NCBI RefSeq assembly: GCF_021117425.1
Contig: NZ_CP088298.1
Span: 620,001-684,000, forward strand
Origin: Brevibacterium zhoupengii
Lineage (GTDB): Bacteria; Actinomycetota; Actinomycetes; Actinomycetales; Brevibacteriaceae
Length of the DNA stretch: 64,000 bases
Direction of reading: 5' to 3'
Made by a program: the position numbers and the translations under genes. Below, one piece after another: positions 1 to 64,000 of the stretch; the first letter of the stretch is position 1; the number at the start of each line of letters is the position of its first letter. The notes beneath the pieces were generated by a model. That model saw only the letters and a program-made list of their open reading frames with translations. It had not been told where the DNA came from and made no database searches.

Positions 1-1
1 C

Positions 2-1672
2 ACCATCGGCGTCTCCTTCGGCGAGTCCCACTCGGTCGCCGATGCCAACGGCCTGCTCGAAGCTCTGGGCATCATCGCCCGGGTCGATGAGGCGGACTTC
101 GAAGCCGCCTCGGCGGGCACATTCGGAGCCAACCACGTACCCACCCCGGCCTTCGACGAGAAGTTCCACCGCACCACCGAGTTCCTCACCCACCCGATCT
201 TCAGCGCACACGGCTCCGAGACCTCGATGATGCGTTACCTGCGCACTCTGGCCGACCGGGACCTGGCACTGGACCGGACGATGATCCCACTGGGCTCGTG
301 CACGATGAAGCTCAACGCCGCGGCAGAGATGGAACCCATCACCTGGCCCGAGTTCGCCTCCATCCACCCCTTCGCTCCGGCCGAGCAGACGCATGGCTGG
401 CGCACCCTCATCACCCGCCTGGAGAACTCGCTCGTCGAGGTCACCGGCTATGACCGTGTGTCCCTGCAGCCCAACGCCGGCTCCCAGGGCGAACTGGCCG
501 GACTGCTCGCGATCCGCAACTTCCACGTCGCCAACGGCGACACCGACCGTGACGTTGTCCTCATCCCGCAGTCGGCCCACGGCACCAACGCCGCCTCGGC
601 AGTCCTGGCCGGACTCAAGGTCCAGGTCATCGCGACCGCCGAAGACGGATCGGTCGACATCGCCGACCTCGATGCGAAGATCGAGAAGAACGCGGACAAG
701 CTCGCCGCGATCATGATCACCTACCCGTCGACCAACGGAATCTTCGAATCCGAGGTCCGTGACGTCTGCGAGAAGATCCACGCAGCCGGCGGCCAGGTCT
801 ACGTCGACGGTGCGAACCTCAACGCCATGGTCGGACTGGCCAAGCCCGGCGAATTCGGCGGCGACGTCTCCCACCTCAACCTGCACAAGACCTTCTGCAT
901 CCCTCACGGCGGCGGCGGACCCGGAGTCGGACCTGTCGCGGTGCGCGAGCACCTCGCCCCGTACCTGCCCGGCGATCCCACCTCGGCGGAACTCGTGGCA
1001 GGGAAGGAAGACGCTCACGAACTGCCGATCTCGGCCTCGATGTTCGGCTCCGCCGGCGTCCTGCCGATCAGCTTCGCCTACCTCGAACTCATGGGCGGCG
1101 ACGGTCTGCGTGAGGCCTCCCGTGCCGCACTCCTGGGCGCGAACTACCTGGCGTCCAAGCTCCACGACGTGTTCCCCATCCTCTACTCGGGTGAGCACGG
1201 ACTCGTCGGCCACGAGACGATCCTCGACCTGCGTGAGCTGACCGCGAAGTCCGGCGTCACCGCCGAGGATGTGGCCAAACGCCTCATCGACTTCGGCTTC
1301 CACGCCCCGACCCTGGCGTTCCCGGTCCCCGGGACCCTCATGGTCGAACCGACCGAGTCCGAGGACAAGGACGAACTCGACCGCTTCATCGAAGCCATGC
1401 GCACCATCCGCGCAGAGATCGATGCCATCGGCGACACCTACTCCTACGAAGAGTCACCTCTGGCCGGTGCCCCGCACCCGGCCACCGTGGTCATGGATGA
1501 CTGGGACGCCAAGTACTCCCGCGAAACGGCCGTGTTCCCGGTCAAGGGATTGCGCCAGACCAAGTACTTCCCACCGGTGAGCCGGATTGACGGTGCCTAC
1601 GGCGACCGCAACCTGGTGTGCAGCTGCCCACCGCCAGAGGCCTTCGAAGACAATGAGGAAGAGGACGACTGA
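2..1672 (+). CDS. gcvP: Glycine dehydrogenase (decarboxylating), C-terminal part
   Basis: P protein of the glycine cleavage system: with PLP it decarboxylates glycine and loads the aminomethyl group on lipoyl-GcvH. The frame is open from base 2, so only the last 556 residues are present; the family is usually about 950 residues and the start lies outside the window. The PLP site is complete, [15 protein letters not shown], with the Schiff-base lysine codon at 887-889. The motif [11 protein letters not shown] near 285-315 is also typical of the family. The stop codon shares one base with the start of gcvT (TGATG at 1670-1674), so the two are translationally coupled. Identification is secure. 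Confidence 0.97.
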
Positions 1673-2955
1673 TGAGTACTGATAATTCGCCGCGGGAGAC
1701 TCCGCTGCACGATATCCACGCCCAGCTGGGCGCATCCTTCACCGACTTCGGCGGCTGGGACATGCCGCTGAAGTACGGGTCCGAACTGGCTGAGCACCGC
1801 GCGGTGCGCGAAGCCGCAGGCATCTTCGACCTCTCCCATATGGGCGAAGTCCGCCTCACCGGCTCCGACGCTGCCGCATTCCTCGACTACGCACTCGTGG
1901 CGAAGTACTCGAAGATGAAGATCGGCAAGGCCAAATACGGTGTGCTCGTCAACGAGGCAGGCTACCTCCTCGATGACCTCATCACCTACCGGATCGGCGA
2001 CGAAGAGTTCCTCATCGTCCCCAACGCCTCGAACACCCCGACCGTCGTCGCGACCCTGAAGGAACGACTGCAGGCCTTCCTGCGGGACGAATCCCCGGGA
2101 GCCGATGCCAAACTCTTCGACGAGTCCGAAGACACTGCCCTCATCGCCGTACAGGGGCCGAACTCCGAGGCCATCATCCTCCGCGCCCTCGACGAGGGTG
2201 CACATGGGGAATTCGGGCCAGCGACCACCTCGGCGGACGGATCATCAGCAAACGATGCAGCCGTCGACGGCTCCGCGGATGATTCCTCGGTGAACTCAAC
2301 CGGAATCACCGTCGGCGAGGCGGTCCGGGAGCTGAAGTACTACGCGTGGATGCCGCTGACGATCGCAGGCATCGACCTGATGCTGGCACGCACCGGCTAC
2401 ACCGGCGAAGACGGCTTCGAGCTCTACATTCCCAACATCGCCGCACAGCGCCTGTGGGAGACCCTGACGACTGCCGGAGTCGACTACGGCCTCGTGCCCT
2501 GCGGCCTGGCCTCGCGTGACTCGCTGCGTTTGGAAGCGGGCATGCCGCTCTACGGCAACGAACTCAGCCTCGAGACCTCGCCCTTCGACGTCGGACTCGG
2601 CCGCATGATCGGGTTCAAGACGAAGGAGAACTTCGCTGCCCGTGACGCGTTGGCCAAGCTGGGGGAGACCGAGCCTCCGCGTGTGCTCGTGGGACTCACC
2701 TCCGCAGGTCGTCGTGCCGCACGATCCGGTGCCAGCGTCTTCGCCTCGGCAGACGAGGTCGGCGCCGAGGGCAGCACCGCCGTCGGCACCATCACCTCCG
2801 GACAGCCCTCGCCGACGTTGGGCCACCCCATTGCTCTGGCGTTCCTCGACCGCGGACTCGCCGATCCCGGCACGCCCGTATTCGTGGACATCCGCGGCAA
2901 GGCACATGAGTTCTCTGTGACCGAGCTGCCGTTCTACAAACGCGACGAGAACTGA
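1672..2955 (+). CDS. gcvT: Aminomethyltransferase (T protein)
   Basis: Transfers the methylene group from aminomethyl-lipoyl-GcvH to tetrahydrofolate and releases ammonia. At 427 residues it is longer than the usual 360-375. Conserved pieces include the N-terminal TPLHDIHAQLGA, FDLSHMGEV (52-60) and TGYTGEDGFELY in the second half. The extra length is a low-complexity Ser/Asp/Ala/Gly insert at residues 182-211 that interrupts an otherwise normal protein. Start and stop overlap gcvP by one base. gcvH follows after 92 bp. The insert looks like a disordered loop; similar inserts occur in other proteins of this window. Confidence 0.96.
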   Translation: MSTDNSPRETPLHDIHAQLGASFTDFGGWDMPLKYGSELAEHRAVREAAGIFDLSHMGEVRLTGSDAAAFLDYALVAKYSKMKIGKAKYGVLVNEAGYLLDDLITYRIGDEEFLIVPNASNTPTVVATLKERLQAFLRDESPGADAKLFDESEDTALIAVQGPNSEAIILRALDEGAHGEFGPATTSADGSSANDAAVDGSADDSSVNSTGITVGEAVRELKYYAWMPLTIAGIDLMLARTGYTGEDGFELYIPNIAAQRLWETLTTAGVDYGLVPCGLASRDSLRLEAGMPLYGNELSLETSPFDVGLGRMIGFKTKENFAARDALAKLGETEPPRVLVGLTSAGRRAARSGASVFASADEVGAEGSTAVGTITSGQPSPTLGHPIALAFLDRGLADPGTPVFVDIRGKAHEFSVTELPFYKRDEN

Positions 2956-3047
2956 TCCGCCGATCCTGATGCTGTTGCCCCCGGTGGCTCGTACACTGGG
3001 GGCACCTGCTCACCAACTAGCTGTCAACCAAGCAGAAAAGGACCATC

Positions 3048-3446
3048 ATGGCGCAATTGCCCCCGCTCCCACAGAACTTCACCTACTCCGCTGAGCACGA
3101 GTGGATCAACGCCGGAGCCGACGCCATTGTCGGCAACACGGTGAAGATCGGCATCACCGCAGTCGCCGCTGACGCCCTCGGCGAGGTCGTCTACGTGGAC
3201 CTGCCTGAGGTCGGTGACACCGTCACCGCCGGCGAGACCTGCGGTGAGGTCGAATCAACCAAGTCGGTCTCCGACCTCTACTGCCCAGTCACCGGCGAGG
3301 TCACGGCCATCAACGAGGCCGCCACGGACAACCCCGGCGTGCTCAACTCCGACCCCTACGGCGACGGCTGGCTGTTCGAAGTCAACGTCAACGAACTGGG
3401 CGAAGTGATGGACGCAGCAGGCTACGCAGAGGCCAACTCCCTCTGA
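3048..3446 (+). CDS. gcvH: Glycine cleavage system H protein
   Basis: Lipoyl carrier that shuttles the aminomethyl group between GcvP, GcvT and lipoamide dehydrogenase. It has 132 residues, the normal size. The lipoyl attachment site is [16 protein letters not shown] with the modified lysine at residue 72. A Shine-Dalgarno AAAAGGA lies just upstream of the ATG. The 92-bp gap after gcvT contains a TGCCCCC/GGGGGCA inverted repeat and a TACACT hexamer, so a second promoter for gcvH is possible. No lpdA is present in the window. Confidence 0.97.
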
Positions 3447-3459
3447 CACACCCTCCGAC

Positions 3460-3532
3460 CGATGGGACCGACCACAGCTGGAATCACCCGGCTCGAACGG
3501 GCCGGAACGACCCGGCCCGGTCGGTCCCATCG
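3460..3532 (+). other. Structured element between gcvH and sdaA
   Basis: A perfect 14-bp inverted repeat, CGATGGGACCGACC at 3460-3473 and its complement at 3519-3532, encloses an inner hairpin GGGCCGG/CCGGCCC. There is no T-tract after it. It could be a terminator for the gcv genes or a structured 5' leader of sdaA, which starts 30 bp further on. No match to the glycine riboswitch core is apparent. Confidence 0.6.
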
Positions 3533-3561
3533 ATCACCCGAAAAGAATCGGAGTATCTTCC

Positions 3562-5100
3562 ATGCCATTGAGCGTCTTCGATCTCTTTACCGTCGGCATC
3601 GGCCCGTCGAGTTCCCACACCGTCGGCCCGATGCGAGCGGCATCGAGCTTCCTCACACTTCTGGGCGACAAGCTGGGATCCGTTGCAAGCATCAAGGTTG
3701 ATGTCTTCGGATCCCTCGCCGCCACCGGTGCCGGACACGGCACCTTCGACGCCATCCTGATCGGCCTGGAAGGCTGTGCACCCGACGCCGTCGAAGCCAA
3801 TGAACTCACCGCCCGCCGGACCCGCATGTCCGAAACCGGGACGATCTTCCTCGGCGACGCAGTCGGGGACGGCGTCGAAATCGCCTTCACTGAGGACGAC
3901 ATGGTCAAGCGTCCCCTGACCATCAAGCCTCGCCACACGAACGCCATGACCATCACAGCCTTCGACGCCGAAGGCCAGACCCTGGCCGAAGAGACCTACT
4001 ATTCCGTCGGCGGCGGCTTCGTCACCTCCGAGACCGAGTTCGTGGAGAAGGAGCAGGCCGCCGAGGCTGCCGACGCAGCCGAATCAGTCGACGACGATTC
4101 CGTCGATGATGAGAACGATGATCCCTCGAACTCTGACGAGGTTGCCGGGGGTGATCCTGAGTTCGCCGTTGCCGACGCAGTCATCGACGCCGAGCTGCAG
4201 TCCTACAGCGAAGAGCTCCCATACCCCTTCCACTCGGCCGTCGAGCTCCTGCAGCGTTGCAAGGACAGCGACATGTCGATTGCCGAGATCATGCTCGCCA
4301 ACGAGAAGTCGATGCGCGATGAGGACGAGATCCGTCACGGCCTCCTCCACATCTACTCCGTGATGGAAGAATGCGCCTCGGCGTCTCTGGACCGTTCGGG
4401 CTACCTGCCGGGCGGGCTCAAGGTGCGCAGGCGCGCCCACGACTGGTACCTCAAGCTCAAGGCCGAGGATCCCGACCGCGACCCCGGCTACTACTTGGAG
4501 TGGGTCAACCTCATCGCCATGGCCGTCAACGAGGAGAACGCCTCGGGCGGACGCGTCGTCACCGCACCGACGAACGGTGCTGCCGGCATCATCCCCGCAG
4601 TCCTCCACTATGCACTCAACTACGTGGAGTCGGTGACCAAGGGCGGCGAAGCTGCCAAGCACGCGGCGATCGTGGACTTCCTGCTCACCTCGGCGGCGGT
4701 GGGTGTCCTCTATAAGGAGAGAGCATCCATCTCCGGCGCCGAGGTGGGCTGCCAGGGCGAGGTCGGATCCGCCTCCTCGATGGCTGCCGGGGGACTGGCC
4801 GCGATCATGGGCGGCACCCCGGAGCAGATCGAGAACGCCGCCGAGATCGCCATGGAGCACAACCTGGGCCTGACGTGCGACCCCATCTCCGGGCTCGTGC
4901 AGGTCCCCTGCATCGAACGCAACGCGATTGCGGCAGGCAAGGCCATCAACGCCTCACGGATGGCACTGTGGGGCGATGGCCAGCACCGGGTCAGCCTCGA
5001 CGAGGTGATTGAGACGATGCGCCAGACAGGTGCGGACATGAGCTCGAAGTACAAGGAGACAGCGCAGGGCGGCCTCGCCGTCAACGTCGTCGAATGCTGA
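3562..5100 (+). CDS. sdaA: L-serine ammonia-lyase, iron-sulfur type
   Basis: Deaminates L-serine to pyruvate with a [4Fe-4S] cluster. The single chain holds both domains: N-terminal [15 protein letters not shown] and C-terminal catalytic part with [13 protein letters not shown]. Cysteines at 397, 439 and 450 and a C-terminal Cys at 512 have the spacing 42, 11 and 62, the same as the three cluster ligands and the tail cysteine described for the Legionella enzyme. At 512 residues it is about 55 longer than usual, because of an Ala/Asp/Glu-rich insert at about 165-205. A GGAG sits 8 nt before the ATG. Position after gcvH fits glycine to serine to pyruvate catabolism. Confidence 0.96.
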
Positions 5101-5124
5101 GGTAACCAGGGGGAGCTGCCGTGT

Positions 5125-5146
5125 GGGCGGCCCTGGGTGGCCGCCC
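5125..5146 (+). terminator. Hairpin after sdaA
   Basis: Perfect 8-bp stem GGGCGGCC / GGCCGCCC with loop CTGGGT, 24 bp after the sdaA stop. No T-tract follows, as is common for actinobacterial hairpin terminators. Confidence 0.55.
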
Positions 5147-5679
5147 TGCGCAAGGCTGCGCGGGGTCTTCACCCACCCACGCCCTCGAGACCACGCTTGC
5201 GCGTCACAACACCGGAGTGCGCACCAGCACTTGGGCACGCAGGCGCTGTCTCGGTGCGAGGTCTCTCCCTGCTGCCTGATTCGGCTGCGGGGGAGGCCGG
5301 TATCTGAGACCTACCTGCCCCGCCCACCTCCATCCATGGGCTCCATCCACACCCTGGATTCCGCCTCACATCCCCAGTCACAGTGATCCAACAACCCTCC
5401 CTGCTATTCACGCCATCCGGCCGAATGCCTGTCTCCAGCACTCCGAATAGTCATCCCGAAGTCATGCCCTGAGGTAGTGCCGGAACGTGGAACAACCGTG
5501 GAACCGCTGTTCCAAAAGCGGTGAAATGTAACGAAACGATAACGAAGCTCTGCCGCGGAATGAGCGCCCAAGAGCGCCCTGGCGCATCCCAGAGATGCCA
5601 TGGGGAAACCCCGGTTCGTTACGTTCGGAACACGCGCGGGAATCACCACTGAATGTGGCGTGAATCGCCGGTTTTCGAG
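5147..5679. other. Long intergenic region upstream of ectA
   Basis: No convincing gene. The distal part is C-rich without structure I can name. The proximal part (5475-5625) carries repeated short boxes: GGAAC three times followed by GTTCC (5475-5516), and GTAACGAA-like boxes on both strands (around 5527, 5540 and 5612). These may be regulator sites for the osmotic control of ectABC, but no site model can be assigned from the sequence. Confidence 0.4.
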
Positions 5680-5707
5680 TTGACGCTCATCCTCAGGTCG
5701 TTAGGTT
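5680..5707 (+). promoter_or_regulatory. Promoter of ectA, leaderless type
   Basis: TTGACG at 5680-5685 and TAGGTT at 5702-5707 are 16 bp apart. The -10 ends 7 nt before the GTG of ectA, so the predicted transcription start is at or next to the start codon. The only purine run before the GTG is one base away, too close for a Shine-Dalgarno. Confidence 0.65.
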
Positions 5708-5714
5708 TGAAGGC

Positions 5715-6209
5715 GTGAGAAACGCAGTCGCTGAACCTCAAACAGAAACCGATGTCCGTGTTCCAACTATGGAAGACGGTCAACACATGTGGAGACTGGC
5801 TAAAGATTCGGCCGTTCTCGACCTGAACTCCTCGTACTCCTACATTCTGTGGTGCCGAGACTTCTCGGCCACCTCGACGATCGCGCGAATCGGCGGAGAG
5901 CCCGCCGGATTCGTCACCGGCTACACCCGCCCGGATCGGCCTAACACGCTCATGATCTGGCAGGTCGCAGTCTCGTCGGACTTCCGCGGACACGGATTGG
6001 CGAAGACCATGCTCAACGAGCTGGCCGATCGCACCAATGCGCTCCGCCTGGAGACGACGATCACCGATGACAACGACGCTTCAAACCGTCTGTTCCAGTC
6101 ATTCGCCGAGCAGCGTGACGCAAATTGCGAACGTAGCGCGCTGATCACTCCGGAACTGTACCCGGACGGTCACGACACAGAATACCTGTACGAAATCGCA
6201 CCACTGTGA
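5715..6209 (+). CDS. ectA: L-2,4-diaminobutyrate acetyltransferase
   Basis: GNAT-fold enzyme that acetylates L-2,4-diaminobutyrate to N-gamma-acetyldiaminobutyrate, the second step of ectoine synthesis. It has 164 residues, normal for EctA, with the acetyl-CoA loop DFRGHGLAKTML and the family sequence SSYSYILWCRDF. The start is a GTG; the next in-frame Met is residue 19, inside the conserved N-terminus, so the GTG is required. The gene appears leaderless, with a -10 TAGGTT 7 nt upstream. ectB follows after a 167-bp spacer holding two hairpins. Confidence 0.96.
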   Translation: MRNAVAEPQTETDVRVPTMEDGQHMWRLAKDSAVLDLNSSYSYILWCRDFSATSTIARIGGEPAGFVTGYTRPDRPNTLMIWQVAVSSDFRGHGLAKTMLNELADRTNALRLETTITDDNDASNRLFQSFAEQRDANCERSALITPELYPDGHDTEYLYEIAPL

Positions 6210-6246
6210 TGCACCGCTGAAAAGCTTGGTGCCACCTGGCGTCCGA

Positions 6247-6347
6247 GGGATCAGCTGATCCCGTCTGAGGGTGCCGACCGGCGAGAGTCGCATCCGATGC
6301 TGATCGGTCGCGGCCACCGCCTTGGCGCTTGCTCACGAGGCAAGTGC
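6247..6347 (+). other. Two hairpins in the ectA-ectB spacer
   Basis: A perfect palindrome GGGATCAGCTGATCCC at 6247-6262 and a second stem, GCGCTTGC at 6325-6332 with GCAAGTGC at 6340-6347 (loop TCACGAG). The second ends 15 bp before the ectB Shine-Dalgarno. They may act as mRNA processing or partial-termination sites that tune ectB relative to ectA. Confidence 0.55.
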
Positions 6348-6376
6348 GTAATCCAGAAGTCGAAAGGACTCAAGTG

Positions 6377-7669
6377 ATGACCGACAACTCTAAGACCACG
6401 AAGCCCGACATCTTCGAAACCCGCGAATCAGAGGTGCGTGGATACTCGCGCTCCTGGCCCGCCACCTTCGCCAAGGCACAGGGTGCGAAGCAGTGGGGCG
6501 AAGACGGCAAGGAATTCATCGATTTCTTCTCCGGCGCTGGAGCCCTCAACTACGGGCACAACAACCCCGTCGTCATGAACCCTCTCATCGAGTACCTCCA
6601 GTCGGGTGCAGTCCTGCACTCGCTGGACATGAAGACCCCAGCCAAGCGTGAGTTCCTCGAGACCTTCCAGGACCTCATCCTCAAGCCACGCGGACTCGAC
6701 TACACCGTGATGTTCCCTGGGCCAACGGGAACCAACACCGTCGAGGCTGCCCTCAAGCTGGCTCGTAAGGTCACCGGACGTCAGCACATGCTGTCCTTCA
6801 CCAACGCATTCCACGGGATGACCCTGGGATCGCTGTCGGTGACCGGCAACTCGATGAAGCGCGAAGGCGCAGGCATCCCGCTGACCAACAGCTCGAAGAT
6901 TCCCTACGACGACTACTTCGATGGCGAGATCCCGGACTTCCTGTGGCTCGAGAAGGTCCTCGAAGACTCCGGCTCCGGCGTCGACAAGCCAGCCGCTGTC
7001 ATCGTTGAGACCGTGCAGGGTGAAGGCGGCCTCCGTGCCGCACGCGCCGAATGGCTGCGCGCTCTGTCCGAGCTGACCAAGAAGCACGACATCCTGCTCA
7101 TCGTCGATGACGTGCAGGCCGGCTGTGGCCGTACCGGATCCTTCTTCAGCTTCGAAGAGGCCGGCATCGAGCCAGACATCGTCTGCCTGTCGAAGTCGAT
7201 CTCCGGCTCGGGTCTGCCGATGGCGCTGACCCTCTTCCGTCCTGAGCTCGATGTTTGGGAGCCGGGCGAGCACAACGGAACCTTCCGCGGAAACAACCCC
7301 GCATTCGTCACGGCGACCGCCGCGATCAAGAACTTCTGGGCCGACAACACCTTCCAGAACGAATTGGCCGACACCATCGCCGCACTGCACCAGCGCCTCG
7401 ACTCGATCGTGGAGAAGGCTGAGGGAGCATCCATCCGTGGACGTGGCCTCCTCGCCGGACTCCACTTCGAGGATGCCGAGGTCGCCGGCAAGGTGGCAGC
7501 AGAAGCCTTCGACAACGGCCTGCTCCTCGAGACCTCAGGTCCCAAGGATGAGGTTACGAAGATCATGCCTCCGCTGACCATCTCCTCGCACGATCTGGAG
7601 CAGGGTCTCGACATCATCGAGGCTGCTGTGCTGAAGTTCGCTCCGGCCGCAGAACCTGCGGCGGTCTGA
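6377..7669 (+). CDS. ectB: Diaminobutyrate--2-oxoglutarate aminotransferase
   Basis: PLP aminotransferase that makes L-2,4-diaminobutyrate from aspartate semialdehyde with glutamate as amino donor, the first step of ectoine synthesis. The 430 residues fit the family. The PLP lysine lies in [14 protein letters not shown], and [14 protein letters not shown] is the cofactor-binding strand. I chose ATG 6377 because AAAGGA lies 8 nt upstream and the protein then starts [20 protein letters not shown]; a longer in-frame extension to 6329 has no ribosome site. It is the middle gene of ectABC. Confidence 0.97.
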
Positions 7670-7749
7670 GCCTGCTCCCAGCTGAGCGCGAGAGCCTGGA
7701 AAGCTGAGCTTCGGTTCGCCGAGACTCAACCATGAAACTTGAATGACGC

Positions 7750-7793
7750 GTTGCCGGTGGATCGGTCGACATTTCGACTGATGCATCGGCAAC
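7750..7793 (+). other. Long hairpin in the ectB-ectC spacer
   Basis: Arms at 7750-7769 and 7774-7793 pair over 20 positions (17 Watson-Crick, two G-U, one mismatch) around a CATT loop. It lies 19 nt before the ectC Shine-Dalgarno and has no T-tract, so attenuation, mRNA stabilisation or cleavage are all possible. Confidence 0.65.
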
Positions 7794-7824
7794 CCGTCTG
7801 ATACCCCGTTTGAAAGGACCACGA

Positions 7825-8217
7825 ATGTACGTAGTCAACCGCGATGACCTCAACGACACAGACCGCGACATCAAGTCAGAGACCTGGCGCAGCCGCCGCA
7901 TGGTGCTGGGCAAGGAGCGCGTCGGCTTCTCGCTTCACGACACCGTGATCTACGCCGGAACGACCTCGACCTTCCACTACCAGAACCACGTCGAAGCCGT
8001 GTACTGCGTGCAGGGCAAGGGCACTCTGACCGATCAGGAGACCGGCGAGACCTACCCGCTCTCGGACGGCACCATGTACCTGCTCGACGGACACGAGAAG
8101 CACACCGTGGTCGCCGAAGAAGAGCTGCGCATGGCCTGCGTCTTCAACCCGCCGGTCACCGGCCGTGAGACTCACGACGAGAACGGCGTCTACCCGCTCA
8201 TCGTCGAAGAGGACTGA
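7825..8217 (+). CDS. ectC: L-ectoine synthase
   Basis: Cupin-fold cyclase that closes N-gamma-acetyldiaminobutyrate to ectoine. The protein has 130 residues, full length for EctC. Cupin motif pieces are visible as [17 protein letters not shown] and [12 protein letters not shown]. The ATG at 7825 is preferred over the upstream TTG at 7810 because AAAGGA (7813-7818) is placed 6 nt before it and EctC proteins begin near MYV or MIV. No ectD hydroxylase or Ask-Ect aspartokinase follows, so the cluster makes ectoine but not hydroxyectoine from this locus. Confidence 0.97.
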
Positions 8218-8251
8218 GATCCTCTCATGAGCTGAAAAGCTCCATCGCCGA

Positions 8252-8379
8252 GGTGGCTGATCCCTTGATCAGTCACCGAGGTTGAGTCCGGCCCCCGGAC
8301 CCCATAGCTGGTGGTCACGGAACTGAGGAAGATCCGCAATCTGCGGATTTCGCCCCGGTTCCGTGGCCGCCAGCTTTTT
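8252..8379 (+). terminator. Three-hairpin terminator after ectC
   Basis: Three stems in tandem: GGTGGCTGATC/GATCAGTCACC (8252-8277), GTCCGG/CCGGAC (8286-8300), and a 20-bp stem with arms at 8306-8325 and 8356-8375. The last one encloses a small ATCCGC/GCGGAT hairpin and ends in TTTTT at 8375-8379, so it is an intrinsic terminator. The rest of 8218-8533 holds no gene. Confidence 0.85.
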
Positions 8380-8533
8380 GTGCTGGTGCAGCCACTGCTG
8401 CGTCCACAGACTTCAGCTGTGAAACTCTTCGGCTTATTGACACTTCAAGTATCGTGACGCTGCCTGCCGACTGACACACTCCAAGACTCCGACTCTGGCA
8501 TTCCTCTGCTCAATTCCACCCTATGGAGTCTCC

Positions 8534-9244
8534 ATGAAGTTCATCAGGCGTGCCCTTGTCTCTGCCATTGCCGCTGTAGCGCTCGTTGTCGGTCCGGCTG
8601 TGTCCGCGGAGGCGGCAAAAATGTCGTTCGACGTCACGAAGCTGTCGGCGAAAAACATGGTTGTCTCAAACGGCAACTGCAAATATTTTGATGTTCACAT
8701 GAAGTACAAGAAGTCGAAGGTGGACAGTTGGGATGTGGAGGCAGATATTGCTGGCCGCCATGGAAGCACCACCTCCGCGTACTTTGGCAATTATCATTCG
8801 CCTTCAACGAAAGATCGGGCAATGATTTGCCCGAGTTTGGAGGGACTAGGGAAGTACAGGATCGGGCCTTCTGAGATCAGCGCTGACTATGATGATGCCA
8901 ACTACAACTCGCATTGGTATGCGCGCACCGACTACACCAAGGGATACTTCTACGTCCGCGGCAAGACCTACGCTTCCCTCGCATCTAAGCGCAGCGGGAA
9001 GACTGTCACACTGACTTCGAAGACGAAGGTCTATAACCCCGAGAAGTACGGCAAGGTCAGCTACAGCCCGAAGGTCAAGTTCCAGGTCAAGTCCGGCAGC
9101 AAGTGGAAGACGCTCAAAACGGTCACGGCCAAAAAGGGCAAGGCCACGTACAAGGTCAAGACGAAGAGCAAAAAGACCTACCGCGTGACCTTCGGCCAGT
9201 CGAGCTGGGCGACCGGCGCCACCTCGAAGTCGGCTAAGCGCTGA
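8534..9244 (+). CDS. Secreted Lys-rich protein of unknown function
   Basis: 236 residues with a clear Sec signal peptide (MKFIRRALVSAIAAVALVVG, predicted cleavage after SAEA). The mature protein is rich in Lys, Ser and Tyr. The C-terminal third looks like a beta-rich repeat domain with phrases such as KVKFQVKSGSKWKTLKTV and KGKATYKVKTKSKKTYRV, resembling the Ig-like segments that end some actinobacterial secreted proteins. GGAG lies 5 nt before the ATG. The N-terminal half is more AT-rich than its neighbours. I do not recognise a family, and no neighbour suggests a role. Confidence 0.75.
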   Translation: MKFIRRALVSAIAAVALVVGPAVSAEAAKMSFDVTKLSAKNMVVSNGNCKYFDVHMKYKKSKVDSWDVEADIAGRHGSTTSAYFGNYHSPSTKDRAMICPSLEGLGKYRIGPSEISADYDDANYNSHWYARTDYTKGYFYVRGKTYASLASKRSGKTVTLTSKTKVYNPEKYGKVSYSPKVKFQVKSGSKWKTLKTVTAKKGKATYKVKTKSKKTYRVTFGQSSWATGATSKSAKR

Positions 9245-9295
9245 CCATCTGCGAGTGATGTCGGCTAACTGACCTCCCTGGGCAGTACACCGAGG

Positions 9296-9595
9296 TCACT
9301 CACGGATGCTCAGGTCAGTCCCGTGCATATATCCGCGAGACCCTTCGAACGGACCCAGTGCTTCGCCGAGAGGCAGCCCCAGGACGCCGGGCTCAGCTGT
9401 CTTGCTGCCTTCGTATCGTGCTGCGCGGAGGTTCTCGTTGTAACGGAGTTCGCCGATCTCGGCGTCAGTGACCGTCCAGACGACCACCTGCGGTGGATCA
9501 TCATTGGTAAACGTCACTCGATGGGCATCGGCCGTGACCGACCACCCGGTCGCCTCGGCGAGGGACTTGGCCAACTCCATGCGATCCACAGCCAT
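9296..9595 (-). CDS. Hypothetical protein, 99 aa
   Basis: A small soluble acidic protein, not recognised. It starts MAVDRMELAKSLAEATG with AGGA 8 nt upstream, and is in the same direction as the AGCS symporter whose stop codon lies about 170 bp upstream of this start on the other side. It is convergent with the secreted Lys-rich gene. No signal peptide or membrane segment is visible. Real coding is supported by the ribosome site and the absence of a better overlapping frame; function is unknown. Confidence 0.6.
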   Translation of the reverse strand: MAVDRMELAKSLAEATGWSVTADAHRVTFTNDDPPQVVVWTVTDAEIGELRYNENLRAARYEGSKTAEPGVLGLPLGEALGPFEGSRGYMHGTDLSIRE

Positions 9596-9693
9596 GGCAA
9601 CTTCCTACTCGGTATAAAACAGTGACAACCACATCGGGCGCCCCCCAGAGAAGGGACGCCCGATGTGCATTCAGGATCAACGTGCCGACAGCA

Positions 9694-11187
9694 TCACTCG
9701 TCGTCCGGGCGCACCTTCTTGCCGCGGTCCTGCCAGAACTTCGCAGTGGTGACTTCGTCTGTGCCGTCCCAGGCATCGACGTTAGTGTTGATGCGCTTGA
9801 ACGTGGGCAGATCGGATCGGTGGAAGACCGGCTCCAGGCCCTGTCGACGCTGCTGCTGGTAGTTCTTCAACAGGTTGAACACCAGCGGTGAGAGCATCAG
9901 CAGAGCGAAGAGGTTGATGAGAGCCATGATCGCCATGAAGATGTTCGCCGCGGTCCAGACGATGTCCAGTGCCGCGATCGCCCCGATGAACACCGACACC
10001 ATCACGATCACCTGGTAGACCCGCATGGCGGCTTTGCTGGTGGTCAGATGCTCGATATTGGCTTCGCCATAGTAGTAGTTGCCGAGGATCGAGGAGAAGG
10101 CGAAGAGGAAGATCGCCAAGGTGAGGAAGTGGATCGCCCACTGGCCCAGCTGCCCGCTCAAAGCCGTCTGCGTCAGCTGGATACCTTCGGCAGAGCTGCC
10201 GTATTCGGGGTTCGACAGCAGGATGATGAACGCTGTGATCGAGCAGACGAGGATCGTGTCGAAGTACACGCCCAGTGCCTGCACGAATCCCTGCTTGGCC
10301 GGGTGCGACGCCGATGCTGTGGCTGCGGCATTCGGGACGGAGCCGATTCCGGCCTCGTTGGAGAACAGGCCGCGCTGCACGCCGATCAGCATGATCGAGC
10401 CGAGCGTTCCACCGGCGATGGAATCCATGCTGAACGCATCGGTGAAGATGGTGAGGATCATGTCGGGGACGGCGCCGAGGTTGAGCACCACGACGATGAT
10501 CCCGACGATCAGGTAGAGACCGGCCATGATCGGCACGAGGTAGGCGGAGACGTTCGAGATGCGCTTGGCTCCGCCGACGAAGATCAGGTAGGCGCCGACG
10601 GCGATGACCACACCGGCAATTGCTGAGAATGCGAAGTTCGAGTCCTCGACGTTGAATGATGCACCGACCGCGTCGACGATCGAGTTCGACTGCACCGTAT
10701 TGAACACGATGCCGTAGGTGATCGCGACGATCACGGCGAAGACCAGGCCGAGCCATTTCATGTTCATTCCGTGCCGGATGTAGTAAGCCGGGCCGCCGCG
10801 GAAGTTCGGGCCGTCCTTCATCTTGTAGACCTGGCCGAGCGCGGACTCGGCGAACGCGGTGGCACCGCCGACGACGGCCGTCAGCCACATCCAGAACACC
10901 GCACCGGGGCCGCCCAGGGAAATGGCCAAGGCCACGCCGGCGATGTTGGCCGTGCCCACTCGCGAGGCAGCGGAGATGGAGAAGGCTCGGAACGGGGAGA
11001 TGTTCTTATTGCCCTCGGAGTCTCGTCCACCCGGCTCGACGAGCGTGCGGAACATCTCGGGGAGCATCCGCACCTGGATCACTCCGGTGCGGATTGTGAA
11101 ATACAGACCAGTGGGAATCAGCACTGCAACGAGTACATAGGACGATACGGAATCGATCCCGTTGAGTGCGTTCTGCAGCATCTCCAT
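9694..11187 (-). CDS. Sodium:alanine symporter, AGCS family
   Basis: Sodium- or proton-coupled importer of alanine or glycine in the cytoplasmic membrane. The 497 residues carry about eleven hydrophobic segments and family signatures: GPGAVFWMWLTAVVGGAT, AFAESALGQVYK and RGLFSNEAGIGSVPNAAA. AAGGAGG lies 9 nt before the ATG. With gcvPTH and sdaA in the same region, a glycine or alanine uptake role is attractive, but substrate choice cannot be read from sequence alone. Similar proteins are called AlsT, DagA or CycA-like. Confidence 0.93.
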   Translation of the reverse strand: MEMLQNALNGIDSVSSYVLVAVLIPTGLYFTIRTGVIQVRMLPEMFRTLVEPGGRDSEGNKNISPFRAFSISAASRVGTANIAGVALAISLGGPGAVFWMWLTAVVGGATAFAESALGQVYKMKDGPNFRGGPAYYIRHGMNMKWLGLVFAVIVAITYGIVFNTVQSNSIVDAVGASFNVEDSNFAFSAIAGVVIAVGAYLIFVGGAKRISNVSAYLVPIMAGLYLIVGIIVVVLNLGAVPDMILTIFTDAFSMDSIAGGTLGSIMLIGVQRGLFSNEAGIGSVPNAAATASASHPAKQGFVQALGVYFDTILVCSITAFIILLSNPEYGSSAEGIQLTQTALSGQLGQWAIHFLTLAIFLFAFSSILGNYYYGEANIEHLTTSKAAMRVYQVIVMVSVFIGAIAALDIVWTAANIFMAIMALINLFALLMLSPLVFNLLKNYQQQRRQGLEPVFHRSDLPTFKRINTNVDAWDGTDEVTTAKFWQDRGKKVRPDDE

Positions 11188-11513
11188 GGAACTGAGCCTC
11201 CTTCGGCAATCATGCGGTCAGAGGTTCGGGCAGAAGAGTGCCTGAACGTCCGCTGTGTTTGCCTTCAGTCTGCCATTAACCCACTCCTGCAGCGCGTAAG
11301 CAGGCGGCGATTGGCTCATTGAAGACTATGAGGCAGTCGAGTGAGAAGACGGAATCATGGCTGCACTCTTGAGCTCTGCTCTGCCAGGGTTCACGTCGCG
11401 TCTACCCAATCATCACCCTGCCCTTGCTCTGGTTGCCTAGTCTGATCCGCAACGAACTGCGTCACCGGCCGCTCACCGCCGCTCTGAGCCGCCACCCCTG
11501 AGGAGTCCCCGCC
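11188..11513. other. Divergent intergenic region, symporter / phosphodiesterase
   Basis: 326 bp between the starts of two divergent genes; it must carry both promoters. I see no operator-like dyad, RNA gene or open frame worth reporting. Confidence 0.4.
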
Positions 11514-12329
11514 ATGCCAATCACTCTCTTGAACCAATCCACCGCCGAAGTCACGCACACCCGCGTTCCTCCGCTGGTCATCGCTCACCGAGGAGCATCC
11601 GAGCAGCATCCCGAGAATACGATCCCCGCCTTCGTCGCCGGCATCGATCAGGGTGCGGACATGATCGAGATCGACGTCCACATGAACAAGGACGGCGATC
11701 TCATCGTCATCCACGACGCCACCCTTGACCGCACCACCAACGTCCGCACGATCTACCCCGACCGTGCCGAAACCAGCGTGAGCGACATGACGACCGCTGA
11801 GATCGCCACCCTCGACGCGGGTTCGTGGAAGGGGCAGGTGTACAACGGAGTCAAAGTCCCTCACCTCGCCGAGGTGCTGGATCTGGTGCACGTGACCCGC
11901 ACCGGGCTGCTGCTCGAGGTCAAGAAGCCCGCCCAATATCCCGGAATCGCCGAGGTGCTCGTTGAGTCCCTGACTGCCGTGCCCGAATATCTGGACCGGG
12001 CTTTGGCCGCGGGAATGCTCGTCGTCCAATCCGGGGACTGGGCCTTCGTCCGCGAGTTCCACGCTCTGGCACCAGAAATCCCCGTCGGTGTTCTGGGTCG
12101 GCCCTGCCCAGACGAACTGCTCGACTTTGCCACCTGGGTCGATCAGGTCAACCCGCAATACACCGCAGCCGACGCGACCTTCCTCGGCCACGTCCACGAG
12201 TTGGGAATGTCGAGCCTGGTGTGGACTGTCAACAGTGTCGAGGACATGGAGAAGGCCATCGACCTCGGCGCCGACGGCATCATCACCAACAGTCCCGATC
12301 GACTTCTCGAGGTCGTCGAAGACCTCTGA
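11514..12329 (+). CDS. Glycerophosphodiester phosphodiesterase
   Basis: Hydrolyses glycerophosphodiesters from phospholipids to glycerol-3-phosphate and an alcohol. The TIM-barrel GDPD domain fills the 271 residues. The catalytic block is HRGASEQHPENT near residues 25-36, followed by MIEIDVHMNKDGDLIVIHD, which holds the metal-binding Glu/Asp and second His. No signal peptide, so it is cytoplasmic (UgpQ-like rather than periplasmic GlpQ). GAGGAG precedes the ATG by about 8 nt. The stop codon abuts a tandem repeat array. Confidence 0.93.
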   Translation: MPITLLNQSTAEVTHTRVPPLVIAHRGASEQHPENTIPAFVAGIDQGADMIEIDVHMNKDGDLIVIHDATLDRTTNVRTIYPDRAETSVSDMTTAEIATLDAGSWKGQVYNGVKVPHLAEVLDLVHVTRTGLLLEVKKPAQYPGIAEVLVESLTAVPEYLDRALAAGMLVVQSGDWAFVREFHALAPEIPVGVLGRPCPDELLDFATWVDQVNPQYTAADATFLGHVHELGMSSLVWTVNSVEDMEKAIDLGADGIITNSPDRLLEVVEDL

Positions 12330-12457
12330 GCCGGGCTTCAGATCAGCTGGGCCTCAGAACTGCCGGGCTTCAGATCAGCTGGGCCTCAGAACTGCCGGGC
12401 TTCAGTGCAGCTGGGCCTCAGAACTGCCGGGCTTCAGTGCAGCTGGGCCTCAGGACC
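12330..12457. repeat. Tandem array, 8 x 16 bp (4 x 32 bp)
   Basis: Eight contiguous 16-mers alternate between type GCCGGGCTTCAGATCA (or ..TGCA) and type GCTGGGCCTCAGAACT, giving a 32-bp higher unit repeated four times. The array starts on the base after the phosphodiesterase stop and runs into the last codon of the convergent membrane-protein gene (stop at 12450-12452). No spacers, so not CRISPR. Confidence 0.95.
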
Positions 12458-13343
12458 GCCGAGATTTCGCCACTGCCACAGAGACGAACAAAGCCGAAGC
12501 ACCGATGAAGAGCCCCAACACGGCTCCCTGCCACAACGCTGGGATCAGGTCGCCAAGAGGTAAGAAGGCCACCAGCTGACCTGTGGCGAGATTGCACAGA
12601 TACATTCCGCAGACCAGGGTGATGAAGCCGGAAGCTCTGATGGCCAGCGACCAGCCTGGTGACGAAGCGTTGACCTGCGCGCGCAAAAGCAGGAACACTG
12701 CGGCGACCGTGGCGACTGCAGAGCTCAGGGCGATCGGCCACTCCGACCGATACCACGAGGGCAGTGCAATCTGTTCGAAGGCTTGGAACATCGGCACGTG
12801 GCAGCAGAACACGATCACCACGCAGGCCAGGAGAACGATTCCCGGGCCGGTTGTCGCCCGGTCTGCCGCCGCAGCCTTGCCCACTACAGCAATGAGGACC
12901 CCCACAATGACGAAGGGGAACACGAACGCGCCGATGAGCAGTGCGGATTCTGTGAAGGTCAGCGCCAACATTTCCGGCCTCGGTCGTTCGATACTTCCGA
13001 CTACCTCGGCGATGGCCGAGATTCCGAAGATGGCGATGCTGAGCACGGTGATGATGCTGCGCGGGATGGGCGAAAGCTCGCGCGCGATGACGATGGCAGC
13101 GGCGCCGGCCAGGCAAGCCAGGGCGGACATGGCAATTCCAGCGGGCAAGCTCTGGGCTGAATAATACTCAGCCTTCGCGAACATGAGAGCACAGAAGCCG
13201 ACCCAAGCGACGAAGTGAACGACGAACGCGAGTGCGACGATCGTGAAGCGGATGGGGCTCGCTTCACTCTTGGCAACCGCTTCATTCTTAGCAACCGCCT
13301 CATTCAGGGCGGTCGATTCGTTCAGCGCCGTCGGGTCATGCAT
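12450..13343 (-). CDS. Multi-pass membrane protein of unknown function
   Basis: 297 residues with about seven or eight hydrophobic segments and no recognised signature. The N-terminus before the first segment is a hydrophilic run of four degenerate 6-residue repeats (TALNES, TALNEA, VAKNEA, VAKSEA), encoded by an 18-bp tandem repeat at about 13258-13332. GAGAGGA precedes the ATG. It diverges from the serine hydrolase gene. The 3' end lies in the last copy of the 16-bp array. Function unknown. Confidence 0.75.
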   Translation of the reverse strand: MHDPTALNESTALNEAVAKNEAVAKSEASPIRFTIVALAFVVHFVAWVGFCALMFAKAEYYSAQSLPAGIAMSALACLAGAAAIVIARELSPIPRSIITVLSIAIFGISAIAEVVGSIERPRPEMLALTFTESALLIGAFVFPFVIVGVLIAVVGKAAAADRATTGPGIVLLACVVIVFCCHVPMFQAFEQIALPSWYRSEWPIALSSAVATVAAVFLLLRAQVNASSPGWSLAIRASGFITLVCGMYLCNLATGQLVAFLPLGDLIPALWQGAVLGLFIGASALFVSVAVAKSRRS

Positions 13344-13418
13344 GTAGGAATCCTCTCATGGAAAGCTGGTCAATACAGATGGGGTTCCCTCCCTCGGACG
13401 TGGGGATCGACCCCCTAG

Positions 13419-13445
13419 TTGTGACCGGTCCGAAGTCCCTAGGCT
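13419..13445 (+). promoter_or_regulatory. Promoter of the serine hydrolase gene
   Basis: TTGTGA at 13419-13424 and TAGGCT at 13440-13445, 15 bp apart. The -10 ends 7 nt before ATG 13453, suggesting a leaderless mRNA. Confidence 0.5.
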
Positions 13446-13452
13446 GGTGGCC

Positions 13453-14928
13453 ATGATCAGTATCACCTCCTCCACGGCGCGGCGCATCTTTTCGATTGCC
13501 GCAGCTCTCGTATTGGCATGCAGTCTTGCCGCAATGATGTCGGCAGCGCCGGCGAATGCTGCTGGCAACCAGGGAAATGACGCTGAAGAGTTCGTCTCCG
13601 ACTACACCTCCCGACACGGCCTTCCCGGCGCCAGCTACGCCATGGTCAAAGACGGCGAGGTCGTGACGACAGGAGCTTCCGGAGACGTCGCCACCGACAC
13701 CCCGATAGCAATCGGGTCGGTGTCGAAGTCCTTCACCGCCTTCGCCGTTCTTCAGCTCGTAGACTCTGGGAAGGTCGATCTCGACGCTCCGATCACCGAC
13801 TACCTGCCCGACTTCTCGATCCGAGGCGCCGACGCCTCGGCGATCACCGTGCGTATGCTTCTGTCCCACACCTCCGGACTGCCGAACCCCACTTTTGTGG
13901 CCTCCACCGGGTCTTTGGAGAGCAGCGTCGCATTGATCTCCGATTTCGACGTGGCCAGTAAACCAGGCTCCACCTATGCATACAGCAACTTCAACTACCG
14001 CACGCTCGCCCGCATGGTCGAGGTCGTCGACGGTCAGGACTTCGATGCCTACCTCGACGAGAACATCTTCACTCCGCTGGGGATGGACGACACCACCTCG
14101 GAGGTCACTGCCGCCGATCGGCCAGGGCTCGATGCTGGCCATGTCACCGCTTACGGGCTGTGGCTCCAGGTTCGGGAACTGACTGCAGACATCGGCGGAT
14201 CCGGCGGGGTGATCAGCACCGCTGAGGACATGGCCAAGTGGATGGGGATGCAGCAGCGGGCAGGCACGACAGCTGACGGTACCCGAATCCTCAGCGCGGA
14301 CCTCGTCGAAGAGTCCCACACTCCCCAGCCCAACGCCGGCACCTACGGTCTGGGGTGGCAGCTCACCAGCACAGCTGACCCGGAACGTGTCGGCCACGGC
14401 GGATCACTGACGCGCTACACCGCACGCCAGGACCTCGTGCCATCCAGCGGCTGCGCCACCGTTGTGCTCCTCGACAGCTTCACGCCGATCCGCCAGCACC
14501 AGTACGACATCAGCACCGGCCTCATCGATATCTCCGAGGGGACGGACCCCGACCTCGGATTCCCACTGGCAACCGTCGTCGACCTCTGCCTCGCAGCGTT
14601 GACGCTCCTCGCCCTCGTCTTGGGCATCCGCGGGCTGCTCCGCTCGGACAGATGGGCGCGGAAGCGAGCGCAGCATCCCTGGTGGCGTCGTAGTCTGCGC
14701 CTGCTGCCACAAGCGATCATGCCCATCGTCGCTGTGAGTGTCTTCGTCGGGCTCACCTTCGGGCAGGCAAATCCTGCGACCACACTCGACATCTTCGGGC
14801 TGTGGCCTGCATTCATGGTGCTCATCGCCACCGGCGGCCTCGTCGGGGTGGTGCTCATCGTGGCCCGTCTGAGGGCATTCGGCACCCATTCCCGCCTGCT
14901 GAACGCGGCGTCCTCGTCGGTGGAATGA
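13453..14928 (+). CDS. Serine hydrolase, beta-lactamase/PBP-like, membrane-anchored
   Basis: 491 residues. A signal peptide (to about residue 37, ANAA) leads into a class C beta-lactamase-like domain with catalytic SVSK (Ser89, Lys92), a YSN motif in AYSNFNY, and HGG in RVGHGGSLTRY. The C-terminal 110 residues add three or four membrane segments, a layout seen in exported esterase/peptidase-like members rather than true beta-lactamases. Substrate is unknown; D-amino peptides or esters are plausible. ATG 13453 is chosen over GTG 13447 because of the upstream -10 position. Confidence 0.85.
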   Translation: MISITSSTARRIFSIAAALVLACSLAAMMSAAPANAAGNQGNDAEEFVSDYTSRHGLPGASYAMVKDGEVVTTGASGDVATDTPIAIGSVSKSFTAFAVLQLVDSGKVDLDAPITDYLPDFSIRGADASAITVRMLLSHTSGLPNPTFVASTGSLESSVALISDFDVASKPGSTYAYSNFNYRTLARMVEVVDGQDFDAYLDENIFTPLGMDDTTSEVTAADRPGLDAGHVTAYGLWLQVRELTADIGGSGGVISTAEDMAKWMGMQQRAGTTADGTRILSADLVEESHTPQPNAGTYGLGWQLTSTADPERVGHGGSLTRYTARQDLVPSSGCATVVLLDSFTPIRQHQYDISTGLIDISEGTDPDLGFPLATVVDLCLAALTLLALVLGIRGLLRSDRWARKRAQHPWWRRSLRLLPQAIMPIVAVSVFVGLTFGQANPATTLDIFGLWPAFMVLIATGGLVGVVLIVARLRAFGTHSRLLNAASSSVE

Positions 14929-14972
14929 GACGCCGGTTCTCAACTCGGGCTGCTCAATGAGACGCTGGGTCC

Positions 14973-17243
<2,271 letters not shown>

Positions 17244-17246
17244 GCG

Positions 17247-18977
17247 TCACTCGACGAGCTGCAGCCCTCGGAAGCGGTTAAGCGCTGCCGCGATCTCCTG
17301 GGCCCGCGGTCGGGCGACATGTCCCGGATGGTCGCGGTTGCCGGTCAGGCCATCGACGCCTTGCGCATCGAGCATGTCATCGATCTCGGCCAGGGCCTCG
17401 GTCAGTGAGGTCCGGTTGTCGAAGATCTCTGCCATGTACTCCAATGCCTCGGCGATGCCCGCCGTCTGCTGCACATCGACGAGCTGAGCCACGGCGCTGA
17501 GGTCGATGAATGCCTTGCCGAACTGGACCTGGCCGAGACCCTTCGCCTTCGCCGACTTCGTCTTCGAACTGGGGCGCAGTGCCTTCGCCGTCGGAATCCG
17601 AGGCCGAGGTGTCGCAAACGTGTCACCGCTGCGACCGGCTGAGTTGGACTTGTCATCGCCTGAGCCGGCTGGGTTTGTACTCGCGAAATCTGCCGGGTTC
17701 ACACCGACAAGTTCATGCGCCTTCTCAGTGACCTCCTGCGGCACGTAGGCGTCGAGGGCGATGACGTGGTCGGCGACCTCGAAGAACGCACTCGAGCCAC
17801 CGGCGACTAAGACCGTGGACACCCCTCGTTCGGAAAACAGCGGGCGGATGCGGTCGACGAACGGTGTGATGGGTTCGCGATCGGCTGGGATCAGCGCACG
17901 CATGCGCTCATCGCGGATCATGAAGTTCGTCGCCGAGGTGTCTTCGTCGATGAGGAGTGAACGGGCACCGACCTCAACGGCCTCGACGAGGTTGGCCGCC
18001 TGCGAGGTTGAGCCGCTCGCATTCGTTGTGGTGAAGGAGCCTGTGTCAGTGCCGGATGGGAGATTGTTGATGAAGGGCGAGATGTCGTCGCCGGTCACGG
18101 CGCGACCGTCCTCGGCCCGGATGGAGGTGGCACTGGGTTCAGTGATGACCCATTCGCGTCCGTCGCCTGCGATGTGCGGGTAGACGCCGCGTTCGAGAGC
18201 ACGCAGGATCGTCGACTTGCCGTGGTACCCGCCGCCGACGATGACGGTGACGCCACGCGGGATCGCCATGCCCGTGAGGCTGCGTCCGCTCGAGAGCGTG
18301 ACGGTGTGCTCCAGCGAGCTGGGGCTGGTAAACGCCACAGCGTGAGAATCCATCGGCAGGTCCGAGTCTCCGGATCGCCGCGGCAGGATCGAATCGTTGC
18401 CGATGAACGCGAGGAGACCTTCCTCGCCGAGGTGGTTCTGCAGCTCCAGCTGATCCCGGTGGAGCTGGACGTGCTCATGCAGATCATCTGCGCGCAGATT
18501 GGAGTGGACGAACATGGCCTGAGCGAGCTCGGGCACGTCGCGGGTGAGGATGTCGGCTGCCTGATGGCCCAAGATGCGCCGGCCGCGAGCCGGGAGATTG
18601 ACGAGCAGGCGTGCTTCGAAGCCGTCATCGTCGATGACGACATTGGTGCGTTCGAGCACCTCCTGGCCCGGACGTCCGAGGATGATCGACCGTCGGTTAG
18701 TGCGGTGCAGGAACGAATCACCGACGCGGAGGAGGAAGTCAGAGGCCGCGATGCGATCGGCCCGTTCGGTGGTGATGTCAGTGGGGAAGCCTGCCTCGGC
18801 GCGGTTGACCCTGATCCGGACCTTCGATGGGGAGGCGAAAGGGTCGACCTGGACCCGGTCGATGAACACGGTGACTGGCCCGAACTCGTAGCTGCCACGG
18901 ATCTGCTTGTAATTTCCGTAGCTGCGGCCATCGAGACTGTGCAGGGTGGAGGCGAGATTCGATCGTTGGGAGTTCAT
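17247..18977 (-). CDS. ABC-class ATPase (PF09818-type)
   Basis: Stand-alone predicted ATPase of the ABC class, 576 residues, soluble. The Walker A motif is GGGYHGKST at 248-256 and the Walker B region reads SLLIDEDTSATNFMIRD. The N-terminal 240 residues match the family's own domain. A Ser/Gly/Lys-rich linker of roughly 50 residues sits before the C-terminal helical part. The role of this family is unknown. The -10 TAGCAT on the minus strand ends 7 nt before the ATG and no ribosome site is seen. Confidence 0.88.
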   Translation of the reverse strand: MNSQRSNLASTLHSLDGRSYGNYKQIRGSYEFGPVTVFIDRVQVDPFASPSKVRIRVNRAEAGFPTDITTERADRIAASDFLLRVGDSFLHRTNRRSIILGRPGQEVLERTNVVIDDDGFEARLLVNLPARGRRILGHQAADILTRDVPELAQAMFVHSNLRADDLHEHVQLHRDQLELQNHLGEEGLLAFIGNDSILPRRSGDSDLPMDSHAVAFTSPSSLEHTVTLSSGRSLTGMAIPRGVTVIVGGGYHGKSTILRALERGVYPHIAGDGREWVITEPSATSIRAEDGRAVTGDDISPFINNLPSGTDTGSFTTTNASGSTSQAANLVEAVEVGARSLLIDEDTSATNFMIRDERMRALIPADREPITPFVDRIRPLFSERGVSTVLVAGGSSAFFEVADHVIALDAYVPQEVTEKAHELVGVNPADFASTNPAGSGDDKSNSAGRSGDTFATPRPRIPTAKALRPSSKTKSAKAKGLGQVQFGKAFIDLSAVAQLVDVQQTAGIAEALEYMAEIFDNRTSLTEALAEIDDMLDAQGVDGLTGNRDHPGHVARPRAQEIAAALNRFRGLQLVE

Positions 18978-18984
18978 CCGTGGA

Positions 18985-18990
18985 ATGCTA
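18985..18990 (-). promoter_or_regulatory. -10 box of the ABC-class ATPase gene
   Basis: TAGCAT on the minus strand, 7 nt before ATG 18977; no Shine-Dalgarno between them, so probably leaderless. Confidence 0.45.
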
Positions 18991-19084
18991 CTTGATCGAG
19001 GTCAACAGAGGCCAAGATCTGGGCATGGGCTGCGAGCGCCAGGCGCGCCTTGGCCCCACTGCCAGGCGCACCTTTCCGCCGTGA

Positions 19085-19855
19085 TCAGTCGCGTTCGCGC
19101 CCCAGGTAGAACTTGGCGGCGTTGTCCCAGCACACGGCGGTGAGCTCGTCGGGTGACAGAGTGTCTCGGATGATGTCGAAGTCTGCGTTCTCGAATGGTC
19201 GAGGTGCCCTGGTCGAGGGCAGGTCCGTGCCCACCATGAGGGCCGAGGGGTCGACGTCGACGATTGCTCGCATCGTGGTGACCGGGTCGAGTTCGACGCG
19301 GCCGAAACCTGTGGCTTTGACCTTCACGCCTCGTTCGACCAAGCGCAGCAGGGCAGGCAGCCCGTCGCGGTGCATCCCGAAATGGTCGATGCTCACCGCG
19401 GGCAGTCCGGCAATGCGGTCACCTAGGTCCTCGTCGATGCTGCGGGAATCGATATAGAGCTCAGAGTGCCATCCGGCGAGGTCATGGACCCGACGGGCCA
19501 TGTGTTCCATGTCGTCCAGGACCGCGGAGCCGCCTCGGGCGACGTTGAAGCGCAGCGCTTTCACTCCGTCGCGGTCGAGTTCGAGGATGCGTTCATCCGT
19601 GGTGTCGGTGGGCAGCTGGGTGACGCCGACGAAGTCCGGGCCCAGCGTACTCAGAGCATCGACGAGGTAGCACTGATCGAACCCCTGGAAGGACCCGGCG
19701 ACGACGGCTCCTCCCGCGATGCCCAGGCCGCTGATGCGCATGAGGTAGTCCTCGACCGTGAACGGGTCCGGCAGATAGCCGTTGTTCTCGACCAGAGGAT
19801 GTTTCGGATCGATGATGTGGAGATGAGCGTCGAAGACCGGAATCGGGGAATTCAT
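19085..19855 (-). CDS. Amidohydrolase (TIM-barrel metal-dependent hydrolase)
   Basis: 256 residues of the amidohydrolase-2 type. The metal-binding HxH is in FDAHLHIID (His11, His13). A further His-rich strand reads SIDHFGMHRDG, and the C-terminal Asp is in LMVGTDLPSTRAP. Relatives hydrolyse lactones such as 2-pyrone-4,6-dicarboxylate or decarboxylate aromatic acids, but the substrate here is not readable. The minus-strand hexamer TATGTT ends 6 nt before the ATG without a ribosome site. It lies divergent from the TRAP-TAXI operon. Confidence 0.85.
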   Translation of the reverse strand: MNSPIPVFDAHLHIIDPKHPLVENNGYLPDPFTVEDYLMRISGLGIAGGAVVAGSFQGFDQCYLVDALSTLGPDFVGVTQLPTDTTDERILELDRDGVKALRFNVARGGSAVLDDMEHMARRVHDLAGWHSELYIDSRSIDEDLGDRIAGLPAVSIDHFGMHRDGLPALLRLVERGVKVKATGFGRVELDPVTTMRAIVDVDPSALMVGTDLPSTRAPRPFENADFDIIRDTLSPDELTAVCWDNAAKFYLGRERD

Positions 19856-19861
19856 AGCTCA

Positions 19862-19867
19862 AACATA
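19862..19867 (-). promoter_or_regulatory. -10 box of the amidohydrolase gene
   Basis: TATGTT on the minus strand, 6 nt before ATG 19855, with no Shine-Dalgarno. Confidence 0.45.
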
Positions 19868-20051
19868 CCCTCGTATTCGACAAGTTACGTTTCATCTCAA
19901 TTGGTGGTTTCTGGGACGAGAGCAGGCAACCCGAGGTGTCGTTCTATTTGGAAGTCGACGCTGCCGTCCCAACTATCGGTACTGCGGGTAACGATCTCGA
20001 CAATATGACCACGGGTCGGGACGCTAGAGGGGAAGGTGAGTGGACGCTCGG

Positions 20052-20073
20052 TATATTGTGAGGTGGTTCACAA
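20052..20073 (+). promoter_or_regulatory. CRP/GlxR-type box over a -10 hexamer
   Basis: TTGTGAGGTGGTTCACAA at 20056-20073 is a perfect TGTGA-N6-TCACA dyad, the consensus of the CRP/GlxR family. It overlaps a TATATT hexamer at 20052-20057 and lies 57 bp before the TRAP permease start, a position that suits repression. The remainder of 19868-20129 shows no other feature. Confidence 0.65.
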
Positions 20074-20129
20074 CAGGCCCTGAGCAAATTGGCTTGAGCT
20101 TTTCGGCCCGAGCATCTGAAAGGACAACG

Positions 20130-22352
20130 ATGTCCGGACGACCTTCCGAGGCGCCGCCTGCAAGTCCACTTCCGCAGACGAACGTCGACGAACTGATCGC
20201 GCAGTACGACGAGGAACTTCCTCAGCGCACCCTGACCCGCCGGCTCGATCTCGGCGTGGGGATCGTGTGCTTCGTCGTGTCACTGTTCGTGCTCAAGCAG
20301 GTCTTCTTCCCGTTGGCCCAGGGCAACCAGTACTACCTCATGTGGTTCCTGGCATTCGTCCTACCGCTTGTCTTCATCTGCTATCGGCCAGGATTCGGAC
20401 GCAAGACCGACGTCGCAGACCAAGCAGCGGACGCCGCCGAGGCCGTCGACGGCACCGACACGGTCGACAGCACCACGACAGCAGACACCATCAAGACTGC
20501 TGGCCGAACTAAGGCGAAGCGTCGGTCGAATGACAACCCTTCGATCATCGATTGGGTCCTCGTCGTCCTCACGTTCCTCACCTGCGCCTACCCGGTGCTG
20601 CCCTTCTTCTCCGGCGGCTTCAATGAATTCCTCAACCGTCAGGGTTCGCTGACCTCGCTCGACGTCATGATGGGCGGAGTTCTCCTGCTCCTCGTCCTCG
20701 AGGCAACGCGGCGAACCACGGGCCTGATCCTGCCGATCTTCTGCCTCGTCTTCTTCCTCTACAGCTATTACGGCGCCTACATTCCGGTCAGCTGGCCCGG
20801 CTCCCACGCCGGCCAGAACTTCGACCAGATCGTCAACGCTCTCTACAACGATGCGTCCGGCTTCTACGGCATCCCCCTCGACGTCGCAGCCACCTACATC
20901 GTCCTCTTCACGATCTACGGAGCCGTCCTCGACAAGACCGGAGCCGCAAGCTTCTTCATCGACCTCAGCTTCTCACTATTCAAGAAATCGAAAGCCGCAC
21001 CCGGGCGCACCGTCGCACTCTCCGGATTCCTCCTGGGCACGGTCTCCGGTTCCGGCACCGCCACGGCAGTCTCACTGGGCGCCGTGACCTGGCCGGTGCT
21101 GAAGAAGGCCGGGTATCCGAAAGAGAACGCAGGCGGAATGCTCGCGGCCTCCGGCATCGGCGCGATCCTCTCACCCCCAACGCTTGGCGCAGCGGCCTTC
21201 ATCATCGCAGAGCTGCTCAACGTCTCCTACGGTCTCGTCCTGCTCTGGGCAGTGGTCCCGACCCTCCTGTACTACCTGGGCATCTTCCTCGCCATCGAGA
21301 TCGACTCCCGCAAGATCGAGGTCGACTACACGCCACCCCCAGGCCTGCGCGCGTGGCCCATCCTCAAGAAGGGCTTCTACCACTTCATCTCGTTGAGCAT
21401 CATCGTCGTCTTCCTCTCCATGGGCATGGCACCCTTCAAGGCCGTCGTCTACGCCACCCTGGTCGGGATCGGCTTCGGAATCATCGAAATCGTGCTCTCC
21501 CGCCTCAACGAGCCGAAGACCATCCTGGCCGCAATCTGGGACGTCTTCTACGGTGCTCTGTCATCGGGTATCCGTTCGGTCCTGCCGGTGACAAGCGTGT
21601 GTGCGGCCGCGGGCATCATCGTCTCAACGATCACGAAGACCGGCCTCGGCCAAGTCATCTCCGACATCCTCATCAAGGGCGCCCAGGCACTGTCGACAGA
21701 CCCGACCGCGGTCCTCATCTTCACCTGCATCTTCGCTGCCGTTGCCGTGACCATCCTCGGCCTGGCAGTGCCCGTGACGGCTTCGTTCATCATCAGCTGG
21801 GTCATCGTCGGCCCGGCGCTGATCTCACTCGGTGTCCCCGAGGCGGCCGCCGCGATGTTCATCTTCTACTACGCGGTCCTATCCGAGGTCTCACCCCCGA
21901 CCGCTCTGGCGGCCGTCGCATCCTCAGCGATCACCGGCGGTCGGGTCATCGCAACCATGTGGCAGGCCTGCAAGTATGCGATCCCCGCCTTCCTCGTCCC
22001 GCTGGCCTTCACCTTCACGCCCGAAGGTGCCAGCCTCGTGGCCCAGGGCGGTTTCATCGGCGCAGTGTGGACCGGGCTCGTCTCCGCCTTCGCCGTGGCC
22101 GCACTCGCCGCCGGTGCCGGTGGCTGGATCATCCGCCGAGCGGGCTGGCCCGAGCGCATCCTGTGCTTCATCGCCGCAGGAGCCCTGCTCTACCTCCAGC
22201 CCATGTCGATGATGATCGGGTTCTCCGCTCTCATCCTCGCCGTCATCGTCCACCTGCTGCTGCGTCGCAAACCGAGAACCACCTCGGCGACTACCAGCGG
22301 TATCGGATCCACCGAAACACACTCGACCGGATCTCCGGCCGAGTCCAACTGA
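20130..22352 (+). CDS. TRAP transporter permease, fused small and large subunits
   Basis: TAXI-type TRAP permease, 740 residues, about 17-18 membrane segments: an N-terminal small-subunit part and a C-terminal DctM-like part. Signatures include VSGSGTATAVSLGAVTWPVL, GILSPPTLGAA-like sequence near residues 345-355, and SEVSPPTALAAVA. ATG 20130 is preferred because GAAAGGA lies 6 nt upstream; an in-frame extension to 20040 would read through the promoter. A Asp/Thr/Ala-rich insert at 94-127 separates the first helices. The receptor gene follows after 16 bp, so this is a two-gene operon. Confidence 0.93.
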   Translation: MSGRPSEAPPASPLPQTNVDELIAQYDEELPQRTLTRRLDLGVGIVCFVVSLFVLKQVFFPLAQGNQYYLMWFLAFVLPLVFICYRPGFGRKTDVADQAADAAEAVDGTDTVDSTTTADTIKTAGRTKAKRRSNDNPSIIDWVLVVLTFLTCAYPVLPFFSGGFNEFLNRQGSLTSLDVMMGGVLLLLVLEATRRTTGLILPIFCLVFFLYSYYGAYIPVSWPGSHAGQNFDQIVNALYNDASGFYGIPLDVAATYIVLFTIYGAVLDKTGAASFFIDLSFSLFKKSKAAPGRTVALSGFLLGTVSGSGTATAVSLGAVTWPVLKKAGYPKENAGGMLAASGIGAILSPPTLGAAAFIIAELLNVSYGLVLLWAVVPTLLYYLGIFLAIEIDSRKIEVDYTPPPGLRAWPILKKGFYHFISLSIIVVFLSMGMAPFKAVVYATLVGIGFGIIEIVLSRLNEPKTILAAIWDVFYGALSSGIRSVLPVTSVCAAAGIIVSTITKTGLGQVISDILIKGAQALSTDPTAVLIFTCIFAAVAVTILGLAVPVTASFIISWVIVGPALISLGVPEAAAAMFIFYYAVLSEVSPPTALAAVASSAITGGRVIATMWQACKYAIPAFLVPLAFTFTPEGASLVAQGGFIGAVWTGLVSAFAVAALAAGAGGWIIRRAGWPERILCFIAAGALLYLQPMSMMIGFSALILAVIVHLLLRRKPRTTSATTSGIGSTETHSTGSPAESN

Positions 22353-22368
22353 GAAAGGGACGAAGTCC

Positions 22369-23361
22369 ATGAAGCGAACAAGGATGTTCACAATCACGGC
22401 GTCAGCCGTTGCCGCGGTGCTGGCGTTGAGCTCATGCGGCGGTAAGCAGGAAGCCAAACCGGCAGGCGAGGGAGGTGGCGACTGCACCGCGGCCTCGGGA
22501 CAGATCACGGTTGCCACAGGTAACTCGACGGGCGTGTACTACGTCCTCGGCGGCGGACTGGCGCAGATCATCTCCGACAATACCGACCTCAAGGCCACCG
22601 CGGCCGAGACCGGCGCCTCCGTGCAGAACCTGCAGCAGCTGGCATCCGGGGACTACGACATCGCGTTCTCGCTCGCCGATACCGCAGCCGACGCCGTCAA
22701 CGGAGATGCCGACTTCAAGCAGCCCGAGGACATCTCGGCCCTGACCCGCATCTACTCGAACTTCACACACGTGGTCGTGCGCAAGGACGCGAACATCAAG
22801 TCCGTCAAGGACTTCAAGGGCAAGACGATCTCCACCGGCTCACCGAAGTCGGGCACCGAGGTCATCGCCAACCGTCTCATCGAAACGGCCGGGCTCAAAG
22901 AGGGCGACGTGACCACCCAGCGCCTCGACCTGACCAAGACGGTCGACGGAATGAAGGACGGCACGATCGACGGCATGGTGTGGTCCGGCGGACTGCCGAC
23001 AGCCGGCGTCACCGACCTCTTCACCTCCAACGGCAAGGACGTCGAAATCCTCGACATCTCCAAGCTCGAGGCTCCGATGAAGGAGATCAACCCGGTCTAC
23101 GAGGTCGACGAGATCCCCGCCGACACCTACAAGGGCGTCAAAGCCGTCAAGACCATCGCCACCCCCAACGTCCTCATGGTCCGCAACGACATGGACGAAG
23201 GCACCGCGTGTGCGCTGACGAAGCTGGTCTATGACAAGAAGGCCGATCTGGAGAAGGTCCACGCAGCGGCGAAGGACATCAAACTTGACACCGCCGAGGC
23301 GCCCGATCCGATCAAACTCCACCCGGGTTCGCAGAAGGCCCTGGATGAGCTGAACAAGTAA
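22369..23361 (+). CDS. TAXI-family TRAP solute receptor, lipoprotein
   Basis: 330 residues. A lipobox LALSSCGG (Cys23) anchors it outside the membrane. The mature part reads QITVATGNSTGVYYVLGGGL, typical of TAXI (TRAP-associated extracytoplasmic immunogenic) receptors, with TETGASVQNLQQL-like and GTEVIANRLIE sequence following. It delivers an organic acid or amino acid to the permease encoded just upstream (16-bp gap; AAAGGGA ribosome site). The ligand is unknown; glutamate and related dicarboxylates are known for the family. Confidence 0.93.
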   Translation: MKRTRMFTITASAVAAVLALSSCGGKQEAKPAGEGGGDCTAASGQITVATGNSTGVYYVLGGGLAQIISDNTDLKATAAETGASVQNLQQLASGDYDIAFSLADTAADAVNGDADFKQPEDISALTRIYSNFTHVVVRKDANIKSVKDFKGKTISTGSPKSGTEVIANRLIETAGLKEGDVTTQRLDLTKTVDGMKDGTIDGMVWSGGLPTAGVTDLFTSNGKDVEILDISKLEAPMKEINPVYEVDEIPADTYKGVKAVKTIATPNVLMVRNDMDEGTACALTKLVYDKKADLEKVHAAAKDIKLDTAEAPDPIKLHPGSQKALDELNK

Positions 23362-23767
23362 GTTCGGGTCGTCGTGAGGGCTTCGGCCTCCCACCGGATG
23401 GGCTGAATTGGTCGCTCACCGATTGGGCTGAGCCGGAAGCTTCCGGCGACAGCGTCAGGTTGCGGAACAAGGAGTCGTTTCGCGTAGCCACTTCAGGTTG
23501 CGGAACAGTACATAGGTTGCAACCCGTGTACTGTTCCGCAACCTGTTCATTTGAGCGTGGCTGGCAACCGTGCCCCGTGGGATCGAAGCTCCGCAAGATT
23601 CAGCTGCGCGGGGTCGGAACCCCACGGGAGTTCAGACTGGGTGAAACTCCTCGGGAAATCGGAAAGGGATCGATCGAAGTTTCATAGCCCATGTTCAAAG
23701 CGGGGCTATGGAACTTAGACCGGTCAGTAACTGCGTGTGGGCGCGGAGTGGACCCGGGGCGCAGCAG
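23362..23767. other. Intergenic region after the TRAP operon
   Basis: 406 bp with no convincing gene. A weak UUCG-capped stem near 23373-23390 may terminate the TRAP operon. A nested palindrome at 23494-23545 is listed separately. Further on, CCCGTGGG near 23576 pairs with CCCACGGG near 23620. A 75-codon frame at 23460-23687 runs through both repeats and is not believable. Confidence 0.5.
23455..23545. repeat. Nested palindrome with an extra direct copy
   Basis: CAGGTTGCGGAACAGTACA at 23494-23512 is followed by its exact reverse complement at 23527-23545. The 14-bp centre contains a second perfect palindrome, GGTTGCAACC. A third, direct copy of TCAGGTTGCGGAACA lies at 23455-23469. It may be a REP-type element, a dimer operator or the trace of a small mobile element. 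Confidence 0.9.
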
Positions 23768-24364
23768 CTATGCCTGCGGTGAGGCCCACTCCTCGGCGAG
23801 CATCGCGTAGGTGCATCCGTCGAGCCAACCATGGTCGGCGTGCCAGGAGTCACGGACTCCGTACTGTTCGAGCCGCATGCCCGACTTCTCGAGGATGCGC
23901 CTAGAAGCAAGATTGTCGGCGAAGCAGCCTGCGGCTACTCGACGCAGGTGAAGTTCGTCGAAGGCCAGGCCCAGCATCGTCTGGGCAATCAGGGAGGCGA
24001 AGCCGCGACCGCGAAAACGAGGGTCAACCAGATAGTCGATGCCTGCCTCTCGGTTGCTGTAGGCCTCGGGGTCTCCATGGACCTGGCCCATACCGTCGAC
24101 GATCCACAGTGACCCCGACGCAACCACCTCATCACCGAGTCGAGCGATGACAACATGCTGCGAGGGGATGGTGAGGCTGCTCAGCCATTCCTGCTTCAAC
24201 GACTCGGGGTCGACGCGCGTTTGAATCAGCCATTGCGTCACCGAGGGATCATTGCGCCAGCGCAGGACCGCATCGATGCCCGCAGGATCAGGCAGAGACA
24301 GCGTGAGAGGCCCCACGCTGCGCGGCCATTCTCCCGGCGACACCGGCAGCTCCTGCGGCAACAT
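23768..24364 (-). CDS. GNAT-family N-acetyltransferase
   Basis: 198 residues, RimJ/RimL-like acetyltransferase. The acetyl-CoA binding segment is DPRFRGRGFASLIAQTML (near 115-132) and the C-terminal motif NLASRRILEKSGM is typical. Acceptor is unknown: an amino group of a protein, amine or small molecule. ATG 24364 overlaps the stop of the upstream aminopeptidase by one base (TGATG), so the two are one transcript and coupled. The longer in-frame extension to 24577 is aminopeptidase sequence read in another frame. Confidence 0.88.
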   Translation of the reverse strand: MLPQELPVSPGEWPRSVGPLTLSLPDPAGIDAVLRWRNDPSVTQWLIQTRVDPESLKQEWLSSLTIPSQHVVIARLGDEVVASGSLWIVDGMGQVHGDPEAYSNREAGIDYLVDPRFRGRGFASLIAQTMLGLAFDELHLRRVAAGCFADNLASRRILEKSGMRLEQYGVRDSWHADHGWLDGCTYAMLAEEWASPQA

Positions 24365-25722
24365 CACCCCTGCAGGAACGCCTTCGCGGCAGTACCGAGT
24401 GCCACTACGTCGTCGATGGCGACCATTTCGCGCGCCGAATGCATTGAGTACAGGGCCGGTCCCACATCGACGGTGGTCATGCCCAGGCGGGTCGCGGTCA
24501 GGGGGCCGATCGTCGATCCGCAGGGCATCGCGTTGTTCGACACGAAGTTCTGGTACTCGACGCCAGCCGCCGCACACGCCCGTGACCAGGCCGCGGTGCC
24601 CACAGCATCCGTGGCATAGCGCTGCTGGGCGTTGAGTTTCAGCAGGGGACCGCCGCCGAGGTGGGGCCGGACATGAGGGTCGTGACGTTCCGGATAGTTC
24701 GGGTGGGCTGCATGCCCGGCATCCGAGGACACGCAGATCGACGAGGCGAGTGCAGTCAGGTACTCGCTGCGCGACGAGTTCGGGAATAGGGAGGCGATGA
24801 TGCGTTCGGTGACGTCGGCGAGGAACGGCCCGCAGGCACCGGAGCGTGAGTTCGACCCGATCTCCTCATGGTCGAATCCGGCGAAGAGCGCGATGGAATC
24901 CAAGGACGCAGCATCGACGTCGACCAGAGCGTTGACCCCGGCGTGGACGGACAGAAGGTTGTCCAACCTCGGCGCCGCGAAGAACTCTTCCTGGGCACCG
25001 AAGAGCCCGGGGGACTGGGCGGGGATCGTGTAGACGTCGTGTCCCACGACCTGCTCAGGATCCACCTCGGCGGAGGCGGCGAGGATCTCGATGACATCGG
25101 CTTCGGCGAGATCTGCCAGGCCGATGATCGGTGTGGTGTGACGCTGCTTGTCCAGCGTCAGACCGTCGTTGACCTGACGGTCGAGGTGGATGGCCAGCTG
25201 CGGGATGCGCGCAATCGGCGGGGTCGTAGCGAGGACGACGGAGCCGTCGTCGAGACTGAGTTGCCCGGCCAACGCCAGTTCTCGGTCGAGCCACGAATTG
25301 AGCAGCGGACCGCCGTAGATCTCGACGCCGATCTGGCGGGTTCCCTCTGTGGTGAACTCATTGCCGGGCTTGAGCTTGAAGGCTGGGGAGTCCGTGTGAG
25401 AACCGAAAACGCGGAAGCCGGGAATCGTGGCGGAGCGTCCACCCGAGTTATCGGACTGTTCACTCGAGTCAGCCACAGAGTCGCCGGCTTTGCCTGCCGG
25501 AGTCCGCCATGCGATGATCGCACCGTCGCGAATGACATAGTGGCCCTGACCTGGCTCGAGAGACCAGATCTCGCGCTCATTGAGTCGGCAGAAACCTGCG
25601 GCCTCCAATCGTGCAGCCGCCGTGGCGGTGGCATGATAGGAGCTGGGAGAAGAACTGATGAAGTCTGTCAGATCGGCTGCGACCTGGGTTTTCGTACGTG
25701 ATCTCACGGGCGATGTACTCAT
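24364..25722 (-). CDS. M18-family aminopeptidase
   Basis: Cytosolic zinc aminopeptidase, 452 residues, related to aspartyl aminopeptidase and ApeB. Metal-binding and catalytic blocks are FGSHTDSPAFKLKP, FDHEEIGSNSRSGACG, CVSSDAGHAAHPNYPERHDP and the terminal HSAREMVAIDD. A Ser/Asp/Gly-rich insert occupies about 77-98, just before the first His block. I prefer ATG 25722 to GTG 25728: the -10 TAGGCT ends exactly 6 nt before it and the GTG would touch the -10. The GNAT gene overlaps its stop. Confidence 0.93.
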   Translation of the reverse strand: MSTSPVRSRTKTQVAADLTDFISSSPSSYHATATAAARLEAAGFCRLNEREIWSLEPGQGHYVIRDGAIIAWRTPAGKAGDSVADSSEQSDNSGGRSATIPGFRVFGSHTDSPAFKLKPGNEFTTEGTRQIGVEIYGGPLLNSWLDRELALAGQLSLDDGSVVLATTPPIARIPQLAIHLDRQVNDGLTLDKQRHTTPIIGLADLAEADVIEILAASAEVDPEQVVGHDVYTIPAQSPGLFGAQEEFFAAPRLDNLLSVHAGVNALVDVDAASLDSIALFAGFDHEEIGSNSRSGACGPFLADVTERIIASLFPNSSRSEYLTALASSICVSSDAGHAAHPNYPERHDPHVRPHLGGGPLLKLNAQQRYATDAVGTAAWSRACAAAGVEYQNFVSNNAMPCGSTIGPLTATRLGMTTVDVGPALYSMHSAREMVAIDDVVALGTAAKAFLQG

Positions 25723-25728
25723 TTCCAC

Positions 25729-25734
25729 AGCCTA
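25729..25734 (-). promoter_or_regulatory. -10 box of the M18 aminopeptidase gene
   Basis: TAGGCT on the minus strand, 6 nt before ATG 25722. TTGTGG lies 19 nt further upstream. No Shine-Dalgarno, so likely leaderless. Confidence 0.5.
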
Positions 25735-25897
25735 TCGTTTGCGGTAGCTTTGGCCACAAGGGCATTGTTCTCGAATCCGGGTCGACACGTCGGCGGGTGA
25801 GGGGCCAGTGTCACAGGAGCCATCGACCGCTCGGGCTTCGTCATCCATCGCCCGAGTACCAGCGCCGAGAAGTAACGCAATGCAAGGAGTGTTCGAA

Positions 25898-27412
25898 GTG
25901 AACCAGTTCGTGACCGAATGGAACACCTGGCGGGATTCTAGGAACTCGGCACTGGCGACTCCCTTCGGCTGGCTCAGCGTGTCCGGTCTGCACTGGCTCG
26001 AAGAGACGACGACCTGGCCCGAGGCCCCCGGCACCTTCACCATTGACGACGATGGCTGGGTCAGCGTGGCCCTTGAACCCGGGACCAAAGCCGGTCCTGC
26101 TGCCGCGACCTTCGACCTCATGAGCAAGTCCGCCGAGGCGGGCCCGAACACCAATGATGCGTCTCCTTCCAGCTCGGCTTCGGTGCCGAGCGACACCACG
26201 ATCCTGCCGAAGATCCCAGAGATCTCAGGGCCGGAGGTGCGCGTGGAAGAGAACGGATTCAGCGCCAAGCTGCCCACCGGTGGGTCCCTTCAGTGGTTCA
26301 CCGTCGGCAGCGTGCTCTACGAACTCATCGACCGTGCCGGCCGAATCGGGATCCGGGTGCGCGATTCCAAATCGCCGCTGCTGGGCAAGTTCTTCGAAGT
26401 TCCCGTCTTCGACCCGAACCCCAACTTCGTCTTCCTCGCCAAGTTCACTCCGTTCGACAAGCCCGAAGCGCACACGATCAACACAGCGCAGAATGACCTG
26501 CAGGTCCAAACGTCTGCAGTCGGAACCGTGTCCTTCACAAGCGAGGCGGGCGAGGTGACACTCCTGGCCACAGGCAACCCGGCCAGCGGGTTGCAGCTGG
26601 ACTTCCACGACTCCACGAACGGCGTCTCCACACCCGCGTGGAGAACGCTGGACCTGGGCATCCCGAACCATGACGGCTCACTGGTCGTCGACTTCAACAG
26701 GGCCGTGAACTACCCGTTCGCGTTCACCGCCTTCGCCACCTGCCCGGCCCCGATCGAAGGCAACGTCGTTCCCTTCGAAGTCACCGCGGGCGAGCGCACC
26801 CCGCCGTTCTACTTCTCGGAGGCCGGCATCAACGTGCCGTTCCTGTTCTACGTTTGGTGGGACGAGGAGAGCGCCAAAGTGACCCGGCCGTGGTACGACC
26901 GCTTCGGACTCGACATCACCCTGCTCAACCCGAATCACGAACACAGTGCCCTGTCGCTGGTCGGCTTCGACGGCGTCGCCATGTCCGGAGGCGAAGTTGC
27001 GCCGCTGACGCGCAAGGCGAGGTCGCGCCTGGTCAAGGTCGCGACCGAGGCTCTGACCTCCCGCATCCCCGTGATCGGCATCGGCGCCTATGCCGAGTTC
27101 GTCATCCGAGCCCAGCGCGAGCTGCGCGAGTCCGAAGGCTACGTCGACGGCATCGAAGAAGAGTACGCGGGCACCGAGGGCAAACTGCTCATCGTGATGA
27201 ACAATGAGCTCACGCCCAAGAACGCCGGATTCGACGTCGTGCACACCGATGCGAGCGGACTCCTCTACATCGAGATGCCCTATGACATTCCGCTGGAGTC
27301 GAGTCTCGCTGAGATCGAGGACTTCGAAGCCGCGATGGAGTCCGATGCCCCGATCAACAGTTGGGAAGAGTTCGACTTCCGCGTGGTCAGCCTCATCCGC
27401 CAGCACCGCTGA
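25898..27412 (+). CDS. DUF1684 protein with an extra C-terminal domain
   Basis: 504 residues. The first 320 or so match DUF1684: FVTEWNTWRDSRNSAL at the start, SVSGLHWLEE, and the closing block DFNRAVNYPFAFTAFATCP. A Ser/Ala/Asp-rich insert lies at about 76-103. The DUF1684 family usually ends soon after that block; here about 185 more residues follow (FYFSEAGINVPFLFYVWWDEE onward in two parts), which I do not recognise. GTG 25898 is chosen because AAGGAG (25884-25889) is 8 nt upstream; frames opening at 25808 or 25880 lack such a site. Function is unknown. Confidence 0.82.
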   Translation: MNQFVTEWNTWRDSRNSALATPFGWLSVSGLHWLEETTTWPEAPGTFTIDDDGWVSVALEPGTKAGPAAATFDLMSKSAEAGPNTNDASPSSSASVPSDTTILPKIPEISGPEVRVEENGFSAKLPTGGSLQWFTVGSVLYELIDRAGRIGIRVRDSKSPLLGKFFEVPVFDPNPNFVFLAKFTPFDKPEAHTINTAQNDLQVQTSAVGTVSFTSEAGEVTLLATGNPASGLQLDFHDSTNGVSTPAWRTLDLGIPNHDGSLVVDFNRAVNYPFAFTAFATCPAPIEGNVVPFEVTAGERTPPFYFSEAGINVPFLFYVWWDEESAKVTRPWYDRFGLDITLLNPNHEHSALSLVGFDGVAMSGGEVAPLTRKARSRLVKVATEALTSRIPVIGIGAYAEFVIRAQRELRESEGYVDGIEEEYAGTEGKLLIVMNNELTPKNAGFDVVHTDASGLLYIEMPYDIPLESSLAEIEDFEAAMESDAPINSWEEFDFRVVSLIRQHR

Positions 27413-27430
27413 AGCGCCGCTCCACTCACC

Positions 27431-27498
27431 CTAAAACTCCGCGACGTCACTAAACGCGCCCGGCGCCGCGCGTCATCAGTGACGTCGGAGCGGTTTAG
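27431..27498. repeat. Palindromic element between convergent genes
   Basis: CGACGTCACT at 27442-27451 pairs with AGTGACGTCG at 27478-27487. Outer arms CTAAAaCTCC and GGAGcgGTTTAG extend the dyad, and the centre is GC-rich and self-complementary. It may serve as a bidirectional terminator. Confidence 0.7.
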
Positions 27499-27528
27499 CG
27501 GCCACCGTTGCTGCTGGCTGCACAAACA

Positions 27529-27568
27529 GACGGCGGCCCGGACACTTCGCAGTGTCCGAGCCGCCGTC
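27529..27568. terminator. Bidirectional hairpin terminator
   Basis: 18-bp stem GACGGCGGCCCGGACACT (27529-27546) and its complement (27551-27568), one mismatch, tetraloop TCGC. Read on the minus strand it is followed by CTGTTTGTG, so it can end the M13 peptidase transcript as well as readthrough from the DUF1684 gene. Confidence 0.85.
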
Positions 27569-27642
27569 AGGTAGTTTCAGCGAGTCAATCTAGCTGGCCA
27601 GCTCTGCAGCATGCTCACTGGCCTTGCCTATCAGCACCCTAC

Positions 27643-29589
27643 TCACCAGATGGTGACGCGCTCCTCGGGGGCGAGGTACATGCCGTCGGTCTCCGTGACG
27701 CCGTAGGTGTCATGGAAGGCGGTCATGTTCTTCACGACCTGGTTGCAGCGGAACTCCTCCGGGGCGTGGGGGTCGATGCTCAGCCGACGCACGCGCTCCT
27801 CAGTGCGCATCTTCGCCCGCCAGGCCTTCGCCCAGGCTTCGAAGAATGTCGCGGCCTCATCAGCTGACGGCACCCGACCGAGCTCCAGCTCGAGGGCCTT
27901 CCAGCCGATGGACAGTCCGCCCAGGTCGCCGATGTTCTCGCCCACGGTCAGTGCGCCGTTGACGTGCTGCGCTTCGTCCAGACCGGCGGGAACAAGTGCC
28001 TCGTACTGGGCGATGAGGGCATTGGTGCGCTCCTCGAAGCGCTCCCGATCCTCGGCCGTCCACCAGTCGACGAGGTTGCCGTCGCCGTCATAGCGTGAGC
28101 CCTGGTCGTCGAAGCCGTGGCCGATCTCGTGGCCGATGACCGCGCCGATGGCACCGAAGTTCGCCGCGACATCACCGGCGGCGTCGAAGAACGGCGGCTG
28201 CAGGATCGCGGCCGGGAAGACGATCTCGTTCATCACCGGGTGGTAGTAGGCGTTGACGGTCTGCGGCGTCATCAGCCATTCGGTGCGGTCGATCTCCTTG
28301 CCGATGCGCTTGATCTGACGCGCATGCTCGGCGCGGGCGCAGCGGCGGACATTGCCGACCAGATCCGAGGAATCGATTGCGGCCGGGTACTCGCGCCACA
28401 CCTCGGGATAGCCGACCTTCGGCGTGAACTTCGAGAGCTTGACCAGGGCCTTCTTCTTCGTCTCCTCACTCATCCAATCGAGCTCGTTGATCGACTTGTC
28501 GTAGGCCTTGATGAGCATTGCCACGAGATGGTCGATGGCGTCCTTGGCCTCCGGTGGGAATTCCTGGGCGACGTAGAGTTTGCCAACAGCCTCGCCGAGG
28601 AGGCCCTGCACCAGTCCGACACCGCGCTTCCAGCGCTCCCGCAGGGCAGGGGTGCCCGAGAGGGTGCGAGCGTTGAAGTCGAAGTTCTCCTCGACGATCT
28701 CGTCGGTCAGCAGCGAGGCCGTGGCGGAGAGGACCGAGAAGCGCAGCCAGATCTTGATGGTCTCGATGTCGGTGCGCTCCCACACCTCGGCCATTCCGGT
28801 GACGAAGGAGGGCTGGCCGATGACCAGGTAGGTCAGCTCGTCGTCGGCATCGGCGGTCAGGGTCGAGAACCAGGAGTCGAAGTCGAAGCCCGGCCCCAGT
28901 TCGCGCAGCTCATCAAGGGTGACCTTGTTGTAGGTCTTCTCCGCGTCACGGCAGGCGACCCGGTCCCAATGGTGGCGGGCCAGGGAGGTTTCGAACGCCA
29001 TCACCTTGGCGGCCACCTCGGCGTCGGAGATGTTGCTCCGGGTCCCGATCCCACCGAGGGCGGACATCTTCTTCACATGCTCGACGAACTTCACGCGCAC
29101 CTCGGCGTGGTCGTCGTTGAAGTAGTAGTCCTCGTCGGGCAGGGAGATCCCGGCCTGGTCGAGGTAGAGGGCGTAGATGTCGGAGTCCTTCGCATCGGCG
29201 GTGACGTAGCCGCCGAGCACGCCGCCGATGCCTTCGACCTCGAGGCGGCCGAGGAGGTTGGCCAATTCGGACTTGTCCTCGGCGGCGTCGATGGCGGCGA
29301 AGGAGGAGTCCAGGGGAGTGACGCCGAGTGAGTTGATCTGGTCGAGGTCCATGAACGAGGAGAACACGTCGGCGACCTTCTGGCCTTCGCTGCCTGGTTC
29401 CTGCGGGGCGTCGGAGACGGCGGTGATGATGTCGCGGACCTTGGTCTCTGCAGTGTCGAAGAGTTCGCGCATGGCGCCGTCGCCGGCACGGTCGTCGGGG
29501 ATGGTGAACGAGTCGATCCATTCGCCGTTGATGTGGCGGAACAGATCGTCCTGAGGGCGCGCCGAGGCGTTCGATGTTTCAGAAGTCAT
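27643..29589 (-). CDS. M13-family (neprilysin-type) metallopeptidase
   Basis: Zinc endopeptidase, 648 residues, similar to bacterial PepO. The zinc motif is VIGHEIGHGFDDQG (HExxH), followed by ENIGDLGGLSIGWKAL with the third ligand Glu, and NAYYHPVMNEIVFPAAIL upstream of it. The C-terminus ends in the family sequence CNQVVKNMTAFHDTYGV. No signal peptide, so it is probably cytoplasmic and degrades short peptides. The -10 TACTGT lies 6 nt before the ATG and no ribosome site is present. Confidence 0.95.
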   Translation of the reverse strand: MTSETSNASARPQDDLFRHINGEWIDSFTIPDDRAGDGAMRELFDTAETKVRDIITAVSDAPQEPGSEGQKVADVFSSFMDLDQINSLGVTPLDSSFAAIDAAEDKSELANLLGRLEVEGIGGVLGGYVTADAKDSDIYALYLDQAGISLPDEDYYFNDDHAEVRVKFVEHVKKMSALGGIGTRSNISDAEVAAKVMAFETSLARHHWDRVACRDAEKTYNKVTLDELRELGPGFDFDSWFSTLTADADDELTYLVIGQPSFVTGMAEVWERTDIETIKIWLRFSVLSATASLLTDEIVEENFDFNARTLSGTPALRERWKRGVGLVQGLLGEAVGKLYVAQEFPPEAKDAIDHLVAMLIKAYDKSINELDWMSEETKKKALVKLSKFTPKVGYPEVWREYPAAIDSSDLVGNVRRCARAEHARQIKRIGKEIDRTEWLMTPQTVNAYYHPVMNEIVFPAAILQPPFFDAAGDVAANFGAIGAVIGHEIGHGFDDQGSRYDGDGNLVDWWTAEDRERFEERTNALIAQYEALVPAGLDEAQHVNGALTVGENIGDLGGLSIGWKALELELGRVPSADEAATFFEAWAKAWRAKMRTEERVRRLSIDPHAPEEFRCNQVVKNMTAFHDTYGVTETDGMYLAPEERVTIW

Positions 29590-29595
29590 GGTGCA

Positions 29596-29601
29596 ACAGT
29601 A
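29596..29601 (-). promoter_or_regulatory. -10 box of the M13 peptidase gene
   Basis: TACTGT on the minus strand, 6 nt before ATG 29589, no Shine-Dalgarno; probable leaderless start. Confidence 0.45.
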
Positions 29602-29695
29602 TCGTGATCAGTAGACAGAATGGCCAGGTGTCACCGGTGCGGATTCGCTGGTGGCCCGCGACAGTTATGGGTATCGGATCGAGCAGGAGAATCGT

Positions 29696-30211
29696 ATGAA
29701 GATGGCATCCGTGGTGTTCGTGTGCACGGGCAATATCTGTCGTTCGGTCACGGCCGAACGTGTGCTCCAGCATCATCTGGAGCTCAACGACGCCGAGGCT
29801 GTTGTTGACTCGGCCGGCATCAGTGATGAAGAGGCCGGCAACCCCATCGACCCCACCCAGGCGCGGGTGCTGACCACGGCCGGGTACCGCACCGATGATC
29901 ATGTCGCCCGGCAGATCACGTCCGAATGGTTGGCCGAACGTGACGTGGCCATCGGGATGACCCGCAGGCATTACCGTGCCCTGCAGAACCTCATCGCAGA
30001 CCTCCCCGCCGAGGTACGTCCGCGGTTGCATATGCTGCGCGAATTCGATCCCCGAGTGACTTCAGACGATGCCGTCGATGCCCCGGCACCGGACGTTGAG
30101 GACCCGTGGGCAGGGGAATTGAAGAAATTCGAAGAAACTGTTGAGACAATTGAAGTGTCCGTGCCGGGAATCACAGACTATCTGCACTCTTTGGCCGAGC
30201 AGACTCGGTGA
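29696..30211 (+). CDS. Low-molecular-weight protein tyrosine phosphatase
   Basis: 171 residues. The P-loop CTGNICRS (catalytic Cys10, Arg16) lies right behind the first strand, and the general-acid Asp is in EDPWAGELKKFEE near residue 138. Such enzymes dephosphorylate tyrosine kinases of polysaccharide assembly or arsenate-related substrates; the Asp-Pro-Trp form fits a phosphatase rather than arsenate reductase. ATG 29696 has AGGAG 6 nt upstream; an in-frame extension to 29651 lacks one. It lies 33 bp before the CopC gene on the same strand. Confidence 0.92.
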   Translation: MKMASVVFVCTGNICRSVTAERVLQHHLELNDAEAVVDSAGISDEEAGNPIDPTQARVLTTAGYRTDDHVARQITSEWLAERDVAIGMTRRHYRALQNLIADLPAEVRPRLHMLREFDPRVTSDDAVDAPAPDVEDPWAGELKKFEETVETIEVSVPGITDYLHSLAEQTR

Positions 30212-30244
30212 TACTGAAGGTAATTGTTGAAGGAGAAAACTGAC

Positions 30245-30892
30245 ATGACTCGAACCACGTGGTCCGCCCTCAAGCTCGGCTTCGCTGCCCTGCTGGTGGC
30301 TGCCTTGAGTGTCTTTGCTTTTGCCCCGGCCAGTGCTCACGACCAGCTCGTCTCCTCGAATCCTGAGGACGGATCGACGGTCGACCAGCAGCCGGAATGG
30401 ATTGAGATGGTCTTCTCCGGTGAGGTCCAGGAGGTCGGCTCAGAGGTCAAGGTCGTCATCGACGGCAAGAACGTCTCCGCTGGTGAGCTCGCTGTAGACG
30501 GCAAGAAGCTCACCGTGGCCCTGCCCGATAACCTCAAGCCCGGCGACTACAAGGTCACGTGGCGGGTGGTGTCCTCGGACGGTCACCCGATCTCCGGTGA
30601 CTTCGACTTCACAATCGCTGACGCCGAGGGCGCCGGCGGCTCGGTCGAACAGTCCTCGCAGGCCGGACTCGGCGGCGGCGTCGTCGACGAGCCCAGCAAG
30701 GACACCGAAGAGCGCGGCGAGATCGGCGAGTCGACCGGAAGCGATTCCGGCATGTCGACTCCGATGATCGTGCTGCTCGCTGTTGGTGGCCTGGCGATCA
30801 TCGTCATCGTCGTCCTCCTCATGCGCCGCAAGGCCCAGGGCCTGCCCGGCACCAGGGACGACGACTCGGGAGACGGTCCAAAGCGCGACTGA
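30245..30892 (+). CDS. CopC-domain copper-binding protein, membrane-anchored
   Basis: 215 residues: a signal peptide ending APASA, then a mature protein that starts with His32, the copper-ligand position of CopC. The domain ends with the second conserved site SSDGHPISGDF. A flexible Ser/Gly/Glu linker and one C-terminal membrane segment (MIVLLAVGGLAIIVIVVLL) anchor it outside the membrane. Usual partner CopD is not adjacent. AAGGAG lies before the ATG. The protein should bind Cu(II) in the cell envelope. Confidence 0.9.
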   Translation: MTRTTWSALKLGFAALLVAALSVFAFAPASAHDQLVSSNPEDGSTVDQQPEWIEMVFSGEVQEVGSEVKVVIDGKNVSAGELAVDGKKLTVALPDNLKPGDYKVTWRVVSSDGHPISGDFDFTIADAEGAGGSVEQSSQAGLGGGVVDEPSKDTEERGEIGESTGSDSGMSTPMIVLLAVGGLAIIVIVVLLMRRKAQGLPGTRDDDSGDGPKRD

Positions 30893-30925
30893 GTTTGTGA
30901 CGTGATGCGTGCAGGGCACGTAATC

Positions 30926-30974
30926 CACAGAGCGGGGCCCCGGGAGTGATGAACTTCCGGAGCCCCGCTCTGTG
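30926..30974. terminator. Hairpin terminator after the CopC gene
   Basis: 18-bp stem CACAGAGCGGGGCCCCGG (30926-30943) with its complement at 30957-30974, one G-T pair. It sits between the CopC gene and the convergent MFS gene and may serve both. Confidence 0.8.
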
Positions 30975-31014
30975 CTGGTAGTGCGGCGTGGACGCGCTGG
31001 CCTGGCCGCATGCG

Positions 31015-32406
31015 TCAGGCGGCTGTGCAGCTGCCGCGCGCTCGGTCGGCGAGCAGGCCGATGAGCACCGCGACACACCCGATCGCCGATATTGCGAGGG
31101 CCAGGAAGATGCCGTCCCCGCTCGGATGGCCATCTGCACCCAGGTGTGCGGCCAGCACCGCCCCGGAGATCGCGCTGCCGAAGGATCCGCCGACAGTGCG
31201 CAGCACCTGATTGAAGCTGACGGCGCTGCCCAATTCCTCTGTTGCCACGCTGCGGGCGATGAGCGCTGGCATCGCGGCATAGGTGGTGCCGACGCCCATT
31301 CCGACGACGAACATTCCGATCAGGATTTCCCAGAGTTCGGTGTGAGCGAATAGGAGCAGTACTGATGACGTGGTGACCAGCGTTGCGCCCAGCGGCAGCA
31401 GGGTCGTCATCTGGATCCGCTTCGTCAGATGCCGGACAAGACGGTTGGCGAGGAAGCTGCCGACCGAGAATGGCAGCATCACGAAGCCGGCCCAGAACAC
31501 CGGCAGGGCGACACCATAGCCGGTCTCGCTCGGCGCTTGCGCGATGATGCTGCCGATCGACAGCACCATGTACATCACTGTGCCCAGCGTGATGGCCGTG
31601 AGGTTCGCGACGAGTGCGTCCGGGCTGCGGAGGACCCGAAGGTTGATCAGCGGATGCTTGACCCTCAGCTCCAGCAGGACCCAGATCGTGAGCAAGACGA
31701 GAGCGACCGCGAAGCAGCTTAAGGTCGCAGGGGTCGCCCAGCCCCAGGTCTCTCCCTCGCTGACTCCGAGCAGCAGCGCCGCGAGCCCGAAGGCGAGCAC
31801 TGTTGCACCGGGCACGTCGAAGCGGACTCGCGGTGCTTGGGTGTCTGGTCCCGATGGGACGGCGACGATCACGACGATCATGGCTGTGGCGACGAAGAGC
31901 GCTGCGAACCAGAACGCGAACTGGTAGTCCAGCGATCCTGCGATGAGTCCCGTCAGGGGGTACCCGATGCCCATTCCCGTCGACACGGTCACCGACAGGC
32001 TGGCGATGCCGCGCGTGCTCTTCTCCGCAGGCAGATACCGGCGGGCAAGTGCGATCGTCATGGGCACGATGCCGTAGCTCAGTCCCTGCAGGGCGCGCCC
32101 GATGAGGAAAACGGCAAAGTTCGTGGCAAGAGCGGCGACCACTGAACCGACCAGGATGATGGTGAGAGCGCCGACGAGGAGTCTCTTTTTATGCGGGCCG
32201 TCGCTGAGGCGGCCCATCACCGGGGTGACGATCGCGCCGACGAGCAGGTTGATCGTGAGCATCCATTGTGCGGCGCTGATCGAGACGTGGAATTCTGTCG
32301 AGATCGTCGGCACGAGGAGCATGCCCAGCGAGCTGACGATCGCCGTCGACAGTGCCGCATAGACGAGCGCGGGAAGCAGCCGACCGCCTGGTTGAGGCTC
32401 ACTCAT
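31015..32406 (-). CDS. MFS transporter, DHA2-type multidrug exporter
   Basis: 463 residues with about 14 hydrophobic segments. The loop motif GRLSDGPHKKRLLVGA after segment 2 is the MFS signature. Proton-coupled drug export is the usual role in DHA2. ATG 32406 overlaps the stop of the upstream marR by 8 bp, so both are cotranscribed; an in-frame extension to 32610 is marR sequence in another frame. The regulator partner suggests induction by the exported compound. Confidence 0.9.
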   Translation of the reverse strand: MSEPQPGGRLLPALVYAALSTAIVSSLGMLLVPTISTEFHVSISAAQWMLTINLLVGAIVTPVMGRLSDGPHKKRLLVGALTIILVGSVVAALATNFAVFLIGRALQGLSYGIVPMTIALARRYLPAEKSTRGIASLSVTVSTGMGIGYPLTGLIAGSLDYQFAFWFAALFVATAMIVVIVAVPSGPDTQAPRVRFDVPGATVLAFGLAALLLGVSEGETWGWATPATLSCFAVALVLLTIWVLLELRVKHPLINLRVLRSPDALVANLTAITLGTVMYMVLSIGSIIAQAPSETGYGVALPVFWAGFVMLPFSVGSFLANRLVRHLTKRIQMTTLLPLGATLVTTSSVLLLFAHTELWEILIGMFVVGMGVGTTYAAMPALIARSVATEELGSAVSFNQVLRTVGGSFGSAISGAVLAAHLGADGHPSGDGIFLALAISAIGCVAVLIGLLADRARGSCTAA

Positions 32407-32824
32407 CCACGGACTCCCGCATGAGCTTGCGCAGCACGGGAACTGCCGCCGACAGCGTTGCACGCTCGGAGGCATCGAGATGTTCGACAAGCGCGTCGGC
32501 GAACCACCGTGTACCGGCCTCATGTTCGCTGGCGAGTGCGCTTCGCCCTGTCTCGGTGATCTGGACGCGGACCTTGCGACGGTCGATGTCGTCTCGTGCC
32601 CGGGTGACATACGACAGCTCTTCCAATTCGCGCAGTGCCACGGCGACCGCCTGCGGAGTGATCCGCTCTGCCACTGAGAGTTCGGATGCCGTGGCCGGTC
32701 CCCGTTCGTTCAGGTGAGTGAGGATGCCGGATTTCCCTCGCGAGGTCGTTCGTTCCGCGTAGAAGCGGCGGATGAGTGGGCGGAGCGCGCTGCGGAACTC
32801 GGCAGCAAGGTTCGGATCGGGCAT
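32399..32824 (-). CDS. MarR-family transcriptional regulator
   Basis: 141 residues, winged-helix protein. The recognition part is ATASELSVAERITPQAVAVA and the wing is RDDIDRRKVRVQITETGR. It probably represses its own operon with the MFS gene and perhaps the divergent monooxygenase. ATG 32824 has the -10 TACAAT 6 nt upstream, so the mRNA looks leaderless. A TTG start at 32839 would lie within the operator. Confidence 0.92.
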   Translation of the reverse strand: MPDPNLAAEFRSALRPLIRRFYAERTTSRGKSGILTHLNERGPATASELSVAERITPQAVAVALRELEELSYVTRARDDIDRRKVRVQITETGRSALASEHEAGTRWFADALVEHLDASERATLSAAVPVLRKLMRESVDE

Positions 32825-32830
32825 TACCTC

Positions 32831-32852
32831 ATTGTACAAACAAATTGATCAA
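32831..32852. promoter_or_regulatory. Paired palindromes over the marR promoter
   Basis: TTGTACAA (32832-32839) and TTGATCAA (32845-32852) are two perfect 8-bp palindromes, 13 bp apart centre to centre. The first overlaps the -10 TACAAT of marR (32831-32836, minus strand). This is the expected place and spacing for a MarR operator. Confidence 0.7.
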
Positions 32853-33023
32853 TCTACTTGCCTATTTCGGAGTGAAGGGTCACAGAGGCACGGGAAGCGC
32901 TAAGGCGCACGGACCAGCAACGCGACTGCAACGGGACAGCAGAGTCGGAATAGAACCACGTCGAGCCGCTGTTGTCCCTGGTAACTGAACTTTTTGCTTT
33001 CTCGAACGAAGGACCGCATCGCT

Positions 33024-34007
33024 TTGTCCGTTCCACTGAATATTCTCGACCTCGTCCCTATCCGTGAAGGATCCACCGCCAGCGAAGCTATCGACACCTC
33101 GATGCAGGCCGCACGCCTGGCCGATGAGCTCGGCTACAGCCGTCTGTGGTTCGCTGAGCACCACAACACCATGGGACTGGCCGCGAGTGCGACGGCGCTG
33201 CTGATCTCCCAAGCCGCGTCGGTGACCGAGAAGATCCGTGTGGGATCAGGCGGAGTGATGTTGCCCAACCATGCTCCACTCATGGTCGCTGAGCAGTACG
33301 GAACACTGGCCAACATTCACGGCGATCGCATCGACCTGGGGTTGGGTCGCGCGCCCGGCACCGATGGAATGACAGCGCAGGCGCTCAGCCGTTCCTCGGC
33401 CGAACCGCAGTCCTTTGCCCAGAACATCTATGACATGCAGGGCTGGTTCAGCTCCGAGGGCAAGGCACATACGATGCCCATCGAATCTGCTGTCTCTGCC
33501 AACACCGAGGTTCCCATCTGGGTGCTGGGGTCGACGACGAACGGTGCCGCGATCGCCGGTCAGCTGGGGCTGCCGTTCTCTCTGGCCTCTCACTTCGCGC
33601 CCGACCAGATCGATGCAGCGATCCGCGTCTACCGCGAATCCTTCACCACCGAGGCTCCTACCGCACAGATCGACAAGCCCTACGTCATGGCTGGGATCAA
33701 TGTGCTGGTGGCCGAGACAGACGAAGAGGCCGAGCGCGAGTTCACGACAGTGAAGCAGATGTTCGCCGACATCGGCCGCGGCCGCCGCCGTCATCTCCAG
33801 CCACCCGTCGACCCGAGTGAACTCGCCGGAGGCGGAGAGAGCCCGATGCTCCGAATCAGCGCTGTCGGTTCACCGGAGACGGCAACCCGTCAGCTGTCGG
33901 AGTTCGTTGAGCGCACCGGTGCCGACGAGCTCATCACCGTCACCTACGCCTACGACCCGGCAGTGGCGGAGCGGTCCCTCAAGCTGCTCGCCGACGCTTG
34001 GTTCTGA
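33024..34007 (+). CDS. LLM-class flavin-dependent oxidoreductase
   Basis: 327 residues, luciferase-like monooxygenase, FMNH2-dependent. The first strand LNILDLVPIREGSTASEA and the block LWFAEHHNTMGLA are typical of the MsnO8 branch; GGVMLPNHAPLMVAEQY follows. I chose TTG 33024: it has GAAGGA 10 nt upstream and gives the family start MSVPL; no ATG or GTG is available nearby. It diverges from marR-MFS and may act on the compound that operon exports, which is inference. Confidence 0.87.
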   Translation: MSVPLNILDLVPIREGSTASEAIDTSMQAARLADELGYSRLWFAEHHNTMGLAASATALLISQAASVTEKIRVGSGGVMLPNHAPLMVAEQYGTLANIHGDRIDLGLGRAPGTDGMTAQALSRSSAEPQSFAQNIYDMQGWFSSEGKAHTMPIESAVSANTEVPIWVLGSTTNGAAIAGQLGLPFSLASHFAPDQIDAAIRVYRESFTTEAPTAQIDKPYVMAGINVLVAETDEEAEREFTTVKQMFADIGRGRRRHLQPPVDPSELAGGGESPMLRISAVGSPETATRQLSEFVERTGADELITVTYAYDPAVAERSLKLLADAWF

Positions 34008-34019
34008 ATAAAGGTCCTG

Positions 34020-34300
34020 CCTCACGTGCCGCACGTGTGCCGCCAATCCGGTGTCCTCTTCGGTCGGCACTCGCTTGGCGAGGCTGAATGTTCTCGCGAC
34101 GCGCGCGGCTCCACCAGCTCAACTGAACCCAGCTGGGGACGGTCAACGAGGACCAGGGTCGGGACGATCGCGACTCCAAGCCTGCGCTCGATGAACCGGA
34201 GTAATGCATCCATCTCGGCTCCTTGGACGACAACCGGATGCCATAACGTCGTCCAAAGAGAGCAAGTCGCTGCGTAGGTAGGTGGAGCGAGGACGTTTCT
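34020..34300 (-). pseudogene. Decayed 3' fragment of a lysR gene
   Basis: Minus-strand translation gives VVVQGAEMDALLRFIERRLG and VAIVPTLVLVDRPQL, matching the effector domain of the intact LysR at 36846-37799 (VVEGAEMDAVLRFVERGLG). Near 34070 the frame shifts to EEDTGLAAHVRHV, the counterpart of the LysR C-terminus. About 70 bp are missing between them. The N-terminal HTH and most of the effector domain are gone. It is a diverged paralogous remnant, not a recent copy. Confidence 0.8.
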
Positions 34301-34700
34301 AGCCGGGATCCGGACGCGCGCCGTGCTTGGAGTCACCGGCCGTACCGTGCACAACCAGACATTCGCCTGGCTTCCCTTATGCCCATATACGAAGCAACCT
34401 GCCCGCAATCGTATGTAATTGCACGGCTAAAGAGGGATGCAGAGTCTTGAAGGATGGCTAGGTTCGTCATCTCATTGAGATGCTTGTGAATGAAGAGGCC
34501 CTCTACTCCGTGCTTGTACAGGCGGTAGGGCGTATGGAAGCGCTATAGATACGCGACACATTGTGTGCAGGGATCGGATGAACTTTTCACGGCAAACAGC
34601 TGCATGCCATCCGGGATATGATCCGTTAAACGAGAGTCTCGCCGCGCTTAGAGCGTCCAAGGACCCGCGCAGGTTCCTGCAGTTGCTAATAGGAGATAGA
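34301..34700. other. Region upstream of the AIPR gene
   Basis: 400 bp that become AT-richer toward the right. A CATCTCA-T-TGAGATG dyad lies near 34467-34481 and a TATAGA hexamer near 34544. In-frame ATG 34578 and GTG 34563 could extend the AIPR protein but have poor ribosome sites. No RNA gene is visible. Confidence 0.4.
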
Positions 34701-36491
34701 GTGCACACACTAACAAGCAAGCGCGTCACTAAATTTGCCCGTGATTTCGGATTCGATGGCTCAGAGGCTGAGCTATTCGAGCGATATGTATCGGCAAACT
34801 ATCTTTTTCAGTATCTGCGCGACGATGTGCAAGCGATTGAGCGGTCTGTGTTGGGCGGTGGCAATGATGAAGGCATTGACATCGGTGCAATAGTCGTCAA
34901 TGGGCAGATTGTTTTCGAACCAGAAGAGATCGACGAACTCATTGTAGAGCAGAGTACTAACTCCGCTAAGGTGATCTTTATTCAAGCCAAGACAAGCGAA
35001 TCTTACGACTCGAAGCTCATCGCCAAATTTCTCCACGGAGTCGAGGCCGTGACGCAATACGGAATGAAGCCTGGCAGCATCAGCCTGCCGCCGAGACTTG
35101 TGGACCTTGGCAATCTTATTGACCGGATTGCTGAGAACGGTGACAAATTTCAGGACAGTCGCATTCCGTGCGAACTTTACTATGTCACTACCAGTTCGAG
35201 GGACGGCAAGAGCGCACAGTCTGAGCTTCAGGTCACGAAGGCACTTGAACGAATCCGTGAAATCGGTGCCTACTCTGAAGGTTTGGAAATGCGGACACAC
35301 GGTCATGAAGAGCTCGCTGCGAAGCAGAAGGAACGATTTGGGCCGCAGAACATCCAGTTCAATTTCGAGAAACGTCAGACAATCCCCGCCACTGCGCGCG
35401 TCAGTGAAGCCTACATCGGGTTGGTCTCCGCTTACGAGTTGATGAAGCTCCTAAAAGATGATTCAGGAGAATTCCGTTCTGGGATCTTCGACGACAACGT
35501 TCGTTTAGATCTTGGGTCGCAGAATCCAGTTAACGGTCGAATTCTGGATACTCTGGAGTCGGAAGAGAGGGAACATTTCCCATTTCTGAACAACGGACTG
35601 ACGATCATCGCTACCGAACTTCGTGGGCTTGGGGACCGATTCTTTATCTCGGGCTACCAGGTTGTCAACGGTGGGCAAACTAGTCATCAGTTGGTCAGAT
35701 GGGCGGAGACAGAGGAAGTGATGTATGACCGAGAGCTGTTAACCAATCTATGGATTCCGGTAAAAATAGTCAGCTCTACGGATCCGGGAGTTCGCACTAG
35801 CGTAGCTATCGCTACCAATCTCCAGACGGCCATTAATTCATCAGACATTCAGGCGAGTTCGCAAGTTGCTAAGAATGTCGAGGAGTACTTCGCTCAAACC
35901 GGGGCAGATGGTCTCCGATACGAGCGGCAAGGCCGTGGTGCCTCACTTGAGTTTGCACGGACTCGGGTTGTCACTACGCCCGAGCTTAATCGGGCTGTGG
36001 CGGCGACGCTTTTCGGAGACTCTTCCCGCGCGATTGCGTCACCGAAAGACCTCGAAGTGGAAGACTCTTATGTTTGGGATGACTACCCGGTCGAAGCGTA
36101 CTACTACGCGGCTTGGATCATCTATCGAATTGATCGATATTTTGCTCGTACCCCTGAATCATCAACACTCAAGGCGGCGAAATATCATATCGCGCTGGTG
36201 GTTTCCGCACTGATCAATCCGAATCTTGTGCCGCTGTTTGAGTCCGCGGACTTCGACCAGGCGAAGAGCAAGCTTAGGAGTCCGAAGAAGCTAAAATTTC
36301 GCGTTACGGAAAAGATTTTCTCGGAGCAGATTGAAGCGGCTATTGTGACCGCCGTAGAACTGGCCACAGAAGTATTTAAGATGCCCCTCGAAGAAGGGCG
36401 TAGCTTGCGCAAGGACGATGTTAGAAATAGGCGAAGCCAGGAAGCAATGTTGGAGCGAGCTAAGGCGGTTGCGAATGTTAAACCGGCTTGA
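34701..36491 (+). CDS. AIPR-family (abortive infection phage resistance) protein
   Basis: 596 residues from GTG 34701, chosen because AGGAG sits 5 nt upstream; starts at 34578 or 34563 would add 41-46 residues. The AIPR domain is clear: HFPFLNNGLTIIATEL, ISGYQVVNGGQTSHQLV and VAIATNLQTAINSSDIQAS. The N-terminal part has GNDEGIDIGAIV (Asp60) and VIFIQAKTS (Gln95, Lys97), which looks like a PD-(D/E)xK nuclease core. AIPR proteins are linked to abortive phage defence, but the mechanism here is inferred. Base composition is visibly lower in GC, with TTA codons, unlike neighbours. Confidence 0.85.
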   Translation: MHTLTSKRVTKFARDFGFDGSEAELFERYVSANYLFQYLRDDVQAIERSVLGGGNDEGIDIGAIVVNGQIVFEPEEIDELIVEQSTNSAKVIFIQAKTSESYDSKLIAKFLHGVEAVTQYGMKPGSISLPPRLVDLGNLIDRIAENGDKFQDSRIPCELYYVTTSSRDGKSAQSELQVTKALERIREIGAYSEGLEMRTHGHEELAAKQKERFGPQNIQFNFEKRQTIPATARVSEAYIGLVSAYELMKLLKDDSGEFRSGIFDDNVRLDLGSQNPVNGRILDTLESEEREHFPFLNNGLTIIATELRGLGDRFFISGYQVVNGGQTSHQLVRWAETEEVMYDRELLTNLWIPVKIVSSTDPGVRTSVAIATNLQTAINSSDIQASSQVAKNVEEYFAQTGADGLRYERQGRGASLEFARTRVVTTPELNRAVAATLFGDSSRAIASPKDLEVEDSYVWDDYPVEAYYYAAWIIYRIDRYFARTPESSTLKAAKYHIALVVSALINPNLVPLFESADFDQAKSKLRSPKKLKFRVTEKIFSEQIEAAIVTAVELATEVFKMPLEEGRSLRKDDVRNRRSQEAMLERAKAVANVKPA

Positions 36492-36845
36492 CCAAACATG
36501 CTTTGGTAGTTCAGCGCGGCGACTCAATATCCAGAGGTTGGGCAAGATCTGGACACTCCAGCAAATAGAAAATCCGTCTTAATTTCGTGGCTGTGTCTTC
36601 GAAAGCGAATTGTGCTGATATGTTTCGAGCGATTGACGTTAGTCTTAGACGGTTATTTTTTGGTTCAGTCGCCATCAGTTGATGGGCATCGCAACTGGCC
36701 TGCGTCCACGCCCGTTCGGTTCTAATGAGACCCAAAGTGGCTACACCTGATATTGAACTTCTATGTCGGGGTGAAATGAGATTAGACAAGGTAGTTCGCT
36801 CGGACTGAATGTGGAATCAGCTCAGTCCAGCTTCCGCTGGAGACC
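36492..36845. other. AT-rich stretch between AIPR gene and lysR
   Basis: 354 bp of the same lower-GC composition as the AIPR gene up to about 36790, then host-like sequence. A minus-strand frame of 92 codons (36511-36789) opens only with TTG, has no ribosome site and no recognisable motif; I do not call it. No repeat pair marking an insertion end is visible. Confidence 0.4.
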
Positions 36846-37799
36846 TCACCCAACCAGCCGCACATGCGCCGCCAGTCCGGTGTCCTCTTCGGCCAGCACT
36901 CTCGCTGTTGAGAGGATCGTTGTCTCCATCGCCGAGGCGGCCCTGGTCGGCCGTACGTCCGCTCGGGTGGCGAGGCTGACCGTGCGTGACAGGCTCGGTT
37001 CCAGCAGCTGTGCCGAGGTCAGCCGGGGCCGGTCGACGAGGACCATGGCCGGAACGATTGCGACCCCCAATCCGCGTTCGACGAAGCGCAGCACCGCGTC
37101 CATCTCGGCTCCCTCGACGACGATGTTCGGTGCCAGTCCCGCGGCATCGAAGGCCGCCGAGGTGGCTACACGCAGATCGTATCCGTGATGAAACAGCACC
37201 TGGGGGAGTGCGGCAACGTCCGCCAGAGTCACCGTGTCGCCGGGCAGAAAGTCAGCACCGCCCCGAGGTGACTCGGCCGCGGCGATGACCACGAGGTCCT
37301 CGCTGAGTACCCCCTGCATCCGCAGCCTGGGCATCTGCGCACTCGGGCTCAGCGTCCGCGTGATGAGTGCAAGGTCCAGTTCGCCGGCACCCAGCGCCTC
37401 GATGAGTTCTCGCGAGCCCTTTTCCACGAGCTCGAGCTCGACCCCGGGGTGCTCGTGATGGAAGCCGCTGATGGCCTCAGCGACCAAGCTGACGCACAAC
37501 GTCGGGGTCGCACCCAGGCGGATGCGACCCTTGCGCAGTCCCGCGAGCTCATCCATGTCACGGCGGACCGCCTCGGCGTCGGCGAGCATTCGTCGGGCAC
37601 TCGGCAACAGGGTCTCGCCCGCGGCGGTGAGACTGATGTGTCCGTGGGCGCGATGGAAGAGCTCGGAGCCGAGTTCCTTCTCCAGTGTCGAAATCTGCCG
37701 ACTCAACGACGGTTGTGCCAGGTGAAGAGTGGCGGCGGCCTTTGTGAAGTGACCCGTGTTGGCGACCTCGACGAAGCTCGCGAGCTGTTCCAGATTCAT
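36846..37799 (-). CDS. LysR-family transcriptional regulator
   Basis: 317 residues. The HTH covers about residues 1-60 (MNLEQLASFVEVANTGHF, AQPSLSRQISTLEKELG), followed by an effector-binding domain. ATG 37799 gives the usual LysR start; ATG 37805 two codons earlier would fall inside the operator dyad. The -10 TACGCT is 6 nt before 37799. It probably controls the divergent flavoprotein gene through a T-N11-A box between them. A decayed fragment of a paralogue lies at 34.0-34.3 kb. Confidence 0.92.
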   Translation of the reverse strand: MNLEQLASFVEVANTGHFTKAAATLHLAQPSLSRQISTLEKELGSELFHRAHGHISLTAAGETLLPSARRMLADAEAVRRDMDELAGLRKGRIRLGATPTLCVSLVAEAISGFHHEHPGVELELVEKGSRELIEALGAGELDLALITRTLSPSAQMPRLRMQGVLSEDLVVIAAAESPRGGADFLPGDTVTLADVAALPQVLFHHGYDLRVATSAAFDAAGLAPNIVVEGAEMDAVLRFVERGLGVAIVPAMVLVDRPRLTSAQLLEPSLSRTVSLATRADVRPTRAASAMETTILSTARVLAEEDTGLAAHVRLVG

Positions 37800-37803
37800 G
37801 ACC

Positions 37804-37818
37804 ATAGCGTATCGCTAT
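37804..37818. promoter_or_regulatory. LysR-type operator, T-N11-A dyad
   Basis: ATAGCGTATCGCTAT is a perfect inverted repeat (ATAGCG / CGCTAT around TAT) and fits T-N11-A exactly (T37805, A37817). It overlaps the lysR -10 and lies 22 bp before the -35 of the divergent gene, as expected for an autorepressed, ligand-switched LysR. Confidence 0.75.
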
Positions 37819-37839
37819 TGAGTTGAGCGAAACAATACA

Positions 37840-37869
37840 TTGGACGCATGAAGTGGCCGAGCCTAGCGT
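37840..37869 (+). promoter_or_regulatory. Promoter of the flavoprotein gene
   Basis: TTGGAC (37840-37845) and TAGCGT (37864-37869), 18 bp apart; the -10 ends 7 nt before ATG 37877, so the mRNA is probably leaderless. Confidence 0.6.
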
Positions 37870-37876
37870 GGAAGAC

Positions 37877-39634
37877 ATGAACACCACTCAGGGAAATGCC
37901 CGCACCAAAGAACACACGATCTCCACCTCGGTGCTGGTCATCGGCACCGGCGGATCCGGCCTGCGCGCCGCGATCGAGGTCGCCGAATCCGGCACCGACG
38001 TCCTCGCCGTCGGCAAGCGACCCAAGGACGACGCCCACACCTCGCTGGCAGCCGGCGGCATCAACGCGGCCCTGGCCACGATGGACCCCGACGACTCCTG
38101 GCAGCAGCACGCGGCCGACACGATCAAGGAATCCTATGACCTCGCCAACCCCCGCACCGTCGAAATCGTCACCCAGGGAGCCGAGCAGGGAATCGCTGAC
38201 CTGGAGCGATACGGAATGGACTTCGCGAAGGAGGACGACGGTCGGATCTCGCAGCGCTTCTTCGGCGCCCACACCTGGCGTCGCACCGCTTTCGCCGGCG
38301 ATTACACGGGACTCGAAATCCAGCGCACCCTCATTCATCGTGCCGAGGCCCTGAACGTCCCCATCCTCGACCGCGTCTACATCACCAAACTCCTCGTCGC
38401 CGACGGCCGCGTCTTCGGCGCCTTCGGCTTCGACATCGTCGACGGCTCCCGCTACCGCATCCATGCCGACGCGGTCATCCTCGCCGCTGGCGGGCACAAC
38501 CGGATCTGGCGCCGCACCTCCTCGCGTCGCGACGAGAACACCGGCGACTCCTTCCGCCTGGCCGTCGAAGCCGGGGCCCGCCTGCGCGACGCCGAGCTCG
38601 TGCAGTTCCACCCCTCGGGCATCATCGAACCCGAGAACGCCGCCGGGACCCTGGTCTCCGAGGCTGCCCGCGGTGAGGGCGGAATCCTGCGCAACGGACT
38701 GGGGGAGCGGTTCATGGAACGCTACGACCCCGAACGCATGGAACTCTCCACTCGCGACCGCGTGGCCCTGGCCGCCTACACCGAGATCGCCGAGGGCCGC
38801 GGCACCGAAAACGGCGGCGTCTGGCTCGACGTCTCCCACCTGCCGCGCGAGACCATCATGAACCGCCTGCCGCGCGTGTTCCAGACGATGATGGAGACGC
38901 AGATGCTCGACATCACCCAGTCACCGATCGAGATCGCCCCGACCGCGCACTACTCGATGGGCGGGGTGTGGGTCGACCCGGTCGAGCACAGCACCGACGT
39001 CGAGGGACTGTGGGCCATCGGCGAGGCCTCGTCCGGGCTGCACGGGGCCAACCGCCTCGGCGGCAATTCGCTCATCGAGCTTCTCGTCTTCGGTCGCATC
39101 GTCGGTCAGTCCGCGATTGCGTACTCGTCGGATCTGGGTGCGCAGGTGAGGTCGCAGTCTGCCATCGCCGAGGCGCGGGCTGAGATCGATGATCTCCTGT
39201 CCTCCGAGGGGACGGAGAACGTCCGCGCCCTGCAGCGCGAGATCCGCAACCTCATGACGGAGCACGCTGGCGTCGTCCGCGATGAGGCCGGACTGCTGGC
39301 AGGGCTCGAGAAGCTTGCGTCGATCGAAGCCCGAATGAGCGAGGTGGGCATCCACCCCGACATCGCCGGCTACTCCGACCTCTCGCATGCCTTCGACCTC
39401 AAATCCTCGGCACTCGCCGCCCGGGCGACGTTGGAATGCGCGCTTGAGCGCCGTGAGACCCGCGGCTGCCACAACCGCAGCGACTACCCCGAGCAGGATG
39501 AGAACCTGCAGGTCAACCTCGTCTGGTCACCTTCGACCGGGGTTGTGAAGGAGAGCATCCCGGCAGTCGATCCCGAGGTCGCCGAGCTCATGCGCCACGA
39601 GGAGATCAGCCAGGTCGGCAAGCTCGTGGAGTGA
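37877..39634 (+). CDS. Fumarate reductase/succinate dehydrogenase-type flavoprotein
   Basis: 585 residues of the FrdA/SdhA/NadB superfamily. FAD-binding VIGTGGSGLRAAIE starts at about residue 21. AHTSLAAGGINAALA keeps the His that binds FAD covalently in SdhA/FrdA. The catalytic region has LSTRDRVALAAYTEI and APTAHYSMGGVWVD; GANRLGGNSLIELLVFGR is the second FAD motif. No iron-sulfur or anchor subunit is adjacent, so it acts alone or as an oxidase; L-aspartate oxidase is possible but no nadA/nadC is near. ATG 37877 is chosen by its -10. The divergent LysR is the likely regulator. Confidence 0.88.
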   Translation: MNTTQGNARTKEHTISTSVLVIGTGGSGLRAAIEVAESGTDVLAVGKRPKDDAHTSLAAGGINAALATMDPDDSWQQHAADTIKESYDLANPRTVEIVTQGAEQGIADLERYGMDFAKEDDGRISQRFFGAHTWRRTAFAGDYTGLEIQRTLIHRAEALNVPILDRVYITKLLVADGRVFGAFGFDIVDGSRYRIHADAVILAAGGHNRIWRRTSSRRDENTGDSFRLAVEAGARLRDAELVQFHPSGIIEPENAAGTLVSEAARGEGGILRNGLGERFMERYDPERMELSTRDRVALAAYTEIAEGRGTENGGVWLDVSHLPRETIMNRLPRVFQTMMETQMLDITQSPIEIAPTAHYSMGGVWVDPVEHSTDVEGLWAIGEASSGLHGANRLGGNSLIELLVFGRIVGQSAIAYSSDLGAQVRSQSAIAEARAEIDDLLSSEGTENVRALQREIRNLMTEHAGVVRDEAGLLAGLEKLASIEARMSEVGIHPDIAGYSDLSHAFDLKSSALAARATLECALERRETRGCHNRSDYPEQDENLQVNLVWSPSTGVVKESIPAVDPEVAELMRHEEISQVGKLVE

Positions 39635-39652
39635 AGCGGCATTCCTTGGTCC

Positions 39653-39690
39653 GCGAGCTCACCGCCTGAATCTTTAGGCGGTGAGCTCGC
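39653..39690. terminator. Bidirectional hairpin terminator
   Basis: Perfect 15-bp stem GCGAGCTCACCGCCT / AGGCGGTGAGCTCGC, loop GAATCTTT. It sits 18 bp after the flavoprotein stop, and its right arm also encodes the last residues of the convergent small membrane protein. Confidence 0.85.
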
Positions 39691-40048
39691 GCTTCCAATC
39701 CCCGACCAAGCTGATCAGAGTGAAGCCTGTGGGGAAGGCTGGGAAAGTGGCGAGTAGTCCGAGCCCGACGATCTCGATGTTGGTGTCGGTGGTGTCTTTG
39801 ATGAAGAGAGCTGCGGTCACTGCCAGCGCGGTGGCTCCCCACGCGGTGCCCACGGCTGCGCCGGGAACCCGAGGCAATGCCTTCGACAGCATTCCGGTGA
39901 TGAAGCTAAGGGTGATGGCGCTCCAGATAACTGATTCCACGTTGATCACATCACCGAATACCCAATTCGTGGGTGCCCGGGAAACTCCTCCGCTAGTGTG
40001 CTCGGCTTTGAGCGCAGGAATAGCGCCGAGGACTACAGTAACCGACAA
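39674..40048 (-). CDS. Small membrane protein of unknown function
   Basis: 124 residues with three likely hydrophobic segments (VIWSAITLSFITGMLSKAL, AVGTAWGATALAVTAALFI, EIVGLGLLATFPAF). No family recognised. The start is uncertain: TTG 40048 opens the longest frame, while GTG 39949 would give a protein that begins just before the first clear segment. Neither has a strong ribosome site. The hairpin shared with the flavoprotein gene lies over its stop. Confidence 0.5.
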   Translation of the reverse strand: MSVTVVLGAIPALKAEHTSGGVSRAPTNWVFGDVINVESVIWSAITLSFITGMLSKALPRVPGAAVGTAWGATALAVTAALFIKDTTDTNIEIVGLGLLATFPAFPTGFTLISLVGDWKRELTA

Positions 40049-40187
40049 GGTTCATTGAGTAAAGAATATGTCGCAATATGTACTGACGACGTTGGCTGTA
40101 TCGATAGCGTTATCGGCATTACCGGCGTTGTCTTCGCTGCCTTGAGGTGCGATGAGGACGTTGGCACCGACTCTGCTGCTCCTACAG

Positions 40188-40231
40188 TCAGCGCCAAATC
40201 ACCCCACTGCAACAGGGTGATATGGCGCTGA
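40188..40231. repeat. REP-like palindrome, copy A
   Basis: TCAGCGCCAAATCACCC (40188-40204) pairs with GGGTGATATGGCGCTGA (40215-40231), 16 of 17 positions. It lies 24 bp beyond the end of the MFS gene at 40255. Sequence and flanks resemble the palindromes at 44.9 and 46.5 kb. The rest of 40049-40254 shows nothing. Confidence 0.85.
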
Positions 40232-40254
40232 TGGTGCGAGGTGAGCGGCGCTTA

Positions 40255-41724
40255 CTAGACCGCGGGCAGTTCCTCTTCATGCGCACCCACATCCGCCGAC
40301 TCCGACGCACCCGAACCCCAGCCACGCACAGACCGGTACGCCACAATCGCCAACACAATGCCGATCGCCGAGGTGAGCACGACAAGCCCGACGGACCCGT
40401 GGAACCCGGTCAGCAGCGCATCGAGCTCGCCGGCCCCAGCATCGATACGAGCAGCGCTGAGCGCGCCGTAGAGTCCTGCGGCCAGCGAGGTCCCGACGCA
40501 GCCGGCGATCTGGAAGCTCGTCGAGACCACGGTGACGCCGTGTGGGCTGGTCTCACGGTCGAGATGAGACAGGGCGAAGGTCTGTGCCGGTCCGATGACG
40601 AACGCGGTGGCCAGCACAGCCGGGATGTAGAGGATTCCAAACAGCAGGATCGACGTGCCGCCGGCGGCCACGCCGACCAGGGTCACGAAGACAGCCATGA
40701 CGAGGAAGCCCAGCGGAATCGACCACTTGCCGCCATGGCGATCGAACAGGCGACCGGCCACGGGGCCGAGGATCACGGTCAGCAGGATTCCTGGGGCCAG
40801 GGTGATCGAGGCACCCATGGGCTCCATGCCGCGCGCACCCTGGAGGAAGAGCGGGATGACGACGTTCATGGCGAAGACGAAGAGCAGGCCGAGCATCGTG
40901 ATGATCACGCCGAGCACGAAGGGTTTGCTGGAGAAGGGACGCAGGTCGAGCAACGGGTGTTCGATGCGACGCTGACGGACGATGAAGAGCCACAGGGCAA
41001 TGAGTCCGACGACGAAGGCGCCACCGGCGATCAGAGCAGAACCACCGAAGGCCGCGGTCACACCATAGAGGATGCCGACGAGGGCGAGGGCCACGAGCAG
41101 GAACGATGGAATGTCGAGGACGGGGCGGCCCAGCTCGGCGACGGTGCGCAGGAAGATGGCGCCGGCGATGAGTGCGACGACGCAGAGGGCGCCGAAGACC
41201 CACATCAGGGTCGTCCACGGGGCGATGGTCAGCAGCGCGCCGGAGAGCACGATGGCCAGCGAGGGCCCGAGCGTGGTCATAGCGGCCATGATGCCCATGT
41301 TCATGCCGAGCTTCTCCCGCGGCGAGACCGCCAGAGTGATGTTCATGCCGATGGGCGTGAGGAGGCCGGTGCCGATGGCCTGGAGCAGGCGGCCGATGAG
41401 AAGGACGCTGAAGGTCGGGGCGAGTGCGCCGATGACGGAGCCGATGACCATGATCGCGACGACGCTGATGAACAGCGTGCGCGTGGGGAAGCGGTGGTAG
41501 AGGACGTTTGCGACGGGGACGAAGACCGCGGCGACGAGCAGATATCCCGTGGTCAGCCACTGGACGCTGCTCACGTTGATGCCGAAGTCGGACATGATCG
41601 GCGTGAAGGCGACGTTGAGGAAGGTCTCATTGAAGGTGGCGAGGAACGCGGCGGCTGCGGCGACGGCGATCATCCAGCCTGCGCGTCCGGTGGAGCGCGG
41701 GCGGGTTTGGACAGATGAGGTCAT
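40255..41724 (-). CDS. MFS transporter, DHA2-type
   Basis: 489 residues with 14 likely membrane segments; the antiporter-type motif region reads GRLLQAIGTGLLTPIGMNI. Likely a proton-coupled drug or metabolite exporter. AGGAGA lies 6 nt before the ATG. Upstream, a TGGCCA repeat operator covers the predicted transcription start, so expression is probably repressed; no regulator gene is directly adjacent. The cytoplasmic C-terminus is acidic and short. Confidence 0.9.
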   Translation of the reverse strand: MTSSVQTRPRSTGRAGWMIAVAAAAAFLATFNETFLNVAFTPIMSDFGINVSSVQWLTTGYLLVAAVFVPVANVLYHRFPTRTLFISVVAIMVIGSVIGALAPTFSVLLIGRLLQAIGTGLLTPIGMNITLAVSPREKLGMNMGIMAAMTTLGPSLAIVLSGALLTIAPWTTLMWVFGALCVVALIAGAIFLRTVAELGRPVLDIPSFLLVALALVGILYGVTAAFGGSALIAGGAFVVGLIALWLFIVRQRRIEHPLLDLRPFSSKPFVLGVIITMLGLLFVFAMNVVIPLFLQGARGMEPMGASITLAPGILLTVILGPVAGRLFDRHGGKWSIPLGFLVMAVFVTLVGVAAGGTSILLFGILYIPAVLATAFVIGPAQTFALSHLDRETSPHGVTVVSTSFQIAGCVGTSLAAGLYGALSAARIDAGAGELDALLTGFHGSVGLVVLTSAIGIVLAIVAYRSVRGWGSGASESADVGAHEEELPAV

Positions 41725-41821
41725 CAGTTCTCCTGACGTGTCGGCGGGTGTTGTTGCTCGACCGTGCCGTGTCAGAAGTGCCCAGAAGGGTCTTCGCGTG
41801 TCGTGTCATCGAAGCGCATGA

Positions 41822-41848
41822 TGGCCAAATGGCCAGACATCAATGTAG
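41822..41848 (-). promoter_or_regulatory. Promoter and TGGCCA operator of the MFS gene
   Basis: On the minus strand TTATGA, 17 bp, then TACATT (plus 41843-41848) form a promoter. Just downstream, TGGCCATTTGGCCA (41822-41835) is a perfect palindrome made of two TGGCCA hexamers, placed over the expected start site, as for a TetR-like repressor. Confidence 0.6.
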
Positions 41849-41898
41849 CAGTTCTCAGAAGTTTTCATAAGCGAAAGACAATCCCAGACCACCACGAA

Positions 41899-41930
41899 AG
41901 CCGCCGAGGTGATCCTCCACCTCGGCGGCT
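41899..41930 (-). terminator. Hairpin terminator of the XRE/membrane operon
   Basis: 13-bp perfect stem AGCCGCCGAGGTG / CACCTCGGCGGCT, loop of 6. On the minus strand it is followed by TTTC and lies 23 bp after the stop of the gene at 41953. Confidence 0.8.
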
Positions 41931-41952
41931 CCCGTTGGGTTGTCGTAGTCGC

Positions 41953-42516
41953 TCAGTCCACGTCTTCGATCTCGTCGGCTCGGGCGGCCTCGATGCGGGC
42001 CTGCTTGATCTTGCGCTGGCGAGCGACCAGCATGAGGGCGAGCGCAATGAGTGCGCCGACGGCTGCTCCAGTGATGAGCGACGTGCTGCTCGAGCCTGCG
42101 ATCATCGTGCCCAGGCCGACGTCGATGAGCGGGTGCCCGGCGGTCTGGTGGAACACGATGGCAACCAACCAGAGGATGACGAATACTGCACCGATGATCT
42201 GAGAGAGAACAAGTCGCTTAGGAGCGACGCGTGCCGTGGCGGATGCAAAATCCAAGCCCTCACGCTTGCAGTAGCTCGAGACTGCAAAGCCGATGACTCC
42301 TGAGCCGAGGACGATGGGCACAGTCCACAGCCCGGCTCCGATCACGGCGAAGAGCAGTCCGAGGGCGAAGAACACATAGATCGCTACGACCGATCCGAAC
42401 GTGTACGCCCGGAGGACGACATCGCGCTCGCGCTCATCACCCATCGAGGGGTCATTGAGTCCGGCGAACCTGTTGGCCAACTCGTTGGGCTTGCGGCTCT
42501 TGCTCATACTGTTCAT
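41953..42516 (-). CDS. Membrane protein paired with an XRE regulator
   Basis: 187 residues with four hydrophobic segments, an acidic C-terminus (RADEIEDVD) and no recognised enzyme motif. ATG 42516 has AGGAGG 4 nt upstream and overlaps the stop of the XRE gene (ATGA). The pair XRE plus small multi-pass protein occurs widely in Gram-positives, often as a membrane protein that sequesters or signals to its regulator; that role here is inference. Confidence 0.8.
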   Translation of the reverse strand: MNSMSKSRKPNELANRFAGLNDPSMGDERERDVVLRAYTFGSVVAIYVFFALGLLFAVIGAGLWTVPIVLGSGVIGFAVSSYCKREGLDFASATARVAPKRLVLSQIIGAVFVILWLVAIVFHQTAGHPLIDVGLGTMIAGSSSTSLITGAAVGALIALALMLVARQRKIKQARIEAARADEIEDVD

Positions 42517-42722
42517 GATTCCTCCTGAAGCGAGAAGATCTCTTCGACTGTCGTGGCCAGGGCCTTCGCGATCCGCAAGGCGAGGTACACGCTGGGTGCA
42601 TAGTCGCCGCGTTCGGTCGCGATGATGGTCTGGCGGGATACGCCCGTGAGCTGGGCCAGCTGAGCCTGTGTCAGTCCGGCTGATTTGCGGACCTGCTTGA
42701 GGCTCGAGGTCTGAACTTCCAC
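42513..42722 (-). CDS. Small XRE-family regulator
   Basis: 69 residues, a bare HTH: LKQVRKSAGLTQAQLAQLTG then VSRQTIIATERGDYAPSVYL. It belongs to the short YozG-like type that ends soon after helix 5. GTG 42722 has GGGAGG 5 nt upstream. It overlaps the membrane-protein gene by 4 bp, so both are one operon. Four TTGACAT-type half sites upstream are probable binding sites for autoregulation. Confidence 0.9.
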   Translation of the reverse strand: MEVQTSSLKQVRKSAGLTQAQLAQLTGVSRQTIIATERGDYAPSVYLALRIAKALATTVEEIFSLQEES

Positions 42723-42747
42723 TTCGCCTCCCGACGTTCACTTCGTA

Positions 42748-42814
42748 ATGTCAATGATGCTTTACATAAAAAGTAAAACATCCTTGACATCTCCATGTCA
42801 AGAGTCTTTGACAT
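42748..42814. promoter_or_regulatory. Cluster of TTGACAT half sites
   Basis: ATGTCAA (42748-42754), CTTGACAT-CTCC-ATGTCAAG (42783-42802, perfect dyad) and TTGACAT (42808-42814) give four copies of one heptamer in 67 bp. A second dyad TTTAC/GTAAA spans 42761-42777. The cluster lies between the XRE operon and the GntR operon and could control both. Confidence 0.75.
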
Positions 42815-42845
42815 TTGAACATGCCTGCCGGTGCCGCACGTGGCT

Positions 42846-42878
42846 GATGCATCTATCAATGTATGCATCTGTTAGCGT
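42846..42878 (+). promoter_or_regulatory. Promoter and ATGCATC operator of the GntR operon
   Basis: GATGCATC (42846-42853) and ATGCATC (42863-42869) flank a 9-bp gap, followed by the -10 TAGCGT at 42873-42878, which ends 6 nt before ATG 42885. The GGAGG in between is only one base from the ATG, so a leaderless start is more likely. Confidence 0.65.
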
Positions 42879-42884
42879 GGAGGC

Positions 42885-43559
42885 ATGAACGATCTGCTGA
42901 CGCTCCCGTGGGAAAGCACCGACGACTCCTCTCCGATCGCCGCTCGGATGGCCGCCTGGGCCGCACGCGAAGTCATCGAACAGCGCTACGAGCCGGGCGC
43001 TCTCCTCACAGAGGCCGACCTCGCAGAGGCGCAGAAGGCCAGCCGGACACCGGCTCGGGAGGCGATGCTCCAGCTCGAGCGTTGGAGACTGGTCCGCCTC
43101 GTGCCGAAGAAGGGCGCGATCGTCACCACAGTCACGCGTCAGGAGCGCCGCGACCTGCTTGCGGTGCGCGCCATGTTCGAGACCGACGCCGTCCAAGCAC
43201 TGACTCTCGACAGCGACTTCGCGCCGCTGGCGGCAGACCTGCGCACGCTCCTCGACCGACAGCAGAAGGCGCTGACAGCCAGCCATCACCTCGACTTCGC
43301 CAGCGCCGACTACGCCTTCCACGCCCGCATCATCCGCAGCGGCGGCAACGCCATCGTCGACGAAATGCTGACCACGATGGGCCCGCGCCTGGCCCGCCTG
43401 ACCTACCAGGCCGTCATCGACAACCCGAACCCACTCGACCTGCTCTTCGACGAGCACGCCGAACTCACCGACCTGGCCGAACGCGGCGACGCCAAGGGCT
43501 TCGGCACGGTCGTGCGCGAGCACATTAAATCCTCGCACTTCCCCGAAACCAGGAAATGA
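42885..43559 (+). CDS. GntR-family regulator with FCD domain
   Basis: 224 residues. The N-terminal winged helix is GALLTEADLAEAQKASRTPA with the usual AREAMLQLERWRLVRLVPKKGA wing, here split by convention. The C-terminal FCD domain carries metal-ligand positions in ADYAFHARIIRSGGN and DEHAELTDLAERGD. It likely senses a carboxylic acid. It overlaps the following MFS gene by 4 bp (ATGA), so it regulates a transporter in its own operon. Confidence 0.92.
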   Translation: MNDLLTLPWESTDDSSPIAARMAAWAAREVIEQRYEPGALLTEADLAEAQKASRTPAREAMLQLERWRLVRLVPKKGAIVTTVTRQERRDLLAVRAMFETDAVQALTLDSDFAPLAADLRTLLDRQQKALTASHHLDFASADYAFHARIIRSGGNAIVDEMLTTMGPRLARLTYQAVIDNPNPLDLLFDEHAELTDLAERGDAKGFGTVVREHIKSSHFPETRK

Positions 43560-44809
43560 TGAAGTCCAATCCCGCGCTGAGCGCCCACACGCCGACAGAC
43601 ACAGACCAGGCCCCTCACCCTCGACGAGGCGGTGCTTGGCTTCGCGTCGTCCCCGCCATGTTCCTGCTCGCCTGGGGTGGCAACCACTTCACGCCACTGG
43701 TCCACATGTACGAAGAGGACGGCGGCTACGCCATCTGGCAGGCCAACCTCCTGCTCGGCATGTACGTCGGTGGACTGATACCGGGACTCCTGGTCGCCTC
43801 GGCGCTCTCGGATCGACGCGGACGCAAACCGATCATCATCGCCGGAACCATCGCCGCGATCATCGGCAGCGTTCTTCTTGGTGTCGGCTTCGACCTCTTC
43901 TGGCTGCTGTGCGTGGGCCGCGTGTTCGCCGGAGTCGGCGTAGGTGTCGCGATGTCGGTGGGTACGAGCTGGATCAAGGAACTCTCCTCCCCACCGTATG
44001 ACCACAAGGCCGGAATCACCGCCGGCGCTCGCCTCCCGGCACTGACGCTGACCGTGGGATTCGCCATGGGTGCTGCCGTCACCGGATGCCTGGCGCAATG
44101 GGGGCCCTTGCCCGGGGTGATTCCCTACGCGGTTCACGCTGTGCTGAGCATCGCGGCGCTGATCATCGTCTGCACTGCGCCAGAGACTCTGACCAGGGAA
44201 CGTAGGCTGGCCCAGCACTGGTGGCGAGGCCTGCGGATTCCGCTCGTCGGTCACCGTACCTTCATCAGGCTCATCATCCCCGCCGCCCCGTGGGTCTTCG
44301 CCGCCGCAGGTGTCGCCTACGCGGTCATGCCCGCCCTGGTCCAGAACGCGCTGGGGGAGTGGACGACCATGTACGCAACCGTGCTCACCGTCGTCACCCT
44401 GGGCGCCGGAGCGCTGGTGCAGAACCTCGTCCCACGCATCAACAAATGGACGGGCGGACGTGCGCTGGTCGTCGGGCTCACGCTCATGACCATCGGCATG
44501 GGGCTGGCAGTCGTCGCGGCCCTGGTCGCCGACCCGATCGTCGCCTTCGTCGTCGCCATCGTGCTCGGCATCGCGTACGGAATCTGCGTCGTCGCCGGGC
44601 TCGTCATCGTCCAGGCCATCGCCGAGCCGAAAGACCTCGCGGGGATCACCGGCGTCTACTATTCGCTGGCCTACTCCGGTTTCCTGCTGCCCACGGTGCT
44701 CGCGGCCCTGCTGCCGATCATGCCCTACGGCATCTCGTTGGGCGCAGTCGCACTCGTCTGCCTGCTCAGTCTTGGCTGCGTGACACTGGCGTCGAAGGGC
44801 CGCGCCTGA
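43556..44809 (+). CDS. MFS transporter
   Basis: 417 residues, 12 predicted segments, with the motif SALSDRRGRKPIIIAGT after segment 2. Start ATG 43556 overlaps the gntR stop; a second ATG at 43559 follows immediately. An FCD regulator partner suggests uptake or export of an organic acid or similar nutrient, which is inference. A REP-like element follows its stop. Confidence 0.88.
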   Translation: MMKSNPALSAHTPTDTDQAPHPRRGGAWLRVVPAMFLLAWGGNHFTPLVHMYEEDGGYAIWQANLLLGMYVGGLIPGLLVASALSDRRGRKPIIIAGTIAAIIGSVLLGVGFDLFWLLCVGRVFAGVGVGVAMSVGTSWIKELSSPPYDHKAGITAGARLPALTLTVGFAMGAAVTGCLAQWGPLPGVIPYAVHAVLSIAALIIVCTAPETLTRERRLAQHWWRGLRIPLVGHRTFIRLIIPAAPWVFAAAGVAYAVMPALVQNALGEWTTMYATVLTVVTLGAGALVQNLVPRINKWTGGRALVVGLTLMTIGMGLAVVAALVADPIVAFVVAIVLGIAYGICVVAGLVIVQAIAEPKDLAGITGVYYSLAYSGFLLPTVLAALLPIMPYGISLGAVALVCLLSLGCVTLASKGRA

Positions 44810-44834
44810 GGCCTGTGCTTCGGCAACGCCTACA

Positions 44835-44921
44835 TTCAGCACCAAAACGCCCCGTTGCAGACCGCCGTAACGCCCACAGTTAGCGCCAAAACGTCCCGTT
44901 GCAACGGGGTGCTTTAGAGCT
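44835..44921. repeat. REP-like palindromes, copy B and half copy
   Basis: Full copy 44881-44921: a 14-bp perfect core CCCGTTGCAACGGG with long arms TAGCGCCAAAACGT and GTGCTTTAGAGCT that pair with wobbles. A half copy at 44835-44859 repeats only the left arm and core (TCAGCACCAAAACGCCCCGT onward). It lies between the MFS gene and rarA. Confidence 0.85.
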
Positions 44922-45031
44922 CGTGATGGTGGGTGTGCCATTGTCTGGGAACAACTGCCGCACAAGATCCGTTCACACGAGCACAGCCACCGCTGCACCT
45001 AGGCTACGAAGATGAAGATGGAGGTGACATT

Positions 45032-46375
45032 GTGAGCCAAGAACCACCGTCATTGTTTGAGCCTGACGACGTGGGCCGTCCGCTGGCCGATCGTCTGCGC
45101 CCGGAATCCCTGGAAGATGTCATCGGGCAAGATCATCTTCTTGGCGATGAGGCACCGATTGGTCGGATGGTCGTCGAGAGCAGGCTGGTGTCGATGGTGC
45201 TGTGGGGGCCGCCGGGGTGCGGGAAGACAACCATTGCCAGACTGCTGGCCGAACGCACCAACCTCGTCTTCGAGTCCGTCTCAGCCACTTTCTCCGGTGT
45301 CGCAGAACTCCGGAAAGTCTTCCAATCGGCAGCTAAGCGGCGCGAGATCGGTCAGGGCACGATGCTGTTCGTTGACGAGATCCACCGCTTCAACCGCGCC
45401 CAGCAGGACTCCTTCCTCCCCTACGTCGAGGACGGCACGATCGTGCTCGTCGGCGCGACCACGGAGAACCCCAGCTTCGAACTCAACTCCGCACTGCTCT
45501 CCCGCTGCCAGGTATTCGTCCTCAAACGCCTCGACGAGGAAGCGCTGACCACGCTCATCGCACGGGCAGAGGAAACCACCGAGCGAGAACTGCCGCTTGA
45601 TCCACAGGCACGGCATGGCCTGGTGGCAATGGCCGATGGTGATGGCCGCTACCTGCTCAACCTCCTCGAGCAGCTTCAAACTGTCAGCGGGAGACTCGAC
45701 ACCTCTGGCCTTGTCGAGCTGGTTCAGCAGCGAGCACCCATCTACGACAAGGCCCAAGAAGGGCATTACAACCTCATTTCCGCTCTGCACAAATCAATGC
45801 GCGGTTCTGACCCTGATGCTTCGTTGTATTGGTTGGCGCGCATGCTAGAGGGTGGCGAAGATCCCCTCTATATCGCTCGACGGCTGGTCAGATTCGCCAA
45901 CGAAGACATCGCGATTGCCGACCCTCAAGCCGTCCAGCAAGCGCTGGCGGCATGGGATGTGTTCGAGCGGCTCGGCTCCCCGGAAGGTGAACTCGCGATC
46001 GCCCAGGCCGTCGTCTACCTTGCAACCGCGCCGAAGTCCATTGCCGTCTATCGTGGGTTCAATGCGGCAAAGAAGCTCGCGAAGAAGACCGGCTCACTCA
46101 TGCCTCCGGCCAATATTCTCAACGCCCCGACGAAGCTGATGAAGAACCTCGGCTACGGAGAGGGCTACGAGTACGACCCGGACAGGCCAGGAGGCTTCTC
46201 CGGCGCGAACTACTTCCCCGAGGGCATGGAACCGCAGAAGGTGTATCGGCCCACCACCAATGGCTACGAACACATCATCGGCCAGCGAGTGGCCGAATGG
46301 GATCGGATGCGCGCAGATATCCGCGGACAAGAAGAACGCGCCGACACCGAGTGGCCCGACGACGGCGACAAGTGA
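45032..46375 (+). CDS. rarA: Replication-associated recombination protein A
   Basis: AAA+ ATPase of the RarA/MgsA/WRNIP1 family, acting at stalled replication forks. 447 residues. Walker A GPPGCGKTT (59-67) and Walker B MLFVDEIHRF; sensor region VLVGATTENPSFELNSALLS. The C-terminal tetramerisation part has GSDPDASLYWLARMLEGGED. GTG 45032 has GGAGGTGA 4 nt upstream; the in-frame extension to 44933 runs into the repeat region and is rejected. Confidence 0.95.
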   Translation: MSQEPPSLFEPDDVGRPLADRLRPESLEDVIGQDHLLGDEAPIGRMVVESRLVSMVLWGPPGCGKTTIARLLAERTNLVFESVSATFSGVAELRKVFQSAAKRREIGQGTMLFVDEIHRFNRAQQDSFLPYVEDGTIVLVGATTENPSFELNSALLSRCQVFVLKRLDEEALTTLIARAEETTERELPLDPQARHGLVAMADGDGRYLLNLLEQLQTVSGRLDTSGLVELVQQRAPIYDKAQEGHYNLISALHKSMRGSDPDASLYWLARMLEGGEDPLYIARRLVRFANEDIAIADPQAVQQALAAWDVFERLGSPEGELAIAQAVVYLATAPKSIAVYRGFNAAKKLAKKTGSLMPPANILNAPTKLMKNLGYGEGYEYDPDRPGGFSGANYFPEGMEPQKVYRPTTNGYEHIIGQRVAEWDRMRADIRGQEERADTEWPDDGDK

Positions 46376-46715
46376 ACAAACCACAGACTCGCTGCCGAAA
46401 ACCTGCTGCCGACTTCTACCGTCAGTGCCAACTCATACCGTGGCAACGGGGCGTTTTGGAGCTAAGAGTGGTGGGTGCGGGGCCGTTCGCAAGGTGCTCG
46501 AGGCGCAGGCCCACTTCGCCTACATTTCGCGTTAAGTCATACTGTTGCGACGGGGTGTTTTAGCGTTCCGGGTGCCGAATGACGCTCCGGGTGCGAAGCG
46601 ACGCTAAGGGTGCCGCGTGCGATTCGCTTACGCCCGCCCGAACTGAGACCACCCCGCGACCGCACAACCCCGCGGGCGCGCCACCTCGCGCGAGCCATCA
46701 AGCCTCCGGGGAGAC
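46376..46715. repeat. REP-like palindromes, copies C and D
   Basis: 340 bp without a gene. Copy C at 46422-46465 (right arm GCAACGGGGCGTTTTGGAGC) and a degenerate copy D at about 46530-46566 (GTTGCGACGGGGTGTTTTAG) match the 44.9-kb element, including the flank GTGGTGGGTG after copy C. Short direct repeats of GACGCT-like and GGGTGCC-like type follow at 46570-46620. Confidence 0.75.
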
Positions 46716-47942
46716 TCACCCCCGCAGCGCGTCCTTGCGCAGTCGGGCCTCGTGGCTGGACCGCGAGGGGTTGAGGCGCTTGAGCAGCGAGAGTGCGAGC
46801 ACGGCGCCGACGATGGCGCAGCCGGCGGGCAGCAGCATGGCGGTCTTTGCGTCCGCGGAGTCGATGATGTTGCCGGCGATGGCGGAGCCGAAGGCGACTC
46901 CGAAGGCCAACGAGGTGCCCAGCCACGCAAACGCCTCGGTCAGGCGCCTGGGCGGGGCCAGCTGTTCGACCACGGAGTTCGCGCCGATGAGGCTCGGGGC
47001 GATGGTCGAGCCGACGAGGAAGAGCAGCACGCCGAAGGACCACATGTTCTGTGCCAGCAGCATGAGGCTGACGGTGATGGCCAGGAGAGACACGGCGACG
47101 CCGAACCGGTGATGGCTCGGCGTGCTCCAGGTCTTGGCGCCGTAGAGTGCACCGCACAGCAGCGACCCGAGAGCCAGGGCGCTGAGCAGCAGTCCGGCCA
47201 GGGACTTCACGCCCTGCTCCTCGGCGAAGGCCACGGCGATGACGTCGATCGCGCCGAAGTTCACGCCGAGGAAGACGTTGACGATGATGATCGCGAAGAT
47301 GCCGGGGTTGGACACGACGTGTCCCTTGGCCTCGGTGCTGCGCTCGATCGGTGGGGGCTCGGTCGACTTCTGGATGTAGAGCAGCGTGGAACCGACCGCA
47401 GCGGAGACCATTGAGAGGATGATGCCGGCAGGTGGCCATACGGCGGTGGCGAGGACGGTGGCCACGACCGGTCCGGAGACGAAGAGAAGCTCATCGGCTA
47501 CGGACTCCCAGGAGAAGGCGGTCTGCAGCTGGTTCGGGCTCTTGACGGCGTGTGACCAGCGCGAACGAATCAGCGATCCGACGGAACCCACGGTGGCTCC
47601 GCCGAGACCGGCGAAGATGAGCAGCAGGACGACCGACCATTCCTCGTAGACGCTGACGATGAGGAGGGCCAGGGCGATGAGGTGGACGATGACGATGGGC
47701 ACCATGACCCGGGCTTGGCCCAGGCGGTCGACCATGCGAGCAATCCCGGGACCCGCCAGCGCCTGCACGACCATGAAGACAGCGGCGACGATGCCAGCCA
47801 TTCCGTAGGAGCCGCTCACGCCTTGGATGAAGAGAACGATTCCCAGGCTCAGAACGGCGATCGGCATCCGCGCAACAAGACCGGCCAAAGAGAACTTGAG
47901 AGCACCGGGAAGAGACAGAATTTCCCGATAGTTGTTGAACAC
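46716..47942 (-). CDS. MFS transporter
   Basis: 408 residues, 12 predicted segments, without a strong subfamily signature; the loop after segment 2 reads GPGIARMVDRLGQARVMVP. GTG 47942 has the -10 TAGACT 6 nt upstream and no ribosome site, so it looks leaderless. Substrate unknown. Confidence 0.87.
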   Translation of the reverse strand: MFNNYREILSLPGALKFSLAGLVARMPIAVLSLGIVLFIQGVSGSYGMAGIVAAVFMVVQALAGPGIARMVDRLGQARVMVPIVIVHLIALALLIVSVYEEWSVVLLLIFAGLGGATVGSVGSLIRSRWSHAVKSPNQLQTAFSWESVADELLFVSGPVVATVLATAVWPPAGIILSMVSAAVGSTLLYIQKSTEPPPIERSTEAKGHVVSNPGIFAIIIVNVFLGVNFGAIDVIAVAFAEEQGVKSLAGLLLSALALGSLLCGALYGAKTWSTPSHHRFGVAVSLLAITVSLMLLAQNMWSFGVLLFLVGSTIAPSLIGANSVVEQLAPPRRLTEAFAWLGTSLAFGVAFGSAIAGNIIDSADAKTAMLLPAGCAIVGAVLALSLLKRLNPSRSSHEARLRKDALRG

Positions 47943-47948
47943 CAGGAA

Positions 47949-47954
47949 AGTCTA
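47949..47954 (-). promoter_or_regulatory. -10 box of the MFS gene at 47942
   Basis: TAGACT on the minus strand, 6 nt before GTG 47942. Confidence 0.45.
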
Positions 47955-48119
47955 CCCAGCGCACGCAGCGTCCACCATACGGATACGGCGTTATTACCGG
48001 TGAGTCGAGTCACCTCGGCGAGGGCAGGCGAGTGCCGAACCGCAGCTCCAGGCACACCTCTTGCCACGTATCCGCCGCGCACTCCGACCAAGGTGTCCGG
48101 GGGAATGTAACAAAAGCTA

Positions 48120-48141
48120 TATAATTGCCGAGATTGCAATC
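48120..48141 (+). promoter_or_regulatory. -10 box and dyad upstream of the LCP gene
   Basis: A consensus TATAAT at 48120-48125 is followed by the perfect palindrome GATTGCAATC at 48132-48141, near the expected transcription start. No good -35 is seen at 17 bp. Confidence 0.55.
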
Positions 48142-48188
48142 TTCTCCCCGCCGGCGTTCCCGCCGCATTGACTGAACCCGGAGTGCCG

Positions 48189-49235
48189 ATGACGGACAAC
48201 AGCAGTTTCGATGAACTGTTCGACAGCCAGGAAGAGCGACCTCAGCGACCCCGCCGCAAGAAGAAGGTGTGGCGCAAGATCCTTGTCGCCCTGCTGGTGA
48301 TCGTCATCCTCGGCGTGCTCGGTGTCGGCCTCTACCTGTGGAATGTGGGTCGGACCTTCGACAACAACGCGAACAAGCTCACCGACGAGCAGATCTTCGG
48401 CACGCAGCGTCCCGATGACCAGAAGGAAGACGGCGGCACGAACATCCTGCTGCTGGGCTCCGATGAGCCGATGGACCAGGTCGACGTCAACGACTCCCGC
48501 GGTCTGCGCTCGGACACGATCATGGTCATGCACATCCCGGAGTCCGGCTCCAACGTCCAGGTCATGTCGATCCCGCGTGACAGCTGGGTCGACATCGAGG
48601 GCCACGGCAAGGCGAAGATCAACTCCGCCCTGTCGACCGGAGGTCTGCCGCTGGCCGTGTCCACGGTCTCGGACTTCATCGGCACCGAACTCGACCACGT
48701 CGCGATCATCGACTTCGAAGGCTTCAAGGCCCTGACCGACAGCCTCGGCGGAGTGATGGTGAACTCGGAGCAGGCGTTTGAGAAGAACGGCTACACCTTC
48801 GAAAAGGGAGAGAACGTCCTCGACGGCGACGAGGCGCTGACCTTCGTGCGCGAGCGCAAGTCCTTCCAGGACGGTGACTTCCAGCGCGCCCGCAACCAGC
48901 AGGCCTTCATCCGGGGCCTGACCAACGAGATCATCTCCGCCGACACCCTGTCGAACCCGAAGAAGATCCAGGACATGGTCAAGAACTTCTCCCCGTACAT
49001 GTACGTCGACTCCGGTCTCGACGCCCAGTACATCTCCGCCACGGCCTTCGCCATGCGCGACGTCCGCCCCGGCGACATCGAGTTCTTCACCTCCCCAACC
49101 GCGGGGGTCGGCACCTCGAGCGACGGCCAGTCGATCGTCAACGTCGACGAAGAGGAACTGAAGAAGGTCCAGGACGCCTACAAGAACGACACCCTCGACG
49201 ACTACGTCAAGAACGCCCCGGAGTCGCATCTGTAA
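48189..49235 (+). CDS. LytR-CpsA-Psr (LCP) family glycopolymer ligase
   Basis: 348 residues. A basic cytoplasmic tail (RRKKKVWRK), one membrane segment at about 30-51, then the LCP domain: NILLLGSDE, DSRGLRSDTIMVMHI, VMSIPRDSWVDI, with catalytic-site Arg in GLRSDT and SIPRDS, and ALTFVRERKSF and DFQRARNQQAFI. LCP enzymes attach wall teichoic acid, arabinogalactan or other polymers to peptidoglycan from lipid carriers. GGAG lies 5 nt before ATG 48189. Confidence 0.95.
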   Translation: MTDNSSFDELFDSQEERPQRPRRKKKVWRKILVALLVIVILGVLGVGLYLWNVGRTFDNNANKLTDEQIFGTQRPDDQKEDGGTNILLLGSDEPMDQVDVNDSRGLRSDTIMVMHIPESGSNVQVMSIPRDSWVDIEGHGKAKINSALSTGGLPLAVSTVSDFIGTELDHVAIIDFEGFKALTDSLGGVMVNSEQAFEKNGYTFEKGENVLDGDEALTFVRERKSFQDGDFQRARNQQAFIRGLTNEIISADTLSNPKKIQDMVKNFSPYMYVDSGLDAQYISATAFAMRDVRPGDIEFFTSPTAGVGTSSDGQSIVNVDEEELKKVQDAYKNDTLDDYVKNAPESHL

Positions 49236-49287
49236 CCGTCAGTCCCGATCCCTCGCCGAGGTGTCCCCGCCCACCCGTGCACACGAC

Positions 49288-49322
49288 GAACCCCGCCCCT
49301 TGAGTATTAAGAGGCGGGGTTC
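49288..49322. terminator. Bidirectional hairpin terminator
   Basis: GAACCCCGCCCCTT (49288-49301) pairs with AAGAGGCGGGGTTC (49309-49322) with one internal mismatch. It lies between the LCP gene and the convergent secreted-protein gene. Confidence 0.85.
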
Positions 49323-49349
49323 TTCGCACCCACGGTGGGTGCCGTCAGG

Positions 49350-49796
49350 TCAGTTGTCGAACTGAACCGTGTGGACTCCGTGGGGTGCGCCCCATTCGCC
49401 GCCGTTGGAGACTTCCTCATTGGAGACACCGACGGACATGGTCTCTCCTGTCGCGGTGTTCTTATAGGTCGAATAGATGGTCCCCGCGGCTCCGTCACCG
49501 CCTGTTCGAACCCAATGCTTCGCATCCTCGGCCCCGTGCTCGTTCAGGGCCTCGACAACCTCAGGCGTGGCGAATCCTTCGATCCGCTCCGTGTTGTCCG
49601 CGCCCCAGGCCCTGACGAGCTCATCGGCGTAGATGCTGGTGTCCGTCGGGTAATGGACCGACTGCGGTGAGGCGTCTGCGCTGGTGACTGCTGCGGGAGC
49701 CGCCAGTGCGGGGCCGCTTGCCAGTGCGATTCCGGAGACGCCGGCGACGGCTGCGATTGTCAGGGCTGCTGCGCGATTGCGAATGGTGGTCTTCAT
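49350..49796 (-). CDS. Small secreted protein of unknown function
   Basis: 148 residues with a signal peptide (MKTTIRNRAAALTIAAVAGV, cleavage near ALAAPA). The mature part of about 110 residues contains LVRAWGADNTERIEGFATPE and HWVRTGGDGAAGTIYSTYKN, compatible with a small alpha+beta (NTF2-like) fold, which I cannot confirm. AAGGAG lies 8 nt before the ATG. A longer frame upstream to 50030 has no ribosome site. Confidence 0.75.
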   Translation of the reverse strand: MKTTIRNRAAALTIAAVAGVSGIALASGPALAAPAAVTSADASPQSVHYPTDTSIYADELVRAWGADNTERIEGFATPEVVEALNEHGAEDAKHWVRTGGDGAAGTIYSTYKNTATGETMSVGVSNEEVSNGGEWGAPHGVHTVQFDN

Positions 49797-50153
49797 GATG
49801 TGGCTCCTTCTTCTTCGAGAGATGTCTCTTGCGAGTGATGTCTTCTGTGCCAGAGGCCACCGCACCGGTGACACATCAGCAACGCGGCCCAGTATTGCGT
49901 CCGCGCTTGAAGTCAGAACCATGGCGGCTGGGAGGACGCTCGGAGCGGGTAACGGCTTGGAGACGAGAAGTTTGCAGTCGTGCGGCAGCGGCAGAAATAT
50001 GTCTGCGCAATGACAGCCACACGGCAACATCCATTGCCTGATAGCGCGGTCCGCTGCAGTTCACGTCTGAGTCGACCCGACCGTGACGAACGGTTATTGC
50101 CGAGCACTGTTTGCTACGTTTTCGACTGAACAGTGAAACCCGATCGTGATCGG

Positions 50154-50182
50154 ACCTCGCCGAGGTGGCCCGACGTCGCCGT
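50154..50182. repeat. 29-bp repeat, left copy
   Basis: ACCTCGCCGAGGTGGCCCGA and nine more bases; 27 of 29 positions match the copy at 52108-52136. It lies 45 bp beyond the hipA stop. The wider region 49797-50226 holds the promoter of the secreted-protein gene and a CCGATC/GATCGG hairpin near 50140, but no gene. Confidence 0.8.
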
Positions 50183-50226
50183 CGCACAGCTGCGTACCAG
50201 TTTTGCTGCGAGCAGTACTGCCGGGG

Positions 50227-51432
50227 CTAGCCGCGTAGGGACAAGGTCGTTGTTCGGTCGATTTCGGTACGCAGGCGCTCGGCCTGGGAAGCAGAGACCG
50301 TATTCCACGCCGTTGCCGACTGCTCACGGAGTCTCTCGGCAACATCGGTGACGATCTGCATCATCCGTTCGGCATCCACTCCTGCCGAGTGGGAGAACTT
50401 TCGCCAGTGTGCTGCGGTGACTGCCCGTGAATACCTTGCTCCGGAAATGCGCATGGCGAGCTGCTGATCGTACTGCGGATAGAGCGATACCGGAACTGCG
50501 TCGTACAACGGTGCGAACTCGATTCGTTCGGGGCGCAGGACGAGTGAGTAGTTCTTCACGTGAGCATCAGCGTTTCCGATGAGCGTGTTGAACACAAGCT
50601 GCCGGAGAAATGCTTCCTGGAGAGTGCGATCATCGGTGTCGTGGGCCTTGAGCAGATCGACGATCTGGATCGCCGTCGGATCGTACTTCGACCCCGGGGC
50701 GAGTCCGAGGGCCTGAGCTAGGTCTTCCGTGTGCACGCGACGTGCCAAGGGGGACCGGTCGGAGGGCACTCGGTCGAACCTTTCGATGAGGTACGCCGTC
50801 TGCCCCGAGGCAGTCAGGATTTCTGCAGGTGGCGCAGGCACGCCAATGCGATCAGCGAGTGCGAGCGTTGCCGCTTCGACTTCCTCCAGGCCCGGGAGGT
50901 CGGTGCGTGCGGGTTTGACGATGTGCGTCGACGGTACGGTTGCATTCGACCAGTACCAATCGGTCTCCACCTTCGCCAGAGTGAACTTTCCCTGCGTTCC
51001 GGCAAGTGAGAACCGTTCCACTGCGCCTTGCACTGTCCATGCATCCGAGTTGTCCTTGAGGGCGCGGATGCGGGCTGCGATGTCTCGCTCCAGAGCCGGG
51101 TTCAGCTCCGGGACTTCTGGCGCGGGCTCCTGGCCCTCGGGAAGGAGAACGAGTCCGCCGGCTACGTCGCCCCCGGCCGCCATGAGCAGGTCGATTGTGT
51201 CGAGAGAGCCGACCCCGTACACGTCGGCCATCCACCTGCGGGCACGCGGGTTGTCCGGCAAGAGGTTCTCTAGGAAACGGGTCGCTGCCAGCTTTGCCGT
51301 CCGGCCCTCACGCGGCAGAGACAGCGAGATCGGTGTGGCCGCATCGTCGTCGTAGGCGAAGTGGAGACGGCCGTTTTCTTCGATGAATGTCCCTGCATGC
51401 TGATGTTCCAGCCACGCCTCGAGCCTTCTCAC
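50227..51432 (-). CDS. hipA: HipA-type serine/threonine kinase toxin
   Basis: 401 residues. The N-terminal HipA couple domain (1-95) is followed by the kinase: phospho-acceptor/P-loop SLAGTQGK (142-149), ATP lysine in THIVKP (Lys173), ERFDR, catalytic NADAHVKN (Asp289) and metal-binding LYDAV (Asp311). HipA phosphorylates a translation factor or tRNA synthetase and induces dormancy. GTG start overlaps the stop of the upstream regulator gene (GTGA). Intact by motif, so probably active. Confidence 0.92.
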   Translation of the reverse strand: MRRLEAWLEHQHAGTFIEENGRLHFAYDDDAATPISLSLPREGRTAKLAATRFLENLLPDNPRARRWMADVYGVGSLDTIDLLMAAGGDVAGGLVLLPEGQEPAPEVPELNPALERDIAARIRALKDNSDAWTVQGAVERFSLAGTQGKFTLAKVETDWYWSNATVPSTHIVKPARTDLPGLEEVEAATLALADRIGVPAPPAEILTASGQTAYLIERFDRVPSDRSPLARRVHTEDLAQALGLAPGSKYDPTAIQIVDLLKAHDTDDRTLQEAFLRQLVFNTLIGNADAHVKNYSLVLRPERIEFAPLYDAVPVSLYPQYDQQLAMRISGARYSRAVTAAHWRKFSHSAGVDAERMMQIVTDVAERLREQSATAWNTVSASQAERLRTEIDRTTTLSLRG

Positions 51433-52067
51433 GTCGATACCTCGAATGGGGGCAGCGCAGTAGGAGAGACATCAAGTGAACGCAATATGCTGCGCAGAGC
51501 GGCAGGTGAAGTGTATGTTCCACTCTTCTCCAGGGCTCGGATGACGTCGACCGTGGTGTCCGCCCGCACAGCCAGATCCGCCATCGAAAGCCCGCTGATC
51601 ACCCGTTCACTCGCAACAATCTCCGCAAGATCGTCAGGCGACCTCAGATACTCTGGTGTCTTCCTCGCCAGAAGCTCGTTGATTTCCTGGTCCTTGCCCA
51701 GATGGGCAAGCGCCACGATCCGGTGGCCGAAATTCACTGGAATGCCGTTTCTGAGGACGGCGCCTCGCGGGAACCAGCGACGCAGCAGAAGAGCAGGGTC
51801 TGAAGAGGAACGCAGTGTTCGGAGCCGTTGGGCTGTGCGCGTCCGATCGTGGCCGCGAAGTCCGGCGAGCGATCGGTTGTGGAGCGCTTCGGTGAGTTGG
51901 CGTTGAGCCGTTGGCGCGAGCGGCCTCCCGCGCCCAGGTCGGGTTGCGACACCATCGACAACCCAGGCAGTTCCGACCTTCCGTGCAGGAAGCAAGCCAC
52001 TGGCAGCCAGCGCCCTGGCTCTGCGCTCGGACACACCCAGCCGCTGTGCCGCCTCCCTTGTCTTCAT
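51429..52067 (-). CDS. Two-HTH regulator, putative HipB-type antitoxin
   Basis: 212 residues. The N-terminus MKTREAAQRLGVSERRARAL looks like an excisionase/MerR-type winged helix (residues 1-35). The C-terminal 80 residues (VASERVISGLSMADLAVRAD onward) look like an XRE HTH, as in HipB. The middle is Arg-rich with no known domain. Typical HipB is about 70-90 residues with one HTH, so this is an enlarged, two-domain form. ATG 52067 has -10 TATATT 6 nt upstream; the extension to 52133 would run through the operator. It overlaps hipA by 4 bp. Confidence 0.82.
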   Translation of the reverse strand: MKTREAAQRLGVSERRARALAASGLLPARKVGTAWVVDGVATRPGRGRPLAPTAQRQLTEALHNRSLAGLRGHDRTRTAQRLRTLRSSSDPALLLRRWFPRGAVLRNGIPVNFGHRIVALAHLGKDQEINELLARKTPEYLRSPDDLAEIVASERVISGLSMADLAVRADTTVDVIRALEKSGTYTSPAALRSILRSLDVSPTALPPFEVST

Positions 52068-52073
52068 GTCACA

Positions 52074-52096
52074 AATATACCGCAAACGTATTTGCG
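52074..52096 (-). promoter_or_regulatory. Promoter and operator of the hipBA-type operon
   Basis: CGCAAA-CGTA-TTTGCG (52081-52096) is a perfect inverted repeat directly upstream of the minus-strand -10 TATATT (plus 52074-52079). Binding there would block the promoter, the expected autoregulation of a toxin-antitoxin operon. The predicted mRNA is leaderless. Confidence 0.7.
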
Positions 52097-52107
52097 TATG
52101 CTGGATA

Positions 52108-52136
52108 ACCTCGCCGAGGTGGCCCGCCGTCACCGT
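52108..52136. repeat. 29-bp repeat, right copy
   Basis: Direct repeat of the 50154-50182 element (27/29), 41 bp upstream of the antitoxin start, so the pair brackets the toxin-antitoxin operon. Shorter relatives (CTCGCCGAGGTG) occur between genes near 8247, 48015 and 49250. Confidence 0.8.
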
Positions 52137-52170
52137 TGACCGCGCAGACCAGCACGTGGTCCGTCACGGC

Positions 52171-53376
52171 TCACTCCAAGGGCACTTCCCGTCGGCTCCG
52201 CTGTCCCCGCGTGAAGTAGACCGCGGCCAGGACCGTCGCGATGAAGAGCAGCCCGAGAGCTGCGACAAGGGCTGCCGTGAGCCCGAGCAGAGCGAGGAGC
52301 CCGCTGGTGGCCATGATGCCCAGGGCATTCGTGGTTCGCAGCAGTGCGAACATCTCCGCCCGACGCTCCTCCGGTGCAAGACTGTCGAGGGCGAGCAGAT
52401 AGAAGGTGTCGAGCATCGGCAGGAACCAGCCGACGATGAGAGCCCCGGTAAGAGTCAGGGCAATGTGTCCGTCGATGAGGAGTAGGGAGAAGGCGAGGGT
52501 GGTGATGGCGAAGAACGAGGTGACTTTCCAGCGCCCGGGCATACGGTTGCGGATGCTCACCCACACCCCACCGAGGACCGAACCGATGCACATTGCCAAG
52601 GCGAATAGGAAGGCCCAGGCGGGGCTGAGCCCGAACGACAGTGCGAAGGACACCGCTCCCACCTCGATTCCGGCAATGGAAGCTCCAGTCGCACCGGAGG
52701 CGAACAGCCAGATCCAGACCGCACCCGGCACCGGAGCTCGCCGCCCCGAACCTGACACGGTTGCAGGTGCCGACCGGGCCTCGGGAATTGCAGGGATGAG
52801 CAGCATTGGCCCCGCGCCGAGGACGGTGACCACTGCCATCGCCGCGACAGGTGACCACGCCCCGAGCATGGATGCCAGGACCGGTGAGGTGGCGAAGGCG
52901 ACCTCGTTGAGGGTGGCCGCGATTCCTAGGGTGCGTGGCATTCCCGAGGGTTCGACGAGGTGGTTGAGCAGTGTGCGCATGTACCCGTGGGCCGCACCGT
53001 TGACCAGGCCGGCCACGATGACGGCGACGACGAGGTAGCCGAAGGGTGCCGAGACCGCGGCCAGGATCGTCACCGCCAGCAGGCCAAGCGTCCGAAAGGC
53101 GATGAGTGTGCGCAGGTAGCCGACGCTGCCGAAGCGGTGCCCCAGGCGGGTGATGGGCACCGAGCCCAGTATCTGGGCCGCCGTCATCGCGAACACCAGG
53201 CCGGCACCCGATTCGGCGGATCCGGTCAGGGGCAGTGCGAGGAGGGCGAAGGCGATCGGTGCCGCTGCCTGCGGGACACCGAAGGTCCCGTACCCGATCT
53301 GCCAGCGCAGCACGTTGATGCGAGTTCGCGAAGAACCGCGCTCGCCCGGCGATGATTCAGCCTCTGGTTCCGTCAT
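52171..53376 (-). CDS. MFS transporter
   Basis: 401 residues, 12 predicted segments, of the drug/sugar efflux (SetA-like or YfcJ-like) type; the loop motif is TRLGHRFGSVGYLRTL. ATG 53376 follows the stop of the XRE/cupin gene by three bases, so the two form an operon. The adjacent regulator suggests control by a small ligand. Confidence 0.86.
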   Translation of the reverse strand: MTEPEAESSPGERGSSRTRINVLRWQIGYGTFGVPQAAAPIAFALLALPLTGSAESGAGLVFAMTAAQILGSVPITRLGHRFGSVGYLRTLIAFRTLGLLAVTILAAVSAPFGYLVVAVIVAGLVNGAAHGYMRTLLNHLVEPSGMPRTLGIAATLNEVAFATSPVLASMLGAWSPVAAMAVVTVLGAGPMLLIPAIPEARSAPATVSGSGRRAPVPGAVWIWLFASGATGASIAGIEVGAVSFALSFGLSPAWAFLFALAMCIGSVLGGVWVSIRNRMPGRWKVTSFFAITTLAFSLLLIDGHIALTLTGALIVGWFLPMLDTFYLLALDSLAPEERRAEMFALLRTTNALGIMATSGLLALLGLTAALVAALGLLFIATVLAAVYFTRGQRSRREVPLE

Positions 53377-53379
53377 CAA

Positions 53380-54015
53380 TCAGGCCCCGATGACCACACG
53401 GATGAAGTCGACCGGGTCCTCCTGGCCTGCCGTATACGAATATCCCTGGTCGGTCGAAATTCGAGTCGACGAACCCGCCGCCAGACTCAGGGACTCACCG
53501 CTGATCTCGACCACGAGCTCTCCGGACAGGACGTGAAGGATCTCCTCGGTCCCGGCACGGTCGGCTTCAGCCTGATAGGCCACGCTCGGCCCCAAGTGCC
53601 ACCGCCACAATTCTGTCCCAGGAGTCGACGAGGCGCCGAGGATATACGCGGTGCTCTCGTGCGGACCTTCCCAGGCCAGTGTGTGTTGATCACCGGGATC
53701 CGTATGCGAGGTGCTGCCGAGGTTCGCAGACACCCTCAGGACTGATGGCGAGGCCGTCGGGCCGCCTGGACTAGACGTAGCAGGGTCGATCAGCGCCAGA
53801 TCGGCGAAGGTCACGTCAAGTGCGTGGGCGATACGGTCGATGGTCGCCAGGCTCGGGTTCGCCTGGCCCAGCTCGATCTGAGTGAGCATTCGTCTGCTCA
53901 GCGCAGCCTCGTCGGCCAGCCGTTGAATGGTCCATTCCTGCGTCTTGCGAAGGCTGCGTACCCGGTGCCCGACGCGATCGAGGAAGGTCTGAATGCGTGG
54001 ACTCTTCGTGGACAT
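53380..54015 (-). CDS. XRE-family regulator with cupin domain
   Basis: 211 residues: an N-terminal HTH (LADEAALSRRMLTQIELGQA) and a C-terminal cupin (GTEEILHVLSGELVVEISGE). Such proteins sense a small ligand through the cupin and often repress a linked transporter or catabolic gene; the MFS gene starts 3 bp after its stop. ATG 54015 has the -10 TATAGT 7 nt upstream, so the transcript is probably leaderless; ATG 54036 lies before that promoter. Confidence 0.9.
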   Translation of the reverse strand: MSTKSPRIQTFLDRVGHRVRSLRKTQEWTIQRLADEAALSRRMLTQIELGQANPSLATIDRIAHALDVTFADLALIDPATSSPGGPTASPSVLRVSANLGSTSHTDPGDQHTLAWEGPHESTAYILGASSTPGTELWRWHLGPSVAYQAEADRAGTEEILHVLSGELVVEISGESLSLAAGSSTRISTDQGYSYTAGQEDPVDFIRVVIGA

Positions 54016-54022
54016 AATGAGC

Positions 54023-54028
54023 ACTATA
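54023..54028 (-). promoter_or_regulatory. -10 box of the XRE/cupin gene
   Basis: TATAGT on the minus strand, 7 nt before ATG 54015. Confidence 0.5.
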
Positions 54029-54140
54029 CTGCACATCGCGAACCGTCATCGCGTCGTCCAATGGAGAGTCCAAAGGAGAAGACCGGCCCTGGACCTGCCG
54101 AAGCAGGTGAAACCGGTCTTGGCCGAAATCAGCGCAGCTC

Positions 54141-55781
54141 CTACTCCAGCACCCCGTCGACCAAGGTCCGCGCATCGTGCTGGACGGTCCGCAGATGGTC
54201 CTCGTCCTTCAGCGACTCGGCGTAGATCTTGTACACGTCCTCCGTGCCCGAGGGGCGCACGGCGAACCAGGCGTTCTCGGTCGTGACCTTGAGTCCGCCG
54301 ATGGGTGCGTTGTTTCCCGGCGCCGAGGTCAGTGTTGAGGTCACCGGTTCACCGCCGACGGTCTTCGCCTTCACCTGGGAGGCATCGAGTGCCCCCAGTT
54401 TCGCCTTCTGCTCCCGGGTGGCCGGGGCATCCTGGCGGGCGTAGGCGCTGGTGCCGAAGTTCGCGGCCAGTCCCGCATAGCGCTGGGAGGGAGTCTGACC
54501 GGTCTTCGCGGTCATCTCCGCGGCCAGCAGGGCCATGATGATGCCGTCCTTGTCTGTTGACCAGACCTTGCCGTTGCGGCGCAGGAACGATGCGCCCGCA
54601 GATTCTTCGCCGCCGAAGGCCAGGGTTGAGTCGAGGAGTCCGGGGACGAACCACTTGAAGCCGACGGGGACCTCGAACAGTTTGCGGCCGTGGGCGGACA
54701 CGATGCGGTCGACGATCGAGGAGGTGACCAGCGTCTTGCCGATGCCGGCGCTGGTGGACCATTCGGGTCGGTTGTCGAGCAGGTAGTCGATGGCGGTCGC
54801 CAGGTAGTGGTTGGGGTTCATCAGTCCGGCATCGGGGGTGACGATGCCGTGGCGATCGGCATCGGCGTCATTGCCGGTGGCGATGTCGAAGTCGTTGCGG
54901 GAGGCGATGAGCCCGGCCATGGCGTAGGGCGAGGAGCAGTCCATGCGGATGTTCTCGTCCCAGTCCAGGGTCATGAATGACCAGGTGGGGTCGATCTCGG
55001 GGTGGACGACGGTGAGGTTGAGGTCGAAGTCCTCGGCGATCGCGGCCCAGTAGTCGACGCTGGCTCCGCCCAGGGGGTCAGCACCGATGTGGATGTCGGA
55101 GCTGCGGATGACGTCGAGGTCGATGACCGACTCAAGGTCCTCGGTGTAGTTGGCGATGAAGTCGAAGTTCTCGGTGTTCTCCAGGTGGAAGGCCCGCTGG
55201 AAGCCGGTGCGTGGGATCTTCTCCCAGCCGGCCTCGAGGTAGGAGTTCGCGCGCTCGGCGATCCACGTCGTCGTCTCCGACCCGGCAGGGCCGCCGTGCG
55301 GTGGGTTGTACTTGATGCCGCCGTCGGAGGGCGGGTTGTGGCTGGGGGTCACGATGATGCCGTCGGCCTGCGCATCCGTTGTGGACTTGCCAGCATTGAA
55401 GCCGAGGATCGCGTGAGAGAGCACCGGTGTGGGCGTGAAGCCATCACGCTCATCGATGCGCGCGGGCACCTCCGCTGCGGCGAGGACCTCGAGGACGGTG
55501 AGGAAGGCGGGTTCGCTCAGGGCATGGGTGTCACGACCTAAGAAGATGGGCCCGTGGATGCCCTGCTTCTTCCGGAAGTCGACAATGGCGGCAGTGATCG
55601 CTGCAATGTGGGCTTCGTTGAATGCACGGTTGAAGCTCGAGCCGCGGTGTCCCGAGGTCCCGAAGCTCACGGCCTGCGCGGGCACGGAGGAATCGGGGAC
55701 GAGATCGTAATAGGAATCAAGCAGTGCGGAGATATCGACGAGATCCCTGTCCTGGGCCAGCTGGCCGGCGCGAGTAGTCAT
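54141..55781 (-). CDS. pgm: Phosphoglucomutase, alpha-D-glucose phosphate-specific
   Basis: Interconverts glucose-1-phosphate and glucose-6-phosphate for glycogen, trehalose and wall sugar supply. 546 residues, the usual size. Active-site serine in VTPSHNPPSDGGIKYNPP, metal loop in TGNDADADRHGIV, sugar-binding GGEESAGASFL and phosphate-binding AVRPSGTEDVYKIY. ATG 55781 has AAGG about 7 nt upstream and matches the family start; the extension to 55886 overlaps unrelated sequence. Confidence 0.96.
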   Translation of the reverse strand: MTTRAGQLAQDRDLVDISALLDSYYDLVPDSSVPAQAVSFGTSGHRGSSFNRAFNEAHIAAITAAIVDFRKKQGIHGPIFLGRDTHALSEPAFLTVLEVLAAAEVPARIDERDGFTPTPVLSHAILGFNAGKSTTDAQADGIIVTPSHNPPSDGGIKYNPPHGGPAGSETTTWIAERANSYLEAGWEKIPRTGFQRAFHLENTENFDFIANYTEDLESVIDLDVIRSSDIHIGADPLGGASVDYWAAIAEDFDLNLTVVHPEIDPTWSFMTLDWDENIRMDCSSPYAMAGLIASRNDFDIATGNDADADRHGIVTPDAGLMNPNHYLATAIDYLLDNRPEWSTSAGIGKTLVTSSIVDRIVSAHGRKLFEVPVGFKWFVPGLLDSTLAFGGEESAGASFLRRNGKVWSTDKDGIIMALLAAEMTAKTGQTPSQRYAGLAANFGTSAYARQDAPATREQKAKLGALDASQVKAKTVGGEPVTSTLTSAPGNNAPIGGLKVTTENAWFAVRPSGTEDVYKIYAESLKDEDHLRTVQHDARTLVDGVLE

Positions 55782-55967
55782 AGTTCTACCTTGCCAAAGA
55801 CCAGCCACCCCGCACAGTTGTGTCCACGGAGTTCCCGCATCGTGGACGGCGAGTGTCCATCGGGGGCGAGTATTCGCCGGTGCCATCTATCCAGGAACCG
55901 TTCAGGGGACTACGCTGACAGTAACGAGATATGGCAACAAAACCTGTTCTCGACGAGGAGATCACAC

Positions 55968-56972
55968 GTGTTCGAAGGCGAACAGACACAGACCGAGCAG
56001 CGTGCCTTCACCGGCCAGTTGCCCGCTCCTTCTGCGACGTCCCGGACCCTCGCCGAGGCTCATCATCGTTACCGTGACCTCGACGAAGGCGAGATCGCCG
56101 ACTACATCCCCATCCTCGCCGAGGCTGATCCGAGCTGGTTCGGCCTTAGCTTCACCGACACCACGGGCCGTGCCCATGAGGCCGGTGATGTGGAGGTGGC
56201 CTTTTCGATCCAGTCGATCTCGAAGGCCTTCGTCTTCGCCCTGGTCTGTCAGGCTCGCAGCCACGAGTTCGTCCACGAGCGTATCGGGGTCAACAACACT
56301 GGACTGCCGTTCAACTCTGTGATGGCCATCGAACTCAACGACGGACACCCGATGAATGCGATGGTCAATGCCGGAGCGATCGCCACCTCGGCGCTGGTGA
56401 CCGGTGAGACTCCGGCCGAGAAGTGGGAGACCATTCGCACCGGACTCTCCCGGTTTGCCGGTCGGAGCCTTGAACTCGACGGGCGCGTGTATCGCTCCGA
56501 GATCGAGACCAATCAACGCAACAAGGCGCTCGCCCGATTGCTGGAGAGCTACGGACGAATCATCACGGACCCCTTGGACAGCGTCGACATCTACACCCGC
56601 CAGTGTTCGCTGTTGGTGAGCGCCCATGATCTCGCGGTCATGGGCGCGACACTGGCCGATGGGGGAGTGAACCCGGTGACCCGTGAACGCGTCGTCTCGG
56701 CTGAGGTCGCCCGGGACACGCTGGCTCTGCTGGCATCGTGCGGAATGTATGAGAACAGCGGAGAATGGCTCTTCGAGATCGGTCTGCCGGCGAAGTCCGG
56801 GGTCGCTGGCGGGATCGTGGCGATCGCTCCGGGCAAGGGCGCGCTCGGCACTTTCTCACCTCGACTCGACTCCGCCGGAAACAGTGTCCGCGGACAACGG
56901 GCCTGTTTCGATCTCTCTCGGGCTCTTGGCCTCAACCTCTTCGCTTCGTCTCCAGAACCGCCGCATCGTTAG
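55968..56972 (+). CDS. glsA: Glutaminase
   Basis: Hydrolyses glutamine to glutamate and ammonia. 334 residues with the serine-dependent beta-lactamase-like fold: catalytic SIQSISKAF (Ser-x-x-Lys), NAMVNAGAIA, ETNQRNKALARLLES, YTRQCSLLVSAHDLA and GLPAKSGVAGGIVAI. No C-terminal STAS domain. GTG 55968 is chosen because GAGGAG lies 7 nt upstream. In salt- or acid-stressed cells glutaminase supplies glutamate and ammonia, but no direct link to ectABC is visible. Confidence 0.95.
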   Translation: MFEGEQTQTEQRAFTGQLPAPSATSRTLAEAHHRYRDLDEGEIADYIPILAEADPSWFGLSFTDTTGRAHEAGDVEVAFSIQSISKAFVFALVCQARSHEFVHERIGVNNTGLPFNSVMAIELNDGHPMNAMVNAGAIATSALVTGETPAEKWETIRTGLSRFAGRSLELDGRVYRSEIETNQRNKALARLLESYGRIITDPLDSVDIYTRQCSLLVSAHDLAVMGATLADGGVNPVTRERVVSAEVARDTLALLASCGMYENSGEWLFEIGLPAKSGVAGGIVAIAPGKGALGTFSPRLDSAGNSVRGQRACFDLSRALGLNLFASSPEPPHR

Positions 56973-56978
56973 CCGCAG

Positions 56979-57027
56979 CGCCGATAGTCGCACTCCGCCG
57001 ATAGTCGCACTCGTTGCTAGTCGTACC
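56979..57027. repeat. Short 17-bp tandem repeat
   Basis: CGCCGATAGTCGCACT occurs at 56979-56994 and again, exact, at 56996-57011; a degenerate third unit (CGTTGCTAGTCGTACC) follows. It fills the gap between glsA and the MFS gene. Confidence 0.85.
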
Positions 57028-57044
57028 CGCTGAAAGGAAATGCC

Positions 57045-58667
57045 GTGTCTGCCGCCAAGTCGTCGCCCGAAGCAGTTGAGGAGCGCACCTCGTGGACTCC
57101 CATGATCGGGCTCTTCCTCGCCCAGGTGCTCATGTCCTTCAACGTTGCGGCGCTTCCCATTTCGCTGGGCGGAATGGTCGAGGACTTCGGTGTGGCTCCC
57201 ACCGTCGCCTCATCGACGATCGTCGTCTACGGTCTCGCGGTCGCAGCCCTGGTCATGACGGGCGCGAAGATGGGCCAGCGCATCGGCTGGGTGATCATCT
57301 TCCGGGTTGTGCTCATTGTCTTCGCCGGGTCGTCGCTGCTGATGATCTTCTCCCGCACCGTTGCCTGGGCTATCGGCGGGCAGATACTGGCCGGTGCTGC
57401 CGCCGCTATCATCGTGCCGGCGCTCGTGGCTCTCATCGCGGAGAACTACCGAGGAGCGCAGCAGGCAGCCGCTGTCGGCTCACTGGGTTCAGCACGTGCG
57501 TTTTCGGGAATGAGCGCCTTCCTCATCGGTGGCACGCTGGGCACACTGGTCGGGTGGCGACCGATCTTCTTCATCACCCTGGGTCTAGCTGTCATCGTCT
57601 TCGCCTTGAGTTTCAAACTGCGCTCGGACAAGGGTGACCCGACGATTCGCATCGACCTGGTCGCCTCGGCGCTCATCGGCGCTGCGATCGTGCTGCTGAC
57701 AATGGGCTTCAACAATCTCAACGCCTGGGGCATCATCCGCGCCGAGGACGGAGCCCCGTTCTCCATCGCAGGCCTCTCCCCGGCACCGGTCTTCGTCATC
57801 ATCGGAATCGTCCTCGGCCAGGCGTTCTTCATGTGGACGCGCAGGCGCATCGCCGGCGGGAAGGTGCCACTGGTCGACATCAGTGTGCTCGCCAGACCCA
57901 CAGAGCGCGCCGCGGTGTACGCGATGTTCGTCGTCGTGGCGATGGAGGCCGCGGTGAACTTCACCGTCCCCACCTATATTCAAGTGGTGCAGGGCCGGAC
58001 CCCGTTCGATACATCTTTGGCGATGCTGCCGTTCAACCTCACTGTGTTCGTCACCGCCACACTCATCGTCCGCTTCTACAAACGCTACGCACCACGAACG
58101 ATCGCCCTGTTCTCATTCGGCCTGACGACTCTGGCCCTGGTGTGGCTGGCCTTCGTGGTCACGAACAACTGGGAGACTCTGCCGACGATCCTCGGCCTCA
58201 TAGTCTTCGGCATCGGCCAAGGTGCTCTCGTCACCCTCGTCTTCAACGTCCTCGTCACTGCCGCACCCAAGCGCCTGGCAGGAGACGTCGGCTCAATCCG
58301 CGGCACCGCACAGAACCTTGCCTCGGCGGTGGGCACCGCGGTGATGGGAGGCGTGCTCGTGACCGTGCTGAGCGCGGGGATCATGAACGCCGTCGATGAC
58401 CACGCAGGCCTGCCCGAAGGCATCGTCGCCCAAGTCGACCTCGACAACGTCAACTTCATCAGCAACGACGAACTCGAAGAGGTCCTCGCAGAGACGACGG
58501 CAACGCCGGATCAGATCGAACAGGCAGTCGAACTCAATGCCGAACAGCGCTTGCGCACACTGAAGATCGGCTTCCTCATCCTTGCCGGCATCAGTCTGGT
58601 CGCGGCACTTCCGGCCTCACGCCTACCCAAATACCGTCCCGACGAGATCCCGGACCCAGCGGGGTAA
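57045..58667 (+). CDS. MFS transporter, DHA2-type
   Basis: 540 residues with 14 predicted membrane segments and a hydrophilic extracytoplasmic loop before the last segment (residues about 440-500, rich in Asp/Glu). GTG 57045 has AAAGGA about 6 nt upstream. It follows glsA by 72 bp on the same strand and may be cotranscribed; a role in glutamate or GABA exchange would be speculation. Confidence 0.88.
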   Translation: MSAAKSSPEAVEERTSWTPMIGLFLAQVLMSFNVAALPISLGGMVEDFGVAPTVASSTIVVYGLAVAALVMTGAKMGQRIGWVIIFRVVLIVFAGSSLLMIFSRTVAWAIGGQILAGAAAAIIVPALVALIAENYRGAQQAAAVGSLGSARAFSGMSAFLIGGTLGTLVGWRPIFFITLGLAVIVFALSFKLRSDKGDPTIRIDLVASALIGAAIVLLTMGFNNLNAWGIIRAEDGAPFSIAGLSPAPVFVIIGIVLGQAFFMWTRRRIAGGKVPLVDISVLARPTERAAVYAMFVVVAMEAAVNFTVPTYIQVVQGRTPFDTSLAMLPFNLTVFVTATLIVRFYKRYAPRTIALFSFGLTTLALVWLAFVVTNNWETLPTILGLIVFGIGQGALVTLVFNVLVTAAPKRLAGDVGSIRGTAQNLASAVGTAVMGGVLVTVLSAGIMNAVDDHAGLPEGIVAQVDLDNVNFISNDELEEVLAETTATPDQIEQAVELNAEQRLRTLKIGFLILAGISLVAALPASRLPKYRPDEIPDPAG

Positions 58668-58720
58668 CGCTCACCAGCACAGCTTCTCTTATACAAGGCA
58701 GTGAGTCCTGCAGGGACACA

Positions 58721-58747
58721 GGGCCGTTCTATGAGATTTCACGGCCC
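58721..58747 (+). terminator. Hairpin after the MFS gene
   Basis: GGGCCGT / ACGGCCC, 7-bp perfect stem, 13-nt loop, followed by GATTTG. Just downstream a GTGG-ACTA-CCAC dyad (58753-58764) lies upstream of the dehydrogenase start and may be a GntR-type operator. Confidence 0.5.
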
Positions 58748-58828
58748 GATTTGTGGACTACCACGAGTAACATGCTACCGTCTTCTCTCGTGGTGATTTC
58801 CGCCACAAGGATCTTTCAGGAGAATTCT

Positions 58829-61756
58829 GTGACCGTCCCTGTTGGCGTAGGCGCCACCGCTGATGTCGAGCTGCCCGATGTCGAACCACTGCTGCGGACC
58901 GATACCGCGACTCGCGGCGCCTATACCTCCGATGCAAGCATCTTCCGACGTATCCCGCAGGCTGTGCTCGAACCCGACTCTGTCGACCAAATCAAGGCGG
59001 GGCTCGCTCTTGCCAGGGAACGCCAGTGGTCAGTGACAATGCGCGGCGGCGGCACATCGGTGGCCGGCAACGCAATCGGCGAGGGGCTGATCATCGATGT
59101 CTCGCGTCACTTCAACCGCGTCATCGACATCGACCCGCAGACGCTGACGGCTCGCATCGAACCCGGCGCGATCTGCGATGACCTTCGCGCAGCGACAGCA
59201 CCCTACGGCCTTACCTACGGCCCCGACCCGTCGACTCACTCGCGCTGCAGCATCGGCGGAATGATCGCCAACAACGCCTGCGGCTCCCATTCGCTAGCGT
59301 GGGGAACAGCCGCCGACAACGTCGAAGAACTGACTATCTTGCGCGCCGATGGATCCACCGTCATCCTCCGCCGAGGCGGCACCTCCGACCCAGCGCTGGA
59401 TGAGCAGCTGCGTACCCTTCGTGACAACCACCTCGGTGAGTTCCGGACGAAACTGTCACAGTTCCCCCGACAGGTCTCCGGATACGGACTGCACTACCTT
59501 CTGCAGGAGAACGGCTTCGACACGGCTAAGGCCTTCGCCGGATCCGAAGGCACCCTGGGCATCATCCTTGAAGCAGTCGTCCGCCTCGTCCCAATTCCCA
59601 AGCAGAAGGCACTGGCCGTACTGGCCTTTCCCACAGTCTTCGACGCAGCAGCTGCCGCCCCTCTGACGCGGTTGCCTGGCGTTGCGACCTCCGAAGGCAT
59701 GGGTGGTGACCTGCTGGACACACTACGCATTTCCCAAGGCTCCGAAGCCGGGTCCAACCTCCCCGGTGCTGTGACCGACGAGAACGGCTCCCGCCCGGCC
59801 GGAGGGTGGCTGTTCTGTGAGACCACGGGTGAGACCCACGCCGAGGCGACTGGTCGTGCACAGGATCTGCTCGATCGATTCGCCGCACACCCGGATCACC
59901 CGACCATTGCATCCGTACTCGTCTCCGACCCGGGAGAGATGCGAGGACTGTGGCGCATTCGCGAATCCGCCGCCGGCCTGGTTACGAGGCTGCCCGACGG
60001 GGGAGAGGCCTGGCCGAACTGGGAAGACTCCGCCGTGCCACCAGAACGCCTGGCCGACTACCTGCGTGCTCTCTACGCACTCTTGGACCAGCACGGGCTC
60101 CGCGGCATTCCCTTCGGGCACTTCGGCGAAGGCTGTGTGCACCTGCGAATCTCCTTCACCCTGGGAACCGATGAGGGCAAGGCCGTCTTCCGTGCGTTCA
60201 TGCAGGACGCCGCGAAACTCGTTGCCCGACACGGAGGTTCACTCTCCGGTGAGCACGGCGACGGTCGCGCCCGGTCCGAACTGCTACCGGTCATGTACAC
60301 ACCAGAGATCATGCGCTCCTTCGTCGAGGTCAAGTCGATCTTCGATCCCCAACGCCTGCTCAACCCCGGTGTGCTCATCGACGCCGATCAGATCGATTCG
60401 GGCATCCGGCCGGCACCAGGACAGCGCACTTTTGAGTTCCTGCCGGTCCATGACCTCAACCGCGATGGCGGGTCCCTGGTCAATGCCGTCAACCGCTGTG
60501 TGGGTGTGGGGCTGTGCCGGTCGGAGGAACACGCCATGTGCCCGTCCTTCCAGATCACCAAAGACGAGGTGCACTCCACTCGAGGTCGAGCCCGAGTGCT
60601 GTCCGAAATGTTCCGCGGCGAGCTCTATCCCGATGGCACCGACTCCGAAGAGGTTAAGGATGCCCTGGACCTTTGCCTGTCTTGTCATGCCTGCGCCGAT
60701 GAGTGCCCGGTCAATGTGGACATGTCCAAGTACAAGACAGAGTTCCTCCACCAGCACTACAAGAAGAAACGCCGACCTATGGCGCACTATTCGATGGGCT
60801 GGCTGCCGCTGACCAGCCATTTCCTGCACCTCGTGCCGGGACTGGCTACCTTGGCCAACGCTGTCCTGTCGATCAAGCCGGTGGAGAAGATCGTCATGCG
60901 CCTAGGCGGTGTCGACACCAGCCGCTCAATGATCACCTTCGCCTCGCGCAGCTTCCAGTCGATTGCGAAGAAGCGGCGACAGAGACAGACGGCTGCCCGT
61001 GAAAGGGTGGTCCTGTGGCCGGACTCCTTCACCAACCACATGGACACACATGTAGCCGAGGACGCCTACGAGGTGCTCACCGCCATGGGCTACGAGGTTG
61101 TGGTGCCCAGCGGCTTCGTTTGCTGCGGACTCACCTGGCACTCCACCGGTCAGCTCACCGAAACGCAGCGCATCCTCAGAGGCACCTTCGATCGTCTGGA
61201 AGAGTGGATCGACGGGTCGACTCCCGTCGTTGTGCTCGAACCTTCGTGTGCGGCAATGCTGGCAGACGAAGCTCCACTCTTGATGACCGATGATCCCCGA
61301 GCGGCAACTCTGAGCCCTCAGATTCTAACGCTGGGAGACCTCGTCGAGCGCCGTGGCGAGAAGGCCGATGCAAACGAGGCGGCGTGGCCCTTCGCATCTC
61401 TCGACGTGCACGGTCTGTCCCAGGTGCACTGCCACGAACGTTCACGTCGTGCCCACGGAACGACCACCTCGGCGTTGGAGAGGATCGGCGTAGACGAATC
61501 CGCCATCGAAACCGGTTGTTGTGGTCTGGCAGGCAACTGGGGCTTCGAACCGGGCCACGGTGAGATGTCGCGTGAACTTGGCGAAAGGGAGTTGCTACCA
61601 CGTGTTCGCGAACTTCCCGATTCTGACGCGGTGATTGCCGACGGCTTCTCCTGCCGCACGCAGATCCGCGAGGGCCTGGCTGGAAGTCAGCACGAAACGA
61701 AACGCGGAGTGCACACTGCGCAGCTGCTCCGGTCGGCACTGCGCCCACACATCTGA
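58829..61756 (+). CDS. FAD/Fe-S D-2-hydroxyacid (D-lactate-type) dehydrogenase
   Basis: 975 residues, fused GlcD plus GlcF-like enzyme. FAD-binding (PCMH) part: VTMRGGGTSVAGNAIGEGLI and SIGGMIANNACGSHSLAWGT. C-terminal flavin-oxidase part: PFGHFGEGCVHLRI and GSLSGEHGDGRARSE. Two [4Fe-4S] sites: CVGVGLCRSEEHAMCPS and CLSCHACADECPVN. Then CCG domains with SGFVCCGLTWHSTGQ and ETGCCGLAGNWGFE. It oxidises D-lactate or a related acid to the keto acid and feeds the quinone pool. GTG 58829 has AGGAGA 5 nt upstream. A TRAP-like permease gene follows after 39 bp. Confidence 0.93.
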   Translation: MTVPVGVGATADVELPDVEPLLRTDTATRGAYTSDASIFRRIPQAVLEPDSVDQIKAGLALARERQWSVTMRGGGTSVAGNAIGEGLIIDVSRHFNRVIDIDPQTLTARIEPGAICDDLRAATAPYGLTYGPDPSTHSRCSIGGMIANNACGSHSLAWGTAADNVEELTILRADGSTVILRRGGTSDPALDEQLRTLRDNHLGEFRTKLSQFPRQVSGYGLHYLLQENGFDTAKAFAGSEGTLGIILEAVVRLVPIPKQKALAVLAFPTVFDAAAAAPLTRLPGVATSEGMGGDLLDTLRISQGSEAGSNLPGAVTDENGSRPAGGWLFCETTGETHAEATGRAQDLLDRFAAHPDHPTIASVLVSDPGEMRGLWRIRESAAGLVTRLPDGGEAWPNWEDSAVPPERLADYLRALYALLDQHGLRGIPFGHFGEGCVHLRISFTLGTDEGKAVFRAFMQDAAKLVARHGGSLSGEHGDGRARSELLPVMYTPEIMRSFVEVKSIFDPQRLLNPGVLIDADQIDSGIRPAPGQRTFEFLPVHDLNRDGGSLVNAVNRCVGVGLCRSEEHAMCPSFQITKDEVHSTRGRARVLSEMFRGELYPDGTDSEEVKDALDLCLSCHACADECPVNVDMSKYKTEFLHQHYKKKRRPMAHYSMGWLPLTSHFLHLVPGLATLANAVLSIKPVEKIVMRLGGVDTSRSMITFASRSFQSIAKKRRQRQTAARERVVLWPDSFTNHMDTHVAEDAYEVLTAMGYEVVVPSGFVCCGLTWHSTGQLTETQRILRGTFDRLEEWIDGSTPVVVLEPSCAAMLADEAPLLMTDDPRAATLSPQILTLGDLVERRGEKADANEAAWPFASLDVHGLSQVHCHERSRRAHGTTTSALERIGVDESAIETGCCGLAGNWGFEPGHGEMSRELGERELLPRVRELPDSDAVIADGFSCRTQIREGLAGSQHETKRGVHTAQLLRSALRPHI

Positions 61757-61795
61757 TCTGATTCATCAAACTTATCCATCACCAGGAGTACACCT

Positions 61796-63142
61796 ATGGG
61801 CATTCTCGCTCTCGCTGTGTTCATTGCGATCACAGTGGTCCTCAACGTCCCGTTCAAACGGCCCATTGCCGAGGCGCTGCTCGTCGCGCTGGTCGGCACC
61901 GCTGCGGTCGGTGGTTCACGATTCTTCGAGCTACTGAGCGCTGGCGTCGTCAGCGCGTTGGACAATGACGTCACATTCGCTGGAATGGCCTTTGTCTTCA
62001 TGGGCGTCATCGTCAGTCAGACGGGCCTGATCGAGCGGCTGATCACCATCTTCAACTCGATCTTCGGCAGGCTGCGCGGCGGTGCAGCCTATGTATCCAC
62101 AGCAGGCTCAGCGGCAATCGGCCTGGTCGCGGGGTCAACGGCAGGCAACGCTGCGACTGTTGGTGCGGTGACGATTCCGTGGATGAAGGAAAACGGCTGG
62201 ACCTCCACTCGGGCTGCCACTCTTGTCGCGGGCAACTCGGGTCTCGGTGTATCTTTGCCGCCGAACTCCACCATGTTCATCGTCCTTGCTGCTATCCCGG
62301 CCACGCTCGGCGTCACCGGTGCCGACGTCTACGTCTCGCTCATGGTCGCCGGTGCTTACTGCGTGCTGTACCGGATGATCGTCGTCTGGTACTGGGCTCG
62401 CAAGGACGGGCTGAAGCCAGCGAAGGCATCGCACATCCTCTCCTTCGGTAATGCTCTGAAAGATGGTTGGTCCTCCACACTGATCTTCCTCGGGATCCTT
62501 ATCCCCGTGGTCCTGACCTTCGGGCCGCTCTTCGATTGGCTCTCCGCCGAGGCACGAATCGGCGAAGGGCCCATGGGAGAGGTCTCCATCATCGTGTGGG
62601 TGCCGATCCTGATCTCGATCATCGCGCTCGTTGAAGGACGCCACCGTCTGGCCGGCCGGTGGTCGCAGGTCGGTGATGCACTTCGCAAGGAAGCACCACA
62701 GTTCGCCACGGTCGGCATTTCTTTGTTCGCAGCGCTGGCGGCCTCGACCATCATGTCCGAGCTCGGCGTGGGTGAGCAGCTGACCTCGGCGCTGGGTGCC
62801 GTCGACCTGCCTGTGCCGCTGCTGGTGCTCATCATCTGCATCGTCGCAGTCATCGTTGCCACCCCGCTGTCCTCAACGGCTACTGCGGCTGCGATTGGTG
62901 CTCCGGCGGTCATCGCCATGGATGCGATGGGCATTCCTCCCGTTGTGGCAGTGTGCGCGATGCTGGTGTGCACGTCCACCGAAGGCGCCTCCCCGCCGGT
63001 GGGTGCTCCCATCTATCTGGCTTCGAGCATGGCGAAGGTGGAACCGCGCAAAATGTTCGTTCCGCTCATCGTCTGGTTCGTGGCACCGGTCATCGCCATC
63101 GCCTGGGCTATCGCCATGGGCTTCCTCCCAATTCCAAGTTGA
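61796..63142 (+). CDS. TRAP transporter large permease-like protein (DctM type)
   Basis: 448 residues, about 12 segments. DctM-like features are GLVAGSTAGNAATVGAVTIP and LVAGNSGLGVSLPPNSTMF. A small DctQ and a DctP receptor are absent; only a 77-residue two-segment protein follows. AGGAG lies 7 nt before the ATG. Cotranscription with the dehydrogenase suggests uptake of D-lactate, glycolate or a related 2-hydroxyacid. Confidence 0.82.
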   Translation: MGILALAVFIAITVVLNVPFKRPIAEALLVALVGTAAVGGSRFFELLSAGVVSALDNDVTFAGMAFVFMGVIVSQTGLIERLITIFNSIFGRLRGGAAYVSTAGSAAIGLVAGSTAGNAATVGAVTIPWMKENGWTSTRAATLVAGNSGLGVSLPPNSTMFIVLAAIPATLGVTGADVYVSLMVAGAYCVLYRMIVVWYWARKDGLKPAKASHILSFGNALKDGWSSTLIFLGILIPVVLTFGPLFDWLSAEARIGEGPMGEVSIIVWVPILISIIALVEGRHRLAGRWSQVGDALRKEAPQFATVGISLFAALAASTIMSELGVGEQLTSALGAVDLPVPLLVLIICIVAVIVATPLSSTATAAAIGAPAVIAMDAMGIPPVVAVCAMLVCTSTEGASPPVGAPIYLASSMAKVEPRKMFVPLIVWFVAPVIAIAWAIAMGFLPIPS

Positions 63143-63172
63143 CCCACCACTTTCAGATTTGAAGGAGACATC

Positions 63173-63406
63173 ATGAAGAAGGCTGTTCTCGGACTGTTCT
63201 GGTTCTCGCTGGCCGCATTCCTGCTACTCGGAGTGGGAATTGTGGGTGGTCAGCTCATCGGAGTGCTAACCGGCCAAGGAGCAATCGTCGCCGGTGCTGC
63301 GTCCCTGCTCAACTGGCCTGCGTTCTCGCTGGCCACAGTCTGTTCGCTGGCTGCATTCGCGCTGGGCTATTTCCCCTCGGAGAAGCAGCCTGCACATGGG
63401 GAATGA
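63173..63406 (+). CDS. Small two-segment membrane protein
   Basis: 77 residues with two hydrophobic segments (LFWFSLAAFLLLGVGIVGG, WPAFSLATVCSLAAFALGY) and a short polar tail. AAGGAGA precedes the ATG. It is 30 bp downstream of the permease gene, so likely an accessory subunit of that carrier. It is much shorter than the four-segment DctQ family. No other function suggested. Confidence 0.75.
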   Translation: MKKAVLGLFWFSLAAFLLLGVGIVGGQLIGVLTGQGAIVAGAASLLNWPAFSLATVCSLAAFALGYFPSEKQPAHGE

Positions 63407-63448
63407 CCGGCCGATGGTGCACGGCACCTGACGGGTGCCCGCTCCCGG

Positions 63449-64000
63449 CTAGCCGCTGCTCGTCTCGCCGAAATACCCTGCGGTCAATTGGTCCCACAGT
63501 GTCGTTGCGTCACGTTCATCACCTGATCGGCTGAGGGCCTGTTGAACCAGCAGTCTTCCGGTGGCCGCGAGGTGCCGATCCATGGCATCTCGCGCCGCTT
63601 TCGTATCTCCGCCGAGGACGGCAACGATGATGGGTTCGTGTTCCTTGGAGATGTCTTCAAGTGTGCGAAGGCCCTGGGACGTCGAGGCCCCGAGCATGCG
63701 GGTGGAGACGCGGAGTTTGTTGACCATTTCGCGGGCCCGGTCCATGCCCGCTGCGTCCAGGATCACTGCGTGCAGATCCTGGTCGCGATCGAAGAAATCC
63801 TTCTCATTGGAGTCCGCGGCGGCAGTGTCCATCGCCTGGCGCAGCTCGGTGATGCGATCAGCCTGATCATCCGTTTTTGACTGGGCGGCCCTTCCCGCGG
63901 CTGGGATCTCTAGGGCTGCACGGATCGAGAAGATCTGAGCGACATCCTCCGGCGTGGTCGGCACCAGCTGGAAGCCACGGTTCTTGGCGAAGCGGATCAC
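63449..64000 (-). CDS. GntR-family regulator with FCD domain, N-terminus outside window
   Basis: The frame is open to the window end; 183 residues of the C-terminal side are seen. The FCD domain includes EDVAQIFSIRAALEIPAAGR, RDQDLHAVILDAAGMDRA and SKEHEPIIVAVLGGD, with the metal-binding Asp/His positions. The wing residues FAKNRGFQLVP mark the end of the HTH, which lies beyond base 64000. It converges on the dehydrogenase-permease operon and is a good candidate for its lactate-type regulator (LldR-like). Confidence 0.88.
   Translation of the reverse strand: MIRFAKNRGFQLVPTTPEDVAQIFSIRAALEIPAAGRAAQSKTDDQADRITELRQAMDTAAADSNEKDFFDRDQDLHAVILDAAGMDRAREMVNKLRVSTRMLGASTSQGLRTLEDISKEHEPIIVAVLGGDTKAARDAMDRHLAATGRLLVQQALSRSGDERDATTLWDQLTAGYFGETSSG

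Follow-up and report, generated by a model that had tools for sequence, protein, structure and literature searches.

A horizontally acquired AbiU/AIPR gene with a putative Mrr-type nuclease domain at a recurrent insertion spot in Brevibacterium zhoupengii

The window analysed here (the whole stretch of 64,000 nucleotides taken from contig NZ_CP088298.1 of Brevibacterium zhoupengii) contains a 2.6-kb low-GC segment (34260–36845) that stands out by composition and is absent from all other genomes sampled from the genus. The left border of this insertion spot is a luciferase-like monooxygenase gene on the forward strand (32994–34007; hereafter luc), which is convergent with lysR and is named for its sequence character, the profile support being a weak generic 'oxidoreductase' match only. 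The right border is an intact lysR-type regulator gene on the reverse strand (36846–37805), which is conserved in relatives (73–98% protein identity across those examined). A decayed lysR 3' fragment, also on the reverse strand (34022 to about 34260), adjoins the luc stop codon and is recognized by its DNA identity to the 3' end of intact lysR (45 nt at 89% plus about 160 nt at 74%). We rejected the idea that this fragment is a working second regulator, since its reading frame is broken and only the 3' part of the gene is represented. An AIPR gene lies between the two lysR-related sequences, alone as the first-pass annotation had described it, and no second convincing gene was found between 34260 and 36845. 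Scans of the window for tRNA and Rfam RNA found none, on which ground tRNA-targeted integration at the AIPR site was rejected. No integrase was seen in the insertion, and promoter and terminator scans gave no more than shuffled sequence did.

The AIPR gene is real and intact, as indicated by its open reading frame, its PADLOC AbiU and Pfam AIPR matches and purifying selection. The longest open frame around it spans 34563–36491 on the forward strand. We place the coding sequence at 34701–36491 (596 aa, GTG start) because the orthologous proteins of Amycolatopsis, Agilicoccus and Streptomyces start at MHTLT, i.e. at the residue matching GTG 34701, and because a Shine–Dalgarno-like AGGAGA (34691–34696, forward strand) lies 4 nt ahead of this codon. 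DNA similarity to the ortholog at locus L007 begins at 34692. Comparison with the orthologs gives a pS of about 0.8 (synonymous sites are saturated) with a pN of 0.14–0.25, and the protein has therefore been kept functional. The gene is visibly AT-richer than its surroundings, as first noted: its GC content is 0.511 compared to 0.632 (sd 0.018, minimum 0.574) in same-length stretches elsewhere in the window, and its GC3 is 0.550 compared to 0.70–0.88 in neighbouring genes. TTA codons are also present, though the effect is slight (2 of 50 Leu codons; zero in most neighbours).

We then compared the distribution of the gene among relatives. An AIPR gene of any kind is present in none of 56 other congeneric genomes, a search of these congeners with the segment flanks (34260–34700 and 36492–36844) gave no match, and the gene occurs in 6 of 395 genomes of the class. 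Its orthologs are likewise low in GC within genomes of about 70% GC. The AIPR gene has been horizontally acquired and is of foreign origin, in agreement with the earlier view of it as a non-core gene. When five loci with close orthologs are compared, the DNA ceases to be similar at the gene ends or within about 75 nt of them; the shared unit is therefore one gene, as had been proposed. The genes near the orthologs differ: a tRNA-Arg and a caspase gene lie near that at locus L004, FtsK-like, GntR and integrase-fragment genes near that at L006, and an integrase near that at L007. A protein with EVE and NOV_C domains is also encoded at L006 (10087–11118), a few hundred bases downstream of the Streptomyces ortholog; EVE domains are readers of modified bases. 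The Actinacidiphila ortholog (L007), whose DNA is 92% identical to that of the Streptomyces ortholog, is frameshifted by a one-base deletion at about 8719, which is gene decay in one host.

The organization of the luc–lysR junction was compared in those relatives where luc and lysR could both be found next to each other. The two genes are just 15–55 nt apart in ten relatives (L044, L045, L049, L055, L057 and L060–L064), while sixteen relatives besides the window hold 0.5–9.8 kb of cargo between them. The comparison of insertion sites suggested by the first-pass annotation thus found ten empty sites and a gene that is neither core nor host-like in relatives. An AbiEi antitoxin-type gene stands alone at the junction in the two closest relatives (L032 and L033), a complete AbiEi–AbiEii pair is present in L041, and the cargo of L039 and L067 tentatively contains HEPN-like remnants; other cargo includes regulators, oxidoreductases, a P450-containing cluster and a GNAT gene, among others. 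The junction is a recurrent and generally permissive insertion spot with defence genes among its occupants. 'Defence island', the term used at first, is too strong: one defence gene lies between luc and lysR, and the other occupants of the spot are part defence and part metabolic. Because the two closest relatives hold AbiEi, it is plausible that AbiE at this junction was replaced by AbiU. In two further relatives the cargo likewise contains short copies of the lysR 3' end (L038, 4404–4478; the luc–lysR interval of G012, 4397–4453). These copies and that in the window (34022–34260) are possibly recombination scars at the lysR end, and a lysR 3' duplication beside inserted DNA would fit recombination at that end, whether by homologous crossover or otherwise.

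A second AbiU/AIPR gene is present in the same genome (G000:C1:2777688-2779115; L070 7488-9194, reverse strand). It is more typical of the family (PADLOC E 6.9e-159) and has a local GC of about 0.46. Its flanks lie roughly 4.5 to 18 kb apart in relatives, so this is another variable site.

Several profiles place the window protein in a known family: (i) the PADLOC AbiU profile matches it nearly end to end (residues 2–522; E 1.4e-85, 286.5 bits); (ii) the Pfam AIPR profile (PF10592) matches residues 263–505 (E=5.7e-26, 92.3 bits, cut-off 25); and (iii) PHROG 1841 'Abi alpha-like' also matches. The AbiU/AIPR family motifs D60, K97, NNG, VNGxQT and NxQ are all present and are invariant in 21 aligned members. 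AIPR relatives occur on phages (e.g. Fels-2 and mycobacteriophage Thyatira), on plasmids (of Klebsiella, Staphylococcus, Lactococcus and others) and on contigs of uncultivated viruses. In the virus-contig proteins L094 and L096, Cys replaces the Gln of the catalytic motif (CKH) and there are ~100 additional C-terminal residues; these two may form a separate AIPR subfamily.

The window gene is a further member of the known AbiU/AIPR kind and not a new system. It resembles AbiU (AbiU1; PADLOC AbiU/PF10592/PHROG 1841) in its near full-length profile match, two-domain architecture and invariant motifs, but belongs to a divergent actinobacterial branch that is about 20–25% identical to virus-borne members. 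Lactococcal AbiU is a two-gene system of abiU1 and abiU2 (PMC3985639); a search for an abiU2 partner in the inserted segment found no second gene. Core similarity also links the protein to MzaE, the AIPR protein of the MZA system (E about 2e-5), but it scores 28 bits against an NCBIfam cut-off of 1050 and has no partner genes alongside. Our literature search found no phage assay for this AbiU/AIPR clade.

The N-terminal part of the protein (residues 1–214; 34701–35342, forward strand) is predicted to be an Mrr_cat-like PD-(D/E)xK domain, and this assignment as a putative nuclease is supported by profile comparison and modelling. The putative catalytic residues (34779–34991) are E27 (34779–34781), D60 (34878–34880, codon GAC), Q95 (34983–34985, CAA) and K97 (34989–34991, AAG). 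The start at GTG 34701 reproduces the numbering of Asp60 and Gln95-x-Lys97 given before. In the 21 aligned members D56, G58, D60 and K97 are invariant, while F26, E27 and Q95 are at least 90% conserved. We compared the N-domain profile, by hhalign, with an Mrr_cat profile made from Mrr_cat domains of actinobacterial genomes. The match has a probability of 94.1% (E 1.2e-7) and brings the FE, DGG[IV]D and QxK motifs into register; its score of 49.1 compares with 10.4 ± 1.6 (maximum 14.9) for a null of permuted columns, and the AIPR core region, used as a control, matched Mrr_cat with a probability of 0.3%. An AlphaFold2 model of residues 1–214 is confident (pLDDT 90, pTM 0.88) and shows a helix, three strands, helices and a strand, i.e. 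the order expected of PD-(D/E)xK enzymes. The structure prediction that had been proposed as a check therefore contains a candidate nuclease core, and conserved motif, Mrr_cat match and alpha/beta model all agree with the first-pass reading of a PD-(D/E)xK-like N-terminus joined to an AIPR core. Foldseek of the N-domain model against the PDB returned nothing significant, with no solved nuclease matched by fold, and sequence and profile searches of the PDB with the AIPR protein found nothing, and the evidence for a nuclease is therefore that of profile, motif and topology. The domain shares the FE...DGG[IV]D...QxK register with Mrr_cat (PF04471), but it lies below HMMER detection with Pfam, has a longer insertion between D60 and Q95, and is fused to an AIPR core rather than to the N-terminal domain of Mrr.

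Judged by the motif conservation across the 21 members, the fusion of nuclease-like domain and AIPR core is the normal architecture of the family. We find no support for regarding this fusion as special or new: the family is catalogued as AbiU, and a fusion of PoNe (PD-(D/E)xK) and AIPR was published in 2022 (PMC9708380). What this analysis most usefully adds is the assignment to Mrr_cat, the evidence from empty sites and the finding that transfer involves one gene.

The AIPR core and C-terminus (35343–36488, forward strand) carry the motifs NVR, FLNNG, VNGGQT and ATNxQ and are probably ParB/DndB/GmrS-like. The full-length model has a pLDDT of 83 and a pTM of 0.48, and because of the latter the domain placement is uncertain. 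In a Foldseek search of BFVD its best match is an AIPR protein; the other matches include models of GmrSD-N/DUF262, DndB ('DNA-sulfur modification-associated') and ParB/Srx proteins, with E from about 1e-3 upward for GmrSD-N, DndB and ParB and low TM-scores, the model having two domains. Against the PDB the full model gave no significant match (PadC ParB-like only, probability 0.35). The core scores 21.7 against the DndB profile compared to a null of 13.4 ± 1.9; none of 60 permutations reaches this score, but the match is weak, with a probability of 1%. A profile match between the core and DUF262 was rejected as not above chance. ParB-like defence NTPases carry a DGQHR/DGQQR motif; we looked for it in the core and found VNGGQT in its position. 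A ParB/Srx fold has been assigned to GmrS, whose DGQQR motif resembles DGQHR (PMC4619093), ParB-fold proteins bind ATP, GTP or CTP (PMC12704722), and the N-terminus of DndB was placed in the AbiU1/AIPR family in 2012 (PMC3506569). We regard a ParB-like core as likely.

The window protein may be compared with two groups. Like GmrSD, SspE and BrxU (DUF262 ParB-like NTPase plus HNH), it has a probable ParB/Srx-like core fused to a putative nuclease, and it has Foldseek matches, at low TM-scores, to GmrSD-N models; by contrast, its nuclease domain is N-terminal and of PD-(D/E)xK type whereas theirs is a C-terminal HNH, and it has VNGGQT instead of DGQQR and no significant DUF262 profile match. Foldseek matches and a weak profile match link the core to DndB, but DndB lacks a nuclease domain, and DGQHR is missing from the window core.

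Taken together, we favour, with a probability of roughly 0.6, the reading that the locus holds an acquired, intact AbiU/AIPR protein that works by itself as an effector against phage, in which a nucleotide-binding core switches an Mrr-type DNA cutter. The C-terminal ParB/DndB-like core would bind nucleotide, and probably also phage or modified nucleic acid, and so would serve as sensor and switch; DNA would then be cut by the N-terminal Mrr-type PD-(D/E)xK domain (E27, D60, Q95 and K97); and phage replication would be stopped, whether or not the cell is killed. The anti-phage activity is suggested by family and context, i.e. because of the AbiU, AIPR and PHROG matches, the homologs on phages and plasmids, and the AbiE modules at the same spot. 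Nucleotide binding is predicted from fold similarity of the core, and that the substrate is DNA is likewise presumed, as is the trigger of the protein.

A first alternative is type IV-like restriction, in which the protein would cut incoming DNA with base or backbone modifications without suicide, as do GmrSD, Mrr and SspE. The Mrr_cat-type nuclease domain agrees with it, as do the resemblance of the core to GmrSD-N and DndB, both of which are tied to DNA modification, and the EVE and NOV_C gene downstream of the Streptomyces ortholog. However, the chain has no recognized modified-base reader domain, an EVE gene accompanies just one of the orthologs, where it lies outside the conserved unit, and AbiU was historically classed as abortive infection. 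We consider this reading rather unlikely, though the strongest of the alternatives.

It is considerably less probable that the protein is a regulator or a selfish passenger, whose DndB-like core binds nucleotides and tunes another pathway while the nuclease-like domain serves for binding only. DndB does have a regulatory role (PMC4507180, PMC12704722), and the gene is solitary, with no defence partner; but the catalytic residues are conserved in essentially all members, no DndB-family gene was found in this genome, and homologs sit on phages, viral contigs and plasmids. Least credible of all is an N-terminal HEPN ribonuclease toxin that kills by cutting RNA: the AIPR N-terminus was called HEPN in a 2012 paper (PMC3506569), but that label is contradicted by the motif and topology of the window domain, which matches Mrr_cat, carries the D-QxK motifs, is modelled as alpha/beta and not all-helical, and has no Rx4–6H motif in residues 1–214 when the sequence is read through, and it is AbiU2 rather than AbiU1 that a later survey of HEPN proteins counts as HEPN.

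In the literature found, AIPR is named as a defence family with little mechanism. The reading of the window protein as a single-chain effector offers a testable combination of an Mrr-type nuclease and a ParB/DndB-like core, with named residues. The luc–lysR junction, which holds different genes in congeners, including AbiE and AbiU modules, is also tractable for studying the gain and replacement of single defence genes. We tentatively extend the reading, at clearly lower confidence than for the window protein itself, to the family: AIPR/AbiU proteins might be single-chain NTP-gated nucleases that combine a ParB-fold switch (with a divergent VNGxQT motif) with an Mrr-type nuclease, and their actinobacterial branch might spread gene by gene. 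If so, AIPR would be another nuclease-coupled branch of the ParB-fold defence NTPases, beside GmrSD and SspE, and its actinobacterial members would move through ordinary chromosomal junctions such as luc–lysR.
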